From positions 248,001-312,000 of the forward strand of contig NZ_JASJEX010000001.1 in the NCBI RefSeq assembly GCF_030067705.1: DNA of 64,000 bases. Reading direction: 5' to 3'. Every line of letters begins with the position of its first letter. Position 1 is the first letter of the stretch. Positions 1 to 64,000 of the stretch are shown here, piece by piece. Origin of the DNA: Kribbibacterium absianum (GTDB lineage Bacteria > Actinomycetota > Coriobacteriia > Coriobacteriales > Atopobiaceae). The notes under the pieces were generated by a model. That model worked only from the letters and a program-made list of their open reading frames with translations. It was not told where the DNA came from and made no database searches. The position numbers and the translations under genes were made by a program.

Positions 1-359
1 CCTACATCGACCAGACGCTCGACGACCTGCTCAACGACTCCGTGAAGATCGTCCACCCGTCGGACAAGATGCCCTACATCCCCGACGGCGTCGCCGCCTT
101 CAAGGGCGCGGACAACACTGCCGGCGCCGCGGCATTCATCAAGTGGCTGTTCTCCAACGACGACATGCTGGTGGAGCTGGCCAAGCTGGACAAGAAGAAC
201 ACCATCAAGCTCTGCATCCCGAGCTTGGAGGGCGTGGAGCTGGACTACACCGACGAGGACCTGATGTCCGAGGACATCTCCGAGTTCGGGGCCATGCGCG
301 AGGACGTGCTGGCCAAGTGGGACCAGGTCACGGGCGGCAAGGAGATCAAGGAGTCCTAG
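1..359 (+). CDS. ABC transporter extracellular solute-binding protein, C-terminal part
   Basis: The reading frame is already open at the window edge (codons from base 3), so only the last 118 residues are visible. They resemble the C-terminal lobe of periplasmic-type binding proteins for iron or phosphonate-like ligands: a stretch reading AAFKGADNTAGAAAFIKWLF matches the usual place where the chain returns to the hinge helix after a gain-of-ligand loop, and it ends in a Trp-containing helix. Such proteins capture a ligand outside the cell for an ABC importer. An internal GTG at 42 is not a real start. A strong terminator follows 16 bases after the stop, so this is the last gene of its operon. 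The substrate cannot be told from this fragment. Confidence 0.6.
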   Translation, partial: YIDQTLDDLLNDSVKIVHPSDKMPYIPDGVAAFKGADNTAGAAAFIKWLFSNDDMLVELAKLDKKNTIKLCIPSLEGVELDYTDEDLMSEDISEFGAMREDVLAKWDQVTGGKEIKES

Positions 360-375
360 CCCCGTCGCAGACTTG

Positions 376-413
376 AGGGCCGTCGACCTCGTGCAGGTCA
401 GCGGCCCTCTTTC
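376..413 (+). terminator. Intrinsic terminator after the solute-binding protein gene
   Basis: A long stem pairs AGGGCCG plus TCGACCT with AGGTCAG plus CGGCCCT and is followed by CTTTCT. It lies directly downstream of the stop codon. Confidence 0.75.
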
Positions 414-1100
414 TGCTCTTATATCGCCGACAGGCAATCTGTACAACATAGACTCTGGTAGATGTCGTCAAAAGGATGCAGGTTGCCCAAAACCGCTCAC
501 CGGTCGAACGACGCCGTTCAACATCGACTGACGCGACTCTGCAAATCAGGGGAGAGGGACCGCGCTCAGCCTGTCCTCCGGCGACCGGGGCGCGGCTCCA
601 GGTCGTTGCTTTTTGCGCCGATAGGCCACTGGTTGCCTGATACGCGGCTCGGAGACACTCCGGAGGCAGCGCACGCGGGCAGCGCTCGCAGCGGCCTCCC
701 TTCAACGATGGGAGATGCGGATGGTGGGAAGCAGGATTCGCGCGTGGGTCGAGGCTCGGGCGCGTCGGGTGCCGGCGTTCCTTTCGGAGGTGGACGCCGC
801 GTGCGAGCACCTGGCAGCCCCGCACGTGATCGGCCCGGACCCTGTATCTGCCGCAGAGCCCGTCGGGCGCCCGCGCCACCTTGCGTCCCTCATCAACGTC
901 CCGGAACTTCAAACTGAAGACAGTTAAGAAAATACCGTCCGCCGATTATCAGCGCTCTGTGCGTTGCGTCGAGCAAAAGCAGGGGAGAAGCGTAGCCAAC
1001 CCTCCCGCGCGCAGGAGGGCGTAGGCACAGTTGGTCATGGTCCATGCGCAGGGGTCGCGTCCACGGGCGCGGGCCTGCGCACGAGTGTCTGGAGGTTGCA
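414..1100. other. Intergenic stretch of about 690 bases with no gene I can support
   Basis: Open frames exist on both strands, but their translations are Arg/Pro/Gly-rich and they lack ribosome-binding sites. The forward frame 715-927 is the least unlikely to be coding, possibly a gene remnant. The 3' end, about 940-1100, carries a CCCTCC/GGAGGG inverted repeat and must contain the promoter of the nucleoside hydrolase operon. Confidence 0.4.
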
Positions 1101-2063
1101 GTGGCACAGAAGAAAATGATCCTGGACCTCGACGTGGGCGTGGACGACACCCTCGCCATCGCGTACGCCTGCGGGAGCCCCGAGGTGGACCTCATCGGCA
1201 TCACGTGCACCTACGGCAACGTGCTCGTGGAGCAGAGCGCCAAGAACGCCCTCGACGTGCTGCACCTGTTCGGCCGCGACGACGTGCCCGTCTTTCTCGG
1301 CGAGCCGCACGCCATCGAGAAGGACGGCTTCGAGGTCATGGAGATCTCGGCCTTCATCCACGGCAAGAACGGCATCGGCGAGGTGGTGCTCGAGGACTCC
1401 GGCCGCGAGCCCGAGGCCACGCCGGCCGTGGACTTCATCATCGACGCCGTGCACACCTATGGCGAGGACCTCGTCTACGTGCCCACCGGCCCCGAGACCA
1501 ATATGGCCGTCGCGCTGCAAAAGGACCCCACCATCGCGGACGAGCTCGGCGCCGAGGTCCTCATGGGCGGCGCCCTCACCGTGCCCGGCAACGTGAGCCC
1601 CTGCTGCGAGGCCAACATCAACCAGGACCCGGACGCCGCGAACCTCGTGTTCCGCTCCGGCATCCCCGCGACGATGGTGGGCCTCGACGTCACGCTCCAG
1701 ACGCTCCTCACCTACGAGGACACCAAGAAGTGGCGCGAGTGCGGCACCGTCGCCGGCGAGAAGCTCGCCGACATCACCGACTACTACATCAAGGCCTACG
1801 AGACCACCGCGCCGTACCTCGGCGGTTGCGGCCTGCACGACCCGCTCGCCGTGGGCGTGGCCATCGACCCGTCGCTCGTCACGATCCTGCCGATCAACCT
1901 GATGGTGGACACGGAGGGGCCGACGCGCGGCCGGACCATCGGCAACCCGGACCTGCTCAACGACCCGTACAAGTCGATGGGCGCCTGTGTCGAGGTCGAC
2001 GCGCCGCGCTTTCTCGATGAGTTCATGAACCGCATCACCGGCCTCGTGGCCGGTTGCAAGTAG
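1101..2063 (+). CDS. Inosine/uridine-preferring nucleoside hydrolase
   Basis: Hydrolyses the N-glycosidic bond of (ribo)nucleosides to free base and ribose, a cytosolic salvage step. The start is GTG, chosen because GGAGG sits six bases upstream and because the family N-terminus begins right there; longer upstream frames add unrelated residues. The calcium-binding Asp cluster DLDVGVDD at about residues 9-16 is the DxDxGxDD family signature, and GLHDPLAV near residue 252 carries the catalytic His-Asp. The 320-aa length is normal for the family. It is followed after nine bases by an MFS transporter, which suggests joint uptake and cleavage of a nucleoside. The exact nucleoside preference is not visible. 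Confidence 0.88.
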   Translation: MAQKKMILDLDVGVDDTLAIAYACGSPEVDLIGITCTYGNVLVEQSAKNALDVLHLFGRDDVPVFLGEPHAIEKDGFEVMEISAFIHGKNGIGEVVLEDSGREPEATPAVDFIIDAVHTYGEDLVYVPTGPETNMAVALQKDPTIADELGAEVLMGGALTVPGNVSPCCEANINQDPDAANLVFRSGIPATMVGLDVTLQTLLTYEDTKKWRECGTVAGEKLADITDYYIKAYETTAPYLGGCGLHDPLAVGVAIDPSLVTILPINLMVDTEGPTRGRTIGNPDLLNDPYKSMGACVEVDAPRFLDEFMNRITGLVAGCK

Positions 2064-2072
2064 GAGGCCCCG

Positions 2073-3500
2073 ATGGCAACCACCGACACTCCGGCGCCCA
2101 GGATCGAGCCGGCGCCCGACATAAAGCCGTCCTTGGTGCTGCTGCTCTGCATCTTCATCCTCGGCAACCTGTGCAACCAGGGCTTCACGCTCGTGTTCCA
2201 GCAGATCGGCACGCAGCTCGGCGCCCCTGAGCAGGCGTCGCTGATCACCGCGCTCCCGGGCATCGTGCTCGGCATCGTGTGCTTCATCTACGGGTCGCTC
2301 GGTGACTTCGTGAGCCTCAAGCGGATGTTCGCGGTGGGCATCGCGCTCTTGCTCGCGGGCTCGCTGCTCGGCTTCTTCTGCAACTTCGGCAACATCTGGA
2401 TGGTCATCGTCGCCCGTTGCATCCAGACGGCGGGCGGCCAGGTGGCCGGCTCCGTCTATCTCGTGCTCGTGGCGCGCTACCTGGAGGGCGCCGAGAAGGT
2501 CACGTTCTTCGGCATCTTCACGGCCGGCTTCCAGCTGTCCACCGCCATCGGCGTGCTGGCCGCCGGCTTCCTCGCGTCGCTCAACTGGACGATCCTCTTC
2601 CTGATCCCGGCCGTCAGCGTGTTCTTCATCCCGACGATCCTCTCGCACGTGCCCGACGAGGCCTACGGCGAGGTCCATGTGGACGTGCCGGGCTTCGCCA
2701 TCGTGGCCGTCGCGCTCGCGCTGCTCACGATCTTCTTCACCTACATGAACTGGTGGCTGCTCCTCGGCGCCGTGGTGTTCTTCGTGCTGTTCTGGGTCTA
2801 CATCGGGCGCGCGAAGCAGCCGTTCATCACCCACGAGTTCTTCCACAACACCCGCTGGCTGATGTCCATCGGCATCTTCTTCATCCTGTACTTCTTCAAC
2901 TACTCCATCGCCGGCACCTGCAACGCCCTCGGCGCCCAGGTCTACGGCATGACGAGCGGCGACGTGTCGTTGATGCTGCTCGCGGCCTACATCGTCGCGA
3001 CGGTCATGGCCGTCAGCTCCGGCTCCATCGACGCCAAGCTCGGCCACAAGGCCACGATCATCATGTCCATCGTGTTCATGATCTGCGGGTTCGCGCTCGC
3101 GGCCGCGTGCGCCACGGCCGGGCCCGTGGCCATCGGGATCGCCATGGCCATCGTGTACGCGGGCATCGGCCTCTTCTACTCGCCGGTGGTGGACACCGTG
3201 GTGGGCACCGTGGCGCCCGACCAGTCCGGCCGCGCCATCGGCATGAACGACCTGGCGCTCAACGTGGCCGGCTCCATCGGCATCGCGATCTTCGGCGGCA
3301 TGATGGGCATCGCGAACTTCTCGGACCTCGGGCTCGTGCCGGGTCCCGAGTACGCGGGGCCGTTCGTGCGGCTGTTCGTGATCTTCTGCGTCATCGCCGT
3401 GGTCGGCCTCGTCTGGTACCTGTTCATCATGAACAAGGTGACGCCGGCCAAGCTGGACGTCGCCGAGGAGTACGGCGACGACAACGACGGCAGGATCTGA
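2073..3500 (+). CDS. MFS transporter, DHA2-like, probable nucleoside or drug transporter
   Basis: A 475-aa polytopic membrane protein with about 14 hydrophobic segments, the topology of the 14-helix (DHA2-like) branch of the major facilitator superfamily. The loop GSLGDFVSLKRM around residue 77 is the family's conserved motif A between helices 2 and 3. An AGGAGG site precedes the ATG. It lies nine bases behind the nucleoside hydrolase gene, so the two are almost certainly co-transcribed. From context I infer transport of nucleosides or their bases; from family alone a multidrug exporter would be equally possible. The acidic C-terminal tail (EEYGDDNDGR) is cytosolic. Confidence 0.8.
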   Translation: MATTDTPAPRIEPAPDIKPSLVLLLCIFILGNLCNQGFTLVFQQIGTQLGAPEQASLITALPGIVLGIVCFIYGSLGDFVSLKRMFAVGIALLLAGSLLGFFCNFGNIWMVIVARCIQTAGGQVAGSVYLVLVARYLEGAEKVTFFGIFTAGFQLSTAIGVLAAGFLASLNWTILFLIPAVSVFFIPTILSHVPDEAYGEVHVDVPGFAIVAVALALLTIFFTYMNWWLLLGAVVFFVLFWVYIGRAKQPFITHEFFHNTRWLMSIGIFFILYFFNYSIAGTCNALGAQVYGMTSGDVSLMLLAAYIVATVMAVSSGSIDAKLGHKATIIMSIVFMICGFALAAACATAGPVAIGIAMAIVYAGIGLFYSPVVDTVVGTVAPDQSGRAIGMNDLALNVAGSIGIAIFGGMMGIANFSDLGLVPGPEYAGPFVRLFVIFCVIAVVGLVWYLFIMNKVTPAKLDVAEEYGDDNDGRI

Positions 3501-3526
3501 GCGTCATCCCGTCATAGCGCCCGATG

Positions 3527-3563
3527 CCAATGAGCCAGGACCCATCGGGTTCTGGCTCATTGG
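3527..3563. terminator. Bidirectional hairpin between convergent genes
   Basis: A 17-bp near-perfect stem (CCAATGAGCCAG pairing with CTGGCTCATTGG, inner ACCC/GGGT) with a three-base loop. The stop codon of the minus-strand nitroreductase lies inside the stem, so it can serve both converging transcripts. Confidence 0.7.
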
Positions 3564-4294
3564 AACATCTCGAGGTACTGTTCGACGCTTCTCGTCATCT
3601 CGCGGCTGAAGCCGCTCTCGTACTTGCGCGCGCAGAAGGCCCGCACCCACGCGTCGTAGCCCTTGATGCCCGCGCGCTCGGCCAGCGCCTCCCGCGCCGT
3701 CGTCTCGTCCCACGGCACGTAGCGGTTCTCGCACACCACGGCGCCCAGGGGCACACGTGAGGGCTTCTGCCGCTCCGCTTGCTGCGCGGTCGGGCGTCCG
3801 AAGACCACCATTGCCGCCGGGAACACCCACTCGGGAAGGGCGAGCAGCCCGCGCATCTCCTCGCACCGCTCCATCACGTCGCCGATGTAGCAGCTCCCCA
3901 CGCCGAGCGACCACGCGGCCATGACGGCGTTCTGGGCCGCGATGTTCGCGTCGCTCACCGCCAACAGCAAGTCGCCCACGCCCGGCCGGCGCGCCTCGAT
4001 GCCCGCGAACCCGTAGGCGCGCAGCCACTTGTCGCAGTCCGCGCAGAACACGAGCACCAACGGCGCCTTCGCGATGAACGGCTGGTGGTCGCAGAGGTCC
4101 GCCAGCCGCTCCTTCTCCGCCTGGTCCGTCACGTCGACGATGGTGTACAGCTGCTGGTTCCCGGCCGTCGGGGCCTGGCAGGCGGCTTCGAGGATCAGCC
4201 GGCGCTCCTCGGCGGTCACGGGCTCGTCCGAGAAGGCCCGCACGGACTTCCGGGCCCAGAGCTGCTCGAGCACCTCGTTCGCGGCGCCGCTCAT
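3557..4294 (-). CDS. Nitroreductase family protein
   Basis: A 245-aa FMN-dependent NAD(P)H oxidoreductase of the nitroreductase fold. N-terminal RKSVRAFSDEPV (residues about 15-26) is the typical FMN-phosphate-binding start of the family, followed by APTAGNQQ, which contacts the cofactor. The centre (IAAQNAVMAAWSLGVGSCYIG) is the conserved dimer-interface helix and loop. Its ATG overlaps the stop of the NUDIX gene (ATGA), so translation is coupled. The C-terminus is extended by a Cys-containing helix, ARKYESGFSREM, also seen in clostridial NfsA-like proteins. The physiological substrate (quinone, nitro compound or flavin) is not predictable. Confidence 0.85.
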   Translation of the reverse strand: MSGAANEVLEQLWARKSVRAFSDEPVTAEERRLILEAACQAPTAGNQQLYTIVDVTDQAEKERLADLCDHQPFIAKAPLVLVFCADCDKWLRAYGFAGIEARRPGVGDLLLAVSDANIAAQNAVMAAWSLGVGSCYIGDVMERCEEMRGLLALPEWVFPAAMVVFGRPTAQQAERQKPSRVPLGAVVCENRYVPWDETTAREALAERAGIKGYDAWVRAFCARKYESGFSREMTRSVEQYLEMFQ

Positions 4295-4725
4295 GACGCG
4301 GGCTCCGCCGCGGCCATCATCTCGGGCCAGCGGTCCTGCAGCTGGTGCATCAGCGTGACGTCCGCCGGCAGCCATGCCAGGTCCGTGAGCTCGTCCCGGC
4401 GCACCCAGCGGAGCTCCTGGTGCTCGATGTTCTGGGGCTCGACGCCCTCGGCGAGCCTGCCGACGAAGACGTCCATCGTCAGGTGGAAGTCGTCGTAGTC
4501 GAAGTCCACGGTCTCGAGCGGCCACAGCTCGGCCAGGTCCACCTTGAGCTCCTCGCGCAGCTCGCGCCGGCAGGCGTCCTCGGGGGACTCGCCCTCCTCC
4601 ACCTTGCCGCCCGGCAGTTCCCAGCGGCCGACGAACCGGCCGTCGTACGCGGGCTTCCGGCGCCGCGCGGCCAGCACGGCGCCCTCGGCCACGATCAGCG
4701 CGGCGGCCACATGAACGGTGCCCAT
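4291..4725 (-). CDS. NUDIX hydrolase, MutT-like
   Basis: A 144-aa NUDIX pyrophosphohydrolase. The complete NUDIX box is visible at about residues 37-59 (GGKVEEGES then RRELREEL), giving the Mg-binding Glu residues. Together with an N-terminal strand reading VHVAAALIV this resembles MutT/8-oxo-dGTP diphosphatase and CTP pyrophosphohydrolase, enzymes that clear oxidised or surplus nucleotides. It is the first gene of a two-gene operon with the nitroreductase (four-base overlap). Pairing with a flavin oxidoreductase suggests a redox-stress role; that is inference. Confidence 0.85.
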   Translation of the reverse strand: MGTVHVAAALIVAEGAVLAARRRKPAYDGRFVGRWELPGGKVEEGESPEDACRRELREELKVDLAELWPLETVDFDYDDFHLTMDVFVGRLAEGVEPQNIEHQELRWVRRDELTDLAWLPADVTLMHQLQDRWPEMMAAAEPAS

Positions 4726-4880
4726 GGTTGCTCCTCTCTCCAGTGCCTTCAGTCTACGGGCTTTCTCGGCCGGTGAGCCCCAGACGCTGCAGCTCCCAGA
4801 CGCTGGGGCTGGGAAATGCGCGAAGTCGGGTATCGTGTGGAACCGGGTTTGACTTGGAGCCGTTCTCGAGAAGGGGACCC

Positions 4881-5684
4881 ATGGCCACCTATGTGCTCTC
4901 GGACGTCCACGGGCACTACCGCGCCCTCGACGACGCCCTCTCGATCGCCTCGCCGGGCGAGGAGGACCGCGTCGTGGTGCTCGGCGACCTGATGGACCGG
5001 GGGCCGCAGTCGCGCGAGGTGGTGCGTCTCGTCCGCTCGCTGCCCAACGCGACGGTGCTCCGCGGCAACCACGAGGACCTCTTCCTCGCGAGCGTGGCCG
5101 ACCCCGACGACGAACAGGCCTGGTACAACTGGGTCATCAACGGCGGCGGCATGACGGTGGAGTCGTTGATGGACATGCCGCCCGAGGCGTACGAGGACCT
5201 TGTCCGCTGGGTCAAGGGGCTGCCCCTGTTCGAGACGGTCACCGTGAACGGGCGCATCCATGTGCTCACGCACGCGGGGATCCTGCCCATCCGCGCGGAG
5301 GCTCCGGAGGGGGAGTGGACCGAGCGCGCGCTGCACGAGGAGCTGGCCAAGCAGCCGGCCGAGACGTTCACCTGGGTCCGCGGTGAGTTCTGGGACGCGC
5401 CAACGGGGCTCGTGGACGAGAACGGCGCGGGGCCTCTCGTGGTGGCCGGCCACACGCCGGTGACCTATCTGCCGACGCTGACGAGCTCCCTGGACCGCCT
5501 GCCCCTGGACGAGAACGGGCGCGGCCGCATCGTGCGCGTGGGCGCGAGCGCCGAGACGGGCGGCGTGGCCGACAAGGTGTGCGTCGACTGCGCGGCGGCC
5601 GCCGGGTTCCCGACGGGTCAGGTGGGAATCCTCCGCCTGGACGACGGCGCCGAGTTCTACGCACCCATCAAAGAAAACGAATGA
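4881..5684 (+). CDS. Metallophosphoesterase, PPP/ApaH-like
   Basis: A 267-aa calcineurin-like phosphoesterase. The three metal-binding blocks are intact: SDVHGH at residue 6, GDLMDRGPQS near 35 and RGNHED near 64; a later GHTP motif supplies a further His ligand. This arrangement is that of PPP-type serine/threonine phosphatases and of diadenosine tetraphosphatases; which activity applies is open. The ATG at 4881 is preferred over longer forms because the family starts at the beta strand TYVLSDVHG and a GAAGGGGA site precedes it. Two family A hairpins follow the stop immediately. Confidence 0.85.
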   Translation: MATYVLSDVHGHYRALDDALSIASPGEEDRVVVLGDLMDRGPQSREVVRLVRSLPNATVLRGNHEDLFLASVADPDDEQAWYNWVINGGGMTVESLMDMPPEAYEDLVRWVKGLPLFETVTVNGRIHVLTHAGILPIRAEAPEGEWTERALHEELAKQPAETFTWVRGEFWDAPTGLVDENGAGPLVVAGHTPVTYLPTLTSSLDRLPLDENGRGRIVRVGASAETGGVADKVCVDCAAAAGFPTGQVGILRLDDGAEFYAPIKENE

Positions 5685-5717
5685 TGTGCATTTAGGGACA
5701 GTCCCCAAATGCACATC
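5683..5717. repeat. Family A hairpin repeat, copy A1
   Basis: A 35-base perfect-type hairpin: arms GATGTGCATTT and AAATGCACATC around the core AGGGACAGTCCCC. It overlaps the stop codon of the phosphoesterase gene. The same 29-base unit recurs in seven other places here. Confidence 0.85.
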
Positions 5718-5730
5718 TGCCGTGCGGTGC

Positions 5731-5759
5731 GTGCATTTAGGGACTGTCCCCGAATGCAC
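5731..5759. repeat. Family A hairpin repeat, copy A2
   Basis: Second unit 13 bases after A1, with arms GTGCATT and AATGCAC and core GGGACTGTCCC, that is, the central base is flipped to T. It ends four bases before the stop of the converging TPR gene, so A1 and A2 together separate two convergent genes and may terminate both. Confidence 0.85.
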
Positions 5760-5763
5760 GCGC

Positions 5764-8130
5764 TCACGCCAGGGATGCCACCGCGCGGGCAACGGCGTCG
5801 TCACCGGAGAGCGCCACGACCGCCTGCCCGAAGTCCTGCGCCGCCACGAACTGCCCGGCGTCGACCGTCTCCTGCAGGCCGTCCAGCAGAAGGTCGCTCA
5901 CCGTGTCGGTCGGCGCGCACGGCAGCCGCCGCTCCTCGAGCGCCGCCTCCACCGGCTTCGCAAGGTCGGCCGGCAACTCCCCGCCGAGCTGTGCCGCGAG
6001 TGCCTCGGCCACCTCCGCGCACGGCGACGCGGTCATCGCGCACCGGCGGTAGCACGCGAGCGCCCCGGCCTTGTCGTCCTCGGCCTGAAGCACCTGGCCC
6101 AGGCGCAGGTACGCGAGCGCCAGCGTGTTGGGCTCCCAGCCGGTCTCGAGCAGGGACCGCAGCGTGGCCTCGGCCATCGGCAGGTCGCCGAGCGCCTCGT
6201 AGCAGCGGGCGCACCGCAGCTGCGCCCCGGTGTCCCAGGGGTCGAGCTCCAGCACGCGGAGCGCGCAGGCGAGGGCCTGTTCCACGTCGCCCAGCTGCAT
6301 CCAGGCGGTCGACAGCCCGAGCAGCCCGGCGTGGAACGTCCCGGGCGCCAGCCGCAGGGCCCGCGTGTCCCCGCTGGCCGCGCGCTCGCGGTTGAACGCC
6401 GCGCGCTCGAGCGAGTTGTGGAAGCTGCGCCACACCACGGCGTCCGTGTCCGAGTACCGCGCGTCCGCCTCGCGGATGGGTCGCGCGAGTCGGTCCACGA
6501 TCCCCTGCGCGTCGCCGCGCTCCATCGCAGTCACGGCGGAGCGCACGGCCTTGTCCAAAGGCGACGCGAAGCGGACGGCTTCCCTCACGGCCTCGACGTC
6601 CTCCGGCGCCAGCGTCCCGCAGGCAAGGCCCTCGATGGCCGCCTGCGCGCCCGCGGCGATGCGCGGGTCGTCGTAGCGGGCGACGGCGTCGGCGGCCAGC
6701 GCCTTCACGGCGCGCACGCTCTCGAGCGCAGAGGGCGCGAGCGCCTCGCCCACGGCCTCCGCGAACGCTGCCAACGGCCGGTCGCCGCTCGCCGCGAGGT
6801 CCTCGGGCACGGTCGCGATGCCCCCGCGGGTCTCGGGGAGCTCCCGGCGCCACGACGGCGAGAGGCGCTCGTCCGCCATCGAGAACAGCGGCGTCACCGG
6901 GGCGAGGCCGCCCTCGTGGATCGAGAGCCGCGCGCCCAGTCCCACGACCAACGCCACCGGGTCCAGGGCGCCCGTCAGGTCGAGCGCCAGCAGCTCGGAC
7001 ACGGCCCAGTGGCCGGTGAGCAGGCACCGCCCGTCGGAGTCGATGGCCGAGACCCACACCTCTTTGAGCCTCGGGGCGGCCACGGCGGCATAGCGCGTGA
7101 GCAGCAGGGTCTCCGAGCAGGCCGCACGGGCGGCGCGCCAGGCACGTTGGTCGGCGCCGACGGGCGCCGGCTCGTCCGTTGAGGCGTCCCACGCCAGCGG
7201 CGCGAGCGCCACGTCGTCCGGCGCGACGATCTCCAGCGCGCAGAGCCCGGCCTCTTCGTTCACCTGGAAGTTGGCCTCGATGCGCCAGGGCGCCTGCAGG
7301 GTCTCGATGCCAAGGGCGAGCGCGTGGCGGATGTTCCACTCGCCCGTGACGCCGTTGGTGGGGCTCGTGCCCGAGGCGCGGATCGAGAGGTGCGCCGCCT
7401 GCGAGGCGAGCGAGGACTCGCCCAGCTCGACGGCCTGGTACAAGGCGCGCAGCCCGTCGTGGCCCAGGGCAGGGCGCGCGGCCGTCGCGGCCATGCGGGT
7501 GCGGTTGAGCGCGGCCTCGCAGGCCAGCACGCAACGGCGCTCCTCGGCCGTGGCCGTGTGGGCATCGGTGTCGACGGGCTCCAGTTGCACGGCGCCGGAG
7601 CGGCCGTTCAAACGCGCCACGAGCGCCAGGTCCGGGGGCAGCGAGAAGAGGCCGGCCTGCTCCAGCTGCTCGGCCAGGAAGAGGTCGAGGGGGGAGGGGG
7701 CCTCGGCGCCCGTACCGTCGACGCCCGTACCGTCGAAAAGGCCGTCCGCGCGGCCTTCCGCGGTGCGGGTCTGCTCGACGACGTGCCGCAAGAAGACGAG
7801 CGGCTCGGGCGCGGCGGCGAGGCCGTCGAGCACGGGCGCGAGCGTCCAGGGCGCCAGGGGTTCCGGCGTCGGCTCCGGCTCCGGCGCCTGCGGCTCCGGC
7901 TGCGGCCGTGCTTCCGGCTTCCGAGCCGGCCGCTGCGCCTTCCACGCGGTCCACAGCCCGAACGCGAACAGCCCGACGGCCATGGCGGCAACGCCCGCGC
8001 CTTCCGGGTACCCCATGCGCGCGGCCACGTCGCCCGCGGCGAGCGCGAAGGCGCAGAATCCGAGCCCGATCATCGCTTGGCGCGGCACGAGGCCGTCGCG
8101 CGTCTTCTCATTGAGGCTGCTGGCGTTCAT
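5764..8130 (-). CDS. Membrane-anchored TPR protein of unknown function
   Basis: A 788-aa protein that I do not recognise as a named family. Residues about 18-60 form two hydrophobic helices (GLGFCAFALAAGDVAA and GVAAMAVGLFAFGLW), then a Pro/Glu-rich linker (PEPEPTPEP) leads into a long cytosolic region. The C-terminal third has tetratricopeptide-like helices, for example AWMQLGDVEQALACALRVLE, CYEALGDLPMAEATLRSLLE and LGQVLQAEDDKAGALACYRR, in tandem. This suggests a membrane-tethered scaffold for protein interaction. It is a single-gene unit, convergent with the phosphoesterase gene. Confidence 0.7.
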   Translation of the reverse strand: MNASSLNEKTRDGLVPRQAMIGLGFCAFALAAGDVAARMGYPEGAGVAAMAVGLFAFGLWTAWKAQRPARKPEARPQPEPQAPEPEPTPEPLAPWTLAPVLDGLAAAPEPLVFLRHVVEQTRTAEGRADGLFDGTGVDGTGAEAPSPLDLFLAEQLEQAGLFSLPPDLALVARLNGRSGAVQLEPVDTDAHTATAEERRCVLACEAALNRTRMAATAARPALGHDGLRALYQAVELGESSLASQAAHLSIRASGTSPTNGVTGEWNIRHALALGIETLQAPWRIEANFQVNEEAGLCALEIVAPDDVALAPLAWDASTDEPAPVGADQRAWRAARAACSETLLLTRYAAVAAPRLKEVWVSAIDSDGRCLLTGHWAVSELLALDLTGALDPVALVVGLGARLSIHEGGLAPVTPLFSMADERLSPSWRRELPETRGGIATVPEDLAASGDRPLAAFAEAVGEALAPSALESVRAVKALAADAVARYDDPRIAAGAQAAIEGLACGTLAPEDVEAVREAVRFASPLDKAVRSAVTAMERGDAQGIVDRLARPIREADARYSDTDAVVWRSFHNSLERAAFNRERAASGDTRALRLAPGTFHAGLLGLSTAWMQLGDVEQALACALRVLELDPWDTGAQLRCARCYEALGDLPMAEATLRSLLETGWEPNTLALAYLRLGQVLQAEDDKAGALACYRRCAMTASPCAEVAEALAAQLGGELPADLAKPVEAALEERRLPCAPTDTVSDLLLDGLQETVDAGQFVAAQDFGQAVVALSGDDAVARAVASLA

Positions 8131-8379
8131 GACGTCCCCTTCCTCGGCGTCCTGTGCCGGTGCATCCCCTCATTTCCGGGCGCGTGTGTTAAGGCTGCTT
8201 GCAATCACTGCGTCCCCATAGGGCTGGAGCTCTTCGCTGTCGGGACCCGCGTCCATCGAGCAGCCGATGCGGTGCGTTCTCTGCGGACGTGCGGGATGCA
8301 CGAGCCGCGGCGAAGCGAACCGAGTGTCCGATCCCGCCGCACGGGCCCTGCGTTCCTGCTATGCTCCTGTCAATGAACA

Positions 8380-8397
8380 TATGAGCAGGTGCTCATA
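8380..8397. promoter_or_regulatory. ArsR/SmtB-type operator upstream of the metal resistance operon
   Basis: A perfect 8-2-8 palindrome TATGAGCA-GG-TGCTCATA lies 34 bases before the repressor start. Size and position fit the 12-2-12 palindromes bound by SmtB/CadC-type repressors, so the operon is probably derepressed by metal. Confidence 0.7.
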
Positions 8398-8430
8398 CAT
8401 TGGTAGAAGAACGCTCACGGAAGGGGCGCC

Positions 8431-8787
8431 ATGGAGCAGAGCGAGCCGCTGTCCCGGGCCGACGAGGTGCAGCTCACCGCCACGTACCTGCAGGACGACG
8501 AGGTCATCTACACCGCCACGCAGATCTTCGACGCGCTGTCGGACTACACGCGGTTCCGCATCCTCGGCGCGCTGACGCAGCGGGAGCTGTCCGTCAGCGA
8601 CCTCGTGGAGCTGTGCGGCGTGAGCCAGAGCGCGATCAGCCACCAGTTGCGCCTGCTGCGCGACCGCGGGCTCGTCTCGACGCGCCGCGAGGGCCAGCGC
8701 GCGATCTACACGCTCGCCGACGACCACGTGGCCACGCTCATCCGCGTGGGCCTCGAGCACGCCGGCCACTGGAACCTGGAGGACTAG
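8431..8787 (+). CDS. ArsR/SmtB family metal-responsive repressor
   Basis: A 118-aa winged-helix repressor. The recognition helix region ELCGVSQSAISHQLRLLRDR is typical of ArsR/SmtB proteins. The alpha-3 cysteine motif (CVC) of arsenic and cadmium sensors is absent. Instead the C-terminal helix has Asp-x-His, ten residues, His, two residues, His (DDH ... HAGH, residues about 96-113), the alpha-5 zinc site of SmtB/CzrA. This predicts sensing of zinc, or cobalt, rather than cadmium/lead through alpha-3. The operator palindrome upstream and the metal ATPase two bases downstream support autoregulation of one operon. Confidence 0.88.
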   Translation: MEQSEPLSRADEVQLTATYLQDDEVIYTATQIFDALSDYTRFRILGALTQRELSVSDLVELCGVSQSAISHQLRLLRDRGLVSTRREGQRAIYTLADDHVATLIRVGLEHAGHWNLED

Positions 8788-8789
8788 CC

Positions 8790-11141
<2,352 letters not shown>

Positions 11142-11242
11142 GGGAGCGGCGCGTCACGGCCTGGAGGGTGTGGCGGTGTCGCCGTCCGAAAGCTTGGAGG
11201 CCTTCGAGGAATGTGGAGACACCTCCACATCTTGGTCCGCGT

Positions 11243-11271
11243 TTGACATGTGGCACGCACCCGCGTATTGT
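11243..11271 (+). promoter_or_regulatory. Sigma-70-type promoter for the tRNA gene
   Basis: TTGACA, a 17-base spacer and TATTGT stand about 30 bases before the mature tRNA. This is a close match to the housekeeping consensus and unusually good for a GC-rich genome. Confidence 0.75.
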
Positions 11272-11300
11272 TTCTTTGTGCGCTGAGGCGCACCCAACAG

Positions 11301-11377
<77 letters not shown>

Positions 11378-11385
11378 ACAAAGAC

Positions 11386-11429
11386 GCAGGTCAGAAGGTC
11401 AAGCGGACTTTCTGGCCTGCTTTGTTTTT
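11386..11429 (+). terminator. Terminator after tRNA-fMet
   Basis: GCAGGTCAGAAGGTC pairs with GACTTTCTGGCCTGC with two mismatches and is followed by TTTGTTTTTG. Confidence 0.8.
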
Positions 11430-11615
11430 GCTGGAATCACCTCCCTCCGTGACATTGCCGTGACATTCGTCGGCGTTTCTTCGGCGATGGCATCAGTTTG
11501 CGAACCATCGTCAGAGTTATTTGATATGACCGCGAAAGTGCCGGTAGGCGGCTGTTGTCCTGAGAACAGGCTGCCGACGAGGTTGGCGGCCGCCCCGCTC
11601 CCTTTCGCCCCGTCG

Positions 11616-12215
11616 CTAGTTGTGCTCCACGACATATCGCGCAAGCTTCCTTGCCTTGGACAATGGGTGCGCCGGGAAGGCCGCGTCCCACTCGGCGGCC
11701 TCCGACTGGTTCATGAGATTGCCGCGGGTGAAGCTCGGATCGTAGGGGTCCGCCCGCCACGGGCCCTCGTAGCCGCGGGCGGCGACCAGCGTGTCCCTCA
11801 TGCCGGTGGCCACGGCCTCGTCGAAGAAGCCCCGGACGCAGAGCGGTCCTGCGGCCGTCGCGAGGTGCAACATCAGGAAATACTGGACCCCGGACGGCTC
11901 CATGGTGGTCTTGACGATGCTCCAGATCACCGGTTCGCCCCCGCGCGTGCGCGTCGCCTTGACCTCCACGAGGCCCTGGTCGTCCCCAAGGCACTCGTGG
12001 ATCCCGTCGATGACCGCCCGGGCCTCCCCGAAGGGCATCGTCTGCTCCGGGGCCAGCGGGGAGACGGTGACGAGCCCCGTGGAGCCGCCGGTGTCGCCGG
12101 CGATCTGGTACAGGAAGGGGAGCGAACCGGGTGGGTCGTCCGGCATCGCTCGGCAGGGCTGGAGCCAGCCGGGCAGCTCGACGGTTCGGCCTGCGGTCTC
12201 GACTCGTTGTCCCAT
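11616..12215 (-). CDS. Hypothetical protein
   Basis: A 199-aa soluble protein that I cannot assign to a family. The start at 12215 gives MGQRVETAG; a longer form adds only a basic stretch. It contains several aromatic and acidic strands and no signal peptide or membrane helix. It stands alone between tRNA-fMet and the deaminase gene. Codon use is normal for the window, so it is probably a real gene. The conserved-looking C-terminus NLMNQSEAAEWDAAFPAHPL is the best handle for a homology search. Confidence 0.6.
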   Translation of the reverse strand: MGQRVETAGRTVELPGWLQPCRAMPDDPPGSLPFLYQIAGDTGGSTGLVTVSPLAPEQTMPFGEARAVIDGIHECLGDDQGLVEVKATRTRGGEPVIWSIVKTTMEPSGVQYFLMLHLATAAGPLCVRGFFDEAVATGMRDTLVAARGYEGPWRADPYDPSFTRGNLMNQSEAAEWDAAFPAHPLSKARKLARYVVEHN

Positions 12216-12351
12216 GGGGCGCCTTCTCCGCAATTAATAACGTAAGAATGAAAGTAAGAATGTCAGAATGACCGCAACGGGGATATCAGCGGGTTGCTTC
12301 GGGCCGGTGCAGGTGGTCACGGAGCCGTCGGCCGGGCGTCCGCGTCGCCTC

Positions 12352-12828
12352 TCAGTTCTTCTCGCCGCGCGGCTCGAAGTAGGCGCGGAGCACCTCGAGC
12401 GCTTCGTCGCGCAGCACGCCGGCCGTCACCTCGGGCGCGTGGTGGGAGTGCTCGAAGACGGTCTCGCTGCAGGGGCTGCCCGGCTCGCCGACGAGCGAGC
12501 ACAGGTCGATGTCGCTGGCACCGTAGACCAGCCGTCCCACCCGCGACCACACCATCGCGCCGCTGCACATGTAGCAGGGTTCGCAGCTGGAGTACAGCGT
12601 GCAGTCGGAGAGGTCTGGCTCGCCGCTCTGCGCGCAGTAGGTGCGGATGAGGCCCGCCTCGGCATGGAAGGTGTAGTCGTGGGCGGTGTAGATTTGGTTC
12701 TCGTTGGTGGCGATCACCTCGCCGTCGCGCACGAGCAGGGCGCCAAAAGGCTCGTTGCCGTGGGCCGCGGCGTCGCGGGACAGTTGGATGGCCTGGGCCA
12801 TGAAGATCTCGTCATCGGTAGTGGGCAT
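12352..12828 (-). CDS. Nucleoside/nucleobase deaminase, CMP-dCMP deaminase fold
   Basis: A 158-aa zinc-dependent deaminase. The zinc ligands are visible: HAEAGL (His and catalytic Glu, about residue 56) and SCEPCYMC (two Cys, about residue 86). The EPFGALLVRDGEVIA start is typical of guanine deaminase (GuaD-like) and TadA-like proteins. The absence of TadA tRNA-binding features and the extended C-terminus EVLRAYFEPRGEKN favour a free-base or nucleoside deaminase over tRNA A34 editing. It is monocistronic. Confidence 0.82.
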   Translation of the reverse strand: MPTTDDEIFMAQAIQLSRDAAAHGNEPFGALLVRDGEVIATNENQIYTAHDYTFHAEAGLIRTYCAQSGEPDLSDCTLYSSCEPCYMCSGAMVWSRVGRLVYGASDIDLCSLVGEPGSPCSETVFEHSHHAPEVTAGVLRDEALEVLRAYFEPRGEKN

Positions 12829-13025
12829 GGGTCTTCCTCGGGTGCATCGGGCTTTCAGGTGGCCTCATTGTAGCCGGGGAGACCTTCTGGCCGGGACGGG
12901 CCCTTGCGTGCGCCGGTTGAGGCGCGACGCCACAGGCGCGACAGGATCCTCCACTGCGCCCAGCCCAACCGGAGTCGGGCGCAGCGGAGTCGCGAGGTGG
13001 GGAAGCCTCGCGGAGGTCCCGGCGG

Positions 13026-13203
13026 GATGAGTTTGCGTTGCGATTACAACACAAACTCACGGCCACGCATCAAAGCTGGTATTTCCGCAGGTGAAGAATT
13101 CAATATCGCAACCGATTTCCGTTTGCGTTGTGATCGCAAAACAAACTGCTGCAGGCACGCCCCATAGCTTTGTAATCGCAAACCAAACCGCCGCGCGCGG
13201 GCG
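13026..13203. repeat. Family C structured repeat, copy C1
   Basis: About 178 bases containing three hairpins of the form TTTG...CAAA. The first has stem AGTTTG/CAAACT around GCGATTAC. Internal blocks such as GCATCAAAG and CCCCATAGCTTTGT are shared with C2. It lies in the 505-base gap between the deaminase and lipoprotein genes. The rest of that gap (12829-13025) has GC-rich inverted repeats but no gene. Confidence 0.8.
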
Positions 13204-13333
13204 GTGCCGCGAGCCGCGAGGGGGTGTGGGGCCGCCCGCTCACCCTATGGAAGTTGAGACCCGGCCCACTGGTTGAAACTTCATGATATAAGAGAGTTGA
13301 AAATGCAAGAAGTTTCGACGAGACGAGGATGTC

Positions 13334-14035
13334 ATGACCGCCTTCCTGACCGCTGTTCTCGGCGTGCTCCTGTCCCTGTCCCTCTCTGGGTGCGGTGCGG
13401 CCGCACCGACACGGGTCGCTGCCCAAGCGGCCGATACTCAGGCCAACGCCCGTGAGGACATTCAGATCGTGGACTCCGGCTGGTCGGTCTCTGACGGGAA
13501 CCTCACCTATGGCGCCATCGTACGGAACCCGAATGCAGACTGGCGGTGCGAGCGGGCGACCCTGCACGTCGTCGGCCGGGACGCGGAGGGGCGCAAGGTG
13601 TTCGGTTTCCTGGAGGACGCGGAGGCCGTGGGCGCAGGCTCCGAGTGTGCGCTCGGCGACATCGCGTGCGGCGACGCCGCGGACGTCGCCGCGGTGGAGT
13701 TCTCCGTGGAGGTCGACGAGTCTGACTGGGCGCCCGCCGACGGCGAGCCCGCTCCGAGCTACGACCTCTCGTCGGTGGAGCGTGTGCCGGCGCCGTCCGG
13801 AATGGTGGCGGACGAGCTTCTCGTTGGCACGGTCACGCCGGACGAGGACGGCCCCGTGTGGGTGACGGTGATCGCCCGCGACGGCGCGGGCGCGATCGTG
13901 GGCGGGGCGGCCGCCTACGTGGAGCCCGAAGGCGCCGGCAAGGAGACGCGCTTCCAGGCGAACTGCTGGCTCCCGAGGGACGGCGTCGCGTCCTACAAGG
14001 CGTACGCGAGTCCGACGGAGCACAACGAGGGATGA
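13334..14035 (+). CDS. Putative lipoprotein of unknown function
   Basis: A 233-aa exported protein. Residues 1-18 form a signal sequence ending in the lipobox LSGC, so the mature protein would be lipid-anchored on the outer face of the membrane. After a short linker there is one globular region with beta-strand character (IQIVDSGWSVSDGNLTYGAI) that resembles FxLYD-type immunoglobulin-like domains in lipoproteins; that resemblance is weak. Four Cys residues follow the lipid-anchor Cys. It is flanked on both sides by family C repeats in the same orientation, so gene and repeats may have moved or been duplicated together. Confidence 0.7.
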   Translation: MTAFLTAVLGVLLSLSLSGCGAAAPTRVAAQAADTQANAREDIQIVDSGWSVSDGNLTYGAIVRNPNADWRCERATLHVVGRDAEGRKVFGFLEDAEAVGAGSECALGDIACGDAADVAAVEFSVEVDESDWAPADGEPAPSYDLSSVERVPAPSGMVADELLVGTVTPDEDGPVWVTVIARDGAGAIVGGAAAYVEPEGAGKETRFQANCWLPRDGVASYKAYASPTEHNEG

Positions 14036-14135
14036 GTTCGCGGAGGGCGCGGGCCGCGTTGGCGCTTCGGGTGGTTTGCGACGTGACTCGGGGTCGTGCA
14101 TGACGGGCCGGTGACCTTCGTCGCCTGTCCCATCG

Positions 14136-14313
14136 GGTTGAGTATGCGTTGCGATCGCAACGCATACTCCCCGCAGAGCATCAAAGGCGGTATTTTCGCA
14201 GATGGAGCGTTCAACATCGCAACCGACTTCCGTTTGTGGCGTGATTACAAACCAAACTGCTGCCTGAGCGCCCCATAGCTTTGTGATCGCAAGCCAAACC
14301 GCCGCGCGCTCGT
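14136..14313. repeat. Family C structured repeat, copy C2
   Basis: About 178 bases, same orientation as C1. Its first hairpin is a perfect 28-base palindrome (half-site AGTATGCGTTGCGA). Relative to C1 the stem pair T-A has become A-T, a compensatory change. It abuts the stop codon of the HsmA-like gene. The preceding 100 bases after the lipoprotein gene hold nothing recognisable. Confidence 0.8.
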
Positions 14314-14314
14314 C

Positions 14315-14815
14315 TTAGCCGCAGCGCGCCCCGGCCTCTGCCCTGCCCTGCGAGCCGAGCCAGAGGGCCACGGCAATGACGGCCGCCACCAGGACTGCCA
14401 CGAGGACGGCCGGAACCGGCGCGAGGGAAATCGCCGGTATGCCCACGAGAAGACCGCACACGTACGGGACCAGCCATAGGAGCCACACGACGACGCTGAA
14501 GCGGCTGAAGGCGCGGCGCGCTTGGGGGCTGCCCTTCCAGCAGGTGAAGGTGGCCCAGACGGCGTGGACCAGCATGAGCACGATGGCCAACGCGCCGGTG
14601 GCCGCGTGGATACCCATCTTGCCCGTCGCCTGCGACGAAGCGGCGATGGCGCTCATGATCAGCGTGCCCGTGGTGTCGCAGGCGAGGCCGCACCAGAACA
14701 GCACGACGAACCGCGGCCTGAGACGTCCCGCCCGTCTCTCTCCAAAGACTCCGAGGGTGTACAGGACGAGGGCGCAGGTGATCGCGACCGTGGCGATGAT
14801 CAACAGGGGGCTCAA
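14315..14815 (-). CDS. HsmA/TIGR03987-type small membrane protein
   Basis: A 166-aa integral membrane protein with about five hydrophobic helices. The pattern ITCALVLYTLGVFGERRAGR, then LFWCGLACDTTGTLIMSAIA and IHAATGALAIVLMLVHAVWA, matches the family named after HsmA of histidine- or sulfonamide-associated resistance loci. I place the start at a TTG (14815) preceded by GGAAGAAGG, because the family begins with this first helix; a much longer upstream frame is basic and Ala-rich and looks non-coding. Function in this organism is unknown. Confidence 0.65.
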   Translation of the reverse strand: MSPLLIIATVAITCALVLYTLGVFGERRAGRLRPRFVVLFWCGLACDTTGTLIMSAIAASSQATGKMGIHAATGALAIVLMLVHAVWATFTCWKGSPQARRAFSRFSVVVWLLWLVPYVCGLLVGIPAISLAPVPAVLVAVLVAAVIAVALWLGSQGRAEAGARCG

Positions 14816-15053
14816 GGTGCCTTCTTCCAGACGTGGACGGTTCCGATGCAAGTGTAGGAACGCCCGGATGAACTGCAATGGCTGGACGGATTGGACGGCC
14901 GCGACCGTCTCGGCCGAGCAGGAGGCGGCTTTCTTGGGGGGGTGTTTCGTGAGCGCTCTCTTTGGCAGGTGAGTCCGGCGCGTGTTGATCTTCGTGCCTC
15001 GGTGCCTTTGCCGAAAGGTCGTGGCAGTGCCGCTCACCTGTGGTATAAACGGG

Positions 15054-15794
15054 GTGGAGGCGTTCTTTCGCTTCTACCGAGTGCCGGGAGGTTCCTCCCG
15101 GCTTTTGTTTTCTGGGGGCCTCTTGTCCGAGCCGGCCTTCTACGGCCTCTTTGTGGTGGGAGGGCTCGCGTCGTTCGGCGGGCGCGTGGAGCCGGCGACG
15201 GCCCTCTTCTTGGCCGTGGGCGTGATGGGGATCCAGTGCGTGGGGATGCTCTCGTCCATGATCTACCGCTGGACGCTGGAGCGCAAGTGGTCGCTCGGGT
15301 GCCTGAAGCTGGCATCGGGGGTGCCGAGGCTTGGGTACTTCCTCGGAATGCTGGCGGTGCCGGTCCTGCAGCTGCTGGTGCGGGCGTCCGTCGCGCTCGC
15401 CACCGTGTGGGCCCTCTGCGGGTTCTCTCTGCGGGCGCAGCTGGGGCCGCTGGCCGTGGGCGTGGCCCTCGTCGGCGTCTTCTGGGCCTCGTTGGGCTGT
15501 GCGCTCACCGCGCTCATCCGCTCGTACCGGGTGCGTGACTTCGTGGTGTCCCTCGCGCTCACGCCGCTCATGTTCAGCGCGCCCACGCTCTACTCGCTGG
15601 ACCAGGCGCCGGCCTTCCTGCAGACCCTCTCTTGCGCCAACCCCCTGACCTGGCAGCTGGGTTATCTGCGGGCCTGCGCGGCGGGCGAGGAGCGACCAGA
15701 GCTGCTGGCCGTGGCCGCGTCGATGACGCTGGCGATGGCTGTGGTGGGATATCTCAGCACCGGGCGCATGCGCACGGTGTCCAACGAGGGATAG
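15054..15794 (+). CDS. ABC-2-type permease-like membrane protein, possibly N-terminally shortened
   Basis: About 246 aa with six hydrophobic segments. The strings ALTALIRSYRVRDFVVSLAL and PAFLQTLSCANPLTWQLGYL correspond to the last part of ABC-2 permeases (drug/polysaccharide exporters), in which FL...NPLT is a recurring motif. No ATPase gene is adjacent. The start is uncertain: the GTG at 15054 is in frame, but a terminator-like hairpin lies at 15083-15110 inside the predicted coding region, and a TTG at 15123 is an alternative. It may be a remnant of an exporter or a gene with leader control. Confidence 0.55.
   Translation: MEAFFRFYRVPGGSSRLLFSGGLLSEPAFYGLFVVGGLASFGGRVEPATALFLAVGVMGIQCVGMLSSMIYRWTLERKWSLGCLKLASGVPRLGYFLGMLAVPVLQLLVRASVALATVWALCGFSLRAQLGPLAVGVALVGVFWASLGCALTALIRSYRVRDFVVSLALTPLMFSAPTLYSLDQAPAFLQTLSCANPLTWQLGYLRACAAGEERPELLAVAASMTLAMAVVGYLSTGRMRTVSNEG
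15083..15110 (+). terminator. Terminator-like hairpin inside the 5' part of the ABC-2-like gene
   Basis: GCCGGGAGG and CCTCCCGGC stand two bases apart and are followed by TTTTGTTT. An extended -10-like TGGTATAAA lies 34 bases upstream, so a short attenuated transcript is conceivable. Confidence 0.55.
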
Positions 15795-15841
15795 CCGGCG
15801 CGGGGCGCGCTGGGCATCGTCGCAGCGGAGATGTGCGCCCG

Positions 15842-15963
15842 CAACTTTGCGCTGTGATCACAACACAAACCGAAAGCGGTCCGGAGGTTGAAACAACGAC
15901 CTGCGGTGATGCCGCCTTTGATGCCAGCGTTCGAGTTTGCTTGGCGTTCGCAAACCATCTCAT
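15842..15963 (-). repeat. Family C structured repeat, copy C3 (inverted)
   Basis: Reverse-oriented and more diverged than C1/C2, about 122 bases. On the minus strand it has GTTTGC/GCAAAC as first stem, the block GGCATCAAAGGCGG, and a GGTTTGTGTTGTGATCAC hairpin. It lies in the 386-base gap before the peptidase gene. Otherwise that gap has only a short, unconvincing open tail to 16069 and the terminator below. Confidence 0.7.
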
Positions 15964-16119
15964 CGGCGTGCATCCGAACGACAACACGGCCACGGTATGG
16001 ATGCAGGCGAGCGCTCTGATCCGGCTCGTGCGGATGCAGGGGAGCGAAGTGGACGTTGTGGAGCTGTAGACGGCCAAACGTTCGTGGCCCCGCGCGCCCG
16101 ATCGAACAGCATAGAGCCG

Positions 16120-16162
16120 CGAGACGAGAAGAGCCCCGATCGACGAGGCCCTTCTCGTCTCG
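16120..16162 (-). terminator. Terminator of the aminopeptidase C gene
   Basis: A 12-bp perfect stem, CGAGACGAGAAG pairing with CTTCTCGTCTCG, 18 bases after the minus-strand stop. There is no long T run, so it may act as a 3' stabiliser. Confidence 0.6.
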
Positions 16163-16180
16163 CCAGCTTGAGGCGGAAGC

Positions 16181-17668
16181 CTAGTAGAAGATGCTCCACG
16201 GCTCCGTCATCACCGTGGGCGCGGTGTCCCACAGCGCGAGGGCGTCGGGGCTCACGAACTCGCGGCGCACGGCCACGTCGGCCGCATAGAGCCGGAACCA
16301 GTCGCCGCTCATAATCAGGTAGCCGTCCTTGCCGGAGTCTTTGCCCCAGCTGTTCTCGACGCGCCAAGCCACGGGGCGTCCGTCGTCGCCCAGCTGCACG
16401 CCCTCGAGCGTCATCGCGTGCGTCATGCCGGACTCCTGGGAGGCGAGCATGGCCGCCTTGTCCATGGTCAGGTCCACGTCGAAGAGGTCGCCCGTGTCCA
16501 TCGTGTCGAGCGCCAGCGTGCCGGGGTAGTCCTTGAGCTTGGAGGGGAAGTTCTGGCCCACGTCGCAGGCGAAGTAACAGGCCTCGCCGGCCTTGAGCGA
16601 CGCCACCGCCGCGTCCTCGAGCGCCTCGATCGGCATGTTGAGGAAGCGCATGGGGAGGCCGCCGAGGATGCGGTCGCCCATCTCGACGCCGTAGACCTGC
16701 TCGTAGGGGTACTTGTCGAGAGGGTAGTTCACGAGCTCCACGTAATCGTTGAGGTCGAACTTCACGTACTTCTCGGCGAACTCCTGCGGCGTGAGGCCTG
16801 GGTCCTTGAGCAGGCGCTTGGCCGGCTTCTCCGGTTCCTCGCCGTCCTTCGCCTTGGGCGCCGGCGTGCCGGCCGGGCCCGTCGTGGGCTCGATGGGTTG
16901 CAGCAGAGCCTCGTCCACCGTGGCCTTGGGGCCGACCTCGCACGCGAAGTCGAACGTGGCGGGCGGCTCGGCCAGGCACACGCAGAGCATGCGGTGCACG
17001 TCGTCCATCATCTCGGCGCGGCGGGCGTCGATGGCGCCGCGAGTCGCGCCTTCGGCCACCATGCGCCGCAGCTCGAGCCCGTCCTTGCGGAGCAGGCGGT
17101 TGAGCACCTCCACCATGGCGGTGGTGTTCGACGAGCATGCGGTCTCGGGCATTGCGGACTTGGGCACGAGACCGTACTTGGCGACGAGGTTGGCGCCGTA
17201 GTTCCACTGGCCGCCGTCGTCGGCCGGGCCTTCGAAGAGCATGGCCACCGCGCGGTCGTCGAGCGGCTTGCCGGCTGTCTCAACCGCGTGGACGAGGAAC
17301 GCGTTCGCCCACTCCATCTTCTCGTAGAACTGCAGGTAGGCCTGGGAGAATTCGAAGTCCTCCACGTCGAGGGCCTGGAGCATGCGGGCGCGGCACGAGT
17401 TGAGCGTGGCGAAGAGCCAGCAGCGGCCGGACTGCTCCTGGTTGGTCACGGTGGTCGCGGTGCGGAGCTTGACCGCGTAGGTGTCCTGGTAGGCGCGCAG
17501 GGCCACCGGGTTGCGCGCGGCCTTGACGATGCCGTCGCTGGTCACGGCGTTGCGGGCCACGCGGTTGGCGCGGGACCGGGAGAAGTCGGCGCACTGCTGG
17601 CGCACGACCGCGGGGTCGAGGGCGGCGTCCGGGCGCAGCGTGGACTCCTGCCTAGGGTTGGGTGTCAT
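16181..17668 (-). CDS. pepC: C1B family cysteine aminopeptidase (PepC/bleomycin hydrolase)
   Basis: A 495-aa papain-fold peptidase of the bleomycin hydrolase type, usually a self-compartmentalised hexamer that trims peptides in the cytosol. The oxyanion Gln and nucleophile are in QEQSGRCWLFA (about residue 70-80). The catalytic His is in MTHAMTLEGV and the Asn in VENSWGKDSG. The usual length is about 440-450; the excess is explained by a Lys/Pro/Glu-rich insert near residue 240 (PAGTPAPKAKDGEEPEKPAK). The ATG at 17668 has AGGAG eight bases upstream. It is a single-gene unit. Confidence 0.92.
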   Translation of the reverse strand: MTPNPRQESTLRPDAALDPAVVRQQCADFSRSRANRVARNAVTSDGIVKAARNPVALRAYQDTYAVKLRTATTVTNQEQSGRCWLFATLNSCRARMLQALDVEDFEFSQAYLQFYEKMEWANAFLVHAVETAGKPLDDRAVAMLFEGPADDGGQWNYGANLVAKYGLVPKSAMPETACSSNTTAMVEVLNRLLRKDGLELRRMVAEGATRGAIDARRAEMMDDVHRMLCVCLAEPPATFDFACEVGPKATVDEALLQPIEPTTGPAGTPAPKAKDGEEPEKPAKRLLKDPGLTPQEFAEKYVKFDLNDYVELVNYPLDKYPYEQVYGVEMGDRILGGLPMRFLNMPIEALEDAAVASLKAGEACYFACDVGQNFPSKLKDYPGTLALDTMDTGDLFDVDLTMDKAAMLASQESGMTHAMTLEGVQLGDDGRPVAWRVENSWGKDSGKDGYLIMSGDWFRLYAADVAVRREFVSPDALALWDTAPTVMTEPWSIFY

Positions 17669-17763
17669 GGGTCTCCTAACTATCGGGTGACGCAGACGGC
17701 GGAAGGCCGCTAATCGTACCGTACCCCTCTTTGAAGGGAGTGGCGCACGCCGTGCGGGCCCCG

Positions 17764-17922
17764 TGGACGCTTCGGTCAAAGCCGTTTGTCCGGACCTGGA
17801 CGCTTCGGTCAAAGCCAAATGTCCACGCTCCATCCTGCGACAGCGTGGACGCTTCGGTCAAAGCGAATTGTCCACGCTCCAGCCGGGCGCAGCGTGGACA
17901 AACGGCTCTCTCCCAAGCGTCC
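17764..17922. repeat. Family B repeat cluster I (four units)
   Basis: Units at 17764-17791, 17797-17825 and 17846-17874 (forward), and 17895-17922 (reverse). The forward unit runs TGGACGCTTCGGTCAAAG then a variable CCGTTTGTCCA half. The reverse unit carries the alternative centre GAGAGAG. Neighbouring units of opposite orientation pair through GTCCACGCT/AGCGTGGAC into larger hairpins. Confidence 0.85.
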
Positions 17923-17964
17923 GCGGTTTCGAGCGCAACCGGCGCGCCCCTCACTATTAACAGC

Positions 17965-18015
17965 GTGTCAACAGCTGCCATCGGCCCATGCGCCAACAGT
18001 TGACACTCAGTCAAC
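17965..18015. promoter_or_regulatory. Probable TetR operators
   Basis: A perfect palindrome GTTGAC-ACTCA-GTCAAC at 17999-18015 and a further half-site GTGTCAAC at 17965-17972 stand before the TetR gene. Their position suggests autoregulation of the operon. The TTGACA within the palindrome could also be a -35 box. Confidence 0.6.
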
Positions 18016-18052
18016 ATGGCGGTGACCTTCAGCGACCGGGAGAGGGGCCCCT

Positions 18053-18673
18053 TTGGCCGACGCACGGACACAGCACGCCCGCGAGGACGCGGACGCCCGG
18101 TGCGCCCAGATCGTCTCGGCGGCCCGGGCGCTCTACGAGGAGCGGGGGCTGTCGTCCGTCTCTGTGGGCGACATCACCGCCGCAGTGGGCGTGACCCGTT
18201 CGCTCTTTTATCATTACTTCCCAAACCAGGGAGCGGTGACCTCCGCGGTCCTCGACGCCTACGTCTCGGAGTACGTCGAGAAGCTCGCCGCTTGGAACGC
18301 CAGACGGCGCCCGGGCGACATCGAGCACGCGCTCACCACTGTGGTGGGCCTGCTCCGCCAGGAGATGTTCGAGGACAACCCCTTCCACGAGGCGATCGTC
18401 TCGACGGAGAACGCCTCGCTCTACCTGCAGCTGATCCAGCGGGTGGCCGACCACACCGCCACCTACCTCATCGACACCACCGTCCAGGACTACGCGTCCC
18501 TGCACCCCGTGGCCATCGACCACCTCTACGAGACGTTCTACCTGCTGATCGTCGGGCTCATCGGTTTGCTCCGAGCCCATCCGGACCTTGATGACGGCGT
18601 CGTCGCGGACCTGATCGCGCAGACCCTTCATATGGACAGAAACAGCGAGAGAGAGGACAACCATGCTGTTTAA
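18053..18673 (+). CDS. TetR/AcrR family transcriptional regulator
   Basis: A 206-aa regulator, likely a ligand-responsive repressor. The N-terminal helix-turn-helix reads VSVGDITAAVGVTRSLFYHYF (about residues 36-56), the classical TetR signature; the C-terminal part is an all-helical ligand domain. The start is a TTG with GAGAGGGG upstream. The end overlaps the start of the DUF5692 gene by eleven bases, so it is the first gene of the operon that continues with DUF5692 and perhaps with the aconitase X and flavoprotein genes, which it probably controls. Confidence 0.85.
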   Translation: MADARTQHAREDADARCAQIVSAARALYEERGLSSVSVGDITAAVGVTRSLFYHYFPNQGAVTSAVLDAYVSEYVEKLAAWNARRRPGDIEHALTTVVGLLRQEMFEDNPFHEAIVSTENASLYLQLIQRVADHTATYLIDTTVQDYASLHPVAIDHLYETFYLLIVGLIGLLRAHPDLDDGVVADLIAQTLHMDRNSEREDNHAV

Positions 18674-19772
18674 CGTGTACGGGGCCAATGCCGGTTGGCA
18701 GTGGCTCGGTCTGATCCTGGTGCTCGTCGCACTGATCGGCCTCAACGAGGTCGCCCGACGCTCCAAGGCCGGCGGCATCTTCATGTTCTTCGGCGTGTGC
18801 GGCGCCATGACGGTCTACTGCATCGTCGTCGAGGTGGCCGCGGCCATGGGCGCGGAGTGGGCGCTCAACAACCCCACCCACACGGACATGAACTCCTGGT
18901 TCCACTACGCCAAGGTGTACGCGGCCACCATCGGCTGCATCGGCTTCATGATGATCAAGTACTCCTGGACCCCTCTGGGCCGCGCCCACTGGTTCAAGGT
19001 GTTCCCGTTCGCCATCGTGGCCATCAATATCCTCATCGCCGTGGTGAGCGACTTCGAGAGCGCCATCAAGGCCTGGGGCACCACCTGGGTCTCCACCGAG
19101 GGCGTGGTGCTCTACGGCGGCATGCACAACGTGCTCAACGGCATTGCCGGCCTCATCAACATCGCCTGCATGACCGGCTGGTTCGGCATCTACATCTCCA
19201 AGAAGCGCGAGGACATGCTGTGGCCGGACATGATCTGGGTCTACATCCTTGCCTATGACATTTGGAACTTCTGCTACACCTACAACTGCCTGCCGACGCA
19301 CTCCTGGTACTGCGGCATCGCCCTCTTGCTGGCGCCCACCATCGCCGCGCTTGCCTGGAACAAGGGCGGCTGGATCCAGAACCGCGCGTTCACGCTGTCC
19401 ATCTGGTGCATGTTCTGCCAGATGGTGCCGATGTTCGTGAACGACTCCGTGTTCGCCGCCGACTCCGTCAACAACCCGAGCGTGAACCTCGCGGTGTCGG
19501 TGGTGGCGCTCCTCGTCAACGTGGCCGCGTTCGCGTACATCGTGGTGCGCTCGGTGCGCTACGGCGTGAACCCCTACACCAAGGAGGTCTTCGCCGGCAC
19601 GTCCAGCTTCACCGCCGCGATGGAGCGCCGCGCCACGGCAGAGTACCTGCTCGAGACCGAGCCGGCCTCCGCGACCGCCTCGGAGAAGGCCGAGATGGTG
19701 GCCTACGCGAACCTCCCGATCCCGGCGCAGCCCTCTCCCAAGGACCTGCCGAACGGAGGCGCCGCAGCATAA
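18663..19772 (+). CDS. DUF5692 family membrane protein
   Basis: A 369-aa polytopic membrane protein with about nine hydrophobic helices rich in Trp and Tyr (for example WVYILAYDIWNFCYTYN). I recognise it as the DUF5692 family of uncharacterised proteins, frequent in Coriobacteriia and clostridia. Overlap with the TetR gene shows translational coupling. The neighbours downstream (aconitase X, ene-reductase flavoprotein) suggest it moves or binds their substrate, but no transport activity is proven for the family. The C-terminal 60 residues are cytosolic and Ala/Pro-rich. Confidence 0.8.
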   Translation: MLFNVYGANAGWQWLGLILVLVALIGLNEVARRSKAGGIFMFFGVCGAMTVYCIVVEVAAAMGAEWALNNPTHTDMNSWFHYAKVYAATIGCIGFMMIKYSWTPLGRAHWFKVFPFAIVAINILIAVVSDFESAIKAWGTTWVSTEGVVLYGGMHNVLNGIAGLINIACMTGWFGIYISKKREDMLWPDMIWVYILAYDIWNFCYTYNCLPTHSWYCGIALLLAPTIAALAWNKGGWIQNRAFTLSIWCMFCQMVPMFVNDSVFAADSVNNPSVNLAVSVVALLVNVAAFAYIVVRSVRYGVNPYTKEVFAGTSSFTAAMERRATAEYLLETEPASATASEKAEMVAYANLPIPAQPSPKDLPNGGAAA

Positions 19773-19886
19773 AACCTGCAACGCGATAGCACTCGTCGAG
19801 TTTTGTCGCCCTTGCGGCCGCTGGGAATCGCTTCCCGGCGACCGTTTTGTGCCGTGCAGCCGAGATTGGGGTTCTGAATGTGGCTC

Positions 19887-19979
19887 AGATTGCAACTCTG
19901 AGCGGGACGAGGCGCAGAACTGCCGTCTCGACCCTGAGATGGCGGTTTTGGAGGGCTCGGGGGCTCAGAGTTGCAATCT
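19887..19979. repeat. Family D inverted repeat, copy D1
   Basis: A 17-bp perfect inverted repeat (AGATTGCAACTCTGAGC and its complement) encloses an inner GAGACG/CGTCTC-type hairpin and the block GAGATGGCGGTTT. It occupies the 344-base gap between the DUF5692 and aconitase X genes. The rest of the gap is promoter-like, with no gene. A related element is at 61657-61735. Confidence 0.75.
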
Positions 19980-20116
19980 CGGTCAGAGTCGCAAGGGGAT
20001 CGCCGCCGAGGGTCGCCATGTGACCTTGCCCTCTCCCGCCAATTCAGGCCAGCTTCAAGAATCGACGCAAATGAATTAGTCTTGTCCCTACCTTTACCAA
20101 GAGAAGGGGGGCGGCC

Positions 20117-21397
20117 GTGCGTCTGACGGAGGAGCAGCAGGCCATTCTCGACGGCAGCGAGGGCGAGGTCATGGCCAAGGTCATGAAGACCCTCGTGATG
20201 TACGGGGACATCTACGGCGCCGAGCGCATGGTTCCCGTGACGAGCGAGCTCGGCCACACGGTGATCAGCTTCGGCATCAGCGTGATGGGGCCGGTCTACG
20301 ACCTCTACGACCAGCTCATCAACGCTGGCGTGGTGTCCAAGCAGGAGTTCACGGCGGACCCGTTGCCCTTGGACCCCAACGTGCCGTCGGGGCCGATCCG
20401 CGACATCGTGTTCAAGATCATGTACAAGTACCAGGACCGCTACGAGGACCAGCTCAAGCGGCTCGGCCTCCGGCCCGGCGGCCCGCACGAGGCCTACACG
20501 TGCACGAGCTACCTGCCGGAGGTGGGCAACACACCCAAGCAGGGCGACGTCCTCAGCTGGGCGGAGTCGTCGGCGGTCGTGTTCGCCAACTCGGTGCTCG
20601 GCGCCCGCTGCAACCGAAACTCCGGCATCATCGAGCTCTTTGGCTCCATTGCCGGCGTGGTGCCCGAGTTCGGCCTGCTCACCGATGACGGCCGCAAGGC
20701 GGACTACCTGGTCAAGGTCGAGACCTCCAAGAAGCCCGAGCCGCAGCTCCTGGGCTCCGCCGTGGGCATGCACGTGATGGACAAGGTGCCGTACGTGGTG
20801 GGCCTCGACCAGTGGATCGGCACGGAGTTGGACGACGAGGCCGTCACCTACCTCAAGGACTTCGGGGCAGCGACCGCCTCCAACGGCTCCGTGGGCCTTT
20901 ATCACATCGAGAACCTCACGCCCGAGGCCAAGGAACAGGGTCGCGCGCTGTTGCGCGAGGACGCCGAGGTCTACGTCATCGACGACGCCGAGCTGGAGCG
21001 CGTCAAGGCCAGCTACCCGGTCGTTTGGTCCAACCCCAACGCGAGGCCCAAACTCTGCTTCATGGGCTGCCCGCATATGACGTTGAACCAGATCGTGGAG
21101 TGGACCGACCGCCTCGAGCGCGAGCTGCAGGCCGCGGGCAGGACCAAGGTGTCCGTTCCCACGGTCTTCACGGCCGCGCCGGGCGTGCTCGAGGAGTTCT
21201 CCAAGCTGCCGCAGGCCCTGCGCCTCGAGAACATGGGCGTCACCACCAGCTACATCTGCCCGCTCATGTACATGAACAACCCGCTGGCCAAGGCCATGCC
21301 GGTGATCACGTCGTCCAACAAGCTGCGCACTTACACGAGCGCCCGCTACTACACGGACGACCAGATCTGCGACATTCTCTGTGGAAGGAGCGTCTAG
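20117..21397 (+). CDS. Aconitase X catalytic (large) subunit
   Basis: A 426-aa protein of the aconitase X (former DUF521) family. Known members dehydrate hydroxy acids, for example cis-3-hydroxy-L-proline or mevalonate 5-phosphate, using an iron-sulfur or mononuclear-iron site. Typical strings are LTEEQQAILDGSEGE at the N-terminus, GARCNRNSG near residue 165 (a cluster-ligand Cys) and FMGCPHMTL near residue 315. GTG start after GAAGGGGGG. The small subunit follows with no gap, the separate-subunit (type II) arrangement. The hydroxylated substrate here is unknown; the ene-reductase downstream suggests that the alkene product is then reduced. Confidence 0.9.
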   Translation: MRLTEEQQAILDGSEGEVMAKVMKTLVMYGDIYGAERMVPVTSELGHTVISFGISVMGPVYDLYDQLINAGVVSKQEFTADPLPLDPNVPSGPIRDIVFKIMYKYQDRYEDQLKRLGLRPGGPHEAYTCTSYLPEVGNTPKQGDVLSWAESSAVVFANSVLGARCNRNSGIIELFGSIAGVVPEFGLLTDDGRKADYLVKVETSKKPEPQLLGSAVGMHVMDKVPYVVGLDQWIGTELDDEAVTYLKDFGAATASNGSVGLYHIENLTPEAKEQGRALLREDAEVYVIDDAELERVKASYPVVWSNPNARPKLCFMGCPHMTLNQIVEWTDRLERELQAAGRTKVSVPTVFTAAPGVLEEFSKLPQALRLENMGVTTSYICPLMYMNNPLAKAMPVITSSNKLRTYTSARYYTDDQICDILCGRSV

Positions 21398-21877
21398 ATG
21401 GCGAGCAGGACCTTTCAAGGCCGGGTGGTGATCCCCGGCACCGTGAGCGCCGAGGCGCTCGTGTCCCGCGGCGGCTTCAACACGCTGGCCAGCTATCAGA
21501 CGGCGCTGCTCCTGGGCGACAAGCAGGTGAAGTGCGGCGACCAGAACAACCCGGATCTGTACAAGAAGCCGATGGCCGGCCGCGCCATCTGTCTGCCTGA
21601 GACCATCGGCTCCACCACGGGCGGCATGGCGTTCTACACGGTCTGCGCTCTCGAGAAGGGCCCGGCGTGCCTCTTGTTCTCGAAGACCATCGACTCGCTG
21701 GCCGCGGCCGGCGCGGTGCTCGCCGCCAACTGGACCGAGCACCCGATGCCCGTGGTGGACCAGTTGGGCGACGAGTTCCTCGGCTACGTGCAGGACGGCA
21801 TGACGGTGACCGTGGGCGAGGACGGCGCCGTCACGTTGAGCGACCCGGAACCGGACGCGACGGGAGGCAAGAAATGA
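21398..21877 (+). CDS. Aconitase X swivel-domain (small) subunit
   Basis: A 159-aa former DUF126 protein, the swivelling domain that closes over the active site of aconitase X. The motifs GRVVIPGTVSAEALVS at the N-terminus and GSTTGGMAFYTVC near residue 70, with the SSS/SCTTG-type loop, are typical. TAG of the large subunit is directly followed by this ATG, and the gene ends in an ATGA overlap with the flavoprotein gene. Three tightly coupled genes therefore make one enzyme system. Confidence 0.9.
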   Translation: MASRTFQGRVVIPGTVSAEALVSRGGFNTLASYQTALLLGDKQVKCGDQNNPDLYKKPMAGRAICLPETIGSTTGGMAFYTVCALEKGPACLLFSKTIDSLAAAGAVLAANWTEHPMPVVDQLGDEFLGYVQDGMTVTVGEDGAVTLSDPEPDATGGKK

Positions 21878-23931
21878 GGCGCGAGCTCGAACCGCTCTTC
21901 ACGCCCTGGAAGATCGGGAACGTGGAGGTCAAGAACCGCATCGTGATGACGTCCATGGGCGGCACGGACCTTTTGGGATGGATGGAGAACAACCACTTCG
22001 ACAAGGCCGGTGCCGAGTTCATCCTGCAGGTGGCCGAGAACAACGTGGGCCTCGTGCTGCCGGGCTGCCAGCCGGTGTACAACCCGATGTTCGGCCAGTG
22101 GCTGCACCAGAACAAGAGGATGTACCGGGACCTCGCCGCCTGGATGCCGGAGTTCCACAAGACCGGCGCCAAGCTTTTCGTGCAGCTCACGGCCGGGTTC
22201 GGGCGCTCGTTCTCGGTAAGCCCGATGATGGAGGCGCTCTACACCAACCCGGTGCTGCGGACGCTCTCCAAGCCCTTCATGGACCTCGACATGATCTGCG
22301 CGAGCGCCAGCGCGTCCCCCAACCGGTGGAGCGACAAGGTGCCGAGCCGTGCCCTCACGGCGCAGGAGATCCAGCGCTTCGTCTACTCGTTCGCCCAGAG
22401 CGCCAAATTGTTGCAGGAGGCGGGCGTCGACGGCGTCGAGGTGCACGCCGTGCACGAGGGCTACCTGCTCGACCAGTTCACGCTGCCGTATGTGAACCGC
22501 CGCCAGGACGAGTACGGCGGGTCGCTCGAGAACCGCTACCGCTTCGCCACCCAGATCGTCCAGGCCATCAAGAGGGAGTGCGGCGACGACTTCCCGGTGT
22601 CCCTGCGCTACTCCGTGGTGTCCAAGACCAAGGGCATGCGACAGGGCGCCCTGCCCGGCGAGGACTACGTCGAGGTGGGCCGCGACATGGCGGAGTCCGA
22701 GAAGGCCGCGAGGCTGCTGCAGGACGCCGGCTACGACATGCTCAACTGCGACAACGGTACCTACGACGCCTGGTACTGGGCACACCCGCCCATCTACATG
22801 CCCGAGAACTGCAACCTCGAGGACGTGGAGCACATCAAGGAGTTCGTGGACATCCCCGTGGTGGCGGCGGGACGCTTGGTGCCGGAGGTCGCTGCAGAGG
22901 CCATCGCCGAGGGCAAGCTGGACGGCGCGGGCTTCGCGCGGCAGTTCCTGGCGGACTCGGAGTGGGTCACCAAGCTCACGGAGGGGCGCGACGAGGATAT
23001 CCGCCCGTGCATCCTGTGCCACAACGGGTGCTTCAACCTGTGCCACTACGAGGGCGTGCCCAACGACCAGGACCTGAGCGACTCGCTGCACATGGCCCGT
23101 TGCGCCTTGAACGCGCAGACCATGCAGACGGACAAGCACCACATCAAGAGGGCCGACCGTCCCAAAAAGGTGGCCGTGGTGGGAGGCGGCGTCGGCGGCA
23201 TGGAGGCGGCGCTGGTCCTGAAGGAGCGCGGGCACGACCCGGTGATCTACGAGGCGAGCGGCGCGCTGGGCGGCACGCTGATCCAGGCGAGCGCGGAGTC
23301 TTACAAGGGCAAGCTGCGCGACCTGCTCGCTTGGTACCGGCACCAGGTGGAGAAGGCGCAGATCCCGGTGCACCTGAACGAGCGCGTGACGGACCTGGAC
23401 GCCCTGATGGCGGACGAAGTGATCGTGGCGACCGGCTCCACGCCGATCCTGCTGCCTGTGCCGGGCGCGGAGAAGATGGTGGAGGCGTGCGAGTTCCTCG
23501 ACGGCGCGCCGGTGGGGGAGCGCGTGGTCGTGGTGGGCGGCGGCCTGACCGGCTGCGAGATCGCCTACGAGCTGCACCTGCAGGGCAAGCGGCCCATCAT
23601 CGTGGAGATGAAGAACGACCTGGTGGCGCAGAAGGGCGTCTGCCTGGCCAACAGCTCTTATCTGCGGGAGTACTTCGCGCTGCACCAGGTGCCGGTGTAT
23701 CTCAACGCGACGCTCAAGGAGGTGTTCGACGGCGAGGTTGTGGTGGAGCAGGACGGGAGGTCGGTCGCGATTCCCTGTGACTCCGTGATCAGCTCCGTGG
23801 GGTACCGACCGGCGCCGCTCAAGGGCCCGAAACGCTCGAGGAAGCGGGTGCGCTACGTGGGCGACTGCGCCGGCGTGGGGAACCTGCGCACCGTGGTGTG
23901 GGGCGCCTGGGACGAGGCCATGAAGGTCTAG
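21874..23931 (+). CDS. Old-yellow-enzyme-type Fe-S flavoprotein, 2,4-dienoyl-CoA reductase/BaiCD-like
   Basis: A 685-aa three-domain ene-reductase. Residues 1-360 form the FMN TIM barrel, with the family motif EGYLLDQFTLPYVNRRQDEY followed by GGSLENR. Cysteines in RPCILCHNGC and a later ARC bind a 4Fe-4S cluster (about 375-410). The last 290 residues hold FAD and NAD(P)H folds (VAVVGGGVGGMEA and VVVVGGGLTGCE). Electrons would run from NAD(P)H through FAD and Fe-S to FMN and on to an activated C=C bond. Relatives reduce enoyl-CoAs, bile-acid intermediates and other enoates. In this operon it probably reduces the product of aconitase X. Bases 22723-22866 recur inverted in the phosphate transporter gene. 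Confidence 0.9.
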   Translation: MRRELEPLFTPWKIGNVEVKNRIVMTSMGGTDLLGWMENNHFDKAGAEFILQVAENNVGLVLPGCQPVYNPMFGQWLHQNKRMYRDLAAWMPEFHKTGAKLFVQLTAGFGRSFSVSPMMEALYTNPVLRTLSKPFMDLDMICASASASPNRWSDKVPSRALTAQEIQRFVYSFAQSAKLLQEAGVDGVEVHAVHEGYLLDQFTLPYVNRRQDEYGGSLENRYRFATQIVQAIKRECGDDFPVSLRYSVVSKTKGMRQGALPGEDYVEVGRDMAESEKAARLLQDAGYDMLNCDNGTYDAWYWAHPPIYMPENCNLEDVEHIKEFVDIPVVAAGRLVPEVAAEAIAEGKLDGAGFARQFLADSEWVTKLTEGRDEDIRPCILCHNGCFNLCHYEGVPNDQDLSDSLHMARCALNAQTMQTDKHHIKRADRPKKVAVVGGGVGGMEAALVLKERGHDPVIYEASGALGGTLIQASAESYKGKLRDLLAWYRHQVEKAQIPVHLNERVTDLDALMADEVIVATGSTPILLPVPGAEKMVEACEFLDGAPVGERVVVVGGGLTGCEIAYELHLQGKRPIIVEMKNDLVAQKGVCLANSSYLREYFALHQVPVYLNATLKEVFDGEVVVEQDGRSVAIPCDSVISSVGYRPAPLKGPKRSRKRVRYVGDCAGVGNLRTVVWGAWDEAMKV

Positions 23932-23933
23932 CT

Positions 23934-24251
23934 CGGACGCTTCGGAGAGAGCCATTTGTCCACGCCTGGACGCTTGGGAGAGAGCCGTTTGTCCACGCCT
24001 GGACGCTTGGGAGAGAGCCCTTTGTCCACGCTCTGATCAGCTGGAGCGTGGACAAATCGCTTTGACGGGTGGGCCCGGTGCCGGCGAAGGGCCGCCGCCC
24101 GTCAGTGCCCCGGCCCATGGGCGCCCGACGATGCCGCGCCGTGGACGCTTGGGAGAGAGCCGTTTGTCCACGCTCCGCCCGGCTGGAGCGTGGACAGATC
24201 GCTTTGACCGAAGCGTCCAACCATGGACAAACGGCTTTGACCGAAGCGTCC
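23934..24251. repeat. Family B repeat cluster II (about seven units)
   Basis: Forward units start at 23934, 23967, 24000 (33-base period) and 24142; reverse units lie at 24050-24066 (truncated), 24191-24219 and 24224-24251. Forward units carry the GAGAGAG centre and reverse ones the TCAAAG centre. The cluster begins three bases after the flavoprotein stop and fills most of the 432-base gap before the phosphate transporter gene. Confidence 0.85.
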
Positions 24252-24363
24252 GCCCTTCAGGTTTGGAATGTCGCCATGTTTCAGTGCTGATTCAAGTAGT
24301 TGCCGCTACCATTAAGAAATGCGCGCCGCTCGGCCGCCTCGCCCGGGAGAGGGAGCACCTGTC

Positions 24364-25609
24364 ATGGACATGGCAACACTCGTGGTGGTCGGTCTGGTCA
24401 TCGTCTTTGCCCTAGCGTTCGATTTCACCAACGGCTTCCAAGACACCGCGAACGCGATGGCCACCTCGATTGCCACCGGTGCGCTCAAGCCCAAGACGGC
24501 CGTGCTCATCGCCGGCGCCATGAACCTTGTGGGCGCGTTCCTCTCCACCGAGGTGGCCCAGACAGTCTCCGGCGGCCTCATCAACGAGCAAGAGGTCTTC
24601 ATCGGCCCGGAGTTCATCTTCGCGGGTCTTGTCGGCGCCATCATCTGGAACCTCATCACCTGGTACCTGGGGCTCCCGTCCTCTGGCTCCCATGCCCTGT
24701 TTGGCGGTCTCGTGGGGGCCGTCATCGTGGGCGCGGGCGTCGAGGGCGTCAACTTTGTCGCCGTCATCGACAAGATCCTGGTCCCGTCGCCACCACGGGG
24801 ATGTCCACGAACTCCTTGATGTGCTCCACGTCCTCGAGGTTGCAGTTCTCGGGCATGTAGATGGGCGGGTGTGCCCAGTACCAGGCGTCGTAGGTACCGT
24901 TGTCGCAGTTGAGCATGTCGTAGCCGGCGTCGAGGAGCACCAGATGGAGAACGGATTCCGGCACGGGCAGACGATCACCGCGTGCCTCGTCGCGCTGTCC
25001 CACGGCACCAACGACGCCCAGAAGACCATGGGCATCATCACCCTCACCCTCATCGCCACCGGCGCGCAGCCGAGCGGCACCGGCCCCGAGCTGTGGGTCG
25101 TCGCCATTTGCGGCCTCGCCATCGCCATGGGCACCTACATGGGCGGCTGGCGCGTGATCCACACGCTCGGCAAAGGCCTCACCGACCTCAACACGCCGCA
25201 GGGGTTTGCGGCCGAGGCCGCGAGCGCCACGGCAGTGCTCGCCAGCTCGCACCTGGGCTTCGCGCTCTCCACCACGCAGGTGTGCTCGGGTTCCGTGATC
25301 GGCACCGGCCTCGGGCGCGGCGTGCCCGTGAACTGGGGCGTCGCCAAGCGCATGCTCGTTGCATGGCTCGTGACGTTCCCGGCTGCTGCCGGCATGGGTG
25401 CCGTGGCGTGCTGCGCCGCAAAGACGGGTATGGCGGGGACCGTGGTGACGGCGGTGGCGTGCGCGCTGGTCTCGGGCTTTATCTTCTGGCTCTCGCGGAA
25501 GAACCCGATCGACGCCACCAACGTCACCGAGGACGACCCACAGGGCAAGCTGCAGCCCAAGCCTCAGTCCGCTGCGGTGCGCTCTGGCACCCCGACCCCA
25601 CAGATGTAG
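24364..25609 (+). pseudogene. PiT-family inorganic phosphate transporter, disrupted
   Basis: The N-terminal half (24364-24787) reads as a normal low-affinity phosphate permease: FDFTNGFQDTANAMATSIAT is the PiT signature, and SSGSHALFGGLVG follows. The C-terminal half (from about 24932, frame shifted by one) resumes with NGFRHGQ and the second signature ALSHGTNDAQKTMG. Between them 144 bases are an exact inverted copy of the flavoprotein gene. The N-terminal frame stops inside it at 24819, and about 35 residues with one membrane helix are missing. Either the gene is inactive or split, or the sequence was misassembled. An ATG at 24943 could start a separate C-terminal fragment. Confidence 0.85.
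24788..24931 (-). repeat. Inverted 144-bp duplicate of flavoprotein gene bases 22723-22866
   Basis: Base-by-base comparison gives 144 of 144 identical positions on the opposite strand, and one mismatch beyond it six more matching bases (GTCCCG). It encodes, in reverse, residues DAGYDMLNCDNGTYDAW and onward of the flavoprotein. The junction microhomology suggests template switching or a chimeric assembly. Confidence 0.95.
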
Positions 25610-25618
25610 GAGCAGGTC

Positions 25619-25828
25619 ATGGGAGAGGTGCTGAACCTGATTAATGTGCTCGCGGTGACGGTGGTCGTGGCGGGCGTCATAGGTGGGCTGTACTCATTCG
25701 GGCTCAAGCTGCACTTTCGCAGTGTGGAGGGCACCGCGACGGTCGCCACGCACGCGGGCGCGATCGCCTGTTGGGGCGCGTGCGTGGTCATTGCGCTCGT
25801 GGCGTTGGCGCTCATGGTGATGGGATAG
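25619..25828 (+). CDS. Small membrane protein
   Basis: A 69-aa protein with two hydrophobic helices (VLAVTVVVAGVIGGLYSFGL and CWGACVVIALVALALMVMG). The AGGAG site overlaps the end of the phosphate transporter gene, nine bases upstream, so it belongs to that operon and may be an accessory subunit. I know of no assigned function. Confidence 0.7.
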   Translation: MGEVLNLINVLAVTVVVAGVIGGLYSFGLKLHFRSVEGTATVATHAGAIACWGACVVIALVALALMVMG

Positions 25829-25887
25829 CACGCTGGGCGTGGGGGTCCTGCGCGGTTTGGTTTGCGACCTCGGCGGTTGGGCGATAA

Positions 25888-25931
25888 ACCTCCTCAGTAC
25901 TTGCGGCCGCAGGGGCCACTACTGAGGAGGT
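25888..25931 (+). promoter_or_regulatory. Stem-loop that hides a Shine-Dalgarno sequence
   Basis: A perfect 12-bp inverted repeat, ACCTCCTCAGTA and TACTGAGGAGGT, with a 20-base GC-rich loop. The 3' arm contains the whole GAGGAGG ribosome-binding site of the next gene, six bases before its ATG. In RNA this would block translation until melted or unfolded by a ligand, protein or upstream translation. Confidence 0.75.
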
Positions 25932-25936
25932 CAATC

Positions 25937-26131
25937 ATGTTGAAGGTTCTGGGCAAGCTGGTCGGCGCCGCCGTGACCGTGGCGGCGGGCGTGTTCGCGC
26001 TGGAGAAGCTGGGCGTCGTGAAGTACAACCCCAACTGGGTCGAGGAGTGCCCGTGCCCCGTGGTGAAGGACCTGGCGTCGCAGTGCCCCGTCTGCTCGGG
26101 TTCTGCCGAGAAGACCACCGCCGAGGCCTAG
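25937..26131 (+). CDS. Small exported or membrane-associated Cys-rich protein
   Basis: A 64-aa protein beginning with a hydrophobic helix (VLGKLVGAAVTVAAGVFALE), followed by a short soluble tail with four Cys in two CPCP/CPVC-like pairs (EECPCPVV and SQCPVCSG), which could bind a metal. The ATG at 25937 is fixed by the strong AGGAGG. That site sits in the stem described above, so expression is probably controlled at translation. Family unknown. Confidence 0.65.
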   Translation: MLKVLGKLVGAAVTVAAGVFALEKLGVVKYNPNWVEECPCPVVKDLASQCPVCSGSAEKTTAEA

Positions 26132-26139
26132 CCCATCGC

Positions 26140-26217
26140 GTGCAAAAAGGGACAGTCCCCGTTTGCACATCAAACGGCCAATGAGTCAGCACCCGCCGGA
26201 CGGTGACTCATCGGCCG
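26140..26217 (+). repeat. Composite family A element, copy A3
   Basis: A 29-base GGGACAGTCCC hairpin (26140-26168), then a second hairpin CGGCCAATGAGTCA...TGACTCATCGGCCG. The whole 78-base element is 75/78 identical to 28265-28342. It lies eight bases after the small Cys-rich gene. Confidence 0.9.
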
Positions 26218-26330
26218 TACTTTGTACGCGCCGACCGAGACACGGGCGCTTTTCGGGCCTTTTCCATAAAAGCCTTGCTTTAGAGTGCTTCTAGCAACCC
26301 AGTTAGAACCTGAATGAGCAAGGAGGGAAT

Positions 26331-27236
26331 GTGGCCGCCGATGCCCTGAATCTGACGCGCCTTTGCCAGCCGGTGCGGTCGTGCGACGCCCTCGAGCGTG
26401 CGATTGTGCCGGCCAAGCCGCGCCTGTACGTGCGGGAGCCGTTCGAGGAGGTGCCAAAGAGCCTCGACCAGCTTCACCGGGAGTTCTCTGCTATCACCGA
26501 GCGCGAGGTCAAGACCTGGATGCTCTGGGCGCGGAGGCCCGCTCGCGAGGCCTACTACGAGGCGAACTTCCCGGACTACGTTGCAGAGCACCAGGCGGAC
26601 TTCGAGCGGCGGCACCGCAGCCATGAAGAAGCCCAGGATGCACGTCAGCGCGAGCACGACACGCCACTGCTGGCGCGGTACAAAGCCGAGTGTCAGGTGG
26701 CCGAGAAGCGCACCCTCGGCGATCCGGGTCTCATCGAAGGCCTGATTGAGGGGTACGTCGCCAGTCTCGCACTTCCGTTCGAACTGGGCTGTGAGAGTTC
26801 TTTCGACCTCACGGAAGGCGAGCTCTACCTGTGCCTCACGTTTCCTGGTCACGAAATCGTGCCGCCCACGTACGAGGTCAGCAAGCGCACCGGTGTTGGG
26901 GTTCGCGAGAAGTCGACCCGTCGGGTTCGCAGCGAGTACGTGCAGACCATGCTCGGGGCCATGCTTGCGGTGGTGACAAACGCGTTCGAAGCATCGCCTG
27001 CCATCAAAGCGGTGGCGGTTGACATCCGTGCGTGGACGAGGAGCCATAAGACGGGGGAGGGCATCGACTACGCGCTGGCACAGCGGTTCACGCGCGAGGC
27101 CCTGCTGGGACAACAGCTTGCGGGGATCGACCCCGACGACTGGTGCGCGGGTCACGGGCTTGTCTCGAATATGACGGTCACCAAGATCCTGCGCCCCATC
27201 CAGCCTCTCAAGAAGGAGGTCGACGGTGACGAGTAG
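26331..27236 (+). CDS. Hypothetical protein, first gene of a repeat-bracketed pair
   Basis: A 301-aa soluble protein with no family that I can name. GTG start with AAGGAGGG. The middle is strongly charged and helical (RRHRSHEEAQDARQREHD, about residues 91-108); the C-terminal half has a long helix-strand pattern (AIKAVAVDIRAWTRSH). No membrane helix or signal peptide. Its last eleven bases overlap the next gene, which is membrane-anchored, so the two probably act together. The pair is bracketed by nearly identical 78-base repeats. Confidence 0.7.
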   Translation: MAADALNLTRLCQPVRSCDALERAIVPAKPRLYVREPFEEVPKSLDQLHREFSAITEREVKTWMLWARRPAREAYYEANFPDYVAEHQADFERRHRSHEEAQDARQREHDTPLLARYKAECQVAEKRTLGDPGLIEGLIEGYVASLALPFELGCESSFDLTEGELYLCLTFPGHEIVPPTYEVSKRTGVGVREKSTRRVRSEYVQTMLGAMLAVVTNAFEASPAIKAVAVDIRAWTRSHKTGEGIDYALAQRFTREALLGQQLAGIDPDDWCAGHGLVSNMTVTKILRPIQPLKKEVDGDE

Positions 27237-28263
27237 GGACGTCGGGCGCGCCCTCGGGACGCTCAGGAATGCCTCGCGCGGCTGTCTGTACCCGCAGGTC
27301 GAGGAGGACCCGTGGAAGTACATGCCCACGGCCTACACGTTGCCGTGGGCGATGTCGCTCATGGCCATTGCGCTGCTCGTCTGCGGCTCTGCGTCCCTGG
27401 TGCTAGAGCTTGCAGCGTGCGCCATGGCCGTGGGGGCGTTGGTGGTGCGGAGGCGGAGCGGCGTGCCGAGAAAGAACCAGAGGCACCCGCGTTTCACAAC
27501 GGGCGCTTGTTTCTCGGTCGCGTTCCTGTCGCTCGTCATGGCGATGGGGATTGCCGGCGGTTTGGAGTCCGTTGCCGTCACCGTGGACTGTGATGAGCTG
27601 GTCGGTCGAAGCGTGACGGTTCACATGGACGGGGTCACGCGCGATGGCAAGCTGGTTGACGAGGACATCGAGGTCGCGGTCGGCGAGCCTAGCGAGACGC
27701 GGCCGGCGAGCGGAACGTACACGTTCAGAGTTGATTCGTCGGAGTTCGACACCGAAGAGGTCTGTTATGTTGCGGAGTCTCCATCGGTGACGGTGGACTT
27801 CGACCGGCATATCGGTGCGTCGGTATCGTTGCGGATAGAACGTGACGAAGGCAAGATCCGGCGCGTCGCCGAGGAGAGGGCTGCCGAAGCGGCCGAGGCC
27901 AAGGCGAAAGCTGAGGCAGAGGCGAAGGCCAAGGCTCAGAGGGAAGCGGAGGCCAAGGCTCGGGCAGAGGCCGAGGCGAAGGAGAAGGCAGAGGCCGAGG
28001 CGAAGGCGCGGGCCGAAGAGGAGGCTCGACGGCAGGCAGAGGCCCAGACGGCCGAACAGGCGGAGGCGGAGGCCAGGGCGAAGGCAGAGGCGGCTGCGGC
28101 GGCGGCAACGGCTGAGAAGAACGAGGAGACCGTCTACATCACCAAGACTGGGGAGTGCTATCACCGGGGCACCTGTTCCTCGCTGAGGCAGTCCAAGATC
28201 GCCATCTCGAAGGACGATGCCATCGCCCAAGGCTACCAAGCCTGTCAAAAATGCAATCCCTGA
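27226..28263 (+). CDS. Membrane protein with Ala/Glu/Lys coiled coil and C-terminal Cys/His domain
   Basis: A 345-aa protein. Two N-terminal hydrophobic helices (about 40-65 and 85-105) are followed by a beta-rich segment (about 110-200), then 90 residues of nearly uninterrupted AEAKAKAEAEAKAK-type helix (about 215-305) like the TolA stalk. The last 40 residues, VYITKTGECYHRGTCSSL to ACQKCNP, form a small Cys/His module resembling the Ada-type metal-binding tail found after nucleases and competence proteins in Firmicutes. GTG start with AAGGAGG. The repeat begins one base after its stop. Confidence 0.75.
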   Translation: MTSRDVGRALGTLRNASRGCLYPQVEEDPWKYMPTAYTLPWAMSLMAIALLVCGSASLVLELAACAMAVGALVVRRRSGVPRKNQRHPRFTTGACFSVAFLSLVMAMGIAGGLESVAVTVDCDELVGRSVTVHMDGVTRDGKLVDEDIEVAVGEPSETRPASGTYTFRVDSSEFDTEEVCYVAESPSVTVDFDRHIGASVSLRIERDEGKIRRVAEERAAEAAEAKAKAEAEAKAKAQREAEAKARAEAEAKEKAEAEAKARAEEEARRQAEAQTAEQAEAEARAKAEAAAAAATAEKNEETVYITKTGECYHRGTCSSLRQSKIAISKDDAIAQGYQACQKCNP

Positions 28264-28264
28264 T

Positions 28265-28342
28265 GTGCAAAAAGGGACAGTCCCCGTTTGCACATCAAAC
28301 GGCCAATGAGTCAGCACCCGCCGGGCAGTGACTCATTGGCCG
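28265..28342 (+). repeat. Composite family A element, copy A4
   Basis: 78 bases, the same orientation as A3 and differing at three positions. It combines the 29-base hairpin with a CGGCCAATGAGTCA hairpin. It separates the two-gene module from the convergent DUF1648 gene and can serve as a terminator for both. Confidence 0.9.
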
Positions 28343-28356
28343 TTCTCTGTGCGGTG

Positions 28357-29478
28357 TCAGCCCATGGCGAAACAGAGCCAGCAGAGGACGACGCACAACA
28401 GAACCATCCCCCCGAGGAACCCCCATGCGAGCGGGCGCCCCCAGTTGCAGGTCCAGCCCACGCCGAAGCGTTCGGGCACGAACACGGCCGGGTCGTCGCG
28501 GTTGACGTAGAAGACGCCGAGCTTCCAATGCTCGTCGTTGTCCGCCGGCATGGCGTCCGTTCCCTCCAGGCGCCTGAAGACGCGCGAGCCGTTCTGTCCG
28601 TACACGACGGCGAGCACGACGCCGCCGGCACAGGCGAGAATCGTAAGCAGCGTGACGATGATCGCGGCGCTGGCCATCGTGATGGCGCCGAAGCTGGACA
28701 ACGCCATGAGAACGCCGCACGCGCCCGTGATCACCAGGCCCATGACCAGCAGGAACACGCCCTGAGCGTGGGCGAAGAGGCCGTAGGCGTAGGCGGACGT
28801 CTGCGGGCGGTCGGGGTCCACCGCCTTGCGCGACCGCCGGATGGTCCAGAGGGAGAACGCGAAGATGACGCCGAGGAACACCTCCATGATCACGGGGAAG
28901 CCGGCCGAGAGGGGCGTTTTGGGCACGTAGTTGGTGACCGTGCCGTCGAAGCCGACGTGCATCGGGATCTGGCCGGGGATCTTGTCGTAGTTGAAGACGA
29001 CAAGTCCGACCGTCACCAGAACGAGCGGCACGTAGAGCAGGTTCCACCACATCGAGACAGGCCTGGGGACCTCGGGCTCATCGATGACGGCCGTGGATTG
29101 CTGGACCGCCGCGTGCCAGCCTTGGCTCGCCTTGAGGGCCTGCACCTTGCGGCGGTAATGCAGCATCAGGCCGAAGCAGCCAACAAGCGGCAGGGCAGCC
29201 GCGAGGCAGTAGAGCCAGAGGAAGGCAACGGCGTTCTCGTCGGCGTCCGCCAGAAAGGTGCAGCTCCCGAGTGCGATGAGAGAGCCGACCACCGTGAGGA
29301 CGACCGCCCCGAGGCAATAGCTGCGACGCCACTGGCGAATGGCCGGGTTCTCGCGCGCGCTGCTCGGAACCGTGACGGCAAAGGCCTCGGTGGCGGGCAT
29401 GAGCCACGGCGTCGAGGCCATGAGGGCGCCGCAGAGGGCGACGGCACCCACGAGAAGGACAACAATCAGCATTTTCAT
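28357..29478 (-). CDS. DUF1648/DUF5808 family membrane protein (SdpI-like)
   Basis: A 373-aa protein with about eight hydrophobic segments. YDKIPGQIPMHVGFDGTV (residues about 164-181) is the DUF1648 signature known from the SdpI immunity family and relatives; DEHWKLGVFYVNRDDPAVFV near the C-terminus is the DUF5808 motif. Such proteins are usually paired with a GntR- or ArsR-type regulator, as here. The role is probably envelope-stress or toxin immunity, by analogy only. Confidence 0.82.
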   Translation of the reverse strand: MKMLIVVLLVGAVALCGALMASTPWLMPATEAFAVTVPSSARENPAIRQWRRSYCLGAVVLTVVGSLIALGSCTFLADADENAVAFLWLYCLAAALPLVGCFGLMLHYRRKVQALKASQGWHAAVQQSTAVIDEPEVPRPVSMWWNLLYVPLVLVTVGLVVFNYDKIPGQIPMHVGFDGTVTNYVPKTPLSAGFPVIMEVFLGVIFAFSLWTIRRSRKAVDPDRPQTSAYAYGLFAHAQGVFLLVMGLVITGACGVLMALSSFGAITMASAAIIVTLLTILACAGGVVLAVVYGQNGSRVFRRLEGTDAMPADNDEHWKLGVFYVNRDDPAVFVPERFGVGWTCNWGRPLAWGFLGGMVLLCVVLCWLCFAMG

Positions 29479-29493
29479 GGAGGGCTCCTTGGG

Positions 29494-29889
29494 TTAACGA
29501 GAGGGCCAGACGGCGTCCGCCGTCTGTGCGGCCAGGGCGAGGAAGGCGTCCCGGTCGAGGCCGCGGGAGGCCAGGTCGCGGGCGACGGCGTGCAACGACT
29601 CCAGCGCGTGGGCCAGGGATGCGGCCTGGTGGGCCGTGCTCTGGTACGAGGAGGGGTCGGCGATGCGCGCACCGGCGCGGCCGCGCATGACCACATAGCC
29701 CTCGTCGCGCAGGAGCGCGTAGGCCTTGTTCACGGTGTGCAGGTTCACGCCCAGCTGCTCGCCGAGCGCGCGGACGGACGGCAGCGGGTCGCCGGGCGAG
29801 AGCTCGCCGATTGCGACCGCCTGGGTCACTTGTCGGAAGATCTGCTGGTAGATGGGCACGTCGCTCATCTGATCGACGGTGAGTACCAT
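29494..29889 (-). CDS. GntR family transcriptional regulator, YtrA subfamily
   Basis: A 131-aa regulator: a winged helix at residues 8-75 (VPIYQQIFRQVTQAVAIGEL, then GDPLPSVRALGEQLGVN and HTVNKAYALLRDEGYVV) with only a short C-terminal helical tail, the YtrA-type architecture. The ATG at 29889 is chosen because the domain begins there. It is the first gene of an operon with the DUF1648 protein 15 bases downstream. Direct repeats in its promoter are likely operators, which implies autorepression. Confidence 0.87.
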   Translation of the reverse strand: MVLTVDQMSDVPIYQQIFRQVTQAVAIGELSPGDPLPSVRALGEQLGVNLHTVNKAYALLRDEGYVVMRGRAGARIADPSSYQSTAHQAASLAHALESLHAVARDLASRGLDRDAFLALAAQTADAVWPSR

Positions 29890-29905
29890 CGGGATTCCTC
29901 TCTGT

Positions 29906-29965
29906 GCTAGAACAACTAGAACAGATGGTACCATACTGCGCCACGTGTTATACGACAACTAGAAC
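29906..29965. promoter_or_regulatory. GntR operator repeats
   Basis: ACAACTAGAAC occurs at 29912-29922 and 29955-29965, with an extra CTAGAAC at 29907-29913. They flank the predicted minus-strand promoter region of the GntR gene, as in YtrA-type autoregulation. Confidence 0.6.
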
Positions 29966-29978
29966 ATTCTGGTATCGC

Positions 29979-30007
29979 GTGCAAAAGGGGACAGTCCCCG
30001 TTTGCAC
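29979..30007. repeat. Family A hairpin repeat, copy A5
   Basis: A 29-base hairpin, GTGCAAAA arm and GTTTGCAC arm around GGGGACAGTCCCC. Unlike the other copies it lies upstream of genes, between the divergent gntR and hypB, where termination would be less expected. Confidence 0.85.
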
Positions 30008-30136
30008 ACCGACAGGTGGGCGCGGGTCAGCTGCCTGCGGAGCCCATGTCGCATTGGTGCGGCGTCCCTGGGTGAACCGTGTTCACAGGGTTCCTTCGCT
30101 ATCCTGAGGGGCAACCAAACGACAAGGACCGAAGGG

Positions 30137-30844
30137 ATGGCCATGGCCGTGGACGAGAGGGAGCGGGAGCTCCGTGTCATCGAGGTGCGCGAGTCCGTGT
30201 TTGCGAGCAACGACCGGGCGGCCGACGAGCTGCGTGCGGCCAATCGCGAGGACGGCCTCTTTCTGCTCAACCTGATGAGCAGCCCCGGCTCGGGCAAGAC
30301 CACGCTGCTCACGCGCGTGATCGAGCGTCTACAGCCGGAGACGACCATCGGGGTCATGGAGGCGGACATCGACTCTGACGTCGACGCCCGTGCCATCGAT
30401 GAGGTCGGCGCCGTCGCGGTGCAGCTGCACACCGGCGGCATGTGCCATCTGGACGCGGGCATGACGCGACGTGGCCTTGAAGAGCTGCGCGCGGCCGCCG
30501 AGGACGCCGGGCTGTCGCTGGACCTGGCGGTGCTCGAGAACGTCGGCAACCTCGTGTGCCCGGCGGAGTTCGACACGGGGGCGACCAAGAATGTCGCGAT
30601 CCTCTCGGTGCCCGAGGGCGACGACAAGCCCCTCAAATACCCCCTGATGTTCCAGGTGGTCGACGCGGTGGTCGTCAACAAGATGGACGTGGCGCCCTAC
30701 TTTGATTTCTCCCTTGAACAGGCCGAGAAGAACGTGCACCTTCGCCACCCGGGCATTCCGCTGTTCCCGGTGTGTGCGAAGACCGGTGACGGTGTCGACG
30801 CGTTCTGCGATTGGCTGCGTGACCAGATGAAGCTGGACGCTTGA
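30137..30844 (+). CDS. hypB: Hydrogenase nickel incorporation GTPase HypB
   Basis: A 235-aa SIMIBI-class GTPase that, with HypA, inserts nickel into [NiFe] hydrogenase. SSPGSGKTTLL is the P-loop (about residue 50), NKMD the base-recognition motif. GGMCHLDAGM and ENVGNLVCP carry the Cys-His and Cys of the GTPase-domain metal site. It lacks both a His-rich tail and the N-terminal CxxCGC site of E. coli HypB. The ATG at 30137 follows a GAAGGG. The last three residues and stop are made by a family B repeat. hypA is 3.1 kb downstream in the same direction; no hydrogenase gene is in the window. Confidence 0.92.
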   Translation: MAMAVDERERELRVIEVRESVFASNDRAADELRAANREDGLFLLNLMSSPGSGKTTLLTRVIERLQPETTIGVMEADIDSDVDARAIDEVGAVAVQLHTGGMCHLDAGMTRRGLEELRAAAEDAGLSLDLAVLENVGNLVCPAEFDTGATKNVAILSVPEGDDKPLKYPLMFQVVDAVVVNKMDVAPYFDFSLEQAEKNVHLRHPGIPLFPVCAKTGDGVDAFCDWLRDQMKLDA

Positions 30845-30944
30845 GTCAAAGCCGTTTGTCCACGCTGCAGCTGACCAGAGCGTGGACAAACGGCTCTCTC
30901 CGAAGCGTCCAACCGTGGACAAAGAGCTTTGACCGAAGCGTCCA
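30834..30944. repeat. Family B repeat cluster III (three units)
   Basis: Units at 30834-30862 (forward), 30883-30911 and 30916-30944 (reverse). The first overlaps the end of hypB. The forward unit and first reverse unit form a long hairpin through GTTTGTCCACGCT/AGCGTGGACAAAC. Both centres (TCAAAG and GAGAGAG) occur here side by side. Confidence 0.85.
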
Positions 30945-30975
30945 GAACGAGGCGTCCAGTCCTTAAGGAGGACCT

Positions 30976-33951
30976 GTGGCAACCATCCCCATGAACGAGA
31001 CCGTGGTCAAGGGCTCCGGTGTTCCCGTGCCCGGAGGCCCCGCGCCCACGTCCGCCGAGGAGGCCGGCGTCGCGGCGGTGTCGCTCGGCACCTCTCAGTA
31101 CGGCTCCGCGCGTCCGGCCGGTGCGCCTGCGTGCCCGGTCGACGACCACGGCCGCCTGAGCCCCGCCGCCGGCTTCGACGGTCAGCACGTCCCCTGGGAC
31201 TACCAGCCGCCGGCGCCCGAGCAGCCCCGCCAGGTCATCATCGACCTCGCGAACCTGATCTCCGACCGCATCGGCCACAAGGTCACGGCCGAGGACCCGG
31301 AGTACTACGGCCTCGCCGCCTGCATCACGGACGAGATGGCCGAGGTGGCGCTCCAGATGAAGGTGCGCCAGCCCAAGACCCTCGCGCAGATTGCGGAACT
31401 CACCGGAAAGGACCCGGACCATCTGCTCGAGCTGCTCCACGCCATGGGCTACGCGGGCCTCATCGAATGGAACTCCGAGAACGAGGACGGCAAGAACCCC
31501 GACCACGAGCGCCGCTACGTGCTGCCGCCCTTCGTGCCCGGCTCGGCCGAGTTCTTCAACATGCGCCGCTCCCAGATCGACGAGCACCCGGAAGTGGCCA
31601 AGATGTTCGAGCGCATGACGCAGCTGCCGCTCGAAAAGGTCACCGCGATGGTGCCGCCCGGCGGCGCGGGCATCGGCATGCACGTGATCCCGGTGGAGCG
31701 CGCCATCTCGATGGAGAACCAGACCGCGAGCGTGGAGCACATCTCCCACTGGCTCAAGAAGTACGAGGGCAAGTACGCCGCGAGCCCGTGCTCGTGCCGC
31801 ATGAGCCGCGAGAAGCTCGGCGAGGGCTGCGCGGACGACGCCGAGGACTGGTGCATCGGCGTCGGCGACATGGCCGACTACCTGGTGGAGACCGAGCGCG
31901 GCCGGTACGTTACCTACGACGAGGTGCTCGAGATCCTCGAGCGCGCCGAGCAGAACGGCTTCGTGCACCAGATCACGAACATCGACGGCGAGCACAAGAT
32001 CTTCGCGATCTGCAACTGCAACGTGAACGTCTGCAACGCGCTGCGCACGAGCCAGCTCTTCAACACGCCCAACATGAGCCGGTCGGCGTACACCGCAAAG
32101 GTCGAGCGCGACAAGTGCGTGGCCTGCGGCCAGTGCGTCGAGGCCTGTCCGGCCGGTGCGGTGAAACTGGGTCAGAAGCTGTGCTCGGCGGAGACCCACG
32201 AGGTGCCGGCGTACCCGCGGCAGCCGCTACCGGACGACACGCCTTGGGGTCGACACATGTGGAGCCCGGACTATCGCGACAGGAACCGAATCGAGAGCCA
32301 CGAGTCCGGCACGGCGCCCTGCAAGACGGCGTGCCCGGCCCACGTGCCGGTGCAGGGCTACCTCAAGCTGGCGGCGCTCGGCCGCTACGAGGAGGCTCTC
32401 GCGCTCATCAAGAAGGAGAACCCGCTGCCGGCGGTCTGCGGCCGCATCTGCAACCGCCGCTGCGAGGACGCCTGCACGCGCAACCGCGTGGACAAGGCCG
32501 TGGCCATCGACGAGGTCAAGCGCTTCCTGGCCGAGCGCGACCTCGACCCCGAGACCCGCTACATCCCACCGGCGCGCGTCCCGTCCAACCGCGGCGGCTT
32601 CGACCAGAAGATCGCGATTATCGGCGCGGGGCCGGCGGGCCTCTCGTGCGCCTACTACCTGGCCGAGAAGGGCTACCGCCCCGTGGTCTTCGACGCGCAC
32701 GAGCGCCCCGGCGGCATGCTCGCCTACGGCGTGCCGAGCTTCAAGCTGGACAACGACGTGCTCGAGGCCGAGGTGGCCGTCATGGAGGCCATGGGCGTGG
32801 AGCTGCGCCTGGGCGTGCGCGTGGGGGAGGACGTGACCCTCCGGCAGCTGCGCGACGAGGGCTTCCAGGCGTTCTACCTGGCCATTGGCTGCTCTGTCGG
32901 CCGCCTGCCCGGCATTCCGGGCGAGGACGCGCAGGGATGCGAGACCGCCGTGGACTTCCTGGCGCGGCTGGCGAACCCCGCCACCGACGCACCCGACCCC
33001 GAGCCGCTCGGCCGCGTGGTGGTGGTCGGCGGCGGCAACGTCGCGGTGGACGCGGCGCGCACGGCGGCGCGGCGCGGCGCGAGCGAGGTGTCGCTCTGGT
33101 CGCTCGAGTCCGCCGACGAGATGCCCGCGACCGTCGAGGAGGTCGCCGAGGCCGTGGCCGACGGCGTGAGCATCCACAACGGCTGGGGGCCCGTCGAGGT
33201 CGCCGTGGACGAGGACGGCCGCGTGGCGGCCGTGACGTTCAAGCGCTGCACGCAGGTCTTCGACGAGACCGGTCGGTTCTCGCCCGTCTACGACGAGGCC
33301 GAGAAGACCGGCACGGACGCCGACACCGTGGTCTTCGCCATCGGTCAGGCCACCGACTGGGGCGCGCTGCTCGACGGCGAGGAGCTGGAGCTGGTGCGCG
33401 GCCGCGTCGTGGCGGACCCGGTGACCTATCAGACGGCGCAGCCCGACCTCTTTGTGGGAGGCGACGTGCTCACCGGGCCGCGGTTCGCGATCGACGCCAT
33501 CGCGCAGGGTCACGAGGCGGCCGTCTCGCTGCACCGCTTCGTGCACCCGGGGTCGAGCCTCACGGTGGGGCGCAACCCGCGCCATTACGTGGAGTTCGAC
33601 AAGGAGGGTGCGGAGCTGCCGAGCTATGACACCGCCGGGCGCCAGGAGCCCGGCCACCGTGCGGACGTCGCCGCGCACCCCTTTGCCGAGGAGCGCGAGA
33701 CCTTCACCGAGGAGCAGGTGCGCACGGAGACGGCGCGGTGCCTGTCCTGCGGAGCGAGCGTCGTGGACCCCAACAAGTGCATCGGCTGCGGCGTGTGCAC
33801 CACCAAGTGCGCGTTCGACGCGATCCATCTGCACCGGGACCACCCGGAGGCGAGCCGCATGGTGCGCACAGAGGACAAGCTGAAGGCGATCGGGCCCTAC
33901 GCGCTCAAGCGCGGCGTCAAGATCGCGAAGAAGAAGCTCACCGGCCGCTAG
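30976..33951 (+). CDS. Large FAD/Fe-S oxidoreductase, glutamate-synthase-small-subunit-like
   Basis: A 991-aa cytosolic electron-transfer protein. N-terminal 330 residues: helical region then Cys-rich strings SPCSCRM and CNCNVNVCN. Next a ferredoxin site CVACGQCVEACP (about 378-389). Then the GltD-type Fe-S domain with CKTACPAHVPVQGYL and CGRICNRRCEDAC (about 452-505), FAD fold IAIIGAGPAGLSCAYYLAEK (about 543), NAD(P) fold VVVVGGGNVAVDAA, and a final ferredoxin site CIGCGVCTTKC. This suits an NAD(P)H-ferredoxin oxidoreductase or a partner of a hydrogenase or other reductase. Its place between hypB and hypA suggests, but does not prove, a link to hydrogen metabolism. Confidence 0.8.
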   Translation: MATIPMNETVVKGSGVPVPGGPAPTSAEEAGVAAVSLGTSQYGSARPAGAPACPVDDHGRLSPAAGFDGQHVPWDYQPPAPEQPRQVIIDLANLISDRIGHKVTAEDPEYYGLAACITDEMAEVALQMKVRQPKTLAQIAELTGKDPDHLLELLHAMGYAGLIEWNSENEDGKNPDHERRYVLPPFVPGSAEFFNMRRSQIDEHPEVAKMFERMTQLPLEKVTAMVPPGGAGIGMHVIPVERAISMENQTASVEHISHWLKKYEGKYAASPCSCRMSREKLGEGCADDAEDWCIGVGDMADYLVETERGRYVTYDEVLEILERAEQNGFVHQITNIDGEHKIFAICNCNVNVCNALRTSQLFNTPNMSRSAYTAKVERDKCVACGQCVEACPAGAVKLGQKLCSAETHEVPAYPRQPLPDDTPWGRHMWSPDYRDRNRIESHESGTAPCKTACPAHVPVQGYLKLAALGRYEEALALIKKENPLPAVCGRICNRRCEDACTRNRVDKAVAIDEVKRFLAERDLDPETRYIPPARVPSNRGGFDQKIAIIGAGPAGLSCAYYLAEKGYRPVVFDAHERPGGMLAYGVPSFKLDNDVLEAEVAVMEAMGVELRLGVRVGEDVTLRQLRDEGFQAFYLAIGCSVGRLPGIPGEDAQGCETAVDFLARLANPATDAPDPEPLGRVVVVGGGNVAVDAARTAARRGASEVSLWSLESADEMPATVEEVAEAVADGVSIHNGWGPVEVAVDEDGRVAAVTFKRCTQVFDETGRFSPVYDEAEKTGTDADTVVFAIGQATDWGALLDGEELELVRGRVVADPVTYQTAQPDLFVGGDVLTGPRFAIDAIAQGHEAAVSLHRFVHPGSSLTVGRNPRHYVEFDKEGAELPSYDTAGRQEPGHRADVAAHPFAEERETFTEEQVRTETARCLSCGASVVDPNKCIGCGVCTTKCAFDAIHLHRDHPEASRMVRTEDKLKAIGPYALKRGVKIAKKKLTGR

Positions 33952-33977
33952 GGTCGTCCGCAAGCGAAGGAGGCCCG

Positions 33978-34322
33978 TTGCACGAGCTGGGCGTTGTCTT
34001 CTACATCATCGACGCGGTCACCGAGACCGCCGAGGCGAACGGCGTCGGCCACGTCGACAGGGTGTCGCTCGAGGTGGGGGAGGCCACGGGCATCGTGCCC
34101 GACCTGTTCCAGGAGGCCTGGCGCTGGGCCGCGGACCGCACGGACCTGCTCCGCGGGGCGGCCCTCTCGAGCGTGTCCGTGCCGGCCATGAACCGGTGTC
34201 GCGCGTGCGGGCTCGAGTACCCGGCGTTTCCTGCCGGCCCCACCTGTCCCTCCTGCGGGAGCGGGGACACAGTGCTGGCCGCCGGTGACGACGTCACCAT
34301 CGTCTCGATCGAGGTCACGTAA
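33978..34322 (+). CDS. hypA: Hydrogenase nickel chaperone HypA
   Basis: A 114-aa protein, the nickel-delivering partner of HypB. It starts MHEL from a TTG; His2 is the known nickel ligand, which with the GGAGG nearby fixes the start. The structural zinc site is two pairs, CRAC (about residue 72) and CPSC (about 89). The middle VSLEVGEATGIVPDLFQEAW matches the family. It follows the large flavoprotein gene by 26 bases and ends at a family A hairpin. Confidence 0.93.
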   Translation: MHELGVVFYIIDAVTETAEANGVGHVDRVSLEVGEATGIVPDLFQEAWRWAADRTDLLRGAALSSVSVPAMNRCRACGLEYPAFPAGPTCPSCGSGDTVLAAGDDVTIVSIEVT

Positions 34323-34370
34323 AAAGCTGATGTGCAAACGGGGACTGTCCCTGTTTGCACATCAGCTTTT
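34322..34370. terminator. Family A hairpin A6 used as a bidirectional terminator
   Basis: A 29-base unit (34332-34360, core GGGACTGTCCC) extended by AAAAGCTGAT and ATCAGCTTTT arms into a 49-base perfect-type hairpin, with A and T runs on its two sides. It lies between convergent hypA and the next gene, and overlaps the latter's stop codon. Confidence 0.85.
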
Positions 34371-34922
34371 GAAGGTCACGGAGTCGAAGACCGCCCACGT
34401 TTCCGATGGCAGCGCGGTGTCCATGCCCGGCGGCCCCTGCACCATCACGGCGAGCCCGGGCCCCTCGCCCTCCTCGGGCGCCGCCACCAGCAGCCACGAG
34501 GGAAACGCCTCGCCCAGCGCCGAGCGGGAGTAGAACCAGCGGCAGCCTTGCGCGGTCCATGTCTCCACGCCCGTGCCCAGCTGTTTCGCGACCTCGAGCG
34601 CCCGCTCGGCCGACAGGTGCGTCCATGGGCTGAAGGTGTACGTGACGCCCCGCGGGCTTGTCCAAATGGGGTCCCTGCTCAGCCGCACGCTCGAGACCTT
34701 CCAGGCCCCGCCCACCTGCCAGGAGAACTCGCCGGCGCCGCGCTGCACGGGGATAGCGCCCGGGCCATAGCCGGCGCCGCTCGGCGCCTCGACGTGCTCC
34801 GCGAAGCCGTTGGGCTCCGTCGTTGCGATGGACCGAGTGTCAAAGAGGACGACCGCGAACAGGACCGCGAGCACTGTCGCGAGGATGACCCGCGATGGCC
34901 TCAAGCGGCGGTTCTCGTTCAT
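34362..34922 (-). CDS. Hypothetical membrane-anchored protein
   Basis: A 186-aa protein with an N-terminal helix (VILATVLAVLFAVVLFDT, about residues 12-29) that is either an uncleaved anchor or a signal peptide, followed by a beta-rich extracellular domain with several Trp (EFSWQVGGAWKVSS). The ATG at 34922 has GAGGAG upstream. I recognise no family. It is convergent with hypA and transcribed alone. Confidence 0.6.
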   Translation of the reverse strand: MNENRRLRPSRVILATVLAVLFAVVLFDTRSIATTEPNGFAEHVEAPSGAGYGPGAIPVQRGAGEFSWQVGGAWKVSSVRLSRDPIWTSPRGVTYTFSPWTHLSAERALEVAKQLGTGVETWTAQGCRWFYSRSALGEAFPSWLLVAAPEEGEGPGLAVMVQGPPGMDTALPSETWAVFDSVTFKS

Positions 34923-35082
34923 GACGCTCCTCACGCGCTACAAACAGATTGAAATCAGACGTGCCGGAGCGACTATATCAGGCGAGGTTCAGTGCGACCC
35001 GTTTGCCTTGAGATGGATCAACGCTCTCCTTCCCGCTTGCCCTAACCTGAAATCAACGCACTCTGCAGCGGGAAGGAGACCC

Positions 35083-35583
35083 ATGAAGATCGACGTGCCC
35101 TTGGACGAGAACGGCTTCCTGCCGGACCTCTACGGCAAGTACGCACCGGCGGACGCCACCATTGACGGTGACCCCTGCGTGAGCTTCCCCATAACCGTCG
35201 CCGACGTCCCGGAGGGGGCGCAGGCGCTCGCACTCACCCTCGTGGACTGGGACTCGGTCCCGGTCTGCGGCTTTCCGTGGATCCATTGGTGCGCCACGGA
35301 CATTCCTGTGGTGGGGCTCGTGCCAGAGAACGCGAGCCAGTCCGGTGCGCTCCCGATGACGCAGGGCAGCAACAGCCATGCCGCCACGAGCGACGACCCG
35401 GCCCTGACCCAGCGCTACACCGGCCCTTGTCCGCCGGACAAGACCCACGACTACACCCTGCGGGTCTTTGCGCTGGACGCGGCGCTCGGTCTCGAGGAGG
35501 GCTACTACCTGAACGAGTTCCGCCACGCGGTGAAAGGCCACGTGCTCGGCTCCGCGCGCCTGGAGTTGCCGAGCCGAGCGTGA
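35083..35583 (+). CDS. YbhB/YbcL family PEBP-like protein
   Basis: A 166-aa Raf-kinase-inhibitor-like (phosphatidylethanolamine-binding fold) protein. Recognisable elements are VDWDSVPVCGFPWIHWCATD (residues about 53-72), the ligand-pocket strand, then RYTGPCPPDKTHDYTLRVFA (about 108-127), the family signature GPxPP...H.Y. Bacterial members are cytosolic with unknown ligands. ATG with GGAAGGAGA upstream. Not obviously linked to its neighbours. Confidence 0.85.
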   Translation: MKIDVPLDENGFLPDLYGKYAPADATIDGDPCVSFPITVADVPEGAQALALTLVDWDSVPVCGFPWIHWCATDIPVVGLVPENASQSGALPMTQGSNSHAATSDDPALTQRYTGPCPPDKTHDYTLRVFALDAALGLEEGYYLNEFRHAVKGHVLGSARLELPSRA

Positions 35584-35698
35584 CGGGCGCCTTACGTTTC
35601 TGCACTTTTCATTCAGGGTAGCCGCCACATCGTGGGGTCGGCCTCTCCGTCTTTACCATGGTGCAGCGCGAACGCGCCGTACTCGTGCCGCATTCGCG

Positions 35699-35727
35699 GG
35701 CCCCGGACGCGCGTCCGGGGCCTTTTT
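35699..35727 (+). terminator. Strong terminator 22 bases before the LTA-synthase-like gene
   Basis: A 12-bp perfect stem, GGCCCCGGACGC and GCGTCCGGGGCC, without a classical loop (self-complementary) and followed by TTTTT. It may end the PEBP transcript 115 bases downstream or attenuate the next gene. Confidence 0.8.
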
Positions 35728-35749
35728 CTCACGTTCGGTAAGGAACCCA

Positions 35750-37444
35750 GTGAAGCACGCTCAGACACCCGAGACCGAGGCGCGCGACGCCGAGGCGGCG
35801 GCCAAGCAGGCGCGCGGCCGACACTTCGCGCCCGACGCCGCGGCTCCGCTCACGACCGCCCAGGACGGGCCCGCCGCGGCGGATCGTCTCGCTAAGAAAG
35901 CGCACGGCTCCGTCGCAGGGTCGGTCGCCCTGGTGGCGCTCTGCGCCGTGGCCGCCGCGTTCTGTGCGCTCGTCGTGTGGGGCTCGCGAACCTTTCAGGT
36001 GTCGTTCGACGCCGTTGTGGCGACGCTCGCCGGCCCTCTGGAGGGCACCGGGTCGGGCATGCTCGAGAGTGCGCTCGCGGCCGTTGTGCCGCCCACGGTC
36101 GCAGTGGCGGTGGCCGCTGCGGCGCTCGTCTGGTGGCTCCGCCGGCGGGCCGAGAAGGCCGCCGGGACTCCGGGCCCCGCGTCCGAGCGGGCGCTCAAGC
36201 AGGCGCTCTGGACGCGCCGCGGCCTGCTCGGCGGCGCCGCGGCAGTCGTGGCCGGCTCCGCCGTGGCCGGCGACCGTCACTTCCGGGTGCTCGACTATCT
36301 CGGTGGCCAGCTGAGCGAGACGGACCTCTACCAGGCGGTCTACGTGGACCCGCGCACCGTGACCATCACGGCGCCGGAGCGGAAGAAGAACCTCCTGTGG
36401 ATCTACCTGGAGTCCATGGAGACCACCTACGCCTCCACCGAGGCCGGCGGCCGTCAGAACGTCAACTACCTGCCGAACCTCACGCGTCTGGCCGAGGAGA
36501 ACGTCTCGTTCTCGAACACCGAGAGGCTCGGCGGCTCGCGGCCCGTGAGGGGCACCACCTGGACCATCGGGTCGCTCGTCTCGTCGTCCTCGGGCGTCCC
36601 GTTCCGTTTCCCGGTGGAGAACGGCAACGAGACCTACCAGAACGTCGACGGCTTCGCGACCGGGCTCTACGCCATCGGCGACTTCCTGCGCGACCAGGGC
36701 TACACGCAGGAGTTCGCCTGCGGGTCGGACGCCTCGTTCGGCGGTCGCCGCAACTACTTCACCACTCACGGCGGCTACGACTTCTACGACCTCTACACCG
36801 CCCGCGCCAACGGCGACATCCCCGAGGACTACTACGTGTGGTGGGGCTTCGAGGACGCCCGGCTGTTCCCGATCGCGAAGAAGGAGCTCACGCGCCTGGC
36901 CGCTGCTGGCGAGCCGTTCAACTTCACGATGCTCACCGTCGACACCCACCATGTGGACGGCTACGTGTGCGACCTCTGCGGCTCCGCGTACGAGAACACC
37001 ACGGCGAACGTCGTGGCCTGCTCGGACAGACAGGTGGGCGAGTTCGTTGCGTGGGTGAAGGAGCAGCCCTGGTACGAGGACACGGTCGTCGTGATCGTGG
37101 GCGACCACCCGCGCATGGACGCGAACCTCGTGGACGGCGTGGAGTACCTGGACCGCACGGAGTACAACTGCATCCTCAACGGCCCGGCGGCGGACGCCGA
37201 CGTCCTCACCGGCCGTGAGTTCACACCGATGGACCTGTTCCCCACGGTGCTGACCGCGATGGGCTACTCCATCGACGGCGAGCGGCTCGGCATCGGCACG
37301 AACCTCTACTGCGGGGAGCCGACCCTTGCCGAGCAAATGGGCGTGCAGGCGCTGCAGGTGGAGCTCGGCAAGAGGTCCGAGTGGTTCGGCCGCACGTTCT
37401 CGCCGGAGCTCCACGAGCAGGGCGTGGCCGTGGAGGAGTCTTGA
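35750..37444 (+). CDS. LTA synthase/MdoB-type phosphoglycerol transferase family protein
   Basis: A 564-aa alkaline-phosphatase-superfamily enzyme. A charged cytosolic N-terminus of about 50 residues is followed by two or three membrane helices (53-78, 106-126, 160-178), then a large extracellular sulfatase fold. Metal and catalytic residues: Glu in IYLESMETTY, the nucleophile Thr in RPVRGTTWTIG and Asp-His in VIVGDHPRMD. This fits enzymes that transfer glycerol phosphate to envelope glycopolymers. There are fewer helices than the five of S. aureus LtaS, so it is nearer to OpgB-type proteins. GTG start with TAAGGA. A terminator directly upstream may attenuate it. Confidence 0.83.
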   Translation: MKHAQTPETEARDAEAAAKQARGRHFAPDAAAPLTTAQDGPAAADRLAKKAHGSVAGSVALVALCAVAAAFCALVVWGSRTFQVSFDAVVATLAGPLEGTGSGMLESALAAVVPPTVAVAVAAAALVWWLRRRAEKAAGTPGPASERALKQALWTRRGLLGGAAAVVAGSAVAGDRHFRVLDYLGGQLSETDLYQAVYVDPRTVTITAPERKKNLLWIYLESMETTYASTEAGGRQNVNYLPNLTRLAEENVSFSNTERLGGSRPVRGTTWTIGSLVSSSSGVPFRFPVENGNETYQNVDGFATGLYAIGDFLRDQGYTQEFACGSDASFGGRRNYFTTHGGYDFYDLYTARANGDIPEDYYVWWGFEDARLFPIAKKELTRLAAAGEPFNFTMLTVDTHHVDGYVCDLCGSAYENTTANVVACSDRQVGEFVAWVKEQPWYEDTVVVIVGDHPRMDANLVDGVEYLDRTEYNCILNGPAADADVLTGREFTPMDLFPTVLTAMGYSIDGERLGIGTNLYCGEPTLAEQMGVQALQVELGKRSEWFGRTFSPELHEQGVAVEES

Positions 37445-37543
37445 GTTTTCCTGCCACTGGCATAAAACAACAGCGCGATTGAGAGTTTTCTGCTCAGACG
37501 GGGCCTACCATGCAAAAGAAGGGGACTCAACGCAGGGGGCGCC

Positions 37544-37759
37544 ATGGCCGAGCATTTCATCCTGATCCAGGAGCGCAAGGAGGAGCTGACCGTGCGGCCG
37601 GCACGGGACTGCCGCACGCCATGGACCGTGCGGGGGTCGGGCATGGAGCTGCGCTTCTGCGAGAAGGCGGAGGCACTCGACGCCCTCGCGTTCCTCGAAG
37701 GGCGCTTCCCCGACGACTCCTGGGCGCTGGAAGGGGACGGCAGCTTCACCCTTGTGTGA
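37544..37759 (+). CDS. Small hypothetical protein
   Basis: A 71-aa soluble, acidic-basic mixed protein ending DDSWALEGDGSFTLV. ATG after GCAGGGGGC. Its stop overlaps the start of a short hairpin between it and the convergent LOG gene. No family recognised; real-gene status rests on codon pattern and the ribosome site. Confidence 0.5.
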   Translation: MAEHFILIQERKEELTVRPARDCRTPWTVRGSGMELRFCEKAEALDALAFLEGRFPDDSWALEGDGSFTLV

Positions 37760-37783
37760 GAGGAGCGCCCGGCCGTCCCCCTT

Positions 37784-38338
37784 TCACAGAGGGAGCGCCT
37801 CCAGCCCTGCGAGCTCTGCGGTGAGTTCCGCCACCGTCCTAGGGAAGCGGAACTTGGCCAGCTCCGCTTCGGAGAGGAACCGCTTCTCCACCATCGAGTC
37901 CAGCAGCTGGACAAAGGGGTCGTAGAACCCGTCCACATTGAGCAGGAAGCAGCGGTCCCGCACGTCCAGCTCCAGGTGCACGCGCACCATGACCTCGGTG
38001 ATCTCTTCCATCGTGCCCACGCCGCCGGGCAGCGCCACGAAGGCGTCGCCCAGCTCGATCATCTTTGCCTTGCGCTCGGACATCGTCTGGACGTCGTAGA
38101 GGCGCGTGAGGTCCATCTGCGCCACGCCCTGCTCGATGAAGAAGTGCGGCTCGACGCCGTAGACCTCGCCGCCGGCCGCGAGGCAGGCGCGCGCCACCAG
38201 TCCCATGCAGCCCACGGAGCTGCCGCCGTACACGAGCCTGTTGCCGGACGCGCCGATCCAGGTCCCGAGCGCCGTCGCGGCCTCGGCGAAGGCCGGGTCG
38301 GTGCCGTAGTTGGACCCGCAGTACACGACCACGTTCAT
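37784..38338 (-). CDS. LOG family protein (TIGR00730, cytokinin riboside 5'-monophosphate phosphoribohydrolase-like)
   Basis: A 184-aa Rossmann-fold protein. It begins VVVYCGSNYG and has PGGVGTMEEITE (about residue 99-110), the LOG nucleotide-binding and catalytic motif. Family members hydrolyse AMP-type nucleotides to ribose 5-phosphate and a base; many were misnamed lysine decarboxylases. ATG with GGAGG upstream. A single-gene unit. Confidence 0.88.
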   Translation of the reverse strand: MNVVVYCGSNYGTDPAFAEAATALGTWIGASGNRLVYGGSSVGCMGLVARACLAAGGEVYGVEPHFFIEQGVAQMDLTRLYDVQTMSERKAKMIELGDAFVALPGGVGTMEEITEVMVRVHLELDVRDRCFLLNVDGFYDPFVQLLDSMVEKRFLSEAELAKFRFPRTVAELTAELAGLEALPL

Positions 38339-38417
38339 GGCGCCTCCTCGTGACAGGACAGCGCCGCAGGGCGCGGTCATCTCGTGCCGGTAACGTAAGG
38401 CAGGATAACCCGTCCCG

Positions 38418-39455
38418 CTAGATCTTGAGCATCTCCGTCGCCGTGCTCTCGTACCAGGCCTCGCAGTTGGGCGGGCAGTACTTTTTGGCCGCCGCGGGCG
38501 TGATGGTGTAGCCGTACCCGCGCGCGAGCCCCTGCACGTGCTCGCGAATCGCCGTGTCCCAGTCCGGCCAGCTCACGTCGCCCCAGCCCCAGGCGTTGTG
38601 CGGCAAGAAGCAGTGTGCGCCCTTGGTGCTCTCCGTGTTCGAGATGGCGGGGCTCCAGCGGGGGTCCACGCCGTTGTCCCAAGCGGCCTCCGCAAAGGTG
38701 CCGCCGTGCCCGGCGAGCGGAGAGCCGGCCAGATACGCGTCGATGCGCGGGGCCCACACCGCAACGAAGTCCTCCCGGGACAGCGTCCAATCCACGGCGG
38801 GCAACTCCACGTACGTGACGTTCATGTTGGCGGCCGACCCTGCAGCCGCCTCGGCGGCGTTCTCCTCCCGGGCCTTCTGTTGCGCCTCGTCACGGAGCCG
38901 CTCCGCCTCGTCGCGGGCCGCCTCGGCTGCCTCCTTGGCCTGCTCGGCGGCGTCGGCCTTCCTCTGCACGGCGACCTCGGCTGCGTCGAGCGTGGCCTGC
39001 GCCGCCTCAAGCTGGGTCTCGGCCTCGGTCAGGCGCTCGAGCTCCGAGGCGGTGCGCTCCTCGAGGGAGTTCAGCGCCGCCACCGTGGCAATGAAGTCGT
39101 TGAAGTCCTCCGCAGAGACGATGAGGTCCACAAGCCCCACGTTGGCGCTCCGCAGCCGGTAGATGGCGCGGAGCGCGGCCGCTGCCTTGGTCTTCTGTGT
39201 GGCAAGCTCCTCGGACGCGGCATCGAGACGGGCCTGGCCGTCCTCTGCCTCCTGCGTTGCCGCGTCAAGTTCGGCCGTCGCATCCTCCCAGGCGGCCTGT
39301 GCCTCGCTGTAGGCCTCGGCGCTCTCCTCGAGCCTCTGCTGAGCGGCCGTGACCGCGAACTGCGTCTCATACGTCACGGCGCGTGCAGGAGCGGGCGCTG
39401 CCAGTGCGAGGGCGGCGGCGATGCCGGCGGCTGCGATTCCTTGGTGCGCTCTCAT
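38418..39455 (-). CDS. Secreted coiled-coil cell-wall hydrolase-like protein
   Basis: A 345-aa exported protein. Residues 1-26 form a signal peptide ending APARA. Residues about 30-215 are a long coiled coil (QRLEESAEAYSEAQAAWEDA; QKTKAAAALRAIYR), the arrangement of PcsB/CwlO-type hydrolases that are activated through FtsEX. The C-terminal 110 residues carry a lysozyme-like or glucosaminidase-like module with EAAWDNGVDPRWSPAISNTE, where the last Glu would be catalytic, and NAWGWGDVSW. It probably cleaves peptidoglycan during division or growth. ATG with GAGGAG upstream. Confidence 0.78.
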   Translation of the reverse strand: MRAHQGIAAAGIAAALALAAPAPARAVTYETQFAVTAAQQRLEESAEAYSEAQAAWEDATAELDAATQEAEDGQARLDAASEELATQKTKAAAALRAIYRLRSANVGLVDLIVSAEDFNDFIATVAALNSLEERTASELERLTEAETQLEAAQATLDAAEVAVQRKADAAEQAKEAAEAARDEAERLRDEAQQKAREENAAEAAAGSAANMNVTYVELPAVDWTLSREDFVAVWAPRIDAYLAGSPLAGHGGTFAEAAWDNGVDPRWSPAISNTESTKGAHCFLPHNAWGWGDVSWPDWDTAIREHVQGLARGYGYTITPAAAKKYCPPNCEAWYESTATEMLKI

Positions 39456-39867
39456 GGCTCTCCTCGGCTCGGGTCCGGTGACGGCCGTCAGGGCGGGGAG
39501 CGGTAAGGGAGCGATCGATGCCCAACGACAAACGAAGTCCGCCCAGCCTACGTGAAACCGCACGTGGACGCAAAGGTATTCAGCGAACCTGCAGAGAGTG
39601 TTCGACCCGCGTTCGGTGCAAGAAATCATAGATGCAATGAGATGTGAGAGAACACCCCGTTGGATGCAGGTTCCTTTGGTTTTATCCTGCGTCCAAACGA
39701 TATAAAGGGACTGTGAACATCCTCCCCGTAGGTGATTGACGAATGCCCCGATTCGGGCATACTGTCCCGAGTCCAATGCAGCATCTGGTCTGCGAACGCA
39801 ATCAACGTGTCGGTGAACGGTAGGAGTGCACAGACCGTCGACGCGGGATCAGGAAAGGAAGGCGTCC
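39456..39867. other. Divergent promoter region, 412 bases
   Basis: Between the divergent wall-hydrolase and flavodoxin genes. It is visibly less GC-rich than its surroundings. It contains a GGATGCAGG/CCTGCGTCC inverted repeat at about 39661-39695 and an AT-rich CGATATAAAGG at 39707 that may be a -10 region. No gene seen. Confidence 0.5.
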
Positions 39868-40323
39868 ATGGGCGCAGTGGCAGTGGTCTATTGGAGCGGC
39901 AAGGGCAACACCGAGAAGATGGCCCGTCTCATCGCGCGCGGAGCGGGCAACGCCGGCGCGACCGTCGCGATCTTCGAGGCTCAGGACTTCCACGCCTCCA
40001 TGCTCGACAAGTACGATGCGGTGGCCCTCGGCTGCCCCGCGATGGGCGTCGAGCAGCTGGAGAAGACCACCTTCGAGCCGCTCATGAAGTCCCTGGACGA
40101 GCATGTCGCCGGCCGTGGCGTGGCCGTGTTCGGCTCGTTCGGGTTCGGCGTGGGCGAGTGGATCGACACCTGGGAGCAGCGCATGCTGGCCGACGGCGCG
40201 AACCTCGTGGCCACGCTCAAGGTGAACGGCGAGCCGGAGGGCAGCCAGGAGGACCGCTGCGTCGCGCTCGGCGAGCAGCTGGCGCGCGTGGCCGAGCAGG
40301 AGGGCCTCCGCGAGGCCGTCTAG
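39868..40323 (+). CDS. Flavodoxin
   Basis: A 151-aa short-chain flavodoxin, a soluble FMN electron carrier. The phosphate loop is WSGKGNTEKMA (residues 9-19), with Lys where most flavodoxins have Thr (GTGNTE). GCPAMGVEQLEKT (about 55) and FGSFGFGVGEWIDTWEQR (about 90-107) form the flavin-stacking loops. ATG with AGGAAAGGAAG upstream. It probably serves the low-potential Fe-S flavoenzymes seen elsewhere in the window. Confidence 0.9.
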   Translation: MGAVAVVYWSGKGNTEKMARLIARGAGNAGATVAIFEAQDFHASMLDKYDAVALGCPAMGVEQLEKTTFEPLMKSLDEHVAGRGVAVFGSFGFGVGEWIDTWEQRMLADGANLVATLKVNGEPEGSQEDRCVALGEQLARVAEQEGLREAV

Positions 40324-40376
40324 CCCGTGCGGCCGAGGACGGCATGCGCCGTCCGTTTGATGAACCATCGCTGGTG

Positions 40377-40408
40377 GGGCGCGGGGCTCAAGGGCTCCGC
40401 GCCCGTTT
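40377..40408 (+). terminator. Terminator after flavodoxin
   Basis: GGGCGCGG pairs with CCGCGCCC, extended by GGCTC/GGGCT, and is followed by GTTTCT. It lies just beyond the stop of the converging lipase gene. Confidence 0.6.
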
Positions 40409-40409
40409 C

Positions 40410-41768
40410 TCAACGGAGCGGCTCCCCAGGGGGCAGGAACGTCAGGCCGTCCGTCCGGAGTGTCTGCAACCAGCTCAGGTACACGCTCTCGTAGTGGCTC
40501 GCGAAGAGTTGCGCCGGGTTTGCCAGGGTGAGCAGCCGAGCGCCGAAGTACAGCTTGTTCACAGGGCTCGACCACGCCCGGCGCGTGGGGATCCTCTCGT
40601 CCAGGGACGCCACGAACCGGTTCACGGTCTCCCGATCGCTCGGGCGGTAGGGCACGGGCACTCCGATCGTCAGCTCGAAGTACGAGGCCATCGCGCGGAA
40701 CCGGGCGTCGAAGCCCTCGTCTCCGTAACCGGGCAGCAGGACGTCGCGCCCGTACCGGCGGTAGCCCCACTTGAAGAGCGGCAGCCGCGGCACGGGGTCG
40801 TTGGGGTTGCAGAGGTTGAAGATGCCGCGGAACGCCGGACCCTGTGCGTCCGGCCTGCTCGTCACGGTGGGCGCGGCGACGGTGTAGCAGTACACGTTCT
40901 CCCGCCGGCACACCGAGAAGGGCGACCTCGCGAGGCGCACCACGTGGCCGGCCACGTAGTTTGCGATGGACCCTCCCCGCGAGTGGCCGCAGAGCACGAG
41001 CTTCACGTCTCGGTCGCGGAGACCCGTGGCGTAGTCCACGAGGTCGCGGAGGATCTCCCTGGCCGCCCGCTCGAACCCGGTGTGGTCCACGCCCTCGAGG
41101 GTCCACAGGTCGGCCTCGGTCTGTTCGGCTCTCTCCTCCGCCAGGTCGGCCGGCAGCTTCACGTTGCTGATCCACTCGCTGCCATAGGACCCGCGCACGG
41201 CGACGAGCAGGACCGTCGTGGGCCGCTCGCCCGGCCGCGGCGCGAGGTCCTTGCGCGCCATCGCATAGGCGGCCACGTCAACGGTGTCCGTGAGGGCGCC
41301 GAGCACCTCGTCCACAGGCCGGCTCCGGTACTGGTAGGAGTGGGTGCGACAGTCCGTGAAACCGAGCGCCGCGAGCGCGTTCTCCATGTCCGCCGGGTCG
41401 CCGCCGCGGCTCTTGAAGTGGTAGGACTCGCTCACGGCGACGAACGCGAGCGCGGCGCACGCCCGCGCCAGGTCCGGGTTGTAGACTCTCGGGTCCTGGA
41501 AGAACCAGTCGTCGTCCCAGGGCACGTCCACGCGGATGCGACCGGTGCCGGGCGCGAGCAGGCTGAACAGGCCGATCTGCGCTGAGAACGGCCCCCGTTG
41601 CCGTGCTCGGTCCGGTGCGTCCGGCAGCACGGGCAACGGGATCGTGCCGACGCCGTCGCGCTGTTGCCGCAGCCGCCGGAGCAGCGTGCCGGCGCCCCAC
41701 GTGCCCGCGACGACGATGGCCGCCGCTGCGACGGCGCCCGCGACCCTTTTCGCGGCTGGCTTTCCCAT
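40410..41768 (-). CDS. Lipase class 3/Mbeg1-like alpha/beta hydrolase, membrane-anchored
   Basis: A 452-aa protein. An N-terminal helix (GAVAAAAIVVAGTWGAGTLL, about residues 11-30) anchors or exports it. The hydrolase domain has LVAVRGSYGSEW (oxyanion region) and LVLCGHSRGGSIANYVAGHV with nucleophile Ser in GHSRGG. NPNDPVPRLP likely holds the catalytic Asp and SHYESVYLSWL the His. The pattern matches lipase class 3 and the Mbeg1-like family. Start MGKPAAKR at 41768 after GGAGG. Probably a cell-surface lipase or esterase of unknown substrate. Confidence 0.8.
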   Translation of the reverse strand: MGKPAAKRVAGAVAAAAIVVAGTWGAGTLLRRLRQQRDGVGTIPLPVLPDAPDRARQRGPFSAQIGLFSLLAPGTGRIRVDVPWDDDWFFQDPRVYNPDLARACAALAFVAVSESYHFKSRGGDPADMENALAALGFTDCRTHSYQYRSRPVDEVLGALTDTVDVAAYAMARKDLAPRPGERPTTVLLVAVRGSYGSEWISNVKLPADLAEERAEQTEADLWTLEGVDHTGFERAAREILRDLVDYATGLRDRDVKLVLCGHSRGGSIANYVAGHVVRLARSPFSVCRRENVYCYTVAAPTVTSRPDAQGPAFRGIFNLCNPNDPVPRLPLFKWGYRRYGRDVLLPGYGDEGFDARFRAMASYFELTIGVPVPYRPSDRETVNRFVASLDERIPTRRAWSSPVNKLYFGARLLTLANPAQLFASHYESVYLSWLQTLRTDGLTFLPPGEPLR

Positions 41769-42005
41769 TGGACCCTCCTTGAGACGCGGGTCGCCCCCGA
41801 CGTCTTCGGCGTCGGCCCGGATGCCGGGGCCGTCAGCGTGCCCGGCCTCGGCTTCTCACGCACGTACCCAAATCAGCGGATTTGACGAGACTGGCGCCGA
41901 CCCGCTTACGCACCGGTCGGACGGGTACCAAGGGAGCGGAACCAAAGCGTCCCCACGCTGTTTTTCTCGGGCGCCTTCCAGATAAGCAACCTTAAGGAGC
42001 ACGAC

Positions 42006-43031
42006 ATGCGCATCAAGAACGCCAAGATCTACCAGCCCGACGGCACCTTCAAGGAGACCGACCTGGTAACCGATGGCGAGTACATCAAGAGCGACGCCAA
42101 GGCCGACCACGAGATCGTCGACGGCTTCGAGCTCTTCGCCATCCCGGCCCTGATCGATGTGCACGTCTCCCAGTGCGGCGAGCTCCACTTTGACGAGGGC
42201 GGCAACTTCGCCATCGACAAGATCAGCGACCTCGAGGCGCAGAACGGCGTCCTGACCTGGTACGGCGTCACCAAGCTTCCTGCGGCCCACGCCGAGAAGG
42301 CCGCCCGCTTCATGGACACCTGGAACACCGAGACCGCGCCCCTGCACCCGGAGTGCGCGGACCTTGCCGGCCTTGTCCTCGAGCGCCCGATCGCGCACAT
42401 CCAGGACGCCAAGCCCTCTGACGAGTCCTGGAAGGACCTCGCCTACGACGACGCCGACGAGTTCGCGAAGATCGAGGCCGACACCAAGAAGGCGTTCAAG
42501 CTGATCGAGGTCGACGCCGCGCAGCCGGGCGCCGACAAGTACATCTCGCTGGTCTCCAAGGAGGCCCAGGTGGCCATCGTCGACACCGACCCCTCCTTTG
42601 CCGACGCCGAGAAGGCCTTCAAGGCGGGCGTCGTCATGGCCCAGCGCTACTGGGGCAAGGAGTGCGTCCTCGACCCGAAGCGCCCGACCGTGCTCCAGGC
42701 CGTGCTGCAGAACGACGGGAAGTTCCTGCAGCTTCTCGTGGGCGAGGACAACGTGGACAAGCGCAACGTGACCTCCACCTTCGCGGAGTTCCAGGACAAG
42801 ATCGTGCTGTCCAGCTCCGACGGCAACCTGTACGACGCGATGAAGCGCCTGATCGAGCTGGGCGTGCCCGCGGCCGACGCGATCAACGCCTGCACCGTCA
42901 CCCCGGCCCTCGCGCTCAAGGTGGCCGACAAGATGGGCACCCTCGAGGACGGCAAGCTGGCCAACATCCTGCTCGTGGACAAGGACTTCCACATCCGTCA
43001 CGTGATCCATCGCGGCAAGATGGTCATCTAA
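42006..43031 (+). CDS. Degenerate amidohydrolase, NagA-like
   Basis: A 341-aa protein of the amidohydrolase superfamily, closest to N-acetylglucosamine-6-phosphate deacetylase. LIDVHVSQCGELHFDE (about 50-65) parallels the NagA segment FIDVQLNGCGGVQFND. GLVLERP replaces GLHLEGP: Glu retained, Gly to Arg. The two metal-binding His motifs are lost: GHSNAT is replaced by VDTDPS and THLYNAM by AQRYWG. The C-terminal GTLEDGKLANILLVDKDFHI is family-typical. It probably no longer deacetylates by the NagA mechanism; it may bind sugar phosphates or have another role. ATG with TAAGGAG upstream. Confidence 0.75.
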   Translation: MRIKNAKIYQPDGTFKETDLVTDGEYIKSDAKADHEIVDGFELFAIPALIDVHVSQCGELHFDEGGNFAIDKISDLEAQNGVLTWYGVTKLPAAHAEKAARFMDTWNTETAPLHPECADLAGLVLERPIAHIQDAKPSDESWKDLAYDDADEFAKIEADTKKAFKLIEVDAAQPGADKYISLVSKEAQVAIVDTDPSFADAEKAFKAGVVMAQRYWGKECVLDPKRPTVLQAVLQNDGKFLQLLVGEDNVDKRNVTSTFAEFQDKIVLSSSDGNLYDAMKRLIELGVPAADAINACTVTPALALKVADKMGTLEDGKLANILLVDKDFHIRHVIHRGKMVI

Positions 43032-43051
43032 TCGGGCCTCACATAAACTGA

Positions 43052-43091
43052 GAAATGGGTCACCGTCCGTCGGGCGGTGACCCATTTCTTT
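43052..43091 (+). terminator. Terminator after the NagA-like gene
   Basis: GAAATGGGTCACCG pairs perfectly with CGGTGACCCATTTC around a nine-base loop, then TTTG. It resembles the second hairpin of composite elements A3 and A4 (TGAGTCA...TGACTCA) in layout but not in sequence. Confidence 0.85.
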
Positions 43092-43255
43092 GTTGATTGC
43101 CAGACAGGCAGAGGGTTGTCGATCTGTCAGCTTGAAAGCAAGTCGGCGCACGAGCTGTGCTGTCCGGCAAAAGCAACCCTGCTACCAGCTGTTTCCCTTC
43201 CTCGTGGGCACCAACCTAATACAAAGGGACACGCCCCTGCGACAGAGGAGGCGAC

Positions 43256-44014
43256 ATGCGCTGGACAGGGCAGGTTACTCGGCGGGAGACCCGGCGGACC
43301 ATGGCGCCGCGCGACGACCTGGCGACGTTCGCCGGCCATTCGCCGGCGCTCTTCTCCGAGCGGCATCCGGCGCTGACGCTCGGCGCCAAGGCCGTGCTGC
43401 TCGTCATGGCCGGGGTCATCGTGGGCGCGGTTGTGGTCGCCCTCGAGAAGAACCCCATGTTCAATTACCGGACGATGTTCTACCTGAGCTTCCCGTCCGG
43501 CTCGCTCGGCATCTGGGTCCTCGCCACCGTCGTGATCGCCTGTGCGTCGCGCACGCCGCGCGGGGCGCTCGTGGGCACGCTCTGCTTCCTGGGCGCCGTG
43601 CTGCTCTCGTACTTCGCGATCCGGTACGCGAACTACATGGCGGACCGTTACCGCGTGATCCAATCGATGACCGAGACGCTCGACGGCCGCTACAGCGCCT
43701 TCACCATCGCGGACTTCTGGACCGCCGACAAGCTCGCCGCGTTCAACCTCGCCGTGGTGGCGGTGGTCCTCGCGGGCGTCGACGCGTGGGGGCTCAAGAG
43801 GTTCCAAGGCCGTTCGGGCTGGTACTGGCTGTTCGCCGCCGCGCCGTTGTTCCTGATCGTCTTCGAGGCCTGGGCGTACTTCGTGCCGATGGCGCTCTAC
43901 GCCGGCATCAATTTCGCGCCGGCCATCGTGGACACGGTGGGCGCCCTCGTGATCGCGGCGCTCGTCGTGCGCGGGCGCTGGACGGGTCTGGAGACGGCCG
44001 TCGCCAAGGCCTGA
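43256..44014 (+). CDS. Hypothetical membrane protein
   Basis: A 252-aa protein with about six hydrophobic segments, the first at residues 45-62 (AVLLVMAGVIVGAVVVAL). The sequence SGSLGIWVLATVVIACASRT and later WYWLFAAAPLFLIVFEAWAY resemble DUF6518-like proteins, only weakly. ATG with GAGGAGG upstream. It is convergent with the acylphosphatase gene; no partner nearby explains its function. Confidence 0.65.
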   Translation: MRWTGQVTRRETRRTMAPRDDLATFAGHSPALFSERHPALTLGAKAVLLVMAGVIVGAVVVALEKNPMFNYRTMFYLSFPSGSLGIWVLATVVIACASRTPRGALVGTLCFLGAVLLSYFAIRYANYMADRYRVIQSMTETLDGRYSAFTIADFWTADKLAAFNLAVVAVVLAGVDAWGLKRFQGRSGWYWLFAAAPLFLIVFEAWAYFVPMALYAGINFAPAIVDTVGALVIAALVVRGRWTGLETAVAKA

Positions 44015-44019
44015 CGTGC

Positions 44020-44340
44020 TCAGTAGCGCACGCGGAAGGACGTCTCCTGCGTGTCCACCGGCTCGCTCTCCAGGTCCTCGACCCAGAACTTGATGCTCGG
44101 GAGCCTCCGGTACGCGTTCGGCATCGCGCTCAGGAACCGCGCGACCTGCTCGGCGGGCCCCTGGACCTCCATCTCCACGGTGCCGTCCGGCTCGTTGCGC
44201 GCCCAGCCGGTGAGGCCAAGCCGGTTCGCGAGGTCCTGTGCGGTGTAGCGGAAGCCCACTCCCTGGCATCGGCCGCCCCACCGGATCTTGCGCCGAATCT
44301 GCTGGTCGCGGGTCGGTCCCACGGCGCCTCCAGCTTTCAT
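44020..44340 (-). CDS. acyP: Acylphosphatase
   Basis: A 106-aa small enzyme hydrolysing acyl phosphates. GRCQGVGFRYTA (about residues 31-42) carries the phosphate-binding loop and catalytic Arg. GWARNEPDGTVEMEVQG contains the catalytic Asn. The ATG at 44340 is chosen for the GGGGGA nine bases upstream; the extra 25 N-terminal residues are short of any known domain. Monocistronic. Confidence 0.87.
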   Translation of the reverse strand: MKAGGAVGPTRDQQIRRKIRWGGRCQGVGFRYTAQDLANRLGLTGWARNEPDGTVEMEVQGPAEQVARFLSAMPNAYRRLPSIKFWVEDLESEPVDTQETSFRVRY

Positions 44341-44456
44341 GACAATCCCCCTCACAATCGCCACAAGATTCCTTCAGAATACTCACTCGCCAACCATTGG
44401 CCACAGACAACCGAGGGCGCCCCCGCACCATCCGCGCCCGGCTGCGGAGGGTGCCC

Positions 44457-45158
44457 ATGGCGTTTATCGAGTTCCAGGACGTGCGCAAGGTCTACCACAT
44501 GGGGTCGGTGGACGTCACGGCCGTCGACGGCATGACCTTCTCGGTGGAGAAGGGCGAGCTCTGCGTCATCGTCGGGCCCTCCGGCGCCGGCAAGACCACG
44601 GTGCTCAACATGCTCGGCGGCATGGACAAGCCCACGAGCGGCGTGATCCGCCTCGGCGACCGCGTGGTCTCCGACATGGACGACCGGCAGCTCACCTACT
44701 ACCGGCGCCTCGACATCGGCTTCGTCTTCCAGTTCTACAACCTGGTCCAGAACCTCACGGCCGTCGAGAACGTCGAGCTGGCCGCGCAGATCTGTCCCGA
44801 CCCACTGCCGGCGGCCGAGGTGCTCGAGCGCGTGGGCCTCGGCCACCGCCTCGACAACTTCCCGGCGCAGCTCTCCGGCGGCGAGCAGCAGCGCGTGGCC
44901 ATCGCCCGCGCGATCGCCAAGAACCCGCAGCTGTTGCTCTGCGACGAGCCCACCGGCGCCCTTGACTACCAAACGGGCAAGCAGATCCTCGAACTGCTCC
45001 AGGACACCTGCCACGAGACGGGCCAGCCTGTCTGCATCGTCACCCACAACCTCGCCTTCACGCAGATCGCGGACCGGGTGATCCACGTGCGAGAGGGCCG
45101 CGCCTCAAAGATCGAAGTGAACTCCCACCCGGCCAGTGCCGCCACGGTGGAGTGGTGA
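44457..45158 (+). CDS. ABC transporter ATP-binding protein, MacB/LolD type
   Basis: A 233-aa ATPase. Walker [10 protein letters not shown] (about residue 37), Q-loop [20 protein letters not shown], signature [19 protein letters not shown] (about 142-160) and Walker [13 protein letters not shown] are complete. The sequence is that of exporter and mechanotransmission systems (MacB, LolD, FtsE). The permease gene starts three bases after its stop, so the pair forms one transporter. Confidence 0.93.
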
Positions 45159-45161
45159 CCC

Positions 45162-48100
45162 ATGGGGTCGATGTTCTCCAAAGAGGTCCGGCGTTCCATC
45201 ACGGGGTCGCTCGGGCGCTTCATCGCCATCGTCGTGATCGTGGCCGTGGGCTGCGGGTTCTTCGGCGGCCTCCGGATGACGGGCGTCGGCATGCGCAAGT
45301 CCCTCGACCGCTTCTTCGACGGCACCGAGTTCTACGACCTCCAGTTGGTCTCGACGCTCGGCGTCTCGCAGCAGATGGCGGACGAGGTGGCGAGGATCGA
45401 CGGCGTCACGGCCGTGATGCCGGGCCGCTCGGTCGATGTGATGGCGACCCTCGGCGACGAGCAGAGCGCCGCGAAGATCGTGACGTTCGACGCAGAGGCG
45501 GCCGCCGCGTCCCAGCAGGAGGGCGACGCGCGCGTCCTCTCCGGGGACGGCGGGTACGTCAACCGGCTCGTCCTCGAGAGCGGCCGCTGGCCCCAGGCCG
45601 ACGACGAGTGCGTGATGCTCTACGAGAAGGCCCACCCGGACCGCGAGACGGACGAGGTCACCGTGGTCTCCGGCGCCTCCGACCTCGACGACACCCTTGC
45701 GGTCCGGGAGTTCAAGGTCGTGGGCCGCGTCACGAGCCCGGCGTACGTCTCTGCCACCACGCTGGCCACCACGACCCTCGGCAGCGGCACAATCAACCAG
45801 GTGCTCTTCGTGCGCGAGGGGGCGTTCGAGCAGGACAGCCCCTACACCGAGCTCTTCGTGAGGGTGGGCGGCGCCGACCAGTACGTGACGGGCACCGACG
45901 AGTACCAACAAGCGGTGGACGAGGTCGCGGATCGCATCGAGCTCGAGGTGCCGGAGCTGGCCGTCGCGCGGCAGCAGCAGATCAAGGACGACGCCCAGGC
46001 GACGCTCGACGAGAAGCGCGCCGACTACGAGGCCGAGAGGACCGACGCGCTCCGGCAGCTGGACGACGCGAAGGCGGAGCTGGACGACGCCCTGGCCCAG
46101 CTCGAGGAGGGCGAGGCGAAGGTCGCTGAGAACGAGGCCACGCTCGCCGAGAGTCGGGCGCGCGTGGACGACGGCTGGGCGCAATGGCGAAGCGGCTCCG
46201 ACGAAGTGGCCGCGAAGGAGCAGGAGCTCGCGGACGGCCTCAAGCAATGGAAGCGTGGCGCCGACGAGCTGGCCACGAAGAAGAGTCAGCTCGCGGCGCA
46301 GAAGTCCCAGATTGCCGAGCAAAAGTCCGCGCTGGAGGCCAACAAGGCCCAGCTGGAGCAGGCAAAGGCCGCCGTGGATGCGTACGACGCCGGTGTGGCA
46401 CAGGTGGTGGCCGGGGCGCGACAGGTCGTATCGTCGCTCGGCGGGGACGCGGGCACGGTCACGGACGTGACGAGCGCCGTCGCAGCGCTCACGGCGGCAC
46501 GGGAGCAGCTCGAGGCGTACGGGCAACCGGTGCCCGAGGAGCTGTCGGCGCTCCTCTCGTCCGCCGAGGCGCTGCAAGCGCAAGAGGCCGCCATCGCGCA
46601 GGCCCGCGAGGCGACGGCGGACTACGATGCCACGATGGCGCGGATCGAGGACGGCCTTGCGCAGATCTCGGCGGGGGAGCAGCAGGTCGCGGCAGGGGAG
46701 CGGCAGCTCACGGCGGCCGAGGAGCAGCTCGCCGCGTCGAAGCGCACCATCGACGACGGTCAGGCCCAGATCGCGGAGACCAAGGCGAAGCTCGCCAGCA
46801 CGAAGGCCACGCTCACGGAGGGCGAGGCGCAGTTTGCCGACGGCGAGGCCCAGATCGCCCGGGCAAAGCAGGAGCTCGAGGACGGTCGCGCGGAGTACGA
46901 GAACGGCCTCGCCACCTATGAGAGCGAGCGACGGGACGCGCTCGGGAAGCTGGCCGACGCCGAGCGACAGCTCGACGACGCGCAGAAGGACATCGACGAG
47001 GTGGGCGAGCCGGACATCTACGTGCTCGACCGCACCCAGAACTACGGCGCGGCCAGCTACGTGGCGGACTCCGAGCGCATTGACTCCATCGCCACGGTGT
47101 TCCCGTTCTTCTTCTTCGTCGTGGCGGCGCTCGTGACCCTCACCACGATGACGCGCATGGTGGAGGACGACCGCGGCCTTATCGGCACCTACAAGGCCCT
47201 CGGCTACTCGACCGCGCGCATCACGTCCAAGTACCTGATCTACGGCGGCGTCGCGAGCGCGGCGGGCGCGGCCCTCGGCATCGTCGCGCTCGGCCAGCTG
47301 TTGCCGTGGGTGATCTTCACCGCCTACGCCATCGTCTACAACGTGCCGGCGCGGCCGCTGCCGCTGCCGCTCGAGGCGCCACAGGCCATCGCGGCGGCGG
47401 TCCTCGGCATCGGCGTGACGCTTGTGGCGACCCTTGCCGCGTGTCTGTCGACGTTGCGCGAGTCGCCTGCGGCCTTGATGCAGCCCAAGGCGCCGAAGGC
47501 GGGCAAGCGCATCCTGCTGGAGCACGTGGGCCCCGTCTGGAGCCGGCTGTCCTTCTCGTGGAAGGTCACGTTCCGCAACATCTTCCGGTACAAGCGCCGC
47601 TTCTTCATGACGGTGATCGGCATCGCGGGCTGCACGATGCTCCTGGTCACCGGCTTCGGCGTGCGCGACTCGATCAACGACATCATCGACAACCAGTTCG
47701 AGGAGCTGTTCCACTACGACATCAGCGTGTCGATGGCCGACGACGTCACGGCCTCCCAGCTCGATGCCGTCGCGGGTTACCTGGAGTCCACCCCGGGCTT
47801 CGACGGCCTCGCCGAGACCAGCTCCCAGATCATGCTCGGCAAGCAGGTCAAGGCCGACGGCAAGACCAAGAACGTGCGGGTACAGGTCATCGTGCCCCAG
47901 GACGAGCAGGGCTTCTCGTCGATGGTCACGCTCCGCACGCGCCAAGGGCACGACTCGCTGACGCTGGGCGACGACGGCGCGGTCCTCACCGAGAAGCAGG
48001 CCGCCCTGCTCGGCGTCGGGGTGGGCGACACCCTGCAGCTCTGGGCCCAGGACGACGCCGGCAACCCCAAGGGCGAGCCCTACGAGGTCACGATCACGGG

Positions 48101-48716
48101 CATCGCGGAGAACTACGTGGGCAGCTACCTGTACCTAGGCACCGGCGCCTACCAGCGGGCGTTCGGGCACGAGCCCAAGGTTCGCTACCTCTATGCGGAC
48201 GTGAGCACCGCTGACCAGACGGCCATCGCGGAGCACCTGCACGAGATGGACGCCGTGGACACGGTGGTCTTCAACACCGAGAGCATCGCGAGCTACCGGG
48301 AGATGCTGTCGTCCGTGGACCTCGTGATGGTGGTGCTCATCCTCTTCGCGGCGATCCTCGCGTTCGTGGTGCTCTACAACCTGGCGAACATCAACATCTC
48401 CGAGCGTGTGCGCGAGATTGCGAGCCTCAAGGTGCTCGGCTTCACGCGCCGCGAGGTGGACGAGTACGTGTTCCGCGAGATCATCCTCATCGTGGTGATC
48501 GGCGCGCTCGCGGGGCTCGTGCTGGGCTATGTCTTCGAGCAGTACGTGATCGTGACGGCCGAGATGGACTCCGTGATGTTCGGGCGCCTGATCCACTGGC
48601 CGAGCTACCTCTACAGCTTCGGTCTGACGCTCGGGTTCTGCCTGCTCGTGCTGCTGTTCATGCGGCGCAAGCTGGACGGCGTGGACATGGTGGAGTCCCT
48701 CAAGTCTGTCGAGTGA
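45162..48716 (+). CDS. FtsX-like ABC permease with long extracellular coiled coil
   Basis: An 1184-aa permease. The first helix is at about residues 17-35, then an extracellular part (40-640) with a large coiled coil (about 270-625; runs such as EQQVAAGERQLTAAEEQLAA). FtsX-type helices lie at 645-810 and a second extracellular domain and helix set at 815-1175 (LVMVVLILFAAILAFVVLYN near 1055). It works with the ATPase as a mechanotransmitter or exporter of peptides, lipids or antibiotics. The coiled-coil stalk is typical of the large Gram-positive version found near drug-resistance and cell-wall genes. Single operon of two genes. Confidence 0.88.
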   Translation: MGSMFSKEVRRSITGSLGRFIAIVVIVAVGCGFFGGLRMTGVGMRKSLDRFFDGTEFYDLQLVSTLGVSQQMADEVARIDGVTAVMPGRSVDVMATLGDEQSAAKIVTFDAEAAAASQQEGDARVLSGDGGYVNRLVLESGRWPQADDECVMLYEKAHPDRETDEVTVVSGASDLDDTLAVREFKVVGRVTSPAYVSATTLATTTLGSGTINQVLFVREGAFEQDSPYTELFVRVGGADQYVTGTDEYQQAVDEVADRIELEVPELAVARQQQIKDDAQATLDEKRADYEAERTDALRQLDDAKAELDDALAQLEEGEAKVAENEATLAESRARVDDGWAQWRSGSDEVAAKEQELADGLKQWKRGADELATKKSQLAAQKSQIAEQKSALEANKAQLEQAKAAVDAYDAGVAQVVAGARQVVSSLGGDAGTVTDVTSAVAALTAAREQLEAYGQPVPEELSALLSSAEALQAQEAAIAQAREATADYDATMARIEDGLAQISAGEQQVAAGERQLTAAEEQLAASKRTIDDGQAQIAETKAKLASTKATLTEGEAQFADGEAQIARAKQELEDGRAEYENGLATYESERRDALGKLADAERQLDDAQKDIDEVGEPDIYVLDRTQNYGAASYVADSERIDSIATVFPFFFFVVAALVTLTTMTRMVEDDRGLIGTYKALGYSTARITSKYLIYGGVASAAGAALGIVALGQLLPWVIFTAYAIVYNVPARPLPLPLEAPQAIAAAVLGIGVTLVATLAACLSTLRESPAALMQPKAPKAGKRILLEHVGPVWSRLSFSWKVTFRNIFRYKRRFFMTVIGIAGCTMLLVTGFGVRDSINDIIDNQFEELFHYDISVSMADDVTASQLDAVAGYLESTPGFDGLAETSSQIMLGKQVKADGKTKNVRVQVIVPQDEQGFSSMVTLRTRQGHDSLTLGDDGAVLTEKQAALLGVGVGDTLQLWAQDDAGNPKGEPYEVTITGIAENYVGSYLYLGTGAYQRAFGHEPKVRYLYADVSTADQTAIAEHLHEMDAVDTVVFNTESIASYREMLSSVDLVMVVLILFAAILAFVVLYNLANINISERVREIASLKVLGFTRREVDEYVFREIILIVVIGALAGLVLGYVFEQYVIVTAEMDSVMFGRLIHWPSYLYSFGLTLGFCLLVLLFMRRKLDGVDMVESLKSVE

Positions 48717-48813
48717 GAAAACGGGGCCGGGCGCCGTCTGTCGGCCTGCCAGAGCAGGCTCGCAGGGGAGGAGCGCCCGGCTCCGTCTGTCGAACGGTGC
48801 CGTGCGAGCGTTG
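48717..48813. terminator. Inverted-repeat region between convergent genes
   Basis: GCCGGGCGCC and GAGCGCCCGGC (48726-48735 and 48771-48781) can pair around a loop containing the CCTGC/GCAGG repeat. There is no clear T run, so termination is likely but unproven. Confidence 0.45.
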
Positions 48814-49764
48814 TCACTTCGACTTGACGCCGCTCGCGATCTGGTCGGGGACCGGGAGGTTCTCGCGGCGGTCGTCGCCCCAGAAGCAGCAGCTCACCAT
48901 CGCGGGCCCGACGTGCGAGCCGATGGTGGGCCCGATGTTGGACTCCAGGACGAGCGCCTCGCCGCAGCCCTTCTCGATGAGGTCCTGCAGCGTGCGGGCG
49001 TCGTGCTGGCAGTCCGCGTTGCCGATGGCCACCATGAAGGTGCTCGGGTCGTGGTGCTTGAGGTAGTTCTCGGCCAGACGGCGGAGGCCCTTCTTGCGGC
49101 CGCGCGCCACGCCGGCGAACGTGAGCTTGCCGTCCAGGTCCACGGACAGCAGCGGCTTGATGTTGAGCGCGGTGCCGATGGACGCGACGCCGCTCGGGAT
49201 GCGGCCGCCGTGCGCGAGCGCCTTGAGGTCGTCCACCATGAACAGCGTGTGGATGAAGAAGTGGGCCTCGCTCGCCCAGTCCGCCAGCTGCTTGGCGGTG
49301 AGGCCATTGTCGCGCTGGCGGACGGCCTCCCAGGCCAGCAGGTTAAGGGGCGTGGAGGGCAGCTTGGTGTCCACGATGTAGAACTCGGCGTGCCGGCCCT
49401 TCTTTCCCAGGTCCTCGCGCACGCGCTCGAGGGCCGTGAGCGCGCCCTCGTAGCAACCGGAGATGCCGGAGTCGAACGCCAGGTACACGGTGGGGACGCC
49501 GCTCTCGATGGCCGCGCGGAAGGCCGTCTCGAACTCCAACTGCGAGGGTTGGCTCGTCATCGGCTGGGCGCCCTTGCGCATGGCCTCGTAGAAGTCATGG
49601 GCGCTCCTGCTCTCGAACATATCGTCGACGCCCGAGAGGCCGCCCTCGGGGTCGTCGGCCTCGGTGTACGAGAAGTGCAGCACGGTGACGTCGTTGGCAT
49701 CGCAGAAGGACTTGGGCAGCTCGGCCGGCGAGTCGATGATCAGGTTGCACTGGCGCTGGGTCAT
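48814..49764 (-). CDS. DegV family fatty-acid-binding protein
   Basis: A 316-aa FakB/DegV-like protein that presents fatty acids to the FakA kinase for phosphorylation. TSQPSQLEF (about residue 69) is the conserved Thr-Ser-x-Pro-Ser stretch. The lipid-binding half ends with IGPTIGSHVGPAMVSCCFWG (about 280-299). The N-terminus is CNLIIDSPAELPK rather than the usual IVTDSTSDL. ATG with AAGGAG upstream. FakA is not in the window. Confidence 0.87.
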   Translation of the reverse strand: MTQRQCNLIIDSPAELPKSFCDANDVTVLHFSYTEADDPEGGLSGVDDMFESRSAHDFYEAMRKGAQPMTSQPSQLEFETAFRAAIESGVPTVYLAFDSGISGCYEGALTALERVREDLGKKGRHAEFYIVDTKLPSTPLNLLAWEAVRQRDNGLTAKQLADWASEAHFFIHTLFMVDDLKALAHGGRIPSGVASIGTALNIKPLLSVDLDGKLTFAGVARGRKKGLRRLAENYLKHHDPSTFMVAIGNADCQHDARTLQDLIEKGCGEALVLESNIGPTIGSHVGPAMVSCCFWGDDRRENLPVPDQIASGVKSK

Positions 49765-49887
49765 GGGCGCTCCTTCGTGTCAGCGGCACGGACGGGCACC
49801 ATGGTAGGGCATGGCCTTAAACCTGCATGAATCACCCACACAAGCGAGAACGTCGGCACGGCGCCCGAGCCGTTCGAGCGGCGGGGC

Positions 49888-50637
49888 CTAGCGGACGCGG
49901 TCCTCCCAGGTGCGAACCGTCTCGCGCATCAGGAACCGCTTGAAGGGGGCGAGGTCGCCGGTCCTGTCGAACTCCTCGAGCGCCGCGTAGTAGCGGTCGG
50001 CGTCGTCGTCGAAGATGATGATCGGCGGGTGCCCGCCCTCCATCAGCACGAGGTTCATCAGGTCGCGGGCCGTCCGTCCGGTGCCCTCGGCAAAGGGATG
50101 GATCGACACGAGGTTGTTGTGCAGGTACGCGGCCACCGTCAGCGCGCGCAGCGGCGTCAGCTCCGGCAGCTCTGCGTCGACCTCGGCGAGCAGGTCCCTC
50201 GTCAGCCGTGGGCACTGGTCGGGCGCCGCGCCGACCTCGTAGGTCCCGCGCACGATGTAGTCGGACAGCTTGTACTTGCCGGGCCGCTCGTCGTCGGCCA
50301 GGAGCTTCTTGCTGTAGGTGAGGTAGGTCAGCGTGCGATGCAGGGTGAGGAGCAGGTCCTCGGTGAGCGGCCGGCGCTCCTTGATCACGCCGAGCATCCA
50401 CCCAAAGGCCGCCCGCTGGTCGATCAGCGAGACGAGGCTCCGCACGTCGCCGGTGTAGGCGGTGACGGCGTCCTCCTCGTAGACCTCGCGGGCCTCCTCG
50501 TAGGTGAGGTCGGCTCCCTCGATGCGCGCCGAGTGGTAGGCGAACTCCATCGCGAAGTCGTCGACCTCCTCGTCTTTGGTCTCGTCGTCCAAGCACGCCC
50601 ACCAGTCCAGCACGGCGTCGTACGTCTCCAGTGCCAT
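49888..50637 (-). CDS. Fic family protein with N-terminal inhibitory helix
   Basis: A 249-aa Fic domain protein that probably transfers AMP to a protein target. The active site is HPFAEGTGRTARDLMN (about 168-183), a variant of HPFxxGNGRxxR with Thr at the Asn position. SARIEGADLT near residue 34 matches the (S/T)xxxE(G/N) inhibitory helix, so this is a class II self-inhibited Fic protein. It needs no separate antitoxin, and none is adjacent. ATG with GGCGGGAGG upstream. A long open frame beyond it on the same strand is not coding. Confidence 0.88.
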   Translation of the reverse strand: MALETYDAVLDWWACLDDETKDEEVDDFAMEFAYHSARIEGADLTYEEAREVYEEDAVTAYTGDVRSLVSLIDQRAAFGWMLGVIKERRPLTEDLLLTLHRTLTYLTYSKKLLADDERPGKYKLSDYIVRGTYEVGAAPDQCPRLTRDLLAEVDAELPELTPLRALTVAAYLHNNLVSIHPFAEGTGRTARDLMNLVLMEGGHPPIIIFDDDADRYYAALEEFDRTGDLAPFKRFLMRETVRTWEDRVR

Positions 50638-50886
50638 GGCGCCTCCCGCCTCGTGTCCGTTCTTTCCTATAGTGCCCGTTCGGAGAGCTGCGCGACCGGT
50701 TCGGCCGGCCACCGAAGGCCCTTTGCATGGGGAGTCGCCTTGATGTATGGGGTCGTCCTTCGCCGCAGCTCCCGCACCGTAAGCGGGCCTCGGCGGCTGC
50801 GGAGTTCTTGCGCAATTGGCGTTCGCGCGGCGCTGTCCGCAGATACTTGACGGATGCCATGGAGCCTGCTCGCAAGGAGGACACGC

Positions 50887-52749
50887 GTGGCTCTCACTCG
50901 AAGGACCTTTCTCGGCGCCTCGGCGTTGACCGCCGCGGCGCTCCTCACCGCTTGTTCGCACGAGGAGGCGCCCGCGCCCCCAGAGGACAAGGGCGCCCCG
51001 GACGATCCGGACGTTGACACCTCGGCCTACGCGGCGCTGGCTCTCGACATGGACTCGTGGTCCTACGACGAGGGCCATGACGTCTACTACCAGCTCTCGG
51101 TCCCCTATTGTCTCAATCCGGTCGCCAAGGCCTACCAGTGCCTGTCGATCTATGTCCCGGGCCCCTATTTCAACGCCACCGAGAAGGGCGGCCTCTACTC
51201 CTGCCGCGTCAACACGACCGGCACGGTGGGCTCCTACACCGCGCTCACTGCACCGGTGCTGTTCCCGATCAACTGCCCCAACTACTCGGCGCAGCAGGGC
51301 CAGACCACCTATTCCTACGAGGGCCTCAGCCCCTATCTGCAGGCCGGCTGCGTGTACGTCTACGCGGGGTGCCGCGGGCGCGCGAGCGGATACGACTCCA
51401 ACGGCAGCGGCTACTACGCCGGTGGCTTCCCGTGGATGATCGCAGACCTCAAGGCCGCGATCCGCTACGTCCGCTACAACGCGTCGAGCCTTCCCATCGA
51501 CGAGGACCAGCTCGTGGTCCTCGGTCTGGGCGCCGGCGGCTGTCTGGCCTCTGTGCTCGGGACGAGCGGCGACGCCCCCGCCTTCGACGACTACCTCGAC
51601 TCGGTCGGCGCCGCGCGGTGGAACGCCACGGGCGCGGCCGTCTCGGATGCCCCGAGCGGCGTCGCGCTCTGGAACCCGCAGGCGGGTCTGCAGACCATCG
51701 ACTCCTCCTATGAGTGGATGTACGGCCAGTACGTCTCGACGGACAGTCGTGCCGATGGCACCTGGACGCAGGCGCTCTCCCGCGACCTCGCGGCCACATG
51801 GCCCGGCTGGCTCAACAGCCTCGCGCTCACGGACCCGGAGGGCGCTCGGCTCGACCTGGCGGAGACCTCCGGCGCCGTCTGCGCCGACGGCGGCTTCTAC
51901 ACCGCGCTCGTGGGGCAGCTCGAGGACGCCGCGAAGGCCTTCTTCGAGCGCACGACCTTCCCGGTCACGATAACCACCCAGAACGTCGCCGGCGGGGCCT
52001 TCCCGGGCGGCGATGCGAGCGCGCAGGCCGCGACCGTGATCGAGGAGCAGCAGGGCCAGGGGCAGACACCGGCGAGCGCCACGTCGCAGAGCTTCTCGTC
52101 CGCCGAGGAGTACGTGGCGTCCCTCAACGGCGCCAATCCGTGGCTCACCTACACGGCCTCCAGCTCCAACGTGCGCGTCTCGAACCTGGCCGGCTATGTG
52201 CAGATGTGCGCGGCGCCGACGCTGCCCTGCACCGGCTTTGACTCCGTGGCGTGCAACACGGTGCAGAACCAGACCTTTGGCGTGGAGGACCAGACCACGC
52301 TGCACTTCAGCCGCCAGATCTGGGACGTGCTGAACGCGAACATGTTCGACTACAAGGGCCTTGCCGGCTGGCAGTCCAGCTACGTGGGCGCGTGGGGCGT
52401 CGACCTGCAGGTGAAGAACGAGATGGGGGAGACCGTCGAGAGCCGCGCGCTCGCATCGGACCCGTTCTCGTACCTCGAGGCGGACTCCGCGCTGGCCGGC
52501 ACCGGCACCGTCGCACCACACTGGCGCGTGAACATGGGGCTCTCGCAATCGCAGGCGCCGCTTTCCAACGGGTACGCTCTGGCCTGCGCGCTCCGGAACA
52601 ACGACGCCGTGGCTGATGTCCTGTTCACCGGCGTGTGGGGCGCGGGCTACGACCTCTCCGAGCGGAGCGGTGAGCCCGAGACCAACCTGCTCTCGTGGGT
52701 CGCCGGCTTCGCGGGGCGCACAGACGAGACGGGCGGGCCCGGCGCATAG
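50887..52749 (+). CDS. Subtype-B-tannase-like Tat lipoprotein without the catalytic serine
   Basis: A 620-aa exported protein. Residues 1-25 combine a twin-arginine motif (RRTFLG) with a lipobox LTAC, so it is folded before export and lipid-anchored. The mature part follows tannase/feruloyl-esterase-like alpha/beta hydrolases: GGFPWMIADLKAAIRYVRYN, NPQAGLQTIDSSYEWMYGQY and APHWRVNMG. Where tannases have GxSAGG the sequence is LGLGAGGCLASVLG: the nucleophile is Gly. It may be a binding protein or inactive. GTG start with AAGGAGG. Its stop overlaps the next start by one base, so it is coupled to the VanZ-RDD gene. Confidence 0.82.
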   Translation: MALTRRTFLGASALTAAALLTACSHEEAPAPPEDKGAPDDPDVDTSAYAALALDMDSWSYDEGHDVYYQLSVPYCLNPVAKAYQCLSIYVPGPYFNATEKGGLYSCRVNTTGTVGSYTALTAPVLFPINCPNYSAQQGQTTYSYEGLSPYLQAGCVYVYAGCRGRASGYDSNGSGYYAGGFPWMIADLKAAIRYVRYNASSLPIDEDQLVVLGLGAGGCLASVLGTSGDAPAFDDYLDSVGAARWNATGAAVSDAPSGVALWNPQAGLQTIDSSYEWMYGQYVSTDSRADGTWTQALSRDLAATWPGWLNSLALTDPEGARLDLAETSGAVCADGGFYTALVGQLEDAAKAFFERTTFPVTITTQNVAGGAFPGGDASAQAATVIEEQQGQGQTPASATSQSFSSAEEYVASLNGANPWLTYTASSSNVRVSNLAGYVQMCAAPTLPCTGFDSVACNTVQNQTFGVEDQTTLHFSRQIWDVLNANMFDYKGLAGWQSSYVGAWGVDLQVKNEMGETVESRALASDPFSYLEADSALAGTGTVAPHWRVNMGLSQSQAPLSNGYALACALRNNDAVADVLFTGVWGAGYDLSERSGEPETNLLSWVAGFAGRTDETGGPGA

Positions 52750-53903
52750 TGACGTACCTAGGGGTCATCCGGCTTGCGTTCTTCACGTTCCCGCTGCTCG
52801 CGCTGCTCATCACGCTTCCGTACCTGGTGCGGCAGTATCGCCGCGTGGGGGCCGTGCAGGTGTGGCGGTCGGCGCTCGTGTACAGCCTGGCGCTGTACCT
52901 TCTCTGTGTGGTGTTCCTCGTGCTGCTGCCGCTGCCGGCGGACCGTACCGCAGATTACGGGATCGAGCCGCAGCTCCAGCCCTTCGACTGGGTGCTTGTG
53001 GCGATGCGCTCCGGCGTCCGCGTGAGCCTCGAGCACCCGCGCACGTGGCTCGTCGCCCTCAAGAACCCCAACGTGTACGGTGCGGTCTTCAATGTGCTGA
53101 TGCTCGTTCCCTGGGGCTTCTACCTGCGGTACCTCTTCAAGCGGAGGTGGTGGCAGGCGCTGTTCGCGGGTTTCTTCCTGTCGCTGTCCTTCGAGCTCAC
53201 GCAGCTCACCGGCGACTGGGGCCTCTACGCGCACCCGTACCGGCATTTCGACGTGGACGACCTCATCGGGAACACCACGGGCACGATGGTGGGCTTCTGG
53301 CTCACGTGCCTGATCCAGCCGCTGCTGCCGAGCCTTGAGAGAGCGGACGAGCGCTCGTGGGCGCGCAATCTCAGGTACCCGTCGCTCCTGCGCCGCGCGG
53401 TGGCTTTCGTGGTGGACTGTGGGCTTGCAGCGTGCGCGGCGGTCTTCGTGGCGTCCGTCTGGGTCCGCGGCACCGACGGCGTGGTCGACGACGCCGCGCT
53501 GGTCTTCGGCTGGTTCTGCGGAACGGGGCTTGTCGGCGTCCTCGTGCCCACGCTGACGGGCGCGGGCACGCCGGGGGAGCTGCTCTGCAAGCTGCGCGTG
53601 CGCGGTCGCGACGGTGGGAGAGCAGGCCGCGGGCGCATCCTCCTGCGCCAGGCCCTCCTCTGGTGGGGCGCCCTCTGGCTCGTGCCGGCTGCCGCTGTGC
53701 TCGCTCCGAGCAGTCTCTACGTTGGGCATGCTGCGGCAATGCGAACGATGGCGGAGATGGTCGCTGGTCTCTGGGGTTTCACCGTTATCGTGCGCGCGGC
53801 GGTCGCCGCCGGTGGCCGGCGCCCCTACGTGGGAGTGCCGGGGTTGCTCAGCGGCACGCGGGTCCTCTCGGAGGCGCAGGTGGACGCCGAAGCGGCGCGG
53901 TAA
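52749..53903 (+). CDS. VanZ-RDD fusion membrane protein
   Basis: A 384-aa membrane protein. Residues 1-200 form a VanZ-like domain with about five helices and the hallmark LSFELTQL...DDLIGNTTGTMVGF (glycopeptide-resistance-associated family of unknown activity). Residues 205-375 form an RDD domain (RRAVAFVVDCGLAACAAVFV and TGAGTPGELLCKLRVRG, where Arg, Asp and PGxxxxxLRV are typical). Fusion of both in one chain is known in Coriobacteriia and other actinobacteria. GTG start overlapping the tannase-like stop. The pair may sense or handle envelope-directed compounds. Confidence 0.83.
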   Translation: MTYLGVIRLAFFTFPLLALLITLPYLVRQYRRVGAVQVWRSALVYSLALYLLCVVFLVLLPLPADRTADYGIEPQLQPFDWVLVAMRSGVRVSLEHPRTWLVALKNPNVYGAVFNVLMLVPWGFYLRYLFKRRWWQALFAGFFLSLSFELTQLTGDWGLYAHPYRHFDVDDLIGNTTGTMVGFWLTCLIQPLLPSLERADERSWARNLRYPSLLRRAVAFVVDCGLAACAAVFVASVWVRGTDGVVDDAALVFGWFCGTGLVGVLVPTLTGAGTPGELLCKLRVRGRDGGRAGRGRILLRQALLWWGALWLVPAAAVLAPSSLYVGHAAAMRTMAEMVAGLWGFTVIVRAAVAAGGRRPYVGVPGLLSGTRVLSEAQVDAEAAR

Positions 53904-53919
53904 GGGTCGCTGGCGCCCA

Positions 53920-54185
53920 ACCTGTGCGGCGCGCGGGTCTCCGTGGTTGAGCTGTGCCCCGCACAAGTCGCCCGGATCGGAGAGGCCGACAGGTGCTGCG
54001 CACAGGTCCGCCTTCTCGGCCTGCGCGCCTTCTGCGGCGCACAGCTTGTCTCTCTTGTCCCGTGCACCGCACAGGTTTCGTTTTCCGATCGGCGCAACCT
54101 GTGCGGCGCGCGGGTCCATGCGGTCGAACCGTGTGATGCACAGATCACGTTGCCGGATTCGCGCAACCTGTGCGGCACTTGTGTA
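53920..54185. repeat. Family E palindrome array, copy E1
   Basis: Eight short palindromes of general form CTGTGCNGCGCACAGGT. The GCACA-type landmark of successive units starts at 53931, 53961, 54000, 54039, 54069, 54108, 54138 and 54175: intervals 30, 39, 39, 30, 39, 30, 37. The array lies between the VanZ-RDD gene and the nuclease-like gene; the remaining 170 bases to 54359 are lower in GC and carry the promoter. The frame that continues into the next gene is open through the array. Confidence 0.85.
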
Positions 54186-54359
54186 GAATTCGCGGGCATC
54201 GTGCTATGGCCGATATTCAAACATGCAAGCAAACCATCTGCTAGGCCTTCCGTGATAGATACGGGCGTGGGAAATCTGACCACGCGCCGGTCAGATTCGG
54301 GAGACCGAAGGGCCAGCGGCCCGGTCCAGGATGGGCGCCCCCAAAGAAAGGAGGGGCCC

Positions 54360-55391
54360 GTGAGGATCTTGCTCTCCCATTGGACCGCGCTCACGCTGTA
54401 CCGCCGAGGCTGGGTGTTGGAGGGCTCGCCTCCCGCCGAGCCAATCGACCCGTGCGACGCCTGGAAAGGCGCGCCTGGAGGGAAGGCCTCCAATCGCGCG
54501 TTGACCCAGGTGCTGGCGTCGTGCGGCTGCTGCCCGCCAATCCACACGCTGGTTCCCGCGTCGGGTCACCGGTCGGGAGCCCACGGTTTCGCGTCCCACT
54601 GCCTGCCGCGCGGCGTCGTCGACGCCCGTGCGACTCGCGTGCGCCTCCCCGCCTCCGAGCAGCTCAAGGATGCGGAGACCTACGTAGTGTCGCCGGAGCT
54701 GCTGTTTCTCGAACTCGCCCGCTTGCTGGGGGAGGTGGGCGCGGCGCTTCTCGGCATGGAGCTCTGCGGTCGATACCTGCGGGCCGATCCCCAGGACCCT
54801 CGGGAGCAGGTGGCAAGGGCCGGGTTCGCCTCCCGTCGGGAGCCGTTGATGGCGCCGGGGGAAGCGGGCGGTTTTCTGGGCAAGCAGCCGCGGTACGTGG
54901 AGGGAGCCCGCCACGCAATCGATGGGCTCGCGCATGTTGGGGCCGGAGCCCGCTCTCCCATGGAGAGCGCGGTCTTTCTCGGGATGACGCTGCCGGCGCG
55001 GCTCGGCGGGTTCGCCATCGAGAAACCCCAGATCAACGTGAAGATGGAGCTGGAGCATCGCGAGGGGCGCGTGCTGGCGGACGACCTCCTGGAATGGGAC
55101 TACGGATGGAGCGAGCCGCCGCTCATGGACATCGAGTACCAGAGCCGGCTGTTCCACGGCACAGCGCCGCGAGCCCGCGACGACCGGCGCCGGAACGAGC
55201 TGGCGTCCGACGGGGTCGTCTCGCTCGCTTGGGGGCCGGCCGACGTCATGGACCCCGTCGCCTTCGAGACGAACTGCCTCAATGTCGCACGGCTTCGCGG
55301 CCGGCCGTTTCGCACCGAGCTTCGCGATTTCGAGCAACGCTACCGCCGGCTCCACTCGCTGCTCTTTGGTTCGGGCGCAGACGTCGGATGA
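54360..55391 (+). CDS. PD-(D/E)XK/Vsr-like protein with AbiEi-like N-terminus, bracketed by family E arrays
   Basis: A 343-aa protein of a large, uncharacterised Coriobacteriia family. The start LLSHWTALTLYR is like the HTALRLW-type opening of AbiEi antitoxin-like proteins. The C-terminal third has ARSPMESAVFLGMTLPARLG (a conserved Glu), then MDIEYQSRLFHG and RARDDRRRNELASDGVVSLAWGPADVM, the spacing of the Vsr/DUF559 nuclease fold (acidic residue, ExxG-H, D-R, L...G...). Whether it cuts DNA is untested. GTG with AAAGGAGGGG. Two diverged copies of the same palindrome array flank it 1537 bases apart, which hints at a unit of gene plus repeats. Confidence 0.6.
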   Translation: MRILLSHWTALTLYRRGWVLEGSPPAEPIDPCDAWKGAPGGKASNRALTQVLASCGCCPPIHTLVPASGHRSGAHGFASHCLPRGVVDARATRVRLPASEQLKDAETYVVSPELLFLELARLLGEVGAALLGMELCGRYLRADPQDPREQVARAGFASRREPLMAPGEAGGFLGKQPRYVEGARHAIDGLAHVGAGARSPMESAVFLGMTLPARLGGFAIEKPQINVKMELEHREGRVLADDLLEWDYGWSEPPLMDIEYQSRLFHGTAPRARDDRRRNELASDGVVSLAWGPADVMDPVAFETNCLNVARLRGRPFRTELRDFEQRYRRLHSLLFGSGADVG

Positions 55392-55417
55392 CGCGTGCCG
55401 CCTGTCGGGAAGGCTGG

Positions 55418-55690
55418 ACCCGTGCTGTGCATGGGTCGCGTTCTCCTACGGACCCAACTTGTGGCATGCACAGGTCTGTACGACTGAACTGTGCCGTGCA
55501 CAGGTGGCTCAGATCGGAGACGCCGAGTGGTGCCCTGCACAGGTTCGCCTTCTCGGTTTGCGCGCGTCACGCATCGCACAAGATGCCTCTCTCGTCTCAT
55601 GCCGCGCACAGGTCGCGTTTTCCGATCCGCTCAACCTGTGCGGCGCACGGAACCGCCGCCTCAACCTGTGCGCTGCAGAGGTTGCCCACC
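55418..55690. repeat. Family E palindrome array, copy E2
   Basis: Landmarks at 55429, 55468, 55498, 55537, 55576, 55606, 55645 and 55675: intervals 39, 30, 39, 39, 30, 39, 30. Offsets to E1 are exactly 1537 for seven units in a row. Spacers are diverged but recognisable in the same order (ATCGGAGA, CCTTCTCGG, TCTCTC, GTTTTCCGATC). The rest of the 442-base gap before the pyrophosphatase gene is a GC-rich leader without a gene. Confidence 0.85.
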
Positions 55691-55833
55691 GGCCGGGAGA
55701 CAAGCTCTCCGCGCTTCTGGGATCTCTCTGTGGGCGGGCCGCAGGCCAGGTGCCCGGCCCATCAAACTGGGCACAATCTGACCTTGAGAACCGCCCCCAC
55801 GCGGCCGCCCGGCCGCAGAAGGAGAGACAAGCA

Positions 55834-56778
55834 ATGAGCGAGGTCTACATCTTCGGCCACAAGCACCCGGACAACGACTCGATCCTCTCGGCCGTCATGC
55901 TGAGCCAGCTGTACAACCAGCTGGACGACGGCAACCACTACGTGCCCAAGCGCCTCGGCGGCATGCCCGAGGAGAGCGCCGCGATCCTCAAGAGCTGGGA
56001 CATCCCGTTCCCCGAGTACCTGGACGAGATCCCCGCGCCCGCAGATGGCGAGGAGCCGCAGAAGGTGATCCTCGTGGACCACAACGAGGAGATCCAGTCC
56101 GTGCACGGCCTCGCGAACGCCGACGTCATCGGCGTGGTGGACCACCACCGCATCGCGAACTTCTCCACCACCAAGCCCATCGCGTTCATCACGCTGCCCT
56201 GGGGCTCGACGGCCACCATCGTCCTCTACCTGTTCCACTGCTACGACATCCAGCCCACGGTGGCGCAGCTGTCGTGCCTGCTCAGCGCGATGATGACCGA
56301 CATGGTGATGATGAAGTCGCCCACGACCACCGACATCGACCGCCAGCTCATCCAGAACATCGGCGAGATCCTCGGCCTCGACCCGGTGGACTTCGGCATG
56401 AACATCTTCACCAACCGGGCCACGGACAAGTACGAGCCGGAGCAGATGGTGGCGCACGACATCAAGGCGTTCATGATCAACGGCAAGCGCGTGTTCATCG
56501 GCCAGTACGAGACCGTTGACAAGTCCATCGCGCTCGACCGCCTGCCGGAGCTCCGCGAGGCCATGGAGGACTTCCGCCGAGCGAAGAACGCTGACACGGT
56601 GGTGCTCGCGGTGACCGACATCATGGAAGAGGGATCCCAGATCCTCATGACCGGCGACAAGTCCGTGCCGGAGCGCGGCCTCGGCATCAAGGACGTCTAC
56701 GAGGGCGTCTGGATGCCGGGCGTGCTGTCCCGCAAGAAGCAGATCGCGGCGCCGATCCTCGCAGCCGCCGAGCACTAA
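55834..56778 (+). CDS. ppaC: Manganese-dependent inorganic pyrophosphatase (family II)
   Basis: A 314-aa DHH-family pyrophosphatase, hydrolysing diphosphate to two phosphates in the cytosol. IFGHKHPDNDSI (residues 5-16) and VVDHHR (about 94) bind the two metals; SRKKQ near the C-terminus is the substrate-binding RK site. No CBS insert is present, so it is not nucleotide-regulated. ATG after GAAGGAGAG. The open frame upstream through E2 is in register but unlikely to be translated. Confidence 0.93.
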   Translation: MSEVYIFGHKHPDNDSILSAVMLSQLYNQLDDGNHYVPKRLGGMPEESAAILKSWDIPFPEYLDEIPAPADGEEPQKVILVDHNEEIQSVHGLANADVIGVVDHHRIANFSTTKPIAFITLPWGSTATIVLYLFHCYDIQPTVAQLSCLLSAMMTDMVMMKSPTTTDIDRQLIQNIGEILGLDPVDFGMNIFTNRATDKYEPEQMVAHDIKAFMINGKRVFIGQYETVDKSIALDRLPELREAMEDFRRAKNADTVVLAVTDIMEEGSQILMTGDKSVPERGLGIKDVYEGVWMPGVLSRKKQIAAPILAAAEH

Positions 56779-56799
56779 CCGCCGCGGCTGAGACGCGCT

Positions 56800-56863
56800 A
56801 AAGAGACAGGATCGTCTCATCCGGCCTTGGTGAGACAGTTCTGTCTCTTTGAAGTGTCTCACC
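56800..56863 (+). terminator. Family F hairpin after ppaC, copy F1
   Basis: Nested inverted repeats: AAAGAGACAG (56800-56809)/CTGTCTCTTT (56841-56850) and GGTGAGACA (56829-56837)/TGTCTCACC (56855-56863). It lies 21 bases after the stop. The 22-base run beginning TGTCTCTTTGAA recurs at 62420. Confidence 0.65.
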
Positions 56864-56915
56864 GGGGCGCGGTAAACTGAAAGCTTGGTAAATTCAGCCG
56901 GAATGAGAGGGTGAC

Positions 56916-58364
56916 ATGGCTCAGAACCAAACCGACAAGCCCACCGCCACCACTGTGGCCGGCCAGGAGGTGCGGCCCGACGCCCAGGCCGCGCCCATCA
57001 TCGCCGAGCCGCAGGCCTTGAAGCGCGCCGAGAAGCACCGCCGCCGCCAGAAGATCACGAGCAACGGCACGATCTCTGCCGCCGTCATGGTGCTCGCCGC
57101 CGTTATCGCCATCATCGTGGCGAACGGTCCCGCCTACGAGGCGGTCCACCACTTCCTCGCGGAGCCGCTCGGTATCGTGATCGGCCCGTTCGTGGGACAG
57201 CTCTCCATCGAGATGTTCGTCAACGACTTCCTGATGGCGATCTTCTTCCTGCTCGTGGGCATCGAGCTCAAGTTCGAGATGACCGTCGGCGAGCTTCGCA
57301 AGCCGCGTCAGGCCGCGCTCCCCATGCTCGCGGCCGTCGGCGGCGTCGTGGTGCCGGCCGTCATCTACATTGCGCTGAACCACGGCGGCAACGGCATCCA
57401 CGGGTGGGCCATCCCGATGGCCACCGACATCGCCTTCGCCCTCGGCGTGATGTCGCTGCTTGGCGACCGCGTGGCGCCGGCCACCAAGGTGTTCTTCTCG
57501 ACGCTGGCCATTGCCGACGACATCCTCGCCATCATCGTGATCGCGCTCTTCTACGGGCACGCGCCGTCGGTGCCGTGGCTGCTCGCGAGCGCCGGCTGCC
57601 TCGTGGTGCTCTTCGTCTTGAACCGCAGACAGGTCTACACGTGCCGCCACTATGTGGTGGTGGGCCTTGTGCTGTGGTTCTGCATGTTCAACAGCGGCAT
57701 CCACGCCACGCTCGCGGGCGTGCTGCTCGCGCTCTTCCTGCCGGCCAAGAGTGACATCAACCTCGGCCGTCTGACCCCGTGGCTCAAGCGCAAGAGCGGC
57801 CAGCTCTACGAGAACTACGACGAGGACATGGCGGTCCTCGGACAGCACGAGTTCATGCACACGGCCGGCGAGATCGAGAAGGTCATGCACCACGTGACCC
57901 CGCCGCTGGAGCGCATGGAGAAGGCGATCAACGTCCCGGTGAACTTCTTGATCCTGCCGATCTTCGCCTTCTGCAACGCGCAGGTGCGCCTCGTGGGCGT
58001 GGACCTCGGTGCCGTGTTCGTGGACCCGGTCACCTTGGGCTCGCTCTGCGGCGCGGTGCTCGGCAAGCCCATCGGCATCATCGGCGTCACGGCCCTTCTC
58101 GTGGCCATCAAGTTCGCCAAGCTGCCCCGCGGCATGGACTGGCACCAGGTCGTGGGCGTTGGCATCATGGGCGGCCTCGGCTTCACGATGTCCATCCTGA
58201 TCGCCGGCCTGGCGTTCACGGACCCGACCGAGGTACTGGCCGCGAAGGTCGCGATCCTGTCCGGCTCGGTGATCGCGGCGGTCATCGGGTGCGTGTACAT
58301 CCTTCTCACTGGGCGAAAGGCGCCCAAGGACCCGAAGCCGGCGGCTCACGCAAAGGCGGCGTAG
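56916..58364 (+). CDS. nhaA: Na+/H+ antiporter NhaA
   Basis: A 482-aa antiporter with about twelve membrane helices, exchanging cytoplasmic Na+ for external H+. Ion-binding motifs are intact: PMATDIAFALGVMSLLGDRV and LAIADDILAIIVIALFY, with the Asp pair. PRGMDWHQVVGVGIMGGLGF marks the C-terminal helices. A 55-residue basic N-terminal extension and a 70-residue insert about residues 288-330 (EFMHTAGEIEKVMHHVTPPL) make it longer than E. coli NhaA. ATG with GAGAGGGTG. Confidence 0.93.
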   Translation: MAQNQTDKPTATTVAGQEVRPDAQAAPIIAEPQALKRAEKHRRRQKITSNGTISAAVMVLAAVIAIIVANGPAYEAVHHFLAEPLGIVIGPFVGQLSIEMFVNDFLMAIFFLLVGIELKFEMTVGELRKPRQAALPMLAAVGGVVVPAVIYIALNHGGNGIHGWAIPMATDIAFALGVMSLLGDRVAPATKVFFSTLAIADDILAIIVIALFYGHAPSVPWLLASAGCLVVLFVLNRRQVYTCRHYVVVGLVLWFCMFNSGIHATLAGVLLALFLPAKSDINLGRLTPWLKRKSGQLYENYDEDMAVLGQHEFMHTAGEIEKVMHHVTPPLERMEKAINVPVNFLILPIFAFCNAQVRLVGVDLGAVFVDPVTLGSLCGAVLGKPIGIIGVTALLVAIKFAKLPRGMDWHQVVGVGIMGGLGFTMSILIAGLAFTDPTEVLAAKVAILSGSVIAAVIGCVYILLTGRKAPKDPKPAAHAKAA

Positions 58365-58395
58365 GCGCCGCAGCCTGTGACAGATTGAGGGACAA

Positions 58396-58436
58396 GGGGC
58401 GGCCACCCGCGCTGACGGGCGGCCGCTCCGTTCTTT
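58396..58436. terminator. Probable terminator between convergent nhaA and gtrA-like genes
   Basis: GGGGCGGCC and GGCCGCTCC can pair around a 16-base loop; GTTCTTTG follows. Confidence 0.6.
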
Positions 58437-58448
58437 GTCGCGGGCGCG

Positions 58449-58892
58449 TTACTCGATGTCCGTGAAGAGCTCGCCGGGCTCGTCGCCCGCGTCCAGGAAC
58501 TTCTTGCGCGTGACGAAGTTCCAGACCATGACCACGGCAGTGGCAAAGAACTTGACGATGAGATAGCTGATGCCGAGGCCGCTCTGGCCTGCCCACATGA
58601 TGAGCGAGTTGAGGCCAAGGCCGATCACGGAGAGCACCACGAAGATCGCGAACTCTTTGCGGCGGCTCATGCCCTGTTTGTGGCGGAACACGTAGCGCAT
58701 CGACGCGAGGTAGTTGAACACCGTGGACACCGTGAAGCTGATCACGGAGCTGAGCAGGTACCACACGCCGCAGACCTCGGTGAGCAGCACCATGACCCCG
58801 TAGTCGATGCAGAACGCGACGACGCCCACCACGCCGAACTTCATCACCTGCGCCGCCAGCTTTTGCAGCGCGCCGTGGCTCTTCTCAGTCAT
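58449..58892 (-). CDS. GtrA family membrane protein
   Basis: A 147-aa protein with four membrane helices, typical of GtrA flippase-like proteins that move lipid-linked sugars. GVVGVVAFCIDYGVMVLLTE (about 19-38), FTVSTVFNYLASMRYVFRHK (about 53-72) and the ending helix WNFVTRKKFL are family-typical. An acidic tail (DAGDEPGELFTDIE) follows. It starts one base after the stop of the small upstream gene, so the two form an operon. Confidence 0.87.
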   Translation of the reverse strand: MTEKSHGALQKLAAQVMKFGVVGVVAFCIDYGVMVLLTEVCGVWYLLSSVISFTVSTVFNYLASMRYVFRHKQGMSRRKEFAIFVVLSVIGLGLNSLIMWAGQSGLGISYLIVKFFATAVVMVWNFVTRKKFLDAGDEPGELFTDIE

Positions 58893-58893
58893 G

Positions 58894-59148
58894 TCAGTCC
58901 ACGATCCCGTAGCGGCGCCCCCACCCGTGGGCGGCGAGCGTCGAGTTCACCTGGTCGCAGAACTGCACGCGGTTCATCGGCATAGGGGGTAGGAGCGAGA
59001 CCACCTCGAGCAGGTCTTCGTCGAGGTCGTGGGCCTGCGCCAGCACCAGCGCGTCCAGCCGGTCCGCGCGCTTGTCGTGGGCGAACAGCGCGTCCACCAG
59101 TCGTTGCAGGTCGCCGTGGCTCTCGGCCGGCGCCGAATCCATCGTCAT
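58894..59148 (-). CDS. Small hypothetical protein, first gene before gtrA-like gene
   Basis: An 84-aa soluble protein (DLDEDLLEVVSLLPPMPMNR in the middle; ends GWGRRYGIVD) that resembles a short DUF in actinobacteria but that I cannot name. ATG with GAGGAG upstream. Its stop is one base before the GtrA start, so translation is coupled. Confidence 0.65.
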   Translation of the reverse strand: MTMDSAPAESHGDLQRLVDALFAHDKRADRLDALVLAQAHDLDEDLLEVVSLLPPMPMNRVQFCDQVNSTLAAHGWGRRYGIVD

Positions 59149-59223
59149 CGGGGCTCCTCTCGTCCGTGCCAGCCTAGCGCAAGGGTTCGCGCCGCGCGGA
59201 GGGGGGAGCGTCGCCGCACCGTC

Positions 59224-59601
59224 TTATCGGATCCGCACAGTGCCGTCCTTCTGCCAGGTCGCGGTGCGCACGCCGTAGACCAGGTCCGCGTCGATGCCGG
59301 CCTGTGCGACCGCCGGGGGCTCCAGCTCGCTCGCGTCAAGCTTCTCGGCCAGCTCCTGTGCGCCCTCCTTGGACGAGAAGAACGCGCACTCGAGGTCCGC
59401 GCCCTCGGTGTCCTCACCGGCCGCCTCGAGCGTGGCCTTGACGGCCTTGGCGTCGGTGGTGAACGCGGGCGCCGCGACGCCGAGGTCGCGGCAGAGCGCG
59501 AGGACGTCCTTCTTGTCGAGGTAACCGGCGATGAACTGGGAGTTCCTCTTCTTGCCGGACGGTTGGCCGACGAACTCGACGACGTAGCGAGCAGAAGGCA
59601 T
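59224..59601 (-). CDS. Hypothetical protein
   Basis: A 125-aa soluble protein, mostly alternating helix and strand (YVVEFVGQPSGKKRNSQFIA at the start). ATG after GAGGAGCCC. No family recognised. It has no cysteine-rich or membrane part except single Cys residues. It stands alone between the GtrA operon and repeats A8 and B. Confidence 0.6.
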   Translation of the reverse strand: MPSARYVVEFVGQPSGKKRNSQFIAGYLDKKDVLALCRDLGVAAPAFTTDAKAVKATLEAAGEDTEGADLECAFFSSKEGAQELAEKLDASELEPPAVAQAGIDADLVYGVRTATWQKDGTVRIR

Positions 59602-59623
59602 GGCGGGCTCCTCGGTCTCGGAC

Positions 59624-59652
59624 CTGCAAAACGGGACGTAGCCCTTTTACAC
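59624..59652. repeat. Degenerate family A hairpin, copy A8
   Basis: CTGCAAAACGGGACG then TAGCCCTTTTACAC: 29 bases with the size and arm layout of family A, but the core is GGGACGTAGCCC. Confidence 0.6.
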
Positions 59653-59666
59653 CTGTTGGGGCCGCG

Positions 59667-59695
59667 TGGACAAATGGCTCTGACCGAAGCGTCCA
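59667..59695 (-). repeat. Family B single unit, cluster IV
   Basis: One reverse unit, TGGACAAATGGCTCTGACC then GAAGCGTCCA, 14 bases after A8. The remaining gap to 59887 holds only promoter-like sequence. Confidence 0.8.
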
Positions 59696-59887
59696 GACGC
59701 CGTGCGAGGCCGGTCGCGCTGCGGGCGGGCCGAACCCCCAGGGTGCTTCGATAATCCGCTTTCTTCGCGAGTGCCGCGCGTCCTCACTCGCTTTGGGGCA
59801 GGATAGAACGTGGTGCGCCGCTGTGCGCCCATCGCTGACTTAGCTCGCCGGGGGTCGCCCGGCTCATGTCCCAGGAGGATGAACACC

Positions 59888-61576
59888 ATGACAGACAAGC
59901 GGCGCCGCGCGCTGCTGCTGATCGACGCCGAGAACATCAACGGCACGTCGATCCCTCACGCGCTCTGGGAGGCGGAAGGCATCGCCGACGAGGTGGAGGC
60001 CCGCGCGTTCGGCCGTGCGTCCGCGCTGATCGGCCGGCAGGAGCTGCTCGACCGTCTCGGCATCTCGCAAACGCAGTGCCAGGAGGCGTCGCCCGGCAAG
60101 AACAGCACGGACATCCGCATCGCCATAGAGGCCACGGACGCCATCTGGGGCGGCGACTACGACGCCATCTGCATCATGAGCGACGACACGGACTTCTGCC
60201 ATGTGGCCGAGCGGGCCCGCAAGTCCGGCGTGGAGTCCGTGCTGATGCATGCGAAGCCCGTGAACGAGACGGTCACCGAGGCGTTCGACCGCTGCCCGCG
60301 GCTCCTCAACATGGACTCCTTCGAGGCCGTGCGGCCGCTCATCGGAGACCGCCGGCCAGAGGACCTCTACAGCGACTGCGCGCGCCTCGCCGCGGCGATG
60401 GGCGCGGGGCGCATCGCGGTCGAGGAGACCGAGATGGACGCCGCGAAGCGCGTGGCGCACGACACGGTGGTGAACGCCGGCGGCTCGGCGAGCGAGTCGC
60501 AGCTGCGCTCGGCGCTCAAGCGGAACCGCATCTATCGGCGCGAGGCCGGTTATGACCGCATCGAGGACCTGGTGGAGGCCACCGAGGGGCTCGTACCGGA
60601 CGGCTCCGGCGGTGCCCGGCTGGCGACGGACGTGGAGATGGCAGGGGAGGCCGTGGCGGTCGCCGAGGCCGCCGCGCTGGCCGCTGACGAGAGCGCCGCA
60701 CCCGAGGCCGAGCCCGCGGTCGTGGAACCGCAGGCTCCCGAGGAGGCCGCCGAGCCCGAGCATGAGCCGGAGTCTGAGCCGCCTGCGGAGCCGGTGACCG
60801 AGGAGGACGCCAAGCTGGCCGCCAAGGACGCCGTGCTCGAGGCGGGCGGGTCCATCTCGCTCGGGCTTCTCGGCGACGCGCTCAAGAGCCGCGGCGTGGA
60901 CTACCGCGCGGCAGGGTTCAAGCGCCTCAAGGACCTGGCGGAGGAGCTGGATGGGGCGACGCTGTCCGGCACCGGCGGCGGCACGGTGCTGAGCCTGCCC
61001 GGCGCGGGCAAGTCGACGCCCGAGAAGGACGAGGTCAAGGGCGAGCTCAAAGCGCCGAAGCCGACCGAGAAGGCTTCCGAGAAGCCCAAGGCCAAGACTC
61101 CGATGCGCGCTCGCGCGGACAAAAAGCTCGAGGCCTCCGAGCAGCCGGAGCGGCCGTCCGAGAGCGTCGAGAAGCCGGTCGACGAGAAGCCCCGGCGCAC
61201 GCGCACGCGCCGCGGCGGACGCGGTCGGGGCGCCAAGAGCGAGGGCGCAAAGCCCGAGACCACCCATGAGCCCAGGCCGGCGGAGAGCGAGAATCCGGAG
61301 CCGACCGAGCCCGGTCACGCCGAGAAGCACGGGCCGGCGCCCGTCTCGCCCACGACGGTGCGCCCGACGCCGGAGGACGCCCAGCGCGAGGCCAAGCGGA
61401 TCCTCTCGGAGGCGGGGGCACCGGTGCGGCTCACGAAGCTCGGCTCGGCCCTCAAGGCCGCCGGCATCAACTATCGGGAGGCGGGGTTCCCCACCCTGTC
61501 GAAGCTGGTGAAGTCCATCCCGGGCGCCGTTGTGACGGGCAAGTCGCCCCTGACGGAGGCCTCGCTGGAAGGGTGA
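59888..61576 (+). CDS. NYN (PIN-like) domain protein with three OST-HTH/LOTUS domains
   Basis: A 562-aa protein. Residues 5-145: NYN nuclease-like domain with LLIDAENINGTSIP, TDIRIAIEATD and ICIMSDDTDFCHVAERA, which hold the conserved Asp residues of the metal site. OST-HTH (LOTUS) modules follow at about 185-238 (VVNAGGSASESQLRSALKRN), 305-360 (VLEAGGSISLGLLGDALKSR) and 500-555 (ILSEAGAPVRLTKLGSALKA). Linkers are Ala/Glu/Pro-rich, and one has an RGG-like RRTRTRRGGRGRGAK (about 437-451). The design predicts an RNA-binding, possibly RNA-cleaving protein. ATG at 59888, with AGGAGG nine bases upstream. Confidence 0.88.
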   Translation: MTDKRRRALLLIDAENINGTSIPHALWEAEGIADEVEARAFGRASALIGRQELLDRLGISQTQCQEASPGKNSTDIRIAIEATDAIWGGDYDAICIMSDDTDFCHVAERARKSGVESVLMHAKPVNETVTEAFDRCPRLLNMDSFEAVRPLIGDRRPEDLYSDCARLAAAMGAGRIAVEETEMDAAKRVAHDTVVNAGGSASESQLRSALKRNRIYRREAGYDRIEDLVEATEGLVPDGSGGARLATDVEMAGEAVAVAEAAALAADESAAPEAEPAVVEPQAPEEAAEPEHEPESEPPAEPVTEEDAKLAAKDAVLEAGGSISLGLLGDALKSRGVDYRAAGFKRLKDLAEELDGATLSGTGGGTVLSLPGAGKSTPEKDEVKGELKAPKPTEKASEKPKAKTPMRARADKKLEASEQPERPSESVEKPVDEKPRRTRTRRGGRGRGAKSEGAKPETTHEPRPAESENPEPTEPGHAEKHGPAPVSPTTVRPTPEDAQREAKRILSEAGAPVRLTKLGSALKAAGINYREAGFPTLSKLVKSIPGAVVTGKSPLTEASLEG

Positions 61577-61577
61577 T

Positions 61578-61606
61578 GTGAATTTCGGGACAGTCCCTTT
61601 TTTCAC
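61578..61606. repeat. Family A hairpin repeat, copy A7
   Basis: Begins one base after the NYN-LOTUS stop. Arms GTGAATTTC and TTTTTTCAC, core GGGACAGTCCC. Probable 3' end or terminator. Confidence 0.8.
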
Positions 61607-61656
61607 GCCGCTAGGCGCGGGGATCCTCGCTTCACATTGCGTTTCCGAACGTGCGC

Positions 61657-61735
61657 AGGCCCCGGAACCGCCATCTGAGCTCTCAGATGGCGGTTTCGGG
61701 GCCTGTTCGTATTCAGAGGTGCAATCTCAACGGGC
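61657..61735. repeat. Family D inverted repeat, copy D2
   Basis: A 23-bp hairpin of AGGCCCCGGAACCGCCATC then TGAG against CTCAGATGGCGG then TTTCGGGGCCT (61657-61705), followed by TCAGAGGTGCAATCTC. The blocks AGATGGCGGTTT and TGCAATCTC are shared with D1. It separates convergent genes and likely terminates the HAD gene. Confidence 0.75.
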
Positions 61736-61756
61736 GCCTGATCCCGACGAGCCCGC

Positions 61757-62386
61757 TCACACCTCGTACGCGCCGCACGCGCGGATCCTCTCGAGGAGCG
61801 CGTCGCAGTCGCGGGTGAAGTGGAACCCCTGCCAGCCCGCCTTCTCGGCCCCCTGGCAGTTGAGCTCGGAGTCGTCCACAAAGAGGCACGTCTCGGGGGC
61901 CACGGAGAACGTCTCGCAGAATCGCTGGTAGATAGCGGGGTCCGGCTTCATGAGCTTCTCCTCGGCGCTCGTGAGGATGCCGCTCATCACGGGGCAGAGC
62001 GGGATGCGCGGCTCGAACTCGTTGCGGAAGCGGATCGACACGTTCGAGAGGAGCCACACGCGGTAGCCCGCGTCCACCAGGCGGAAGCCGAGGTCGTTGG
62101 TCTGCGTCAGGATCCGCTGTTGCGCCGGGAACGTCGCGAAGGCCTGGTCACAGGCGTCCCACAGGCGCTCCGGCAGGGAGGCGTGCGCCACCGTCAGCAT
62201 CGTGTCGCAGCTGATGACGCCCGCGTCCAAGAGCGGCCAGGTGCTGCTGCAGAAGAGCGCGTCGCAGACGAGCCGCGCGTCGGGCTCGTTGCCGGTGTAG
62301 GTGAGCGCGTACTGCATCGGCTCCCAGGCGAGCAGCACACCGCCCATGTCGAAGACCACGTTCTGAATCGGGCGGCTCTCGGGCAT
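61757..62386 (-). CDS. HAD-superfamily hydrolase, YihX-like
   Basis: A 209-aa HAD phosphatase. Motif I is NVVFDMGGVLL: the nucleophile Asp is present, the second Asp of DxD is Gly as in FDxGGV-type relatives such as YihX. Motif II WLLSNVSIRF, motif III Lys in KLMKPDPAIY, motif IV FVDDSELN. An alpha-helical cap lies between residues 17 and 90. Probably acts on a sugar phosphate or nucleotide. ATG with GAGAGGAG. Confidence 0.85.
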   Translation of the reverse strand: MPESRPIQNVVFDMGGVLLAWEPMQYALTYTGNEPDARLVCDALFCSSTWPLLDAGVISCDTMLTVAHASLPERLWDACDQAFATFPAQQRILTQTNDLGFRLVDAGYRVWLLSNVSIRFRNEFEPRIPLCPVMSGILTSAEEKLMKPDPAIYQRFCETFSVAPETCLFVDDSELNCQGAEKAGWQGFHFTRDCDALLERIRACGAYEV

Positions 62387-62418
62387 CCGGGCTCCTCTCG
62401 CCAGTGATGGGACGATCT

Positions 62419-62441
62419 TGTCTCTTTGAACTGTCTCACCG
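62419..62441. repeat. Family F sequence, copy F2
   Basis: TTGTCTCTTTGAACTGTC then TCACC, the same as 56843-56863 except for one or two bases, here upstream of the HAD gene and near the oxidoreductase promoter. Confidence 0.6.
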
Positions 62442-62568
62442 CACCAGTGTCCCACTTTTGGTTTCCGGACGGGAAAGGCGGGGCGCCGTTCACGGATGGA
62501 CATTTCTGAATATGAACTCAAAGGACTACCATTACGCAACCCGGAAGCCCCAAAGAGAGAGGAGCGCC

Positions 62569-64000
62569 ATGGACCCACAGTACGACGTGGTGGTCGTCGG
62601 CGCAGGCAACGGAGGCCTCATGTGCGCGGCGCAGTGCGCCAAAAACGGCCTCAAGACGCTGGTGCTCGAGAAGCACAACCTGCCGGGCGGGTGCGCCACG
62701 ACGTTCGTCCGCGGCCGCTACGAGTTCGAGGCGTCGCTGCACGAGCTCTGCTCCGTGGGCACCGCCGAGAAGCCCGACGAGGTCTACCGGCTCTTTGAGA
62801 AGGTCGGCGCCGACCCGGACTGGCGCTACGAGCACACGATGTTCCGCGCCGTCTGCACCGCGCCGGACGGCTACGACGTGACGCTCTCCGGCACCGGCGA
62901 CGACCCGTGGGACACGTTCGCCCAGTGCGTCGAGGACGCCGTCCCCGGCTCCAAGGAGGGCGTGCTCGCGATCCGCGACCTCGTCGAGCATGACAAGGAC
63001 GCGGTGGCCTACATCACCAAGATGAAGGGCAAGCTCAACCCCCTCCGCATGATCACGCAGTACGCGGACTTCATGCGCATGGCCGCTTACTCGGCCGAGG
63101 ACGTGATGGTGGCCCTCGGGCTACCGGCCAAGGCCCGGAACATCCTCTGCACCTACTGGGGCTACCTCGGCGTCCCCACCGACGAGCTCAAGGCCTTCCA
63201 CTACTTCAACATGGTGGACGGCTACGTCACGGACGGCGCCGCGTTCCCGCGCCTCAAGAGCCACGGTCTGTCCGAAGGCCTCGCGAAGGTCATCCTCGAC
63301 AACGGCGGCGACATCTTCTACAACACCGAGGTCGACGGCTTTGTCTATGACGGCAACGGGGCCGTCTGCGGGGTCACCGCGGGCGGGAAGGAGTACCGGG
63401 CCCGTCGCATCGTCTCGAACATCCTGGCCAACAACGTGTGGAACCTCTCGCCGGCCAAGAACGTGCCCGACAAGGCCCGCCAGCTGGCCAACGCGCGCTC
63501 CTTTGGCATCAGCGTCTTCACCATCTACCTGGGCCTCGACATCTCTAAGGACGAACTGGGCCTCGGCAACTACACGACGTTCATCCAGAAGAGCCCCCGC
63601 GCCCGCGACCAGTACGACCTGCGCTCCAACAAGGGCTTCTATATCGTCAACTGCCTGAACGAGATCTTCGACGAGGCCACGCCCGAGGGCACGTGCCAGC
63701 TGTTCTTCACGGCGCAGCTGGATGGCTCGGACATCCCCGACGACCTCACGCCCGAGGAGTACAAGGACTGGAAGAACAAGCTGGCCCAGAGCTACATCGC
63801 CGACGCCGAGAAGGTCCTCGGCGTGGACATCTCCTCACACGTCGAGGAGGTCGTGGTCGCGACGCCGGTCACGTTCGCCCGCTACCTCGGCACTCCGACG
63901 GGCACCATCTACGCCTATCGCACCGCCGGGTGGGACTCGGTCATGGCTCGCATGAGCGCGCAGTTCACGGACAACACGGTGCAGTCCCTCTCGTTCGTGG
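62569..64000 (+). CDS. NAD(P)/FAD-dependent oxidoreductase, CrtI/phytoene-desaturase-like, truncated by window end
   Basis: The first 477 codons of a flavoprotein. DVVVVGAGNGGLMCAAQCAK (residues 6-25) is the FAD dinucleotide fold and LEKHNLPGGCATTFVRGRYE (33-52) the characteristic second motif of phytoene-desaturase/retinol-saturase-type enzymes. The stop lies beyond the edge. In gut Coriobacteriia such proteins are diverse and the substrates unknown. ATG with GAGAGGAGC. It is divergent from the HAD gene. Confidence 0.85.
   Translation, partial: MDPQYDVVVVGAGNGGLMCAAQCAKNGLKTLVLEKHNLPGGCATTFVRGRYEFEASLHELCSVGTAEKPDEVYRLFEKVGADPDWRYEHTMFRAVCTAPDGYDVTLSGTGDDPWDTFAQCVEDAVPGSKEGVLAIRDLVEHDKDAVAYITKMKGKLNPLRMITQYADFMRMAAYSAEDVMVALGLPAKARNILCTYWGYLGVPTDELKAFHYFNMVDGYVTDGAAFPRLKSHGLSEGLAKVILDNGGDIFYNTEVDGFVYDGNGAVCGVTAGGKEYRARRIVSNILANNVWNLSPAKNVPDKARQLANARSFGISVFTIYLGLDISKDELGLGNYTTFIQKSPRARDQYDLRSNKGFYIVNCLNEIFDEATPEGTCQLFFTAQLDGSDIPDDLTPEEYKDWKNKLAQSYIADAEKVLGVDISSHVEEVVVATPVTFARYLGTPTGTIYAYRTAGWDSVMARMSAQFTDNTVQSLSFV

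Follow-up and report, generated by a model that had tools for sequence, protein, structure and literature searches.

A small orphan gene of Kribbibacterium absianum begins directly behind a perfect inverted repeat that contains its Shine-Dalgarno (SD) sequence, which raises the question of whether the resulting RNA hairpin controls translation of the gene. Coordinates below refer to the window, meaning the whole stretch of 64,000 nucleotides that was analyzed. The features that define the locus are these:

25888-25899, + strand: 5' arm of a perfect 12-bp stem (anti-SD), sequence ACCTCCTCAGTA
25920-25931, + strand: 3' arm of the same stem, bearing the SD, sequence TACTGAGGAGGT
25924-25930, + strand: Shine-Dalgarno GAGGAGG inside the 3' arm, with a predicted openness of 0.0002, the minimum among 356 gene starts
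25883-25936, + strand: imperfect inverted repeat around the 12-bp stem, 22-nt arms, 82% complementary, MFE -30.1 kcal/mol
25937-26131, + strand: orphan 64-aa protein with one predicted N-terminal helix (residues 3-25, from a low-confidence model) and CxC and CxxC motifs

The preliminary description held that all of GAGGAGG is paired in a perfect 12-bp stem six bases before an ATG, and the sequence agrees: the 12/12 pairs are perfect, a 20-nt loop separates the arms, and six bases lie between GAGGAGG and the ATG at 25937. The extended arms, which include mismatches, run from 25883 to 25904 and from 25915 to 25936, so that the repeat abuts the ATG. In folds of six transcript lengths containing both arms, the modeled probability of the designed pairs was 0.95-0.99 and that of an open SD 0.0001-0.0009; every one of these folds buried the SD, as had been described. 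Thus, RNA that contains both arms very probably has a buried SD, and on this model the 64-aa gene would have an SD-sequestering leader hairpin, with its SD in a stable stem formed with an upstream anti-SD. Taken over its full 163 nt, the fold is less distinctive, with a z score of only -1.6 against shuffled sequences.

The gene behind the hairpin is real by its codon usage. The open reading frame (ORF) scores +0.59 per codon with a GC3 of 0.95, and its total of +38 compares with -73 to +10 for the five other reading frames of the same stretch. Extending the ORF in frame back through the hairpin to a TTG at 25862 adds a segment that scores -17, which makes ATG 25937 the likely start. The membrane helix and two Cys pairs that had been attributed to the product were found again, as a single hydrophobic segment close to the N terminus (mean hydropathy over 19 residues up to 2.0) and as cysteines 38, 40, 50, and 53, which form the CxC and CxxC motifs. 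Structure prediction returned a single helix at residues 3-25 with a mean pLDDT of 55, a model too weak to warrant a fold search.

Searches for relatives of the 64-aa protein returned its own genome alone, both among the 395 genomes of the order (0/394 others, E 0.001) and among 100 relative genomes (1/100, E 0.001). Relaxing the threshold to E values up to 10 across 140 genomes of the family gave weak matches only, and none of nine such translations that we inspected resembles a relative. Nothing was found in genome contigs, viral contigs, plasmids, or phages, and no family in Pfam, NCBIfam, or PHROGs matched. By eye, we recognized no small Cys-pair protein 3' of the phosphate permease at 29 other loci (L014-L042), a weak search because it was judged by eye and on the + strand only, so that loci with minus-strand matches may show the wrong side. 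Since no orthologue of the gene was found, the stem has no support from conservation or covariation. As for the hairpin, a pattern with 9-base arms occurred only in its own genome among the 140 of the family, and the core pattern with 11-base arms occurred in four other genome-contig stretches (two Paenibacillus, Marinobacterium, and Methylophilus), where an ATG at SD spacing followed in 0/4. Downstream, two genes in 26331-28263 have as their best PHROG matches phrog_38135 and phrog_14556, both families of unknown function, and distant relatives of the 301-aa protein encoded there occur in 10 other members of the 140-genome set.

How unusual such a stem is depends on what is counted. We used a 464-kb sample (the window plus 20 stretches, with 356 gene starts) and an 864-kb sample (40% of the genome, 653 starts), with gene starts taken from a simple custom codon and SD predictor rather than from annotation. 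Perfect stems of at least 12 bp with loops of 3-40 nt numbered 60 in 464 kb, versus 0 in one dinucleotide shuffle. By eye, many of those in the genome run into T-rich tails, as terminators do, or are recurring copies of repeat elements. Because perfect stems of this length are so abundant, a 12-bp stem alone is not rare. Its position is. The SD of the 64-aa gene ranks first among the 356 starts for lack of openness (0.0002, against a median of 0.36), and stems of at least 7 bp covering an SD are rarer at true SDs (8/356 starts) than at shifted control positions (105/1395). Perfect stems of at least 12 bp in which an upstream partner closes the SD occurred at 2/653 starts in 864 kb, where 78,246 cross-pairings between SD arms and the upstream regions of other genes would lead one to expect ~0.05. 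At a threshold of 8 bp, 6 such stems were observed versus 4.8 expected, which is no clear excess. A third stem, of 14 bp at locus L086, was set aside from this count: it is part of a repeat element and overlies the TTG taken as the start, which makes that start doubtful.

Other structured elements were seen in these samples. REP-like intergenic hairpins at 26140-26218, 28298-28344, and 34322-34370 are built of GTGCAAAC/GGGGACTGTCCC and GGCCAATGAGTCA units and recur genome-wide. At L055:18303-18386, perfect repeats made of GCACC/GGTGC and CCTCCT units are nested, with GGGAGGAGCCATGG at their end, in a complex structured leader.

The reading that we favor, tentatively and with a probability of about 0.42, is that of a lineage-specific leader hairpin that blocks translation and so mutes transcripts carrying both arms. 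Two further features bear on it:

25619-25828, + strand: orphan hydrophobic protein of 69 aa, a possible source of read-through
25883-25888, + strand: weak -10-like GATAAA (4/6), 15 nt after TTGCGA (4/6), which would put the transcript start inside the 5' arm

The predicted genes just upstream lie on the same strand (24364-24819 and 24944-25609, both parts of a permease, followed by 25619-25828), and the 69-aa protein, like the 64-aa one, matched only its own genome (1/140 in the family). Read-through RNA from the phosphate-permease and 69-aa genes would carry both arms and lock the SD of the 64-aa gene, so that very little protein would be made from such transcripts. We infer that the hairpin forms in the cell and lowers output in this way, and that translation would come instead from transcripts starting inside or beyond the 5' arm. 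It is also possible that some output arises from brief opening as RNA polymerase or a ribosome passes, rather than from heating. In the folding model, SD openness was 0.25-0.31, near the genome median, when the 5' end lay at 25894, 25898, or 25905, and 0.36-0.51 for starts at 25893 or 25896 combined with a shorter 3' end. Starts at 25890 and 25892 left the SD mostly closed (0.08 and 0.01). The closed SD in folds with both arms, the poor response to heat in the model, and the rise to 0.25-0.31 for starts at 25894 or later lead us to prefer a lock on both-arm transcripts. A scan of 24000-28500 passed no promoter-like site, and GATAAA was not among the sites of that scan. In favor of the lock are the first rank among 356 starts in SD closure, the 2 stems observed against 0.05, a coding-like gene, and same-strand genes upstream; against it are the missing orthologue, the missing promoter in the scan, the weak (4/6) match of GATAAA, an SD that is mostly closed for starts at 25890 or 25892, the fold z score of -1.6, and the unshared nature of a comparable stem described below. 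Regulation by the hairpin is thus plausible but unproven.

A serious rival, less probable than the lock, is that the palindrome is neutral or nearly so, with a 5' arm that originated when the SD region was copied as its reverse complement, for example by template switching during replication. On this reading the orphan gene behind the arm would be little used, and the arm would have no selected regulatory role. The second of the two long SD-closing stems among the 653 starts bears on this directly:

35025-35079, + strand: perfect 13-bp stem burying an SD, arms 35025-35037 and 35067-35079, 29-nt loop
35083-35583, + strand: YbhB/YbcL (PEBP-like) family protein behind this stem, 166 aa, TIGR00481, E 9.5e-34

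In contrast to the 64-aa gene, this one has relatives in 21 other genomes among the 140 of the family, and it offers the nearest substitute for a conservation test. The 13-bp stem was kept in 0/20 orthologue loci examined (L084 was left out as a weak match; at L083, where the match begins at residue 7, the true start is farther upstream than the position taken, within the stretch shown). The stem at 35083 is thus specific to this lineage, and SD hairpins need not be selectively kept; as judged from these sequences, the result goes against long-term selection on such stems.

Neutral origin is also consistent with the richness of the genome in perfect hairpins (60 of at least 12 bp in 464 kb), although this abundance is itself no sign of template switching, as many of them look like terminators or repeat elements. 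More weight comes from an exact inverted copy of 144 nt of one gene inside another, ~1 kb upstream of the hairpin, taken together with the finding that template switching can produce perfect stems in one event, as given in the available text of PMC8794818. Against the neutral reading, the ORF retains a strong coding signal and a strong SD.

The inverted copy itself comprises 144 nt of a flavin oxidoreductase-like gene (22723-22866 of 21874-23931, function judged by eye) repeated at 24788-24931 within the gene of the phosphate permease (PHO4). The permease is split between two reading frames, and the part of the PHO4 profile that falls between them, positions 121-182, is absent; the copy looks like a recent gene-breaking rearrangement or an assembly fault. 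In the same neighborhood, 33-nt repeats (GGACGCTTGGGAGAGAGCC.TTTGTCCACGC) at 23935-24252 and 30850-30895 occur as direct and inverted copies between oxidoreductase and permease genes, with related units elsewhere in the genome.

In a more far-reaching version, template switching during replication might create new perfect SD hairpins in this lineage, so that one mutation would suffice to give a gene a translational lock, with the 64-aa and PEBP genes, 9 kb apart, as two recent cases next to the 144-nt inverted copy that seems to interrupt the permease. We regard this as speculative and improbable.

Control of the hairpin by a metabolite, a metal, or a protein, perhaps the Cys-rich product itself, that stabilizes or opens it is unlikely. 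The buried SD would suit such a riboregulator, and the four cysteines might bind metal. Yet the Rfam covariance models gave one match in the 64-kb window, a tRNA at 11301, and none at the hairpin; a loop of 20 nt is small for a folded aptamer; no second copy of the half-site was found across 864 kb; and the gene has no orthologues. Neither Rfam in the window nor the search for half-site copies in 864 kb revealed a ligand- or protein-binding element near the hairpin, and a ligand or protein as trigger is neither supported nor excluded by these results.

Somewhat less likely still is translational coupling through a leader peptide, for which there is one candidate upstream ORF (uORF):

25839-25925, + strand: candidate uORF, start GTG 25839 or TTG 25857, stop TGA 25923-25925, spanning the 5' arm and loop

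Ribosomes on this uORF of 22 to 28 codons would open the stem, and the stop at the SD would hand them to ATG 25937. The uORF does extend across all of the 5' arm and the loop, with its stop at 25925, but a layout of this kind is present at 260/649 gene starts, its codon score is neutral (-0.4), and no strong SD precedes it. Because the layout is so common, the uORF was not counted as evidence for coupling.

We think it very unlikely that the inverted repeat acts as DNA, in the manner of an operator, or as a terminator or transcript 3' end. Its symmetry is perfect, with arm centers 32 bp apart, and a short T-rich tail, TTATC, comes after the stem on the minus strand. The + strand lacks a T tract, however, and continues after the 3' arm with CAATCATG; the stem at 25888-25931 is not followed by the T run of an intrinsic terminator on this strand, and a scan restricted to loops of 3-8 nt made no terminator-like call there. 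No minus-strand gene ends at the stem, as the + strand carries the genes predicted next in the downstream direction, as far as 28263. The half-site, allowing up to one mismatch, had no other copy in 864 kb, where shuffled half-sites gave 0 to 19. A DNA regulon was rejected on this single-copy status.

An RNA thermometer, for which the paired SD is the sole point in favor, is extremely unlikely: the stem is perfect, and in the melting model SD openness was 0.0002 at 37°C, 0.0003 at 42°C, and ~0.016 at 85°C, so that the SD would be ~98% paired even at 85°C and shut throughout the physiological range, making heat a poor trigger. The preliminary statement that the structure would act as a switch overreaches the evidence; its thermometer variant is contradicted by the model, and the SD burial on which it drew holds.

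As an element, the hairpin belongs to a class already described, that of SD sequestration. IS10 and IS50 are protected from read-through transcripts in that such RNA folds to hide an SD, whereas the transcript that the element itself makes is without the 5' arm. The lock proposed here would resemble this arrangement, although the promoter within the arm is a weak candidate. The cat genes carry a perfect inverted repeat.

Erm attenuators have an inhibitory stem-loop that hides the SD of the downstream gene, according to the available text of PMC5118997, and on that account erm/cat-type attenuation shares with the 64-aa gene a stem-loop over a downstream SD; here, there is neither a supported leader peptide nor a resistance gene. 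A leader hairpin that hides an SD is likewise known for IS200 tnpA (partial text of PMC12594629), but tnpA encodes the transposase of a widespread element, whereas the small protein encoded here is an orphan and shows no sign of a role in transposition. In Salmonella mgtQ-mgtB, as far as the accessible portion of PMC8092293 describes it, the second of two operon genes has its SD hidden by an intergenic hairpin, with which a small ORF overlaps, an arrangement that resembles the predicted SD-hiding hairpin and overlapping candidate uORF seen here. From that same portion, mgtQ has its own AGGAGG and lies among alternative stems, whereas the present locus has one dominant predicted stem and a uORF of common layout with no strong SD. 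On paper the hairpin would act as these leaders do, but beyond SD burial it shares no tested family feature with IS200, erm, or mgtQ-mgtB.

If the lock fails, the locus would caution against taking a perfect SD stem from a single genome as proof of a switch. If it works, it would be a clean case of a young, lineage-specific membrane-protein gene held quiet at translation, and with another such stem in this window one could ask how SD hairpins arise.

Follow-up and report, generated by a model that had tools for sequence, protein, structure and literature searches.

A recurrent two-gene accessory module in Kribbibacterium absianum and the composite repeats that frame it

Within a 64,000-nt stretch of the genome of Kribbibacterium absianum, a member of Atopobiaceae in the order Coriobacteriales (the window; contig NZ_JASJEX010000001.1, positions 248,001 to 312,000), two overlapping genes are enclosed by near-identical direct repeats, A3 and A4 (Table 1). 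Each repeat is a composite of two independent dispersed repeats lying side by side, a palindrome and a hairpin, and the gene pair occurs elsewhere in the order without framing repeats. We regard it as somewhat probable that the pair was acquired as an independently mobile unit and that the compound intergenic element at A4 was copied to the pair's other side. The alternative view of the pair as a cassette moved via its repeats, itself unproven, is weakened by these observations.

Table 1. Features of the framed gene pair and its surroundings (positions in the window).
Feature	Position	Strand	Basis
64-aa orphan gene upstream of A3	25937..26131	+	reading frame
A3, first composite repeat	26140..26217, similarity to 26228	+	sequence comparison
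Dispersed palindrome (TIR/REP-like) inside A3	26140..26168		pattern search
A3 hairpin, lacking two of the stem pairs of A4, -27.1 kcal/mol	26174..26218		pattern search and folding
Gene 1, soluble 301-aa protein, GTG start, DUF4236-associated core, phrog_38135	26331..27236	+	ORF and profile searches
Gene 2, membrane-anchored protein with Ig-like region, extended Ala/Glu helix and Ada-like Cys/His tail	27226..28263	+	ORF and profile searches
A4, second composite repeat	28265..28342, similarity to 28353	+	sequence comparison
Dispersed palindrome inside A4	28265..28293		pattern search
A4 hairpin, perfectly paired, -32.6 kcal/mol, likely bidirectional terminator for gene 2 and the DUF1648 gene convergent with it	28298..28344		folding
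DUF1648/DUF5808 membrane protein, convergent neighbour	28357..29478	-	domain search
GntR-type regulator	29494..29889	-	domain search
Third palindrome copy, before hypB	29979..30007		pattern search
Fourth palindrome copy, after hypA	34332..34360		pattern search

Two dispersed elements make up the framing repeat

A3 and A4 are in direct orientation and differ at 3 of 78 positions (75/78 identical), and their similarity extends further at 93% over 89 bases. The anatomy given by an earlier, sequence-only reading is thereby confirmed: the repeats enclose exactly two overlapping genes, and the second repeat starts directly after the stop of gene 2, one base lying between the two. That description lacked the composite nature of the repeat and the extra palindrome copies that bound the next two operons. 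When the whole 2.18-Mb genome was searched, the full 78-base composite was found at only two places, A3 and A4, all other matches being to the palindrome alone or to part of the hairpin. As the palindrome and hairpin families adjoin only here, A3 and A4 share one ancestor.

Bases 1-29 of the composite, GTGCAAAAAGGGACAGTCCCCGTTTGCAC, belong to a palindrome family with about 30 genomic sites, many of which are doublets 31-43 bases apart; the pattern arose 0 times in 100 shuffles. The genome carries five Y1_Tnp genes, and one of these (C4:31906-32721, scoring over the Pfam cut-off) is abutted by inverted palindrome copies at C4:31873 (+) and 32692 (-). The sequence GGGGACAG, which fits the motif GGGGWSAS, is present in many genomic palindrome copies, including that at C4:31873, and the A3 and A4 palindromes carry AGGGACAG, one base off the motif. 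TIRtrons possess palindromic TIRs, part of which contain GGGGWSAS, and TIRs made of a palindrome and an unrelated stem-loop are on record (Di Nocera et al. 2013, PMC3733652). As in TIRtrons/TIRYT, the palindromes described here are dispersed, occur singly, as dimers or in clusters, and lie inverted around a tyrosine transposase gene; they differ in numbering only about 30 copies, in the departure of A3 and A4 from the motif and in a composite of two copies (PMC3733652). The clustered intergenic palindromes and the two inverted copies abutting a transposase gene also recall REP/BIME elements and their RAYTs (Nunvar et al. 2010, PMC2817692), but here the copy number is low and the GTAG head is missing. 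Indeed, neither the GTAG nor the CGTC head of classical REPs was found beside the palindromes, whose flanks are mostly GAT...ATC, or variable. A literature search for the palindrome sequence yielded no relevant paper. Judged from its sequence and from the copies abutting a Y1_Tnp gene, the family fits a tyrosine-transposase system of the TIRtron or REPtron kind.

Bases 34-78 belong to a second family, one of hairpins, ATGAGTCAnnnCCCGnCGGGnnnTGACTCAT, of which the genome contains 24 copies (0 copies for the reversed control pattern); 13 of 15 inspected hairpins are intergenic, mostly close 3' of a gene. The three mismatches between A3 and A4 are confined to the hairpin's loop side and right arm; two of them disrupt stem pairing in A3, which has the less favourable fold energy (Table 1). 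One feature of an intrinsic terminator, a stable GC-rich hairpin after a gene, is present. No T-run follows A3 or A4 to supply a U-rich tail, the terminator scan lists neither repeat, no promoter or T-rich terminator was recognised in the promoter and terminator scan, and Rfam gave no match at the gathering score. From its hairpin and its position, A4 is likely a bidirectional terminator that ends both gene 2 and the DUF1648 gene on the opposite strand. Because A4 folds perfectly between convergent genes, whereas pairs are broken in A3, A4 would be the one that has been maintained, with A3 under relaxed constraint. Another dispersed repeat, GGACGCTT...GTTTGTCCACG (33 nt), is found in tandem and inverted at 23935-24251 and, near hypB, at 30834-30945; it also lies beside a hairpin at C2:124189.

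Nine intervals of at most 4.5 kb between palindromes were observed in the genome, as against 1.7 expected at random and a maximum of 7 in 5000 simulations, and the palindromes at 29979 and 34332 also bound the DUF1648-GntR pair and the hypB-to-hypA block. Since palindromes cluster and bound neighbouring operons, palindrome framing is usual in this genome, and framing alone marks nothing; the unusual part of the A3/A4 frame is the shared hairpin. The frame had been read as suggesting a cassette, and this finds no support: both of its parts occur genome-wide, the neighbouring operons are bounded likewise, and framing direct repeats are absent at all seven other loci of the pair (0/7).

The enclosed genes and their recurrence

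Gene 1 aligns over its whole core with proteins bearing an N-terminal DUF4236 (PF14020), a domain that 6 of the 10 aligned homologues carry; gene 1 gave no Pfam match and lacks DUF4236 itself. Its core matches phrog_38135 (PHROGs, 3.5e-9). On the strength of these alignments, gene 1 represents the core portion of a family that is widespread and associated with DUF4236, minus that domain. A scan with an alignment of the family found 195 relatives; the full-length protein, DUF4236 plus core, is common across bacteria and extends to methanogens, DUF4236 cores being present also in some archaea. When 397 genomes of the order were searched with a profile, 18 strong loci emerged, and the distribution of gene 1 is patchy. 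A long series of weaker matches, with ~130 core residues in common, consisted of large TPR proteins and a single restriction endonuclease with Mrr_cat (L187:970-2415), the latter link being detected by the profile only and missed by single-sequence comparison. In the endonuclease, the domain ahead of the nuclease matches the last ~130 residues of the gene-1 core; unlike it, gene 1 has no nuclease domain. Long TPR proteins with the same ~130-residue domain (L180-L191) are common in Coriobacteriales. Single-protein scans of genome contigs and viral contigs with gene 1 found no match, and in INPHARED only the DUF4236 domain gave matches, gene 2 giving none. Gene 1 yields a confident predicted fold (mean pLDDT 92); its model matched no PDB or viral model below E 0.001, and the VIA-align Z of at most 5.5 is uninformative. 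The neighbours of 78 distant homologues share no common theme and include scattered, uncontrolled defence-type matches, which were left out of account. The literature search on DUF4236 found no relevant paper beyond a passing mention.

Gene 2 starts with GTG and encodes 345 aa. Its description as a membrane protein with a TolA-like coil and a Cys/His tail, next to a soluble protein, stands: the N-terminal region is hydrophobic, the Ala/Glu/Lys coil matches NCBIfam TolA (5e-10), and the tail weakly resembles the Ada metal-binding domain and matches phrog_14556. Assignment as TolA was rejected, as the match covers the coil only and reaches 39.1 bits against an equivalog cut-off of 59.45. Assignment of the tail as Ada_Zn_binding was likewise rejected (14.7 bits, curated cut-off 23), a cut-off exceeded only by the tail gene at locus L043. 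The tail and the Ada N-terminal domain (PF02805) have the Cys spacing and a weak profile match in common, but the tail ends a membrane-anchored coiled protein and has no Ada repair function. Gene 2 and its relatives are hydrophobic at the N-terminus and share an Ig-like repeat in one or two copies, a helix rich in Ala and Glu, and the Cys/His tail; the fuller members are 27-34% identical. The predicted structure is poor overall (pTM 0.35), and the charge distribution suggests that the C-terminal part should face outward. In genome G123 the homologue (L040:6354-7301) is truncated ahead of its Cys tail, where it passes into a frame resembling a glycosyltransferase, possibly through gene decay.

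A gene-2-type partner adjoins gene 1 at 8 of the 18 strong loci of the order, namely the window and genomes G116, G123 (tail lost), G022, G150, G091, G221 and G185. Six of these are divergent, the window and G091 being co-directional, and their surroundings are unrelated to each other. The Cys-tail pattern gave 1 spurious match in 285 kb of control loci, and outside the order a Ruminococcus and a Treponema have Cys-tail genes close to their gene-1 homologues. GC3 of both genes in the window is 0.80, compared with a window mean of 0.90 (sd 0.05), a drop of only about 2 sd that a few other frames equal; the lowered value fits a foreign origin of the pair. The differing surroundings, the lack of framing repeats at the seven other loci and the lowered GC3 together indicate an accessory module with its own mobility. 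The sequence-only reading had supposed such a module and proposed a search for the pair in other genomes; with seven further loci, two orientations and the patchy spread of gene 1, the supposition is borne out, and the pair was not found to be always at this locus with unrelated flanks in relatives. Nothing relevant was found on plasmids, and tRNA-linked integration was discarded, the only tRNA being at 11301. The gene pair appears not to have been described before.

The upstream 64-aa gene has no homologue in 139 other genomes of the family, and the 17 DUF1648-GntR loci of relatives show no synteny with the window, except for PiT within 3-6 kb in two genomes; the genus is represented in the collection by one species, the window's own genome only. 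In the window the pair lies 2-3 kb from hypB (block 30139-34322), and in three other genomes (L044, L046 and L192) no more than about 2 kb separates a gene-1 homologue from the hypA of a hypB-oxidoreductase-hypA block, a proximity commoner than expected. A 159-nt piece of the enoate-reductase-like gene recurs in inverted orientation inside the PiT phosphate permease gene (22715-22873 and 24781-24939, 97%) and splits the PiT frame, through either recombination or assembly chimerism.

Origin of the frame

In the explanation that we prefer, the pair would have been acquired from outside, and A4 would be the working copy that ends gene 2 and the convergent DUF1648 gene. The A4 composite, or conceivably A3 in the reverse direction, would have been copied to the pair's other side, starting at the palindrome edge, by transposase-driven copying, gene conversion or recombination, and A3 would be the second copy, since slightly decayed. 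The enclosed genes would move as an independent accessory pair, a soluble core protein with a membrane-anchored protein of outward coil and Cys tail. Against this explanation, the unique composite encloses exactly the foreign-looking pair, which copying unrelated to its arrival does not predict.

That enclosure would be accounted for if the pair had entered, and could leave, as a cassette, a donor pair with its composite having recombined with a single resident copy to leave direct repeats on both sides. The direct orientation, the uniqueness of the composite, the low GC3 and the patchy family agree with such an event, and direct repeats of this length predict low-frequency loss of the pair. 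We nevertheless consider it rather unlikely, given the seven other pair loci devoid of framing repeats and the palindromes that also bound the neighbouring operons. Moreover, a search of about 1.15 Mb of loci from relatives revealed no repeat of this type, so that a donor would need to belong to the same lineage.

A3 and A4 might instead delimit a unit that the genome's own tyrosine transposase moves in the manner of a composite transposon, with the pair as passenger. Although five Y1_Tnp genes are at hand and one is abutted on both sides by the same palindromes, those palindromes are inverted, unlike the directly repeated A3 and A4, a second 2-kb unit bounded in this way was not found, and the pair moves elsewhere without them, so that we judge this improbable. 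An assembly error, in which the second copy is the product of a collapse or mis-join, is brought to mind by the possibly chimeric inverted repeat of 159 nt that interrupts PiT in the same window. We hold it highly improbable, since the two copies mismatch at 3 of 78 positions and again on the way to base 89, and are set in different flanking sequences.

Possible function and significance

For the function of the pair, we offer tentatively a module of host-phage conflict or of envelope surveillance, in which soluble gene 1 would sense something and membrane gene 2 would act at the envelope. A role in host-phage conflict is weakly suggested by the links to the Mrr nuclease and to phage families; this link is a distant one between domains, and the phage families have no assigned function. 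PADLOC gave no model match for gene 1 and for gene 2 only a ZorF coil match (0.09). It is conceivable, though we would not count on it, that the pair constitutes a two-gene system of a DUF4236-type sensor core and a coiled protein exposed at the surface, whose tail binds metal, for which the repeats at this locus allow loss by recombination.

The A3/A4 frame illustrates that a near-identical repeat frame can mimic a mobile cassette though both of its parts are common intergenic elements. If the two-gene system is real, it would serve conflict or surveillance in Coriobacteriia, with rarer occurrences in Firmicutes and spirochaetes. Through the recurrent pair, the large, uncharacterised DUF4236-core family, which spans many bacterial phyla as well as some archaea, is linked to a specific partner in the membrane, and the family thereby gains a partner that can be tested.
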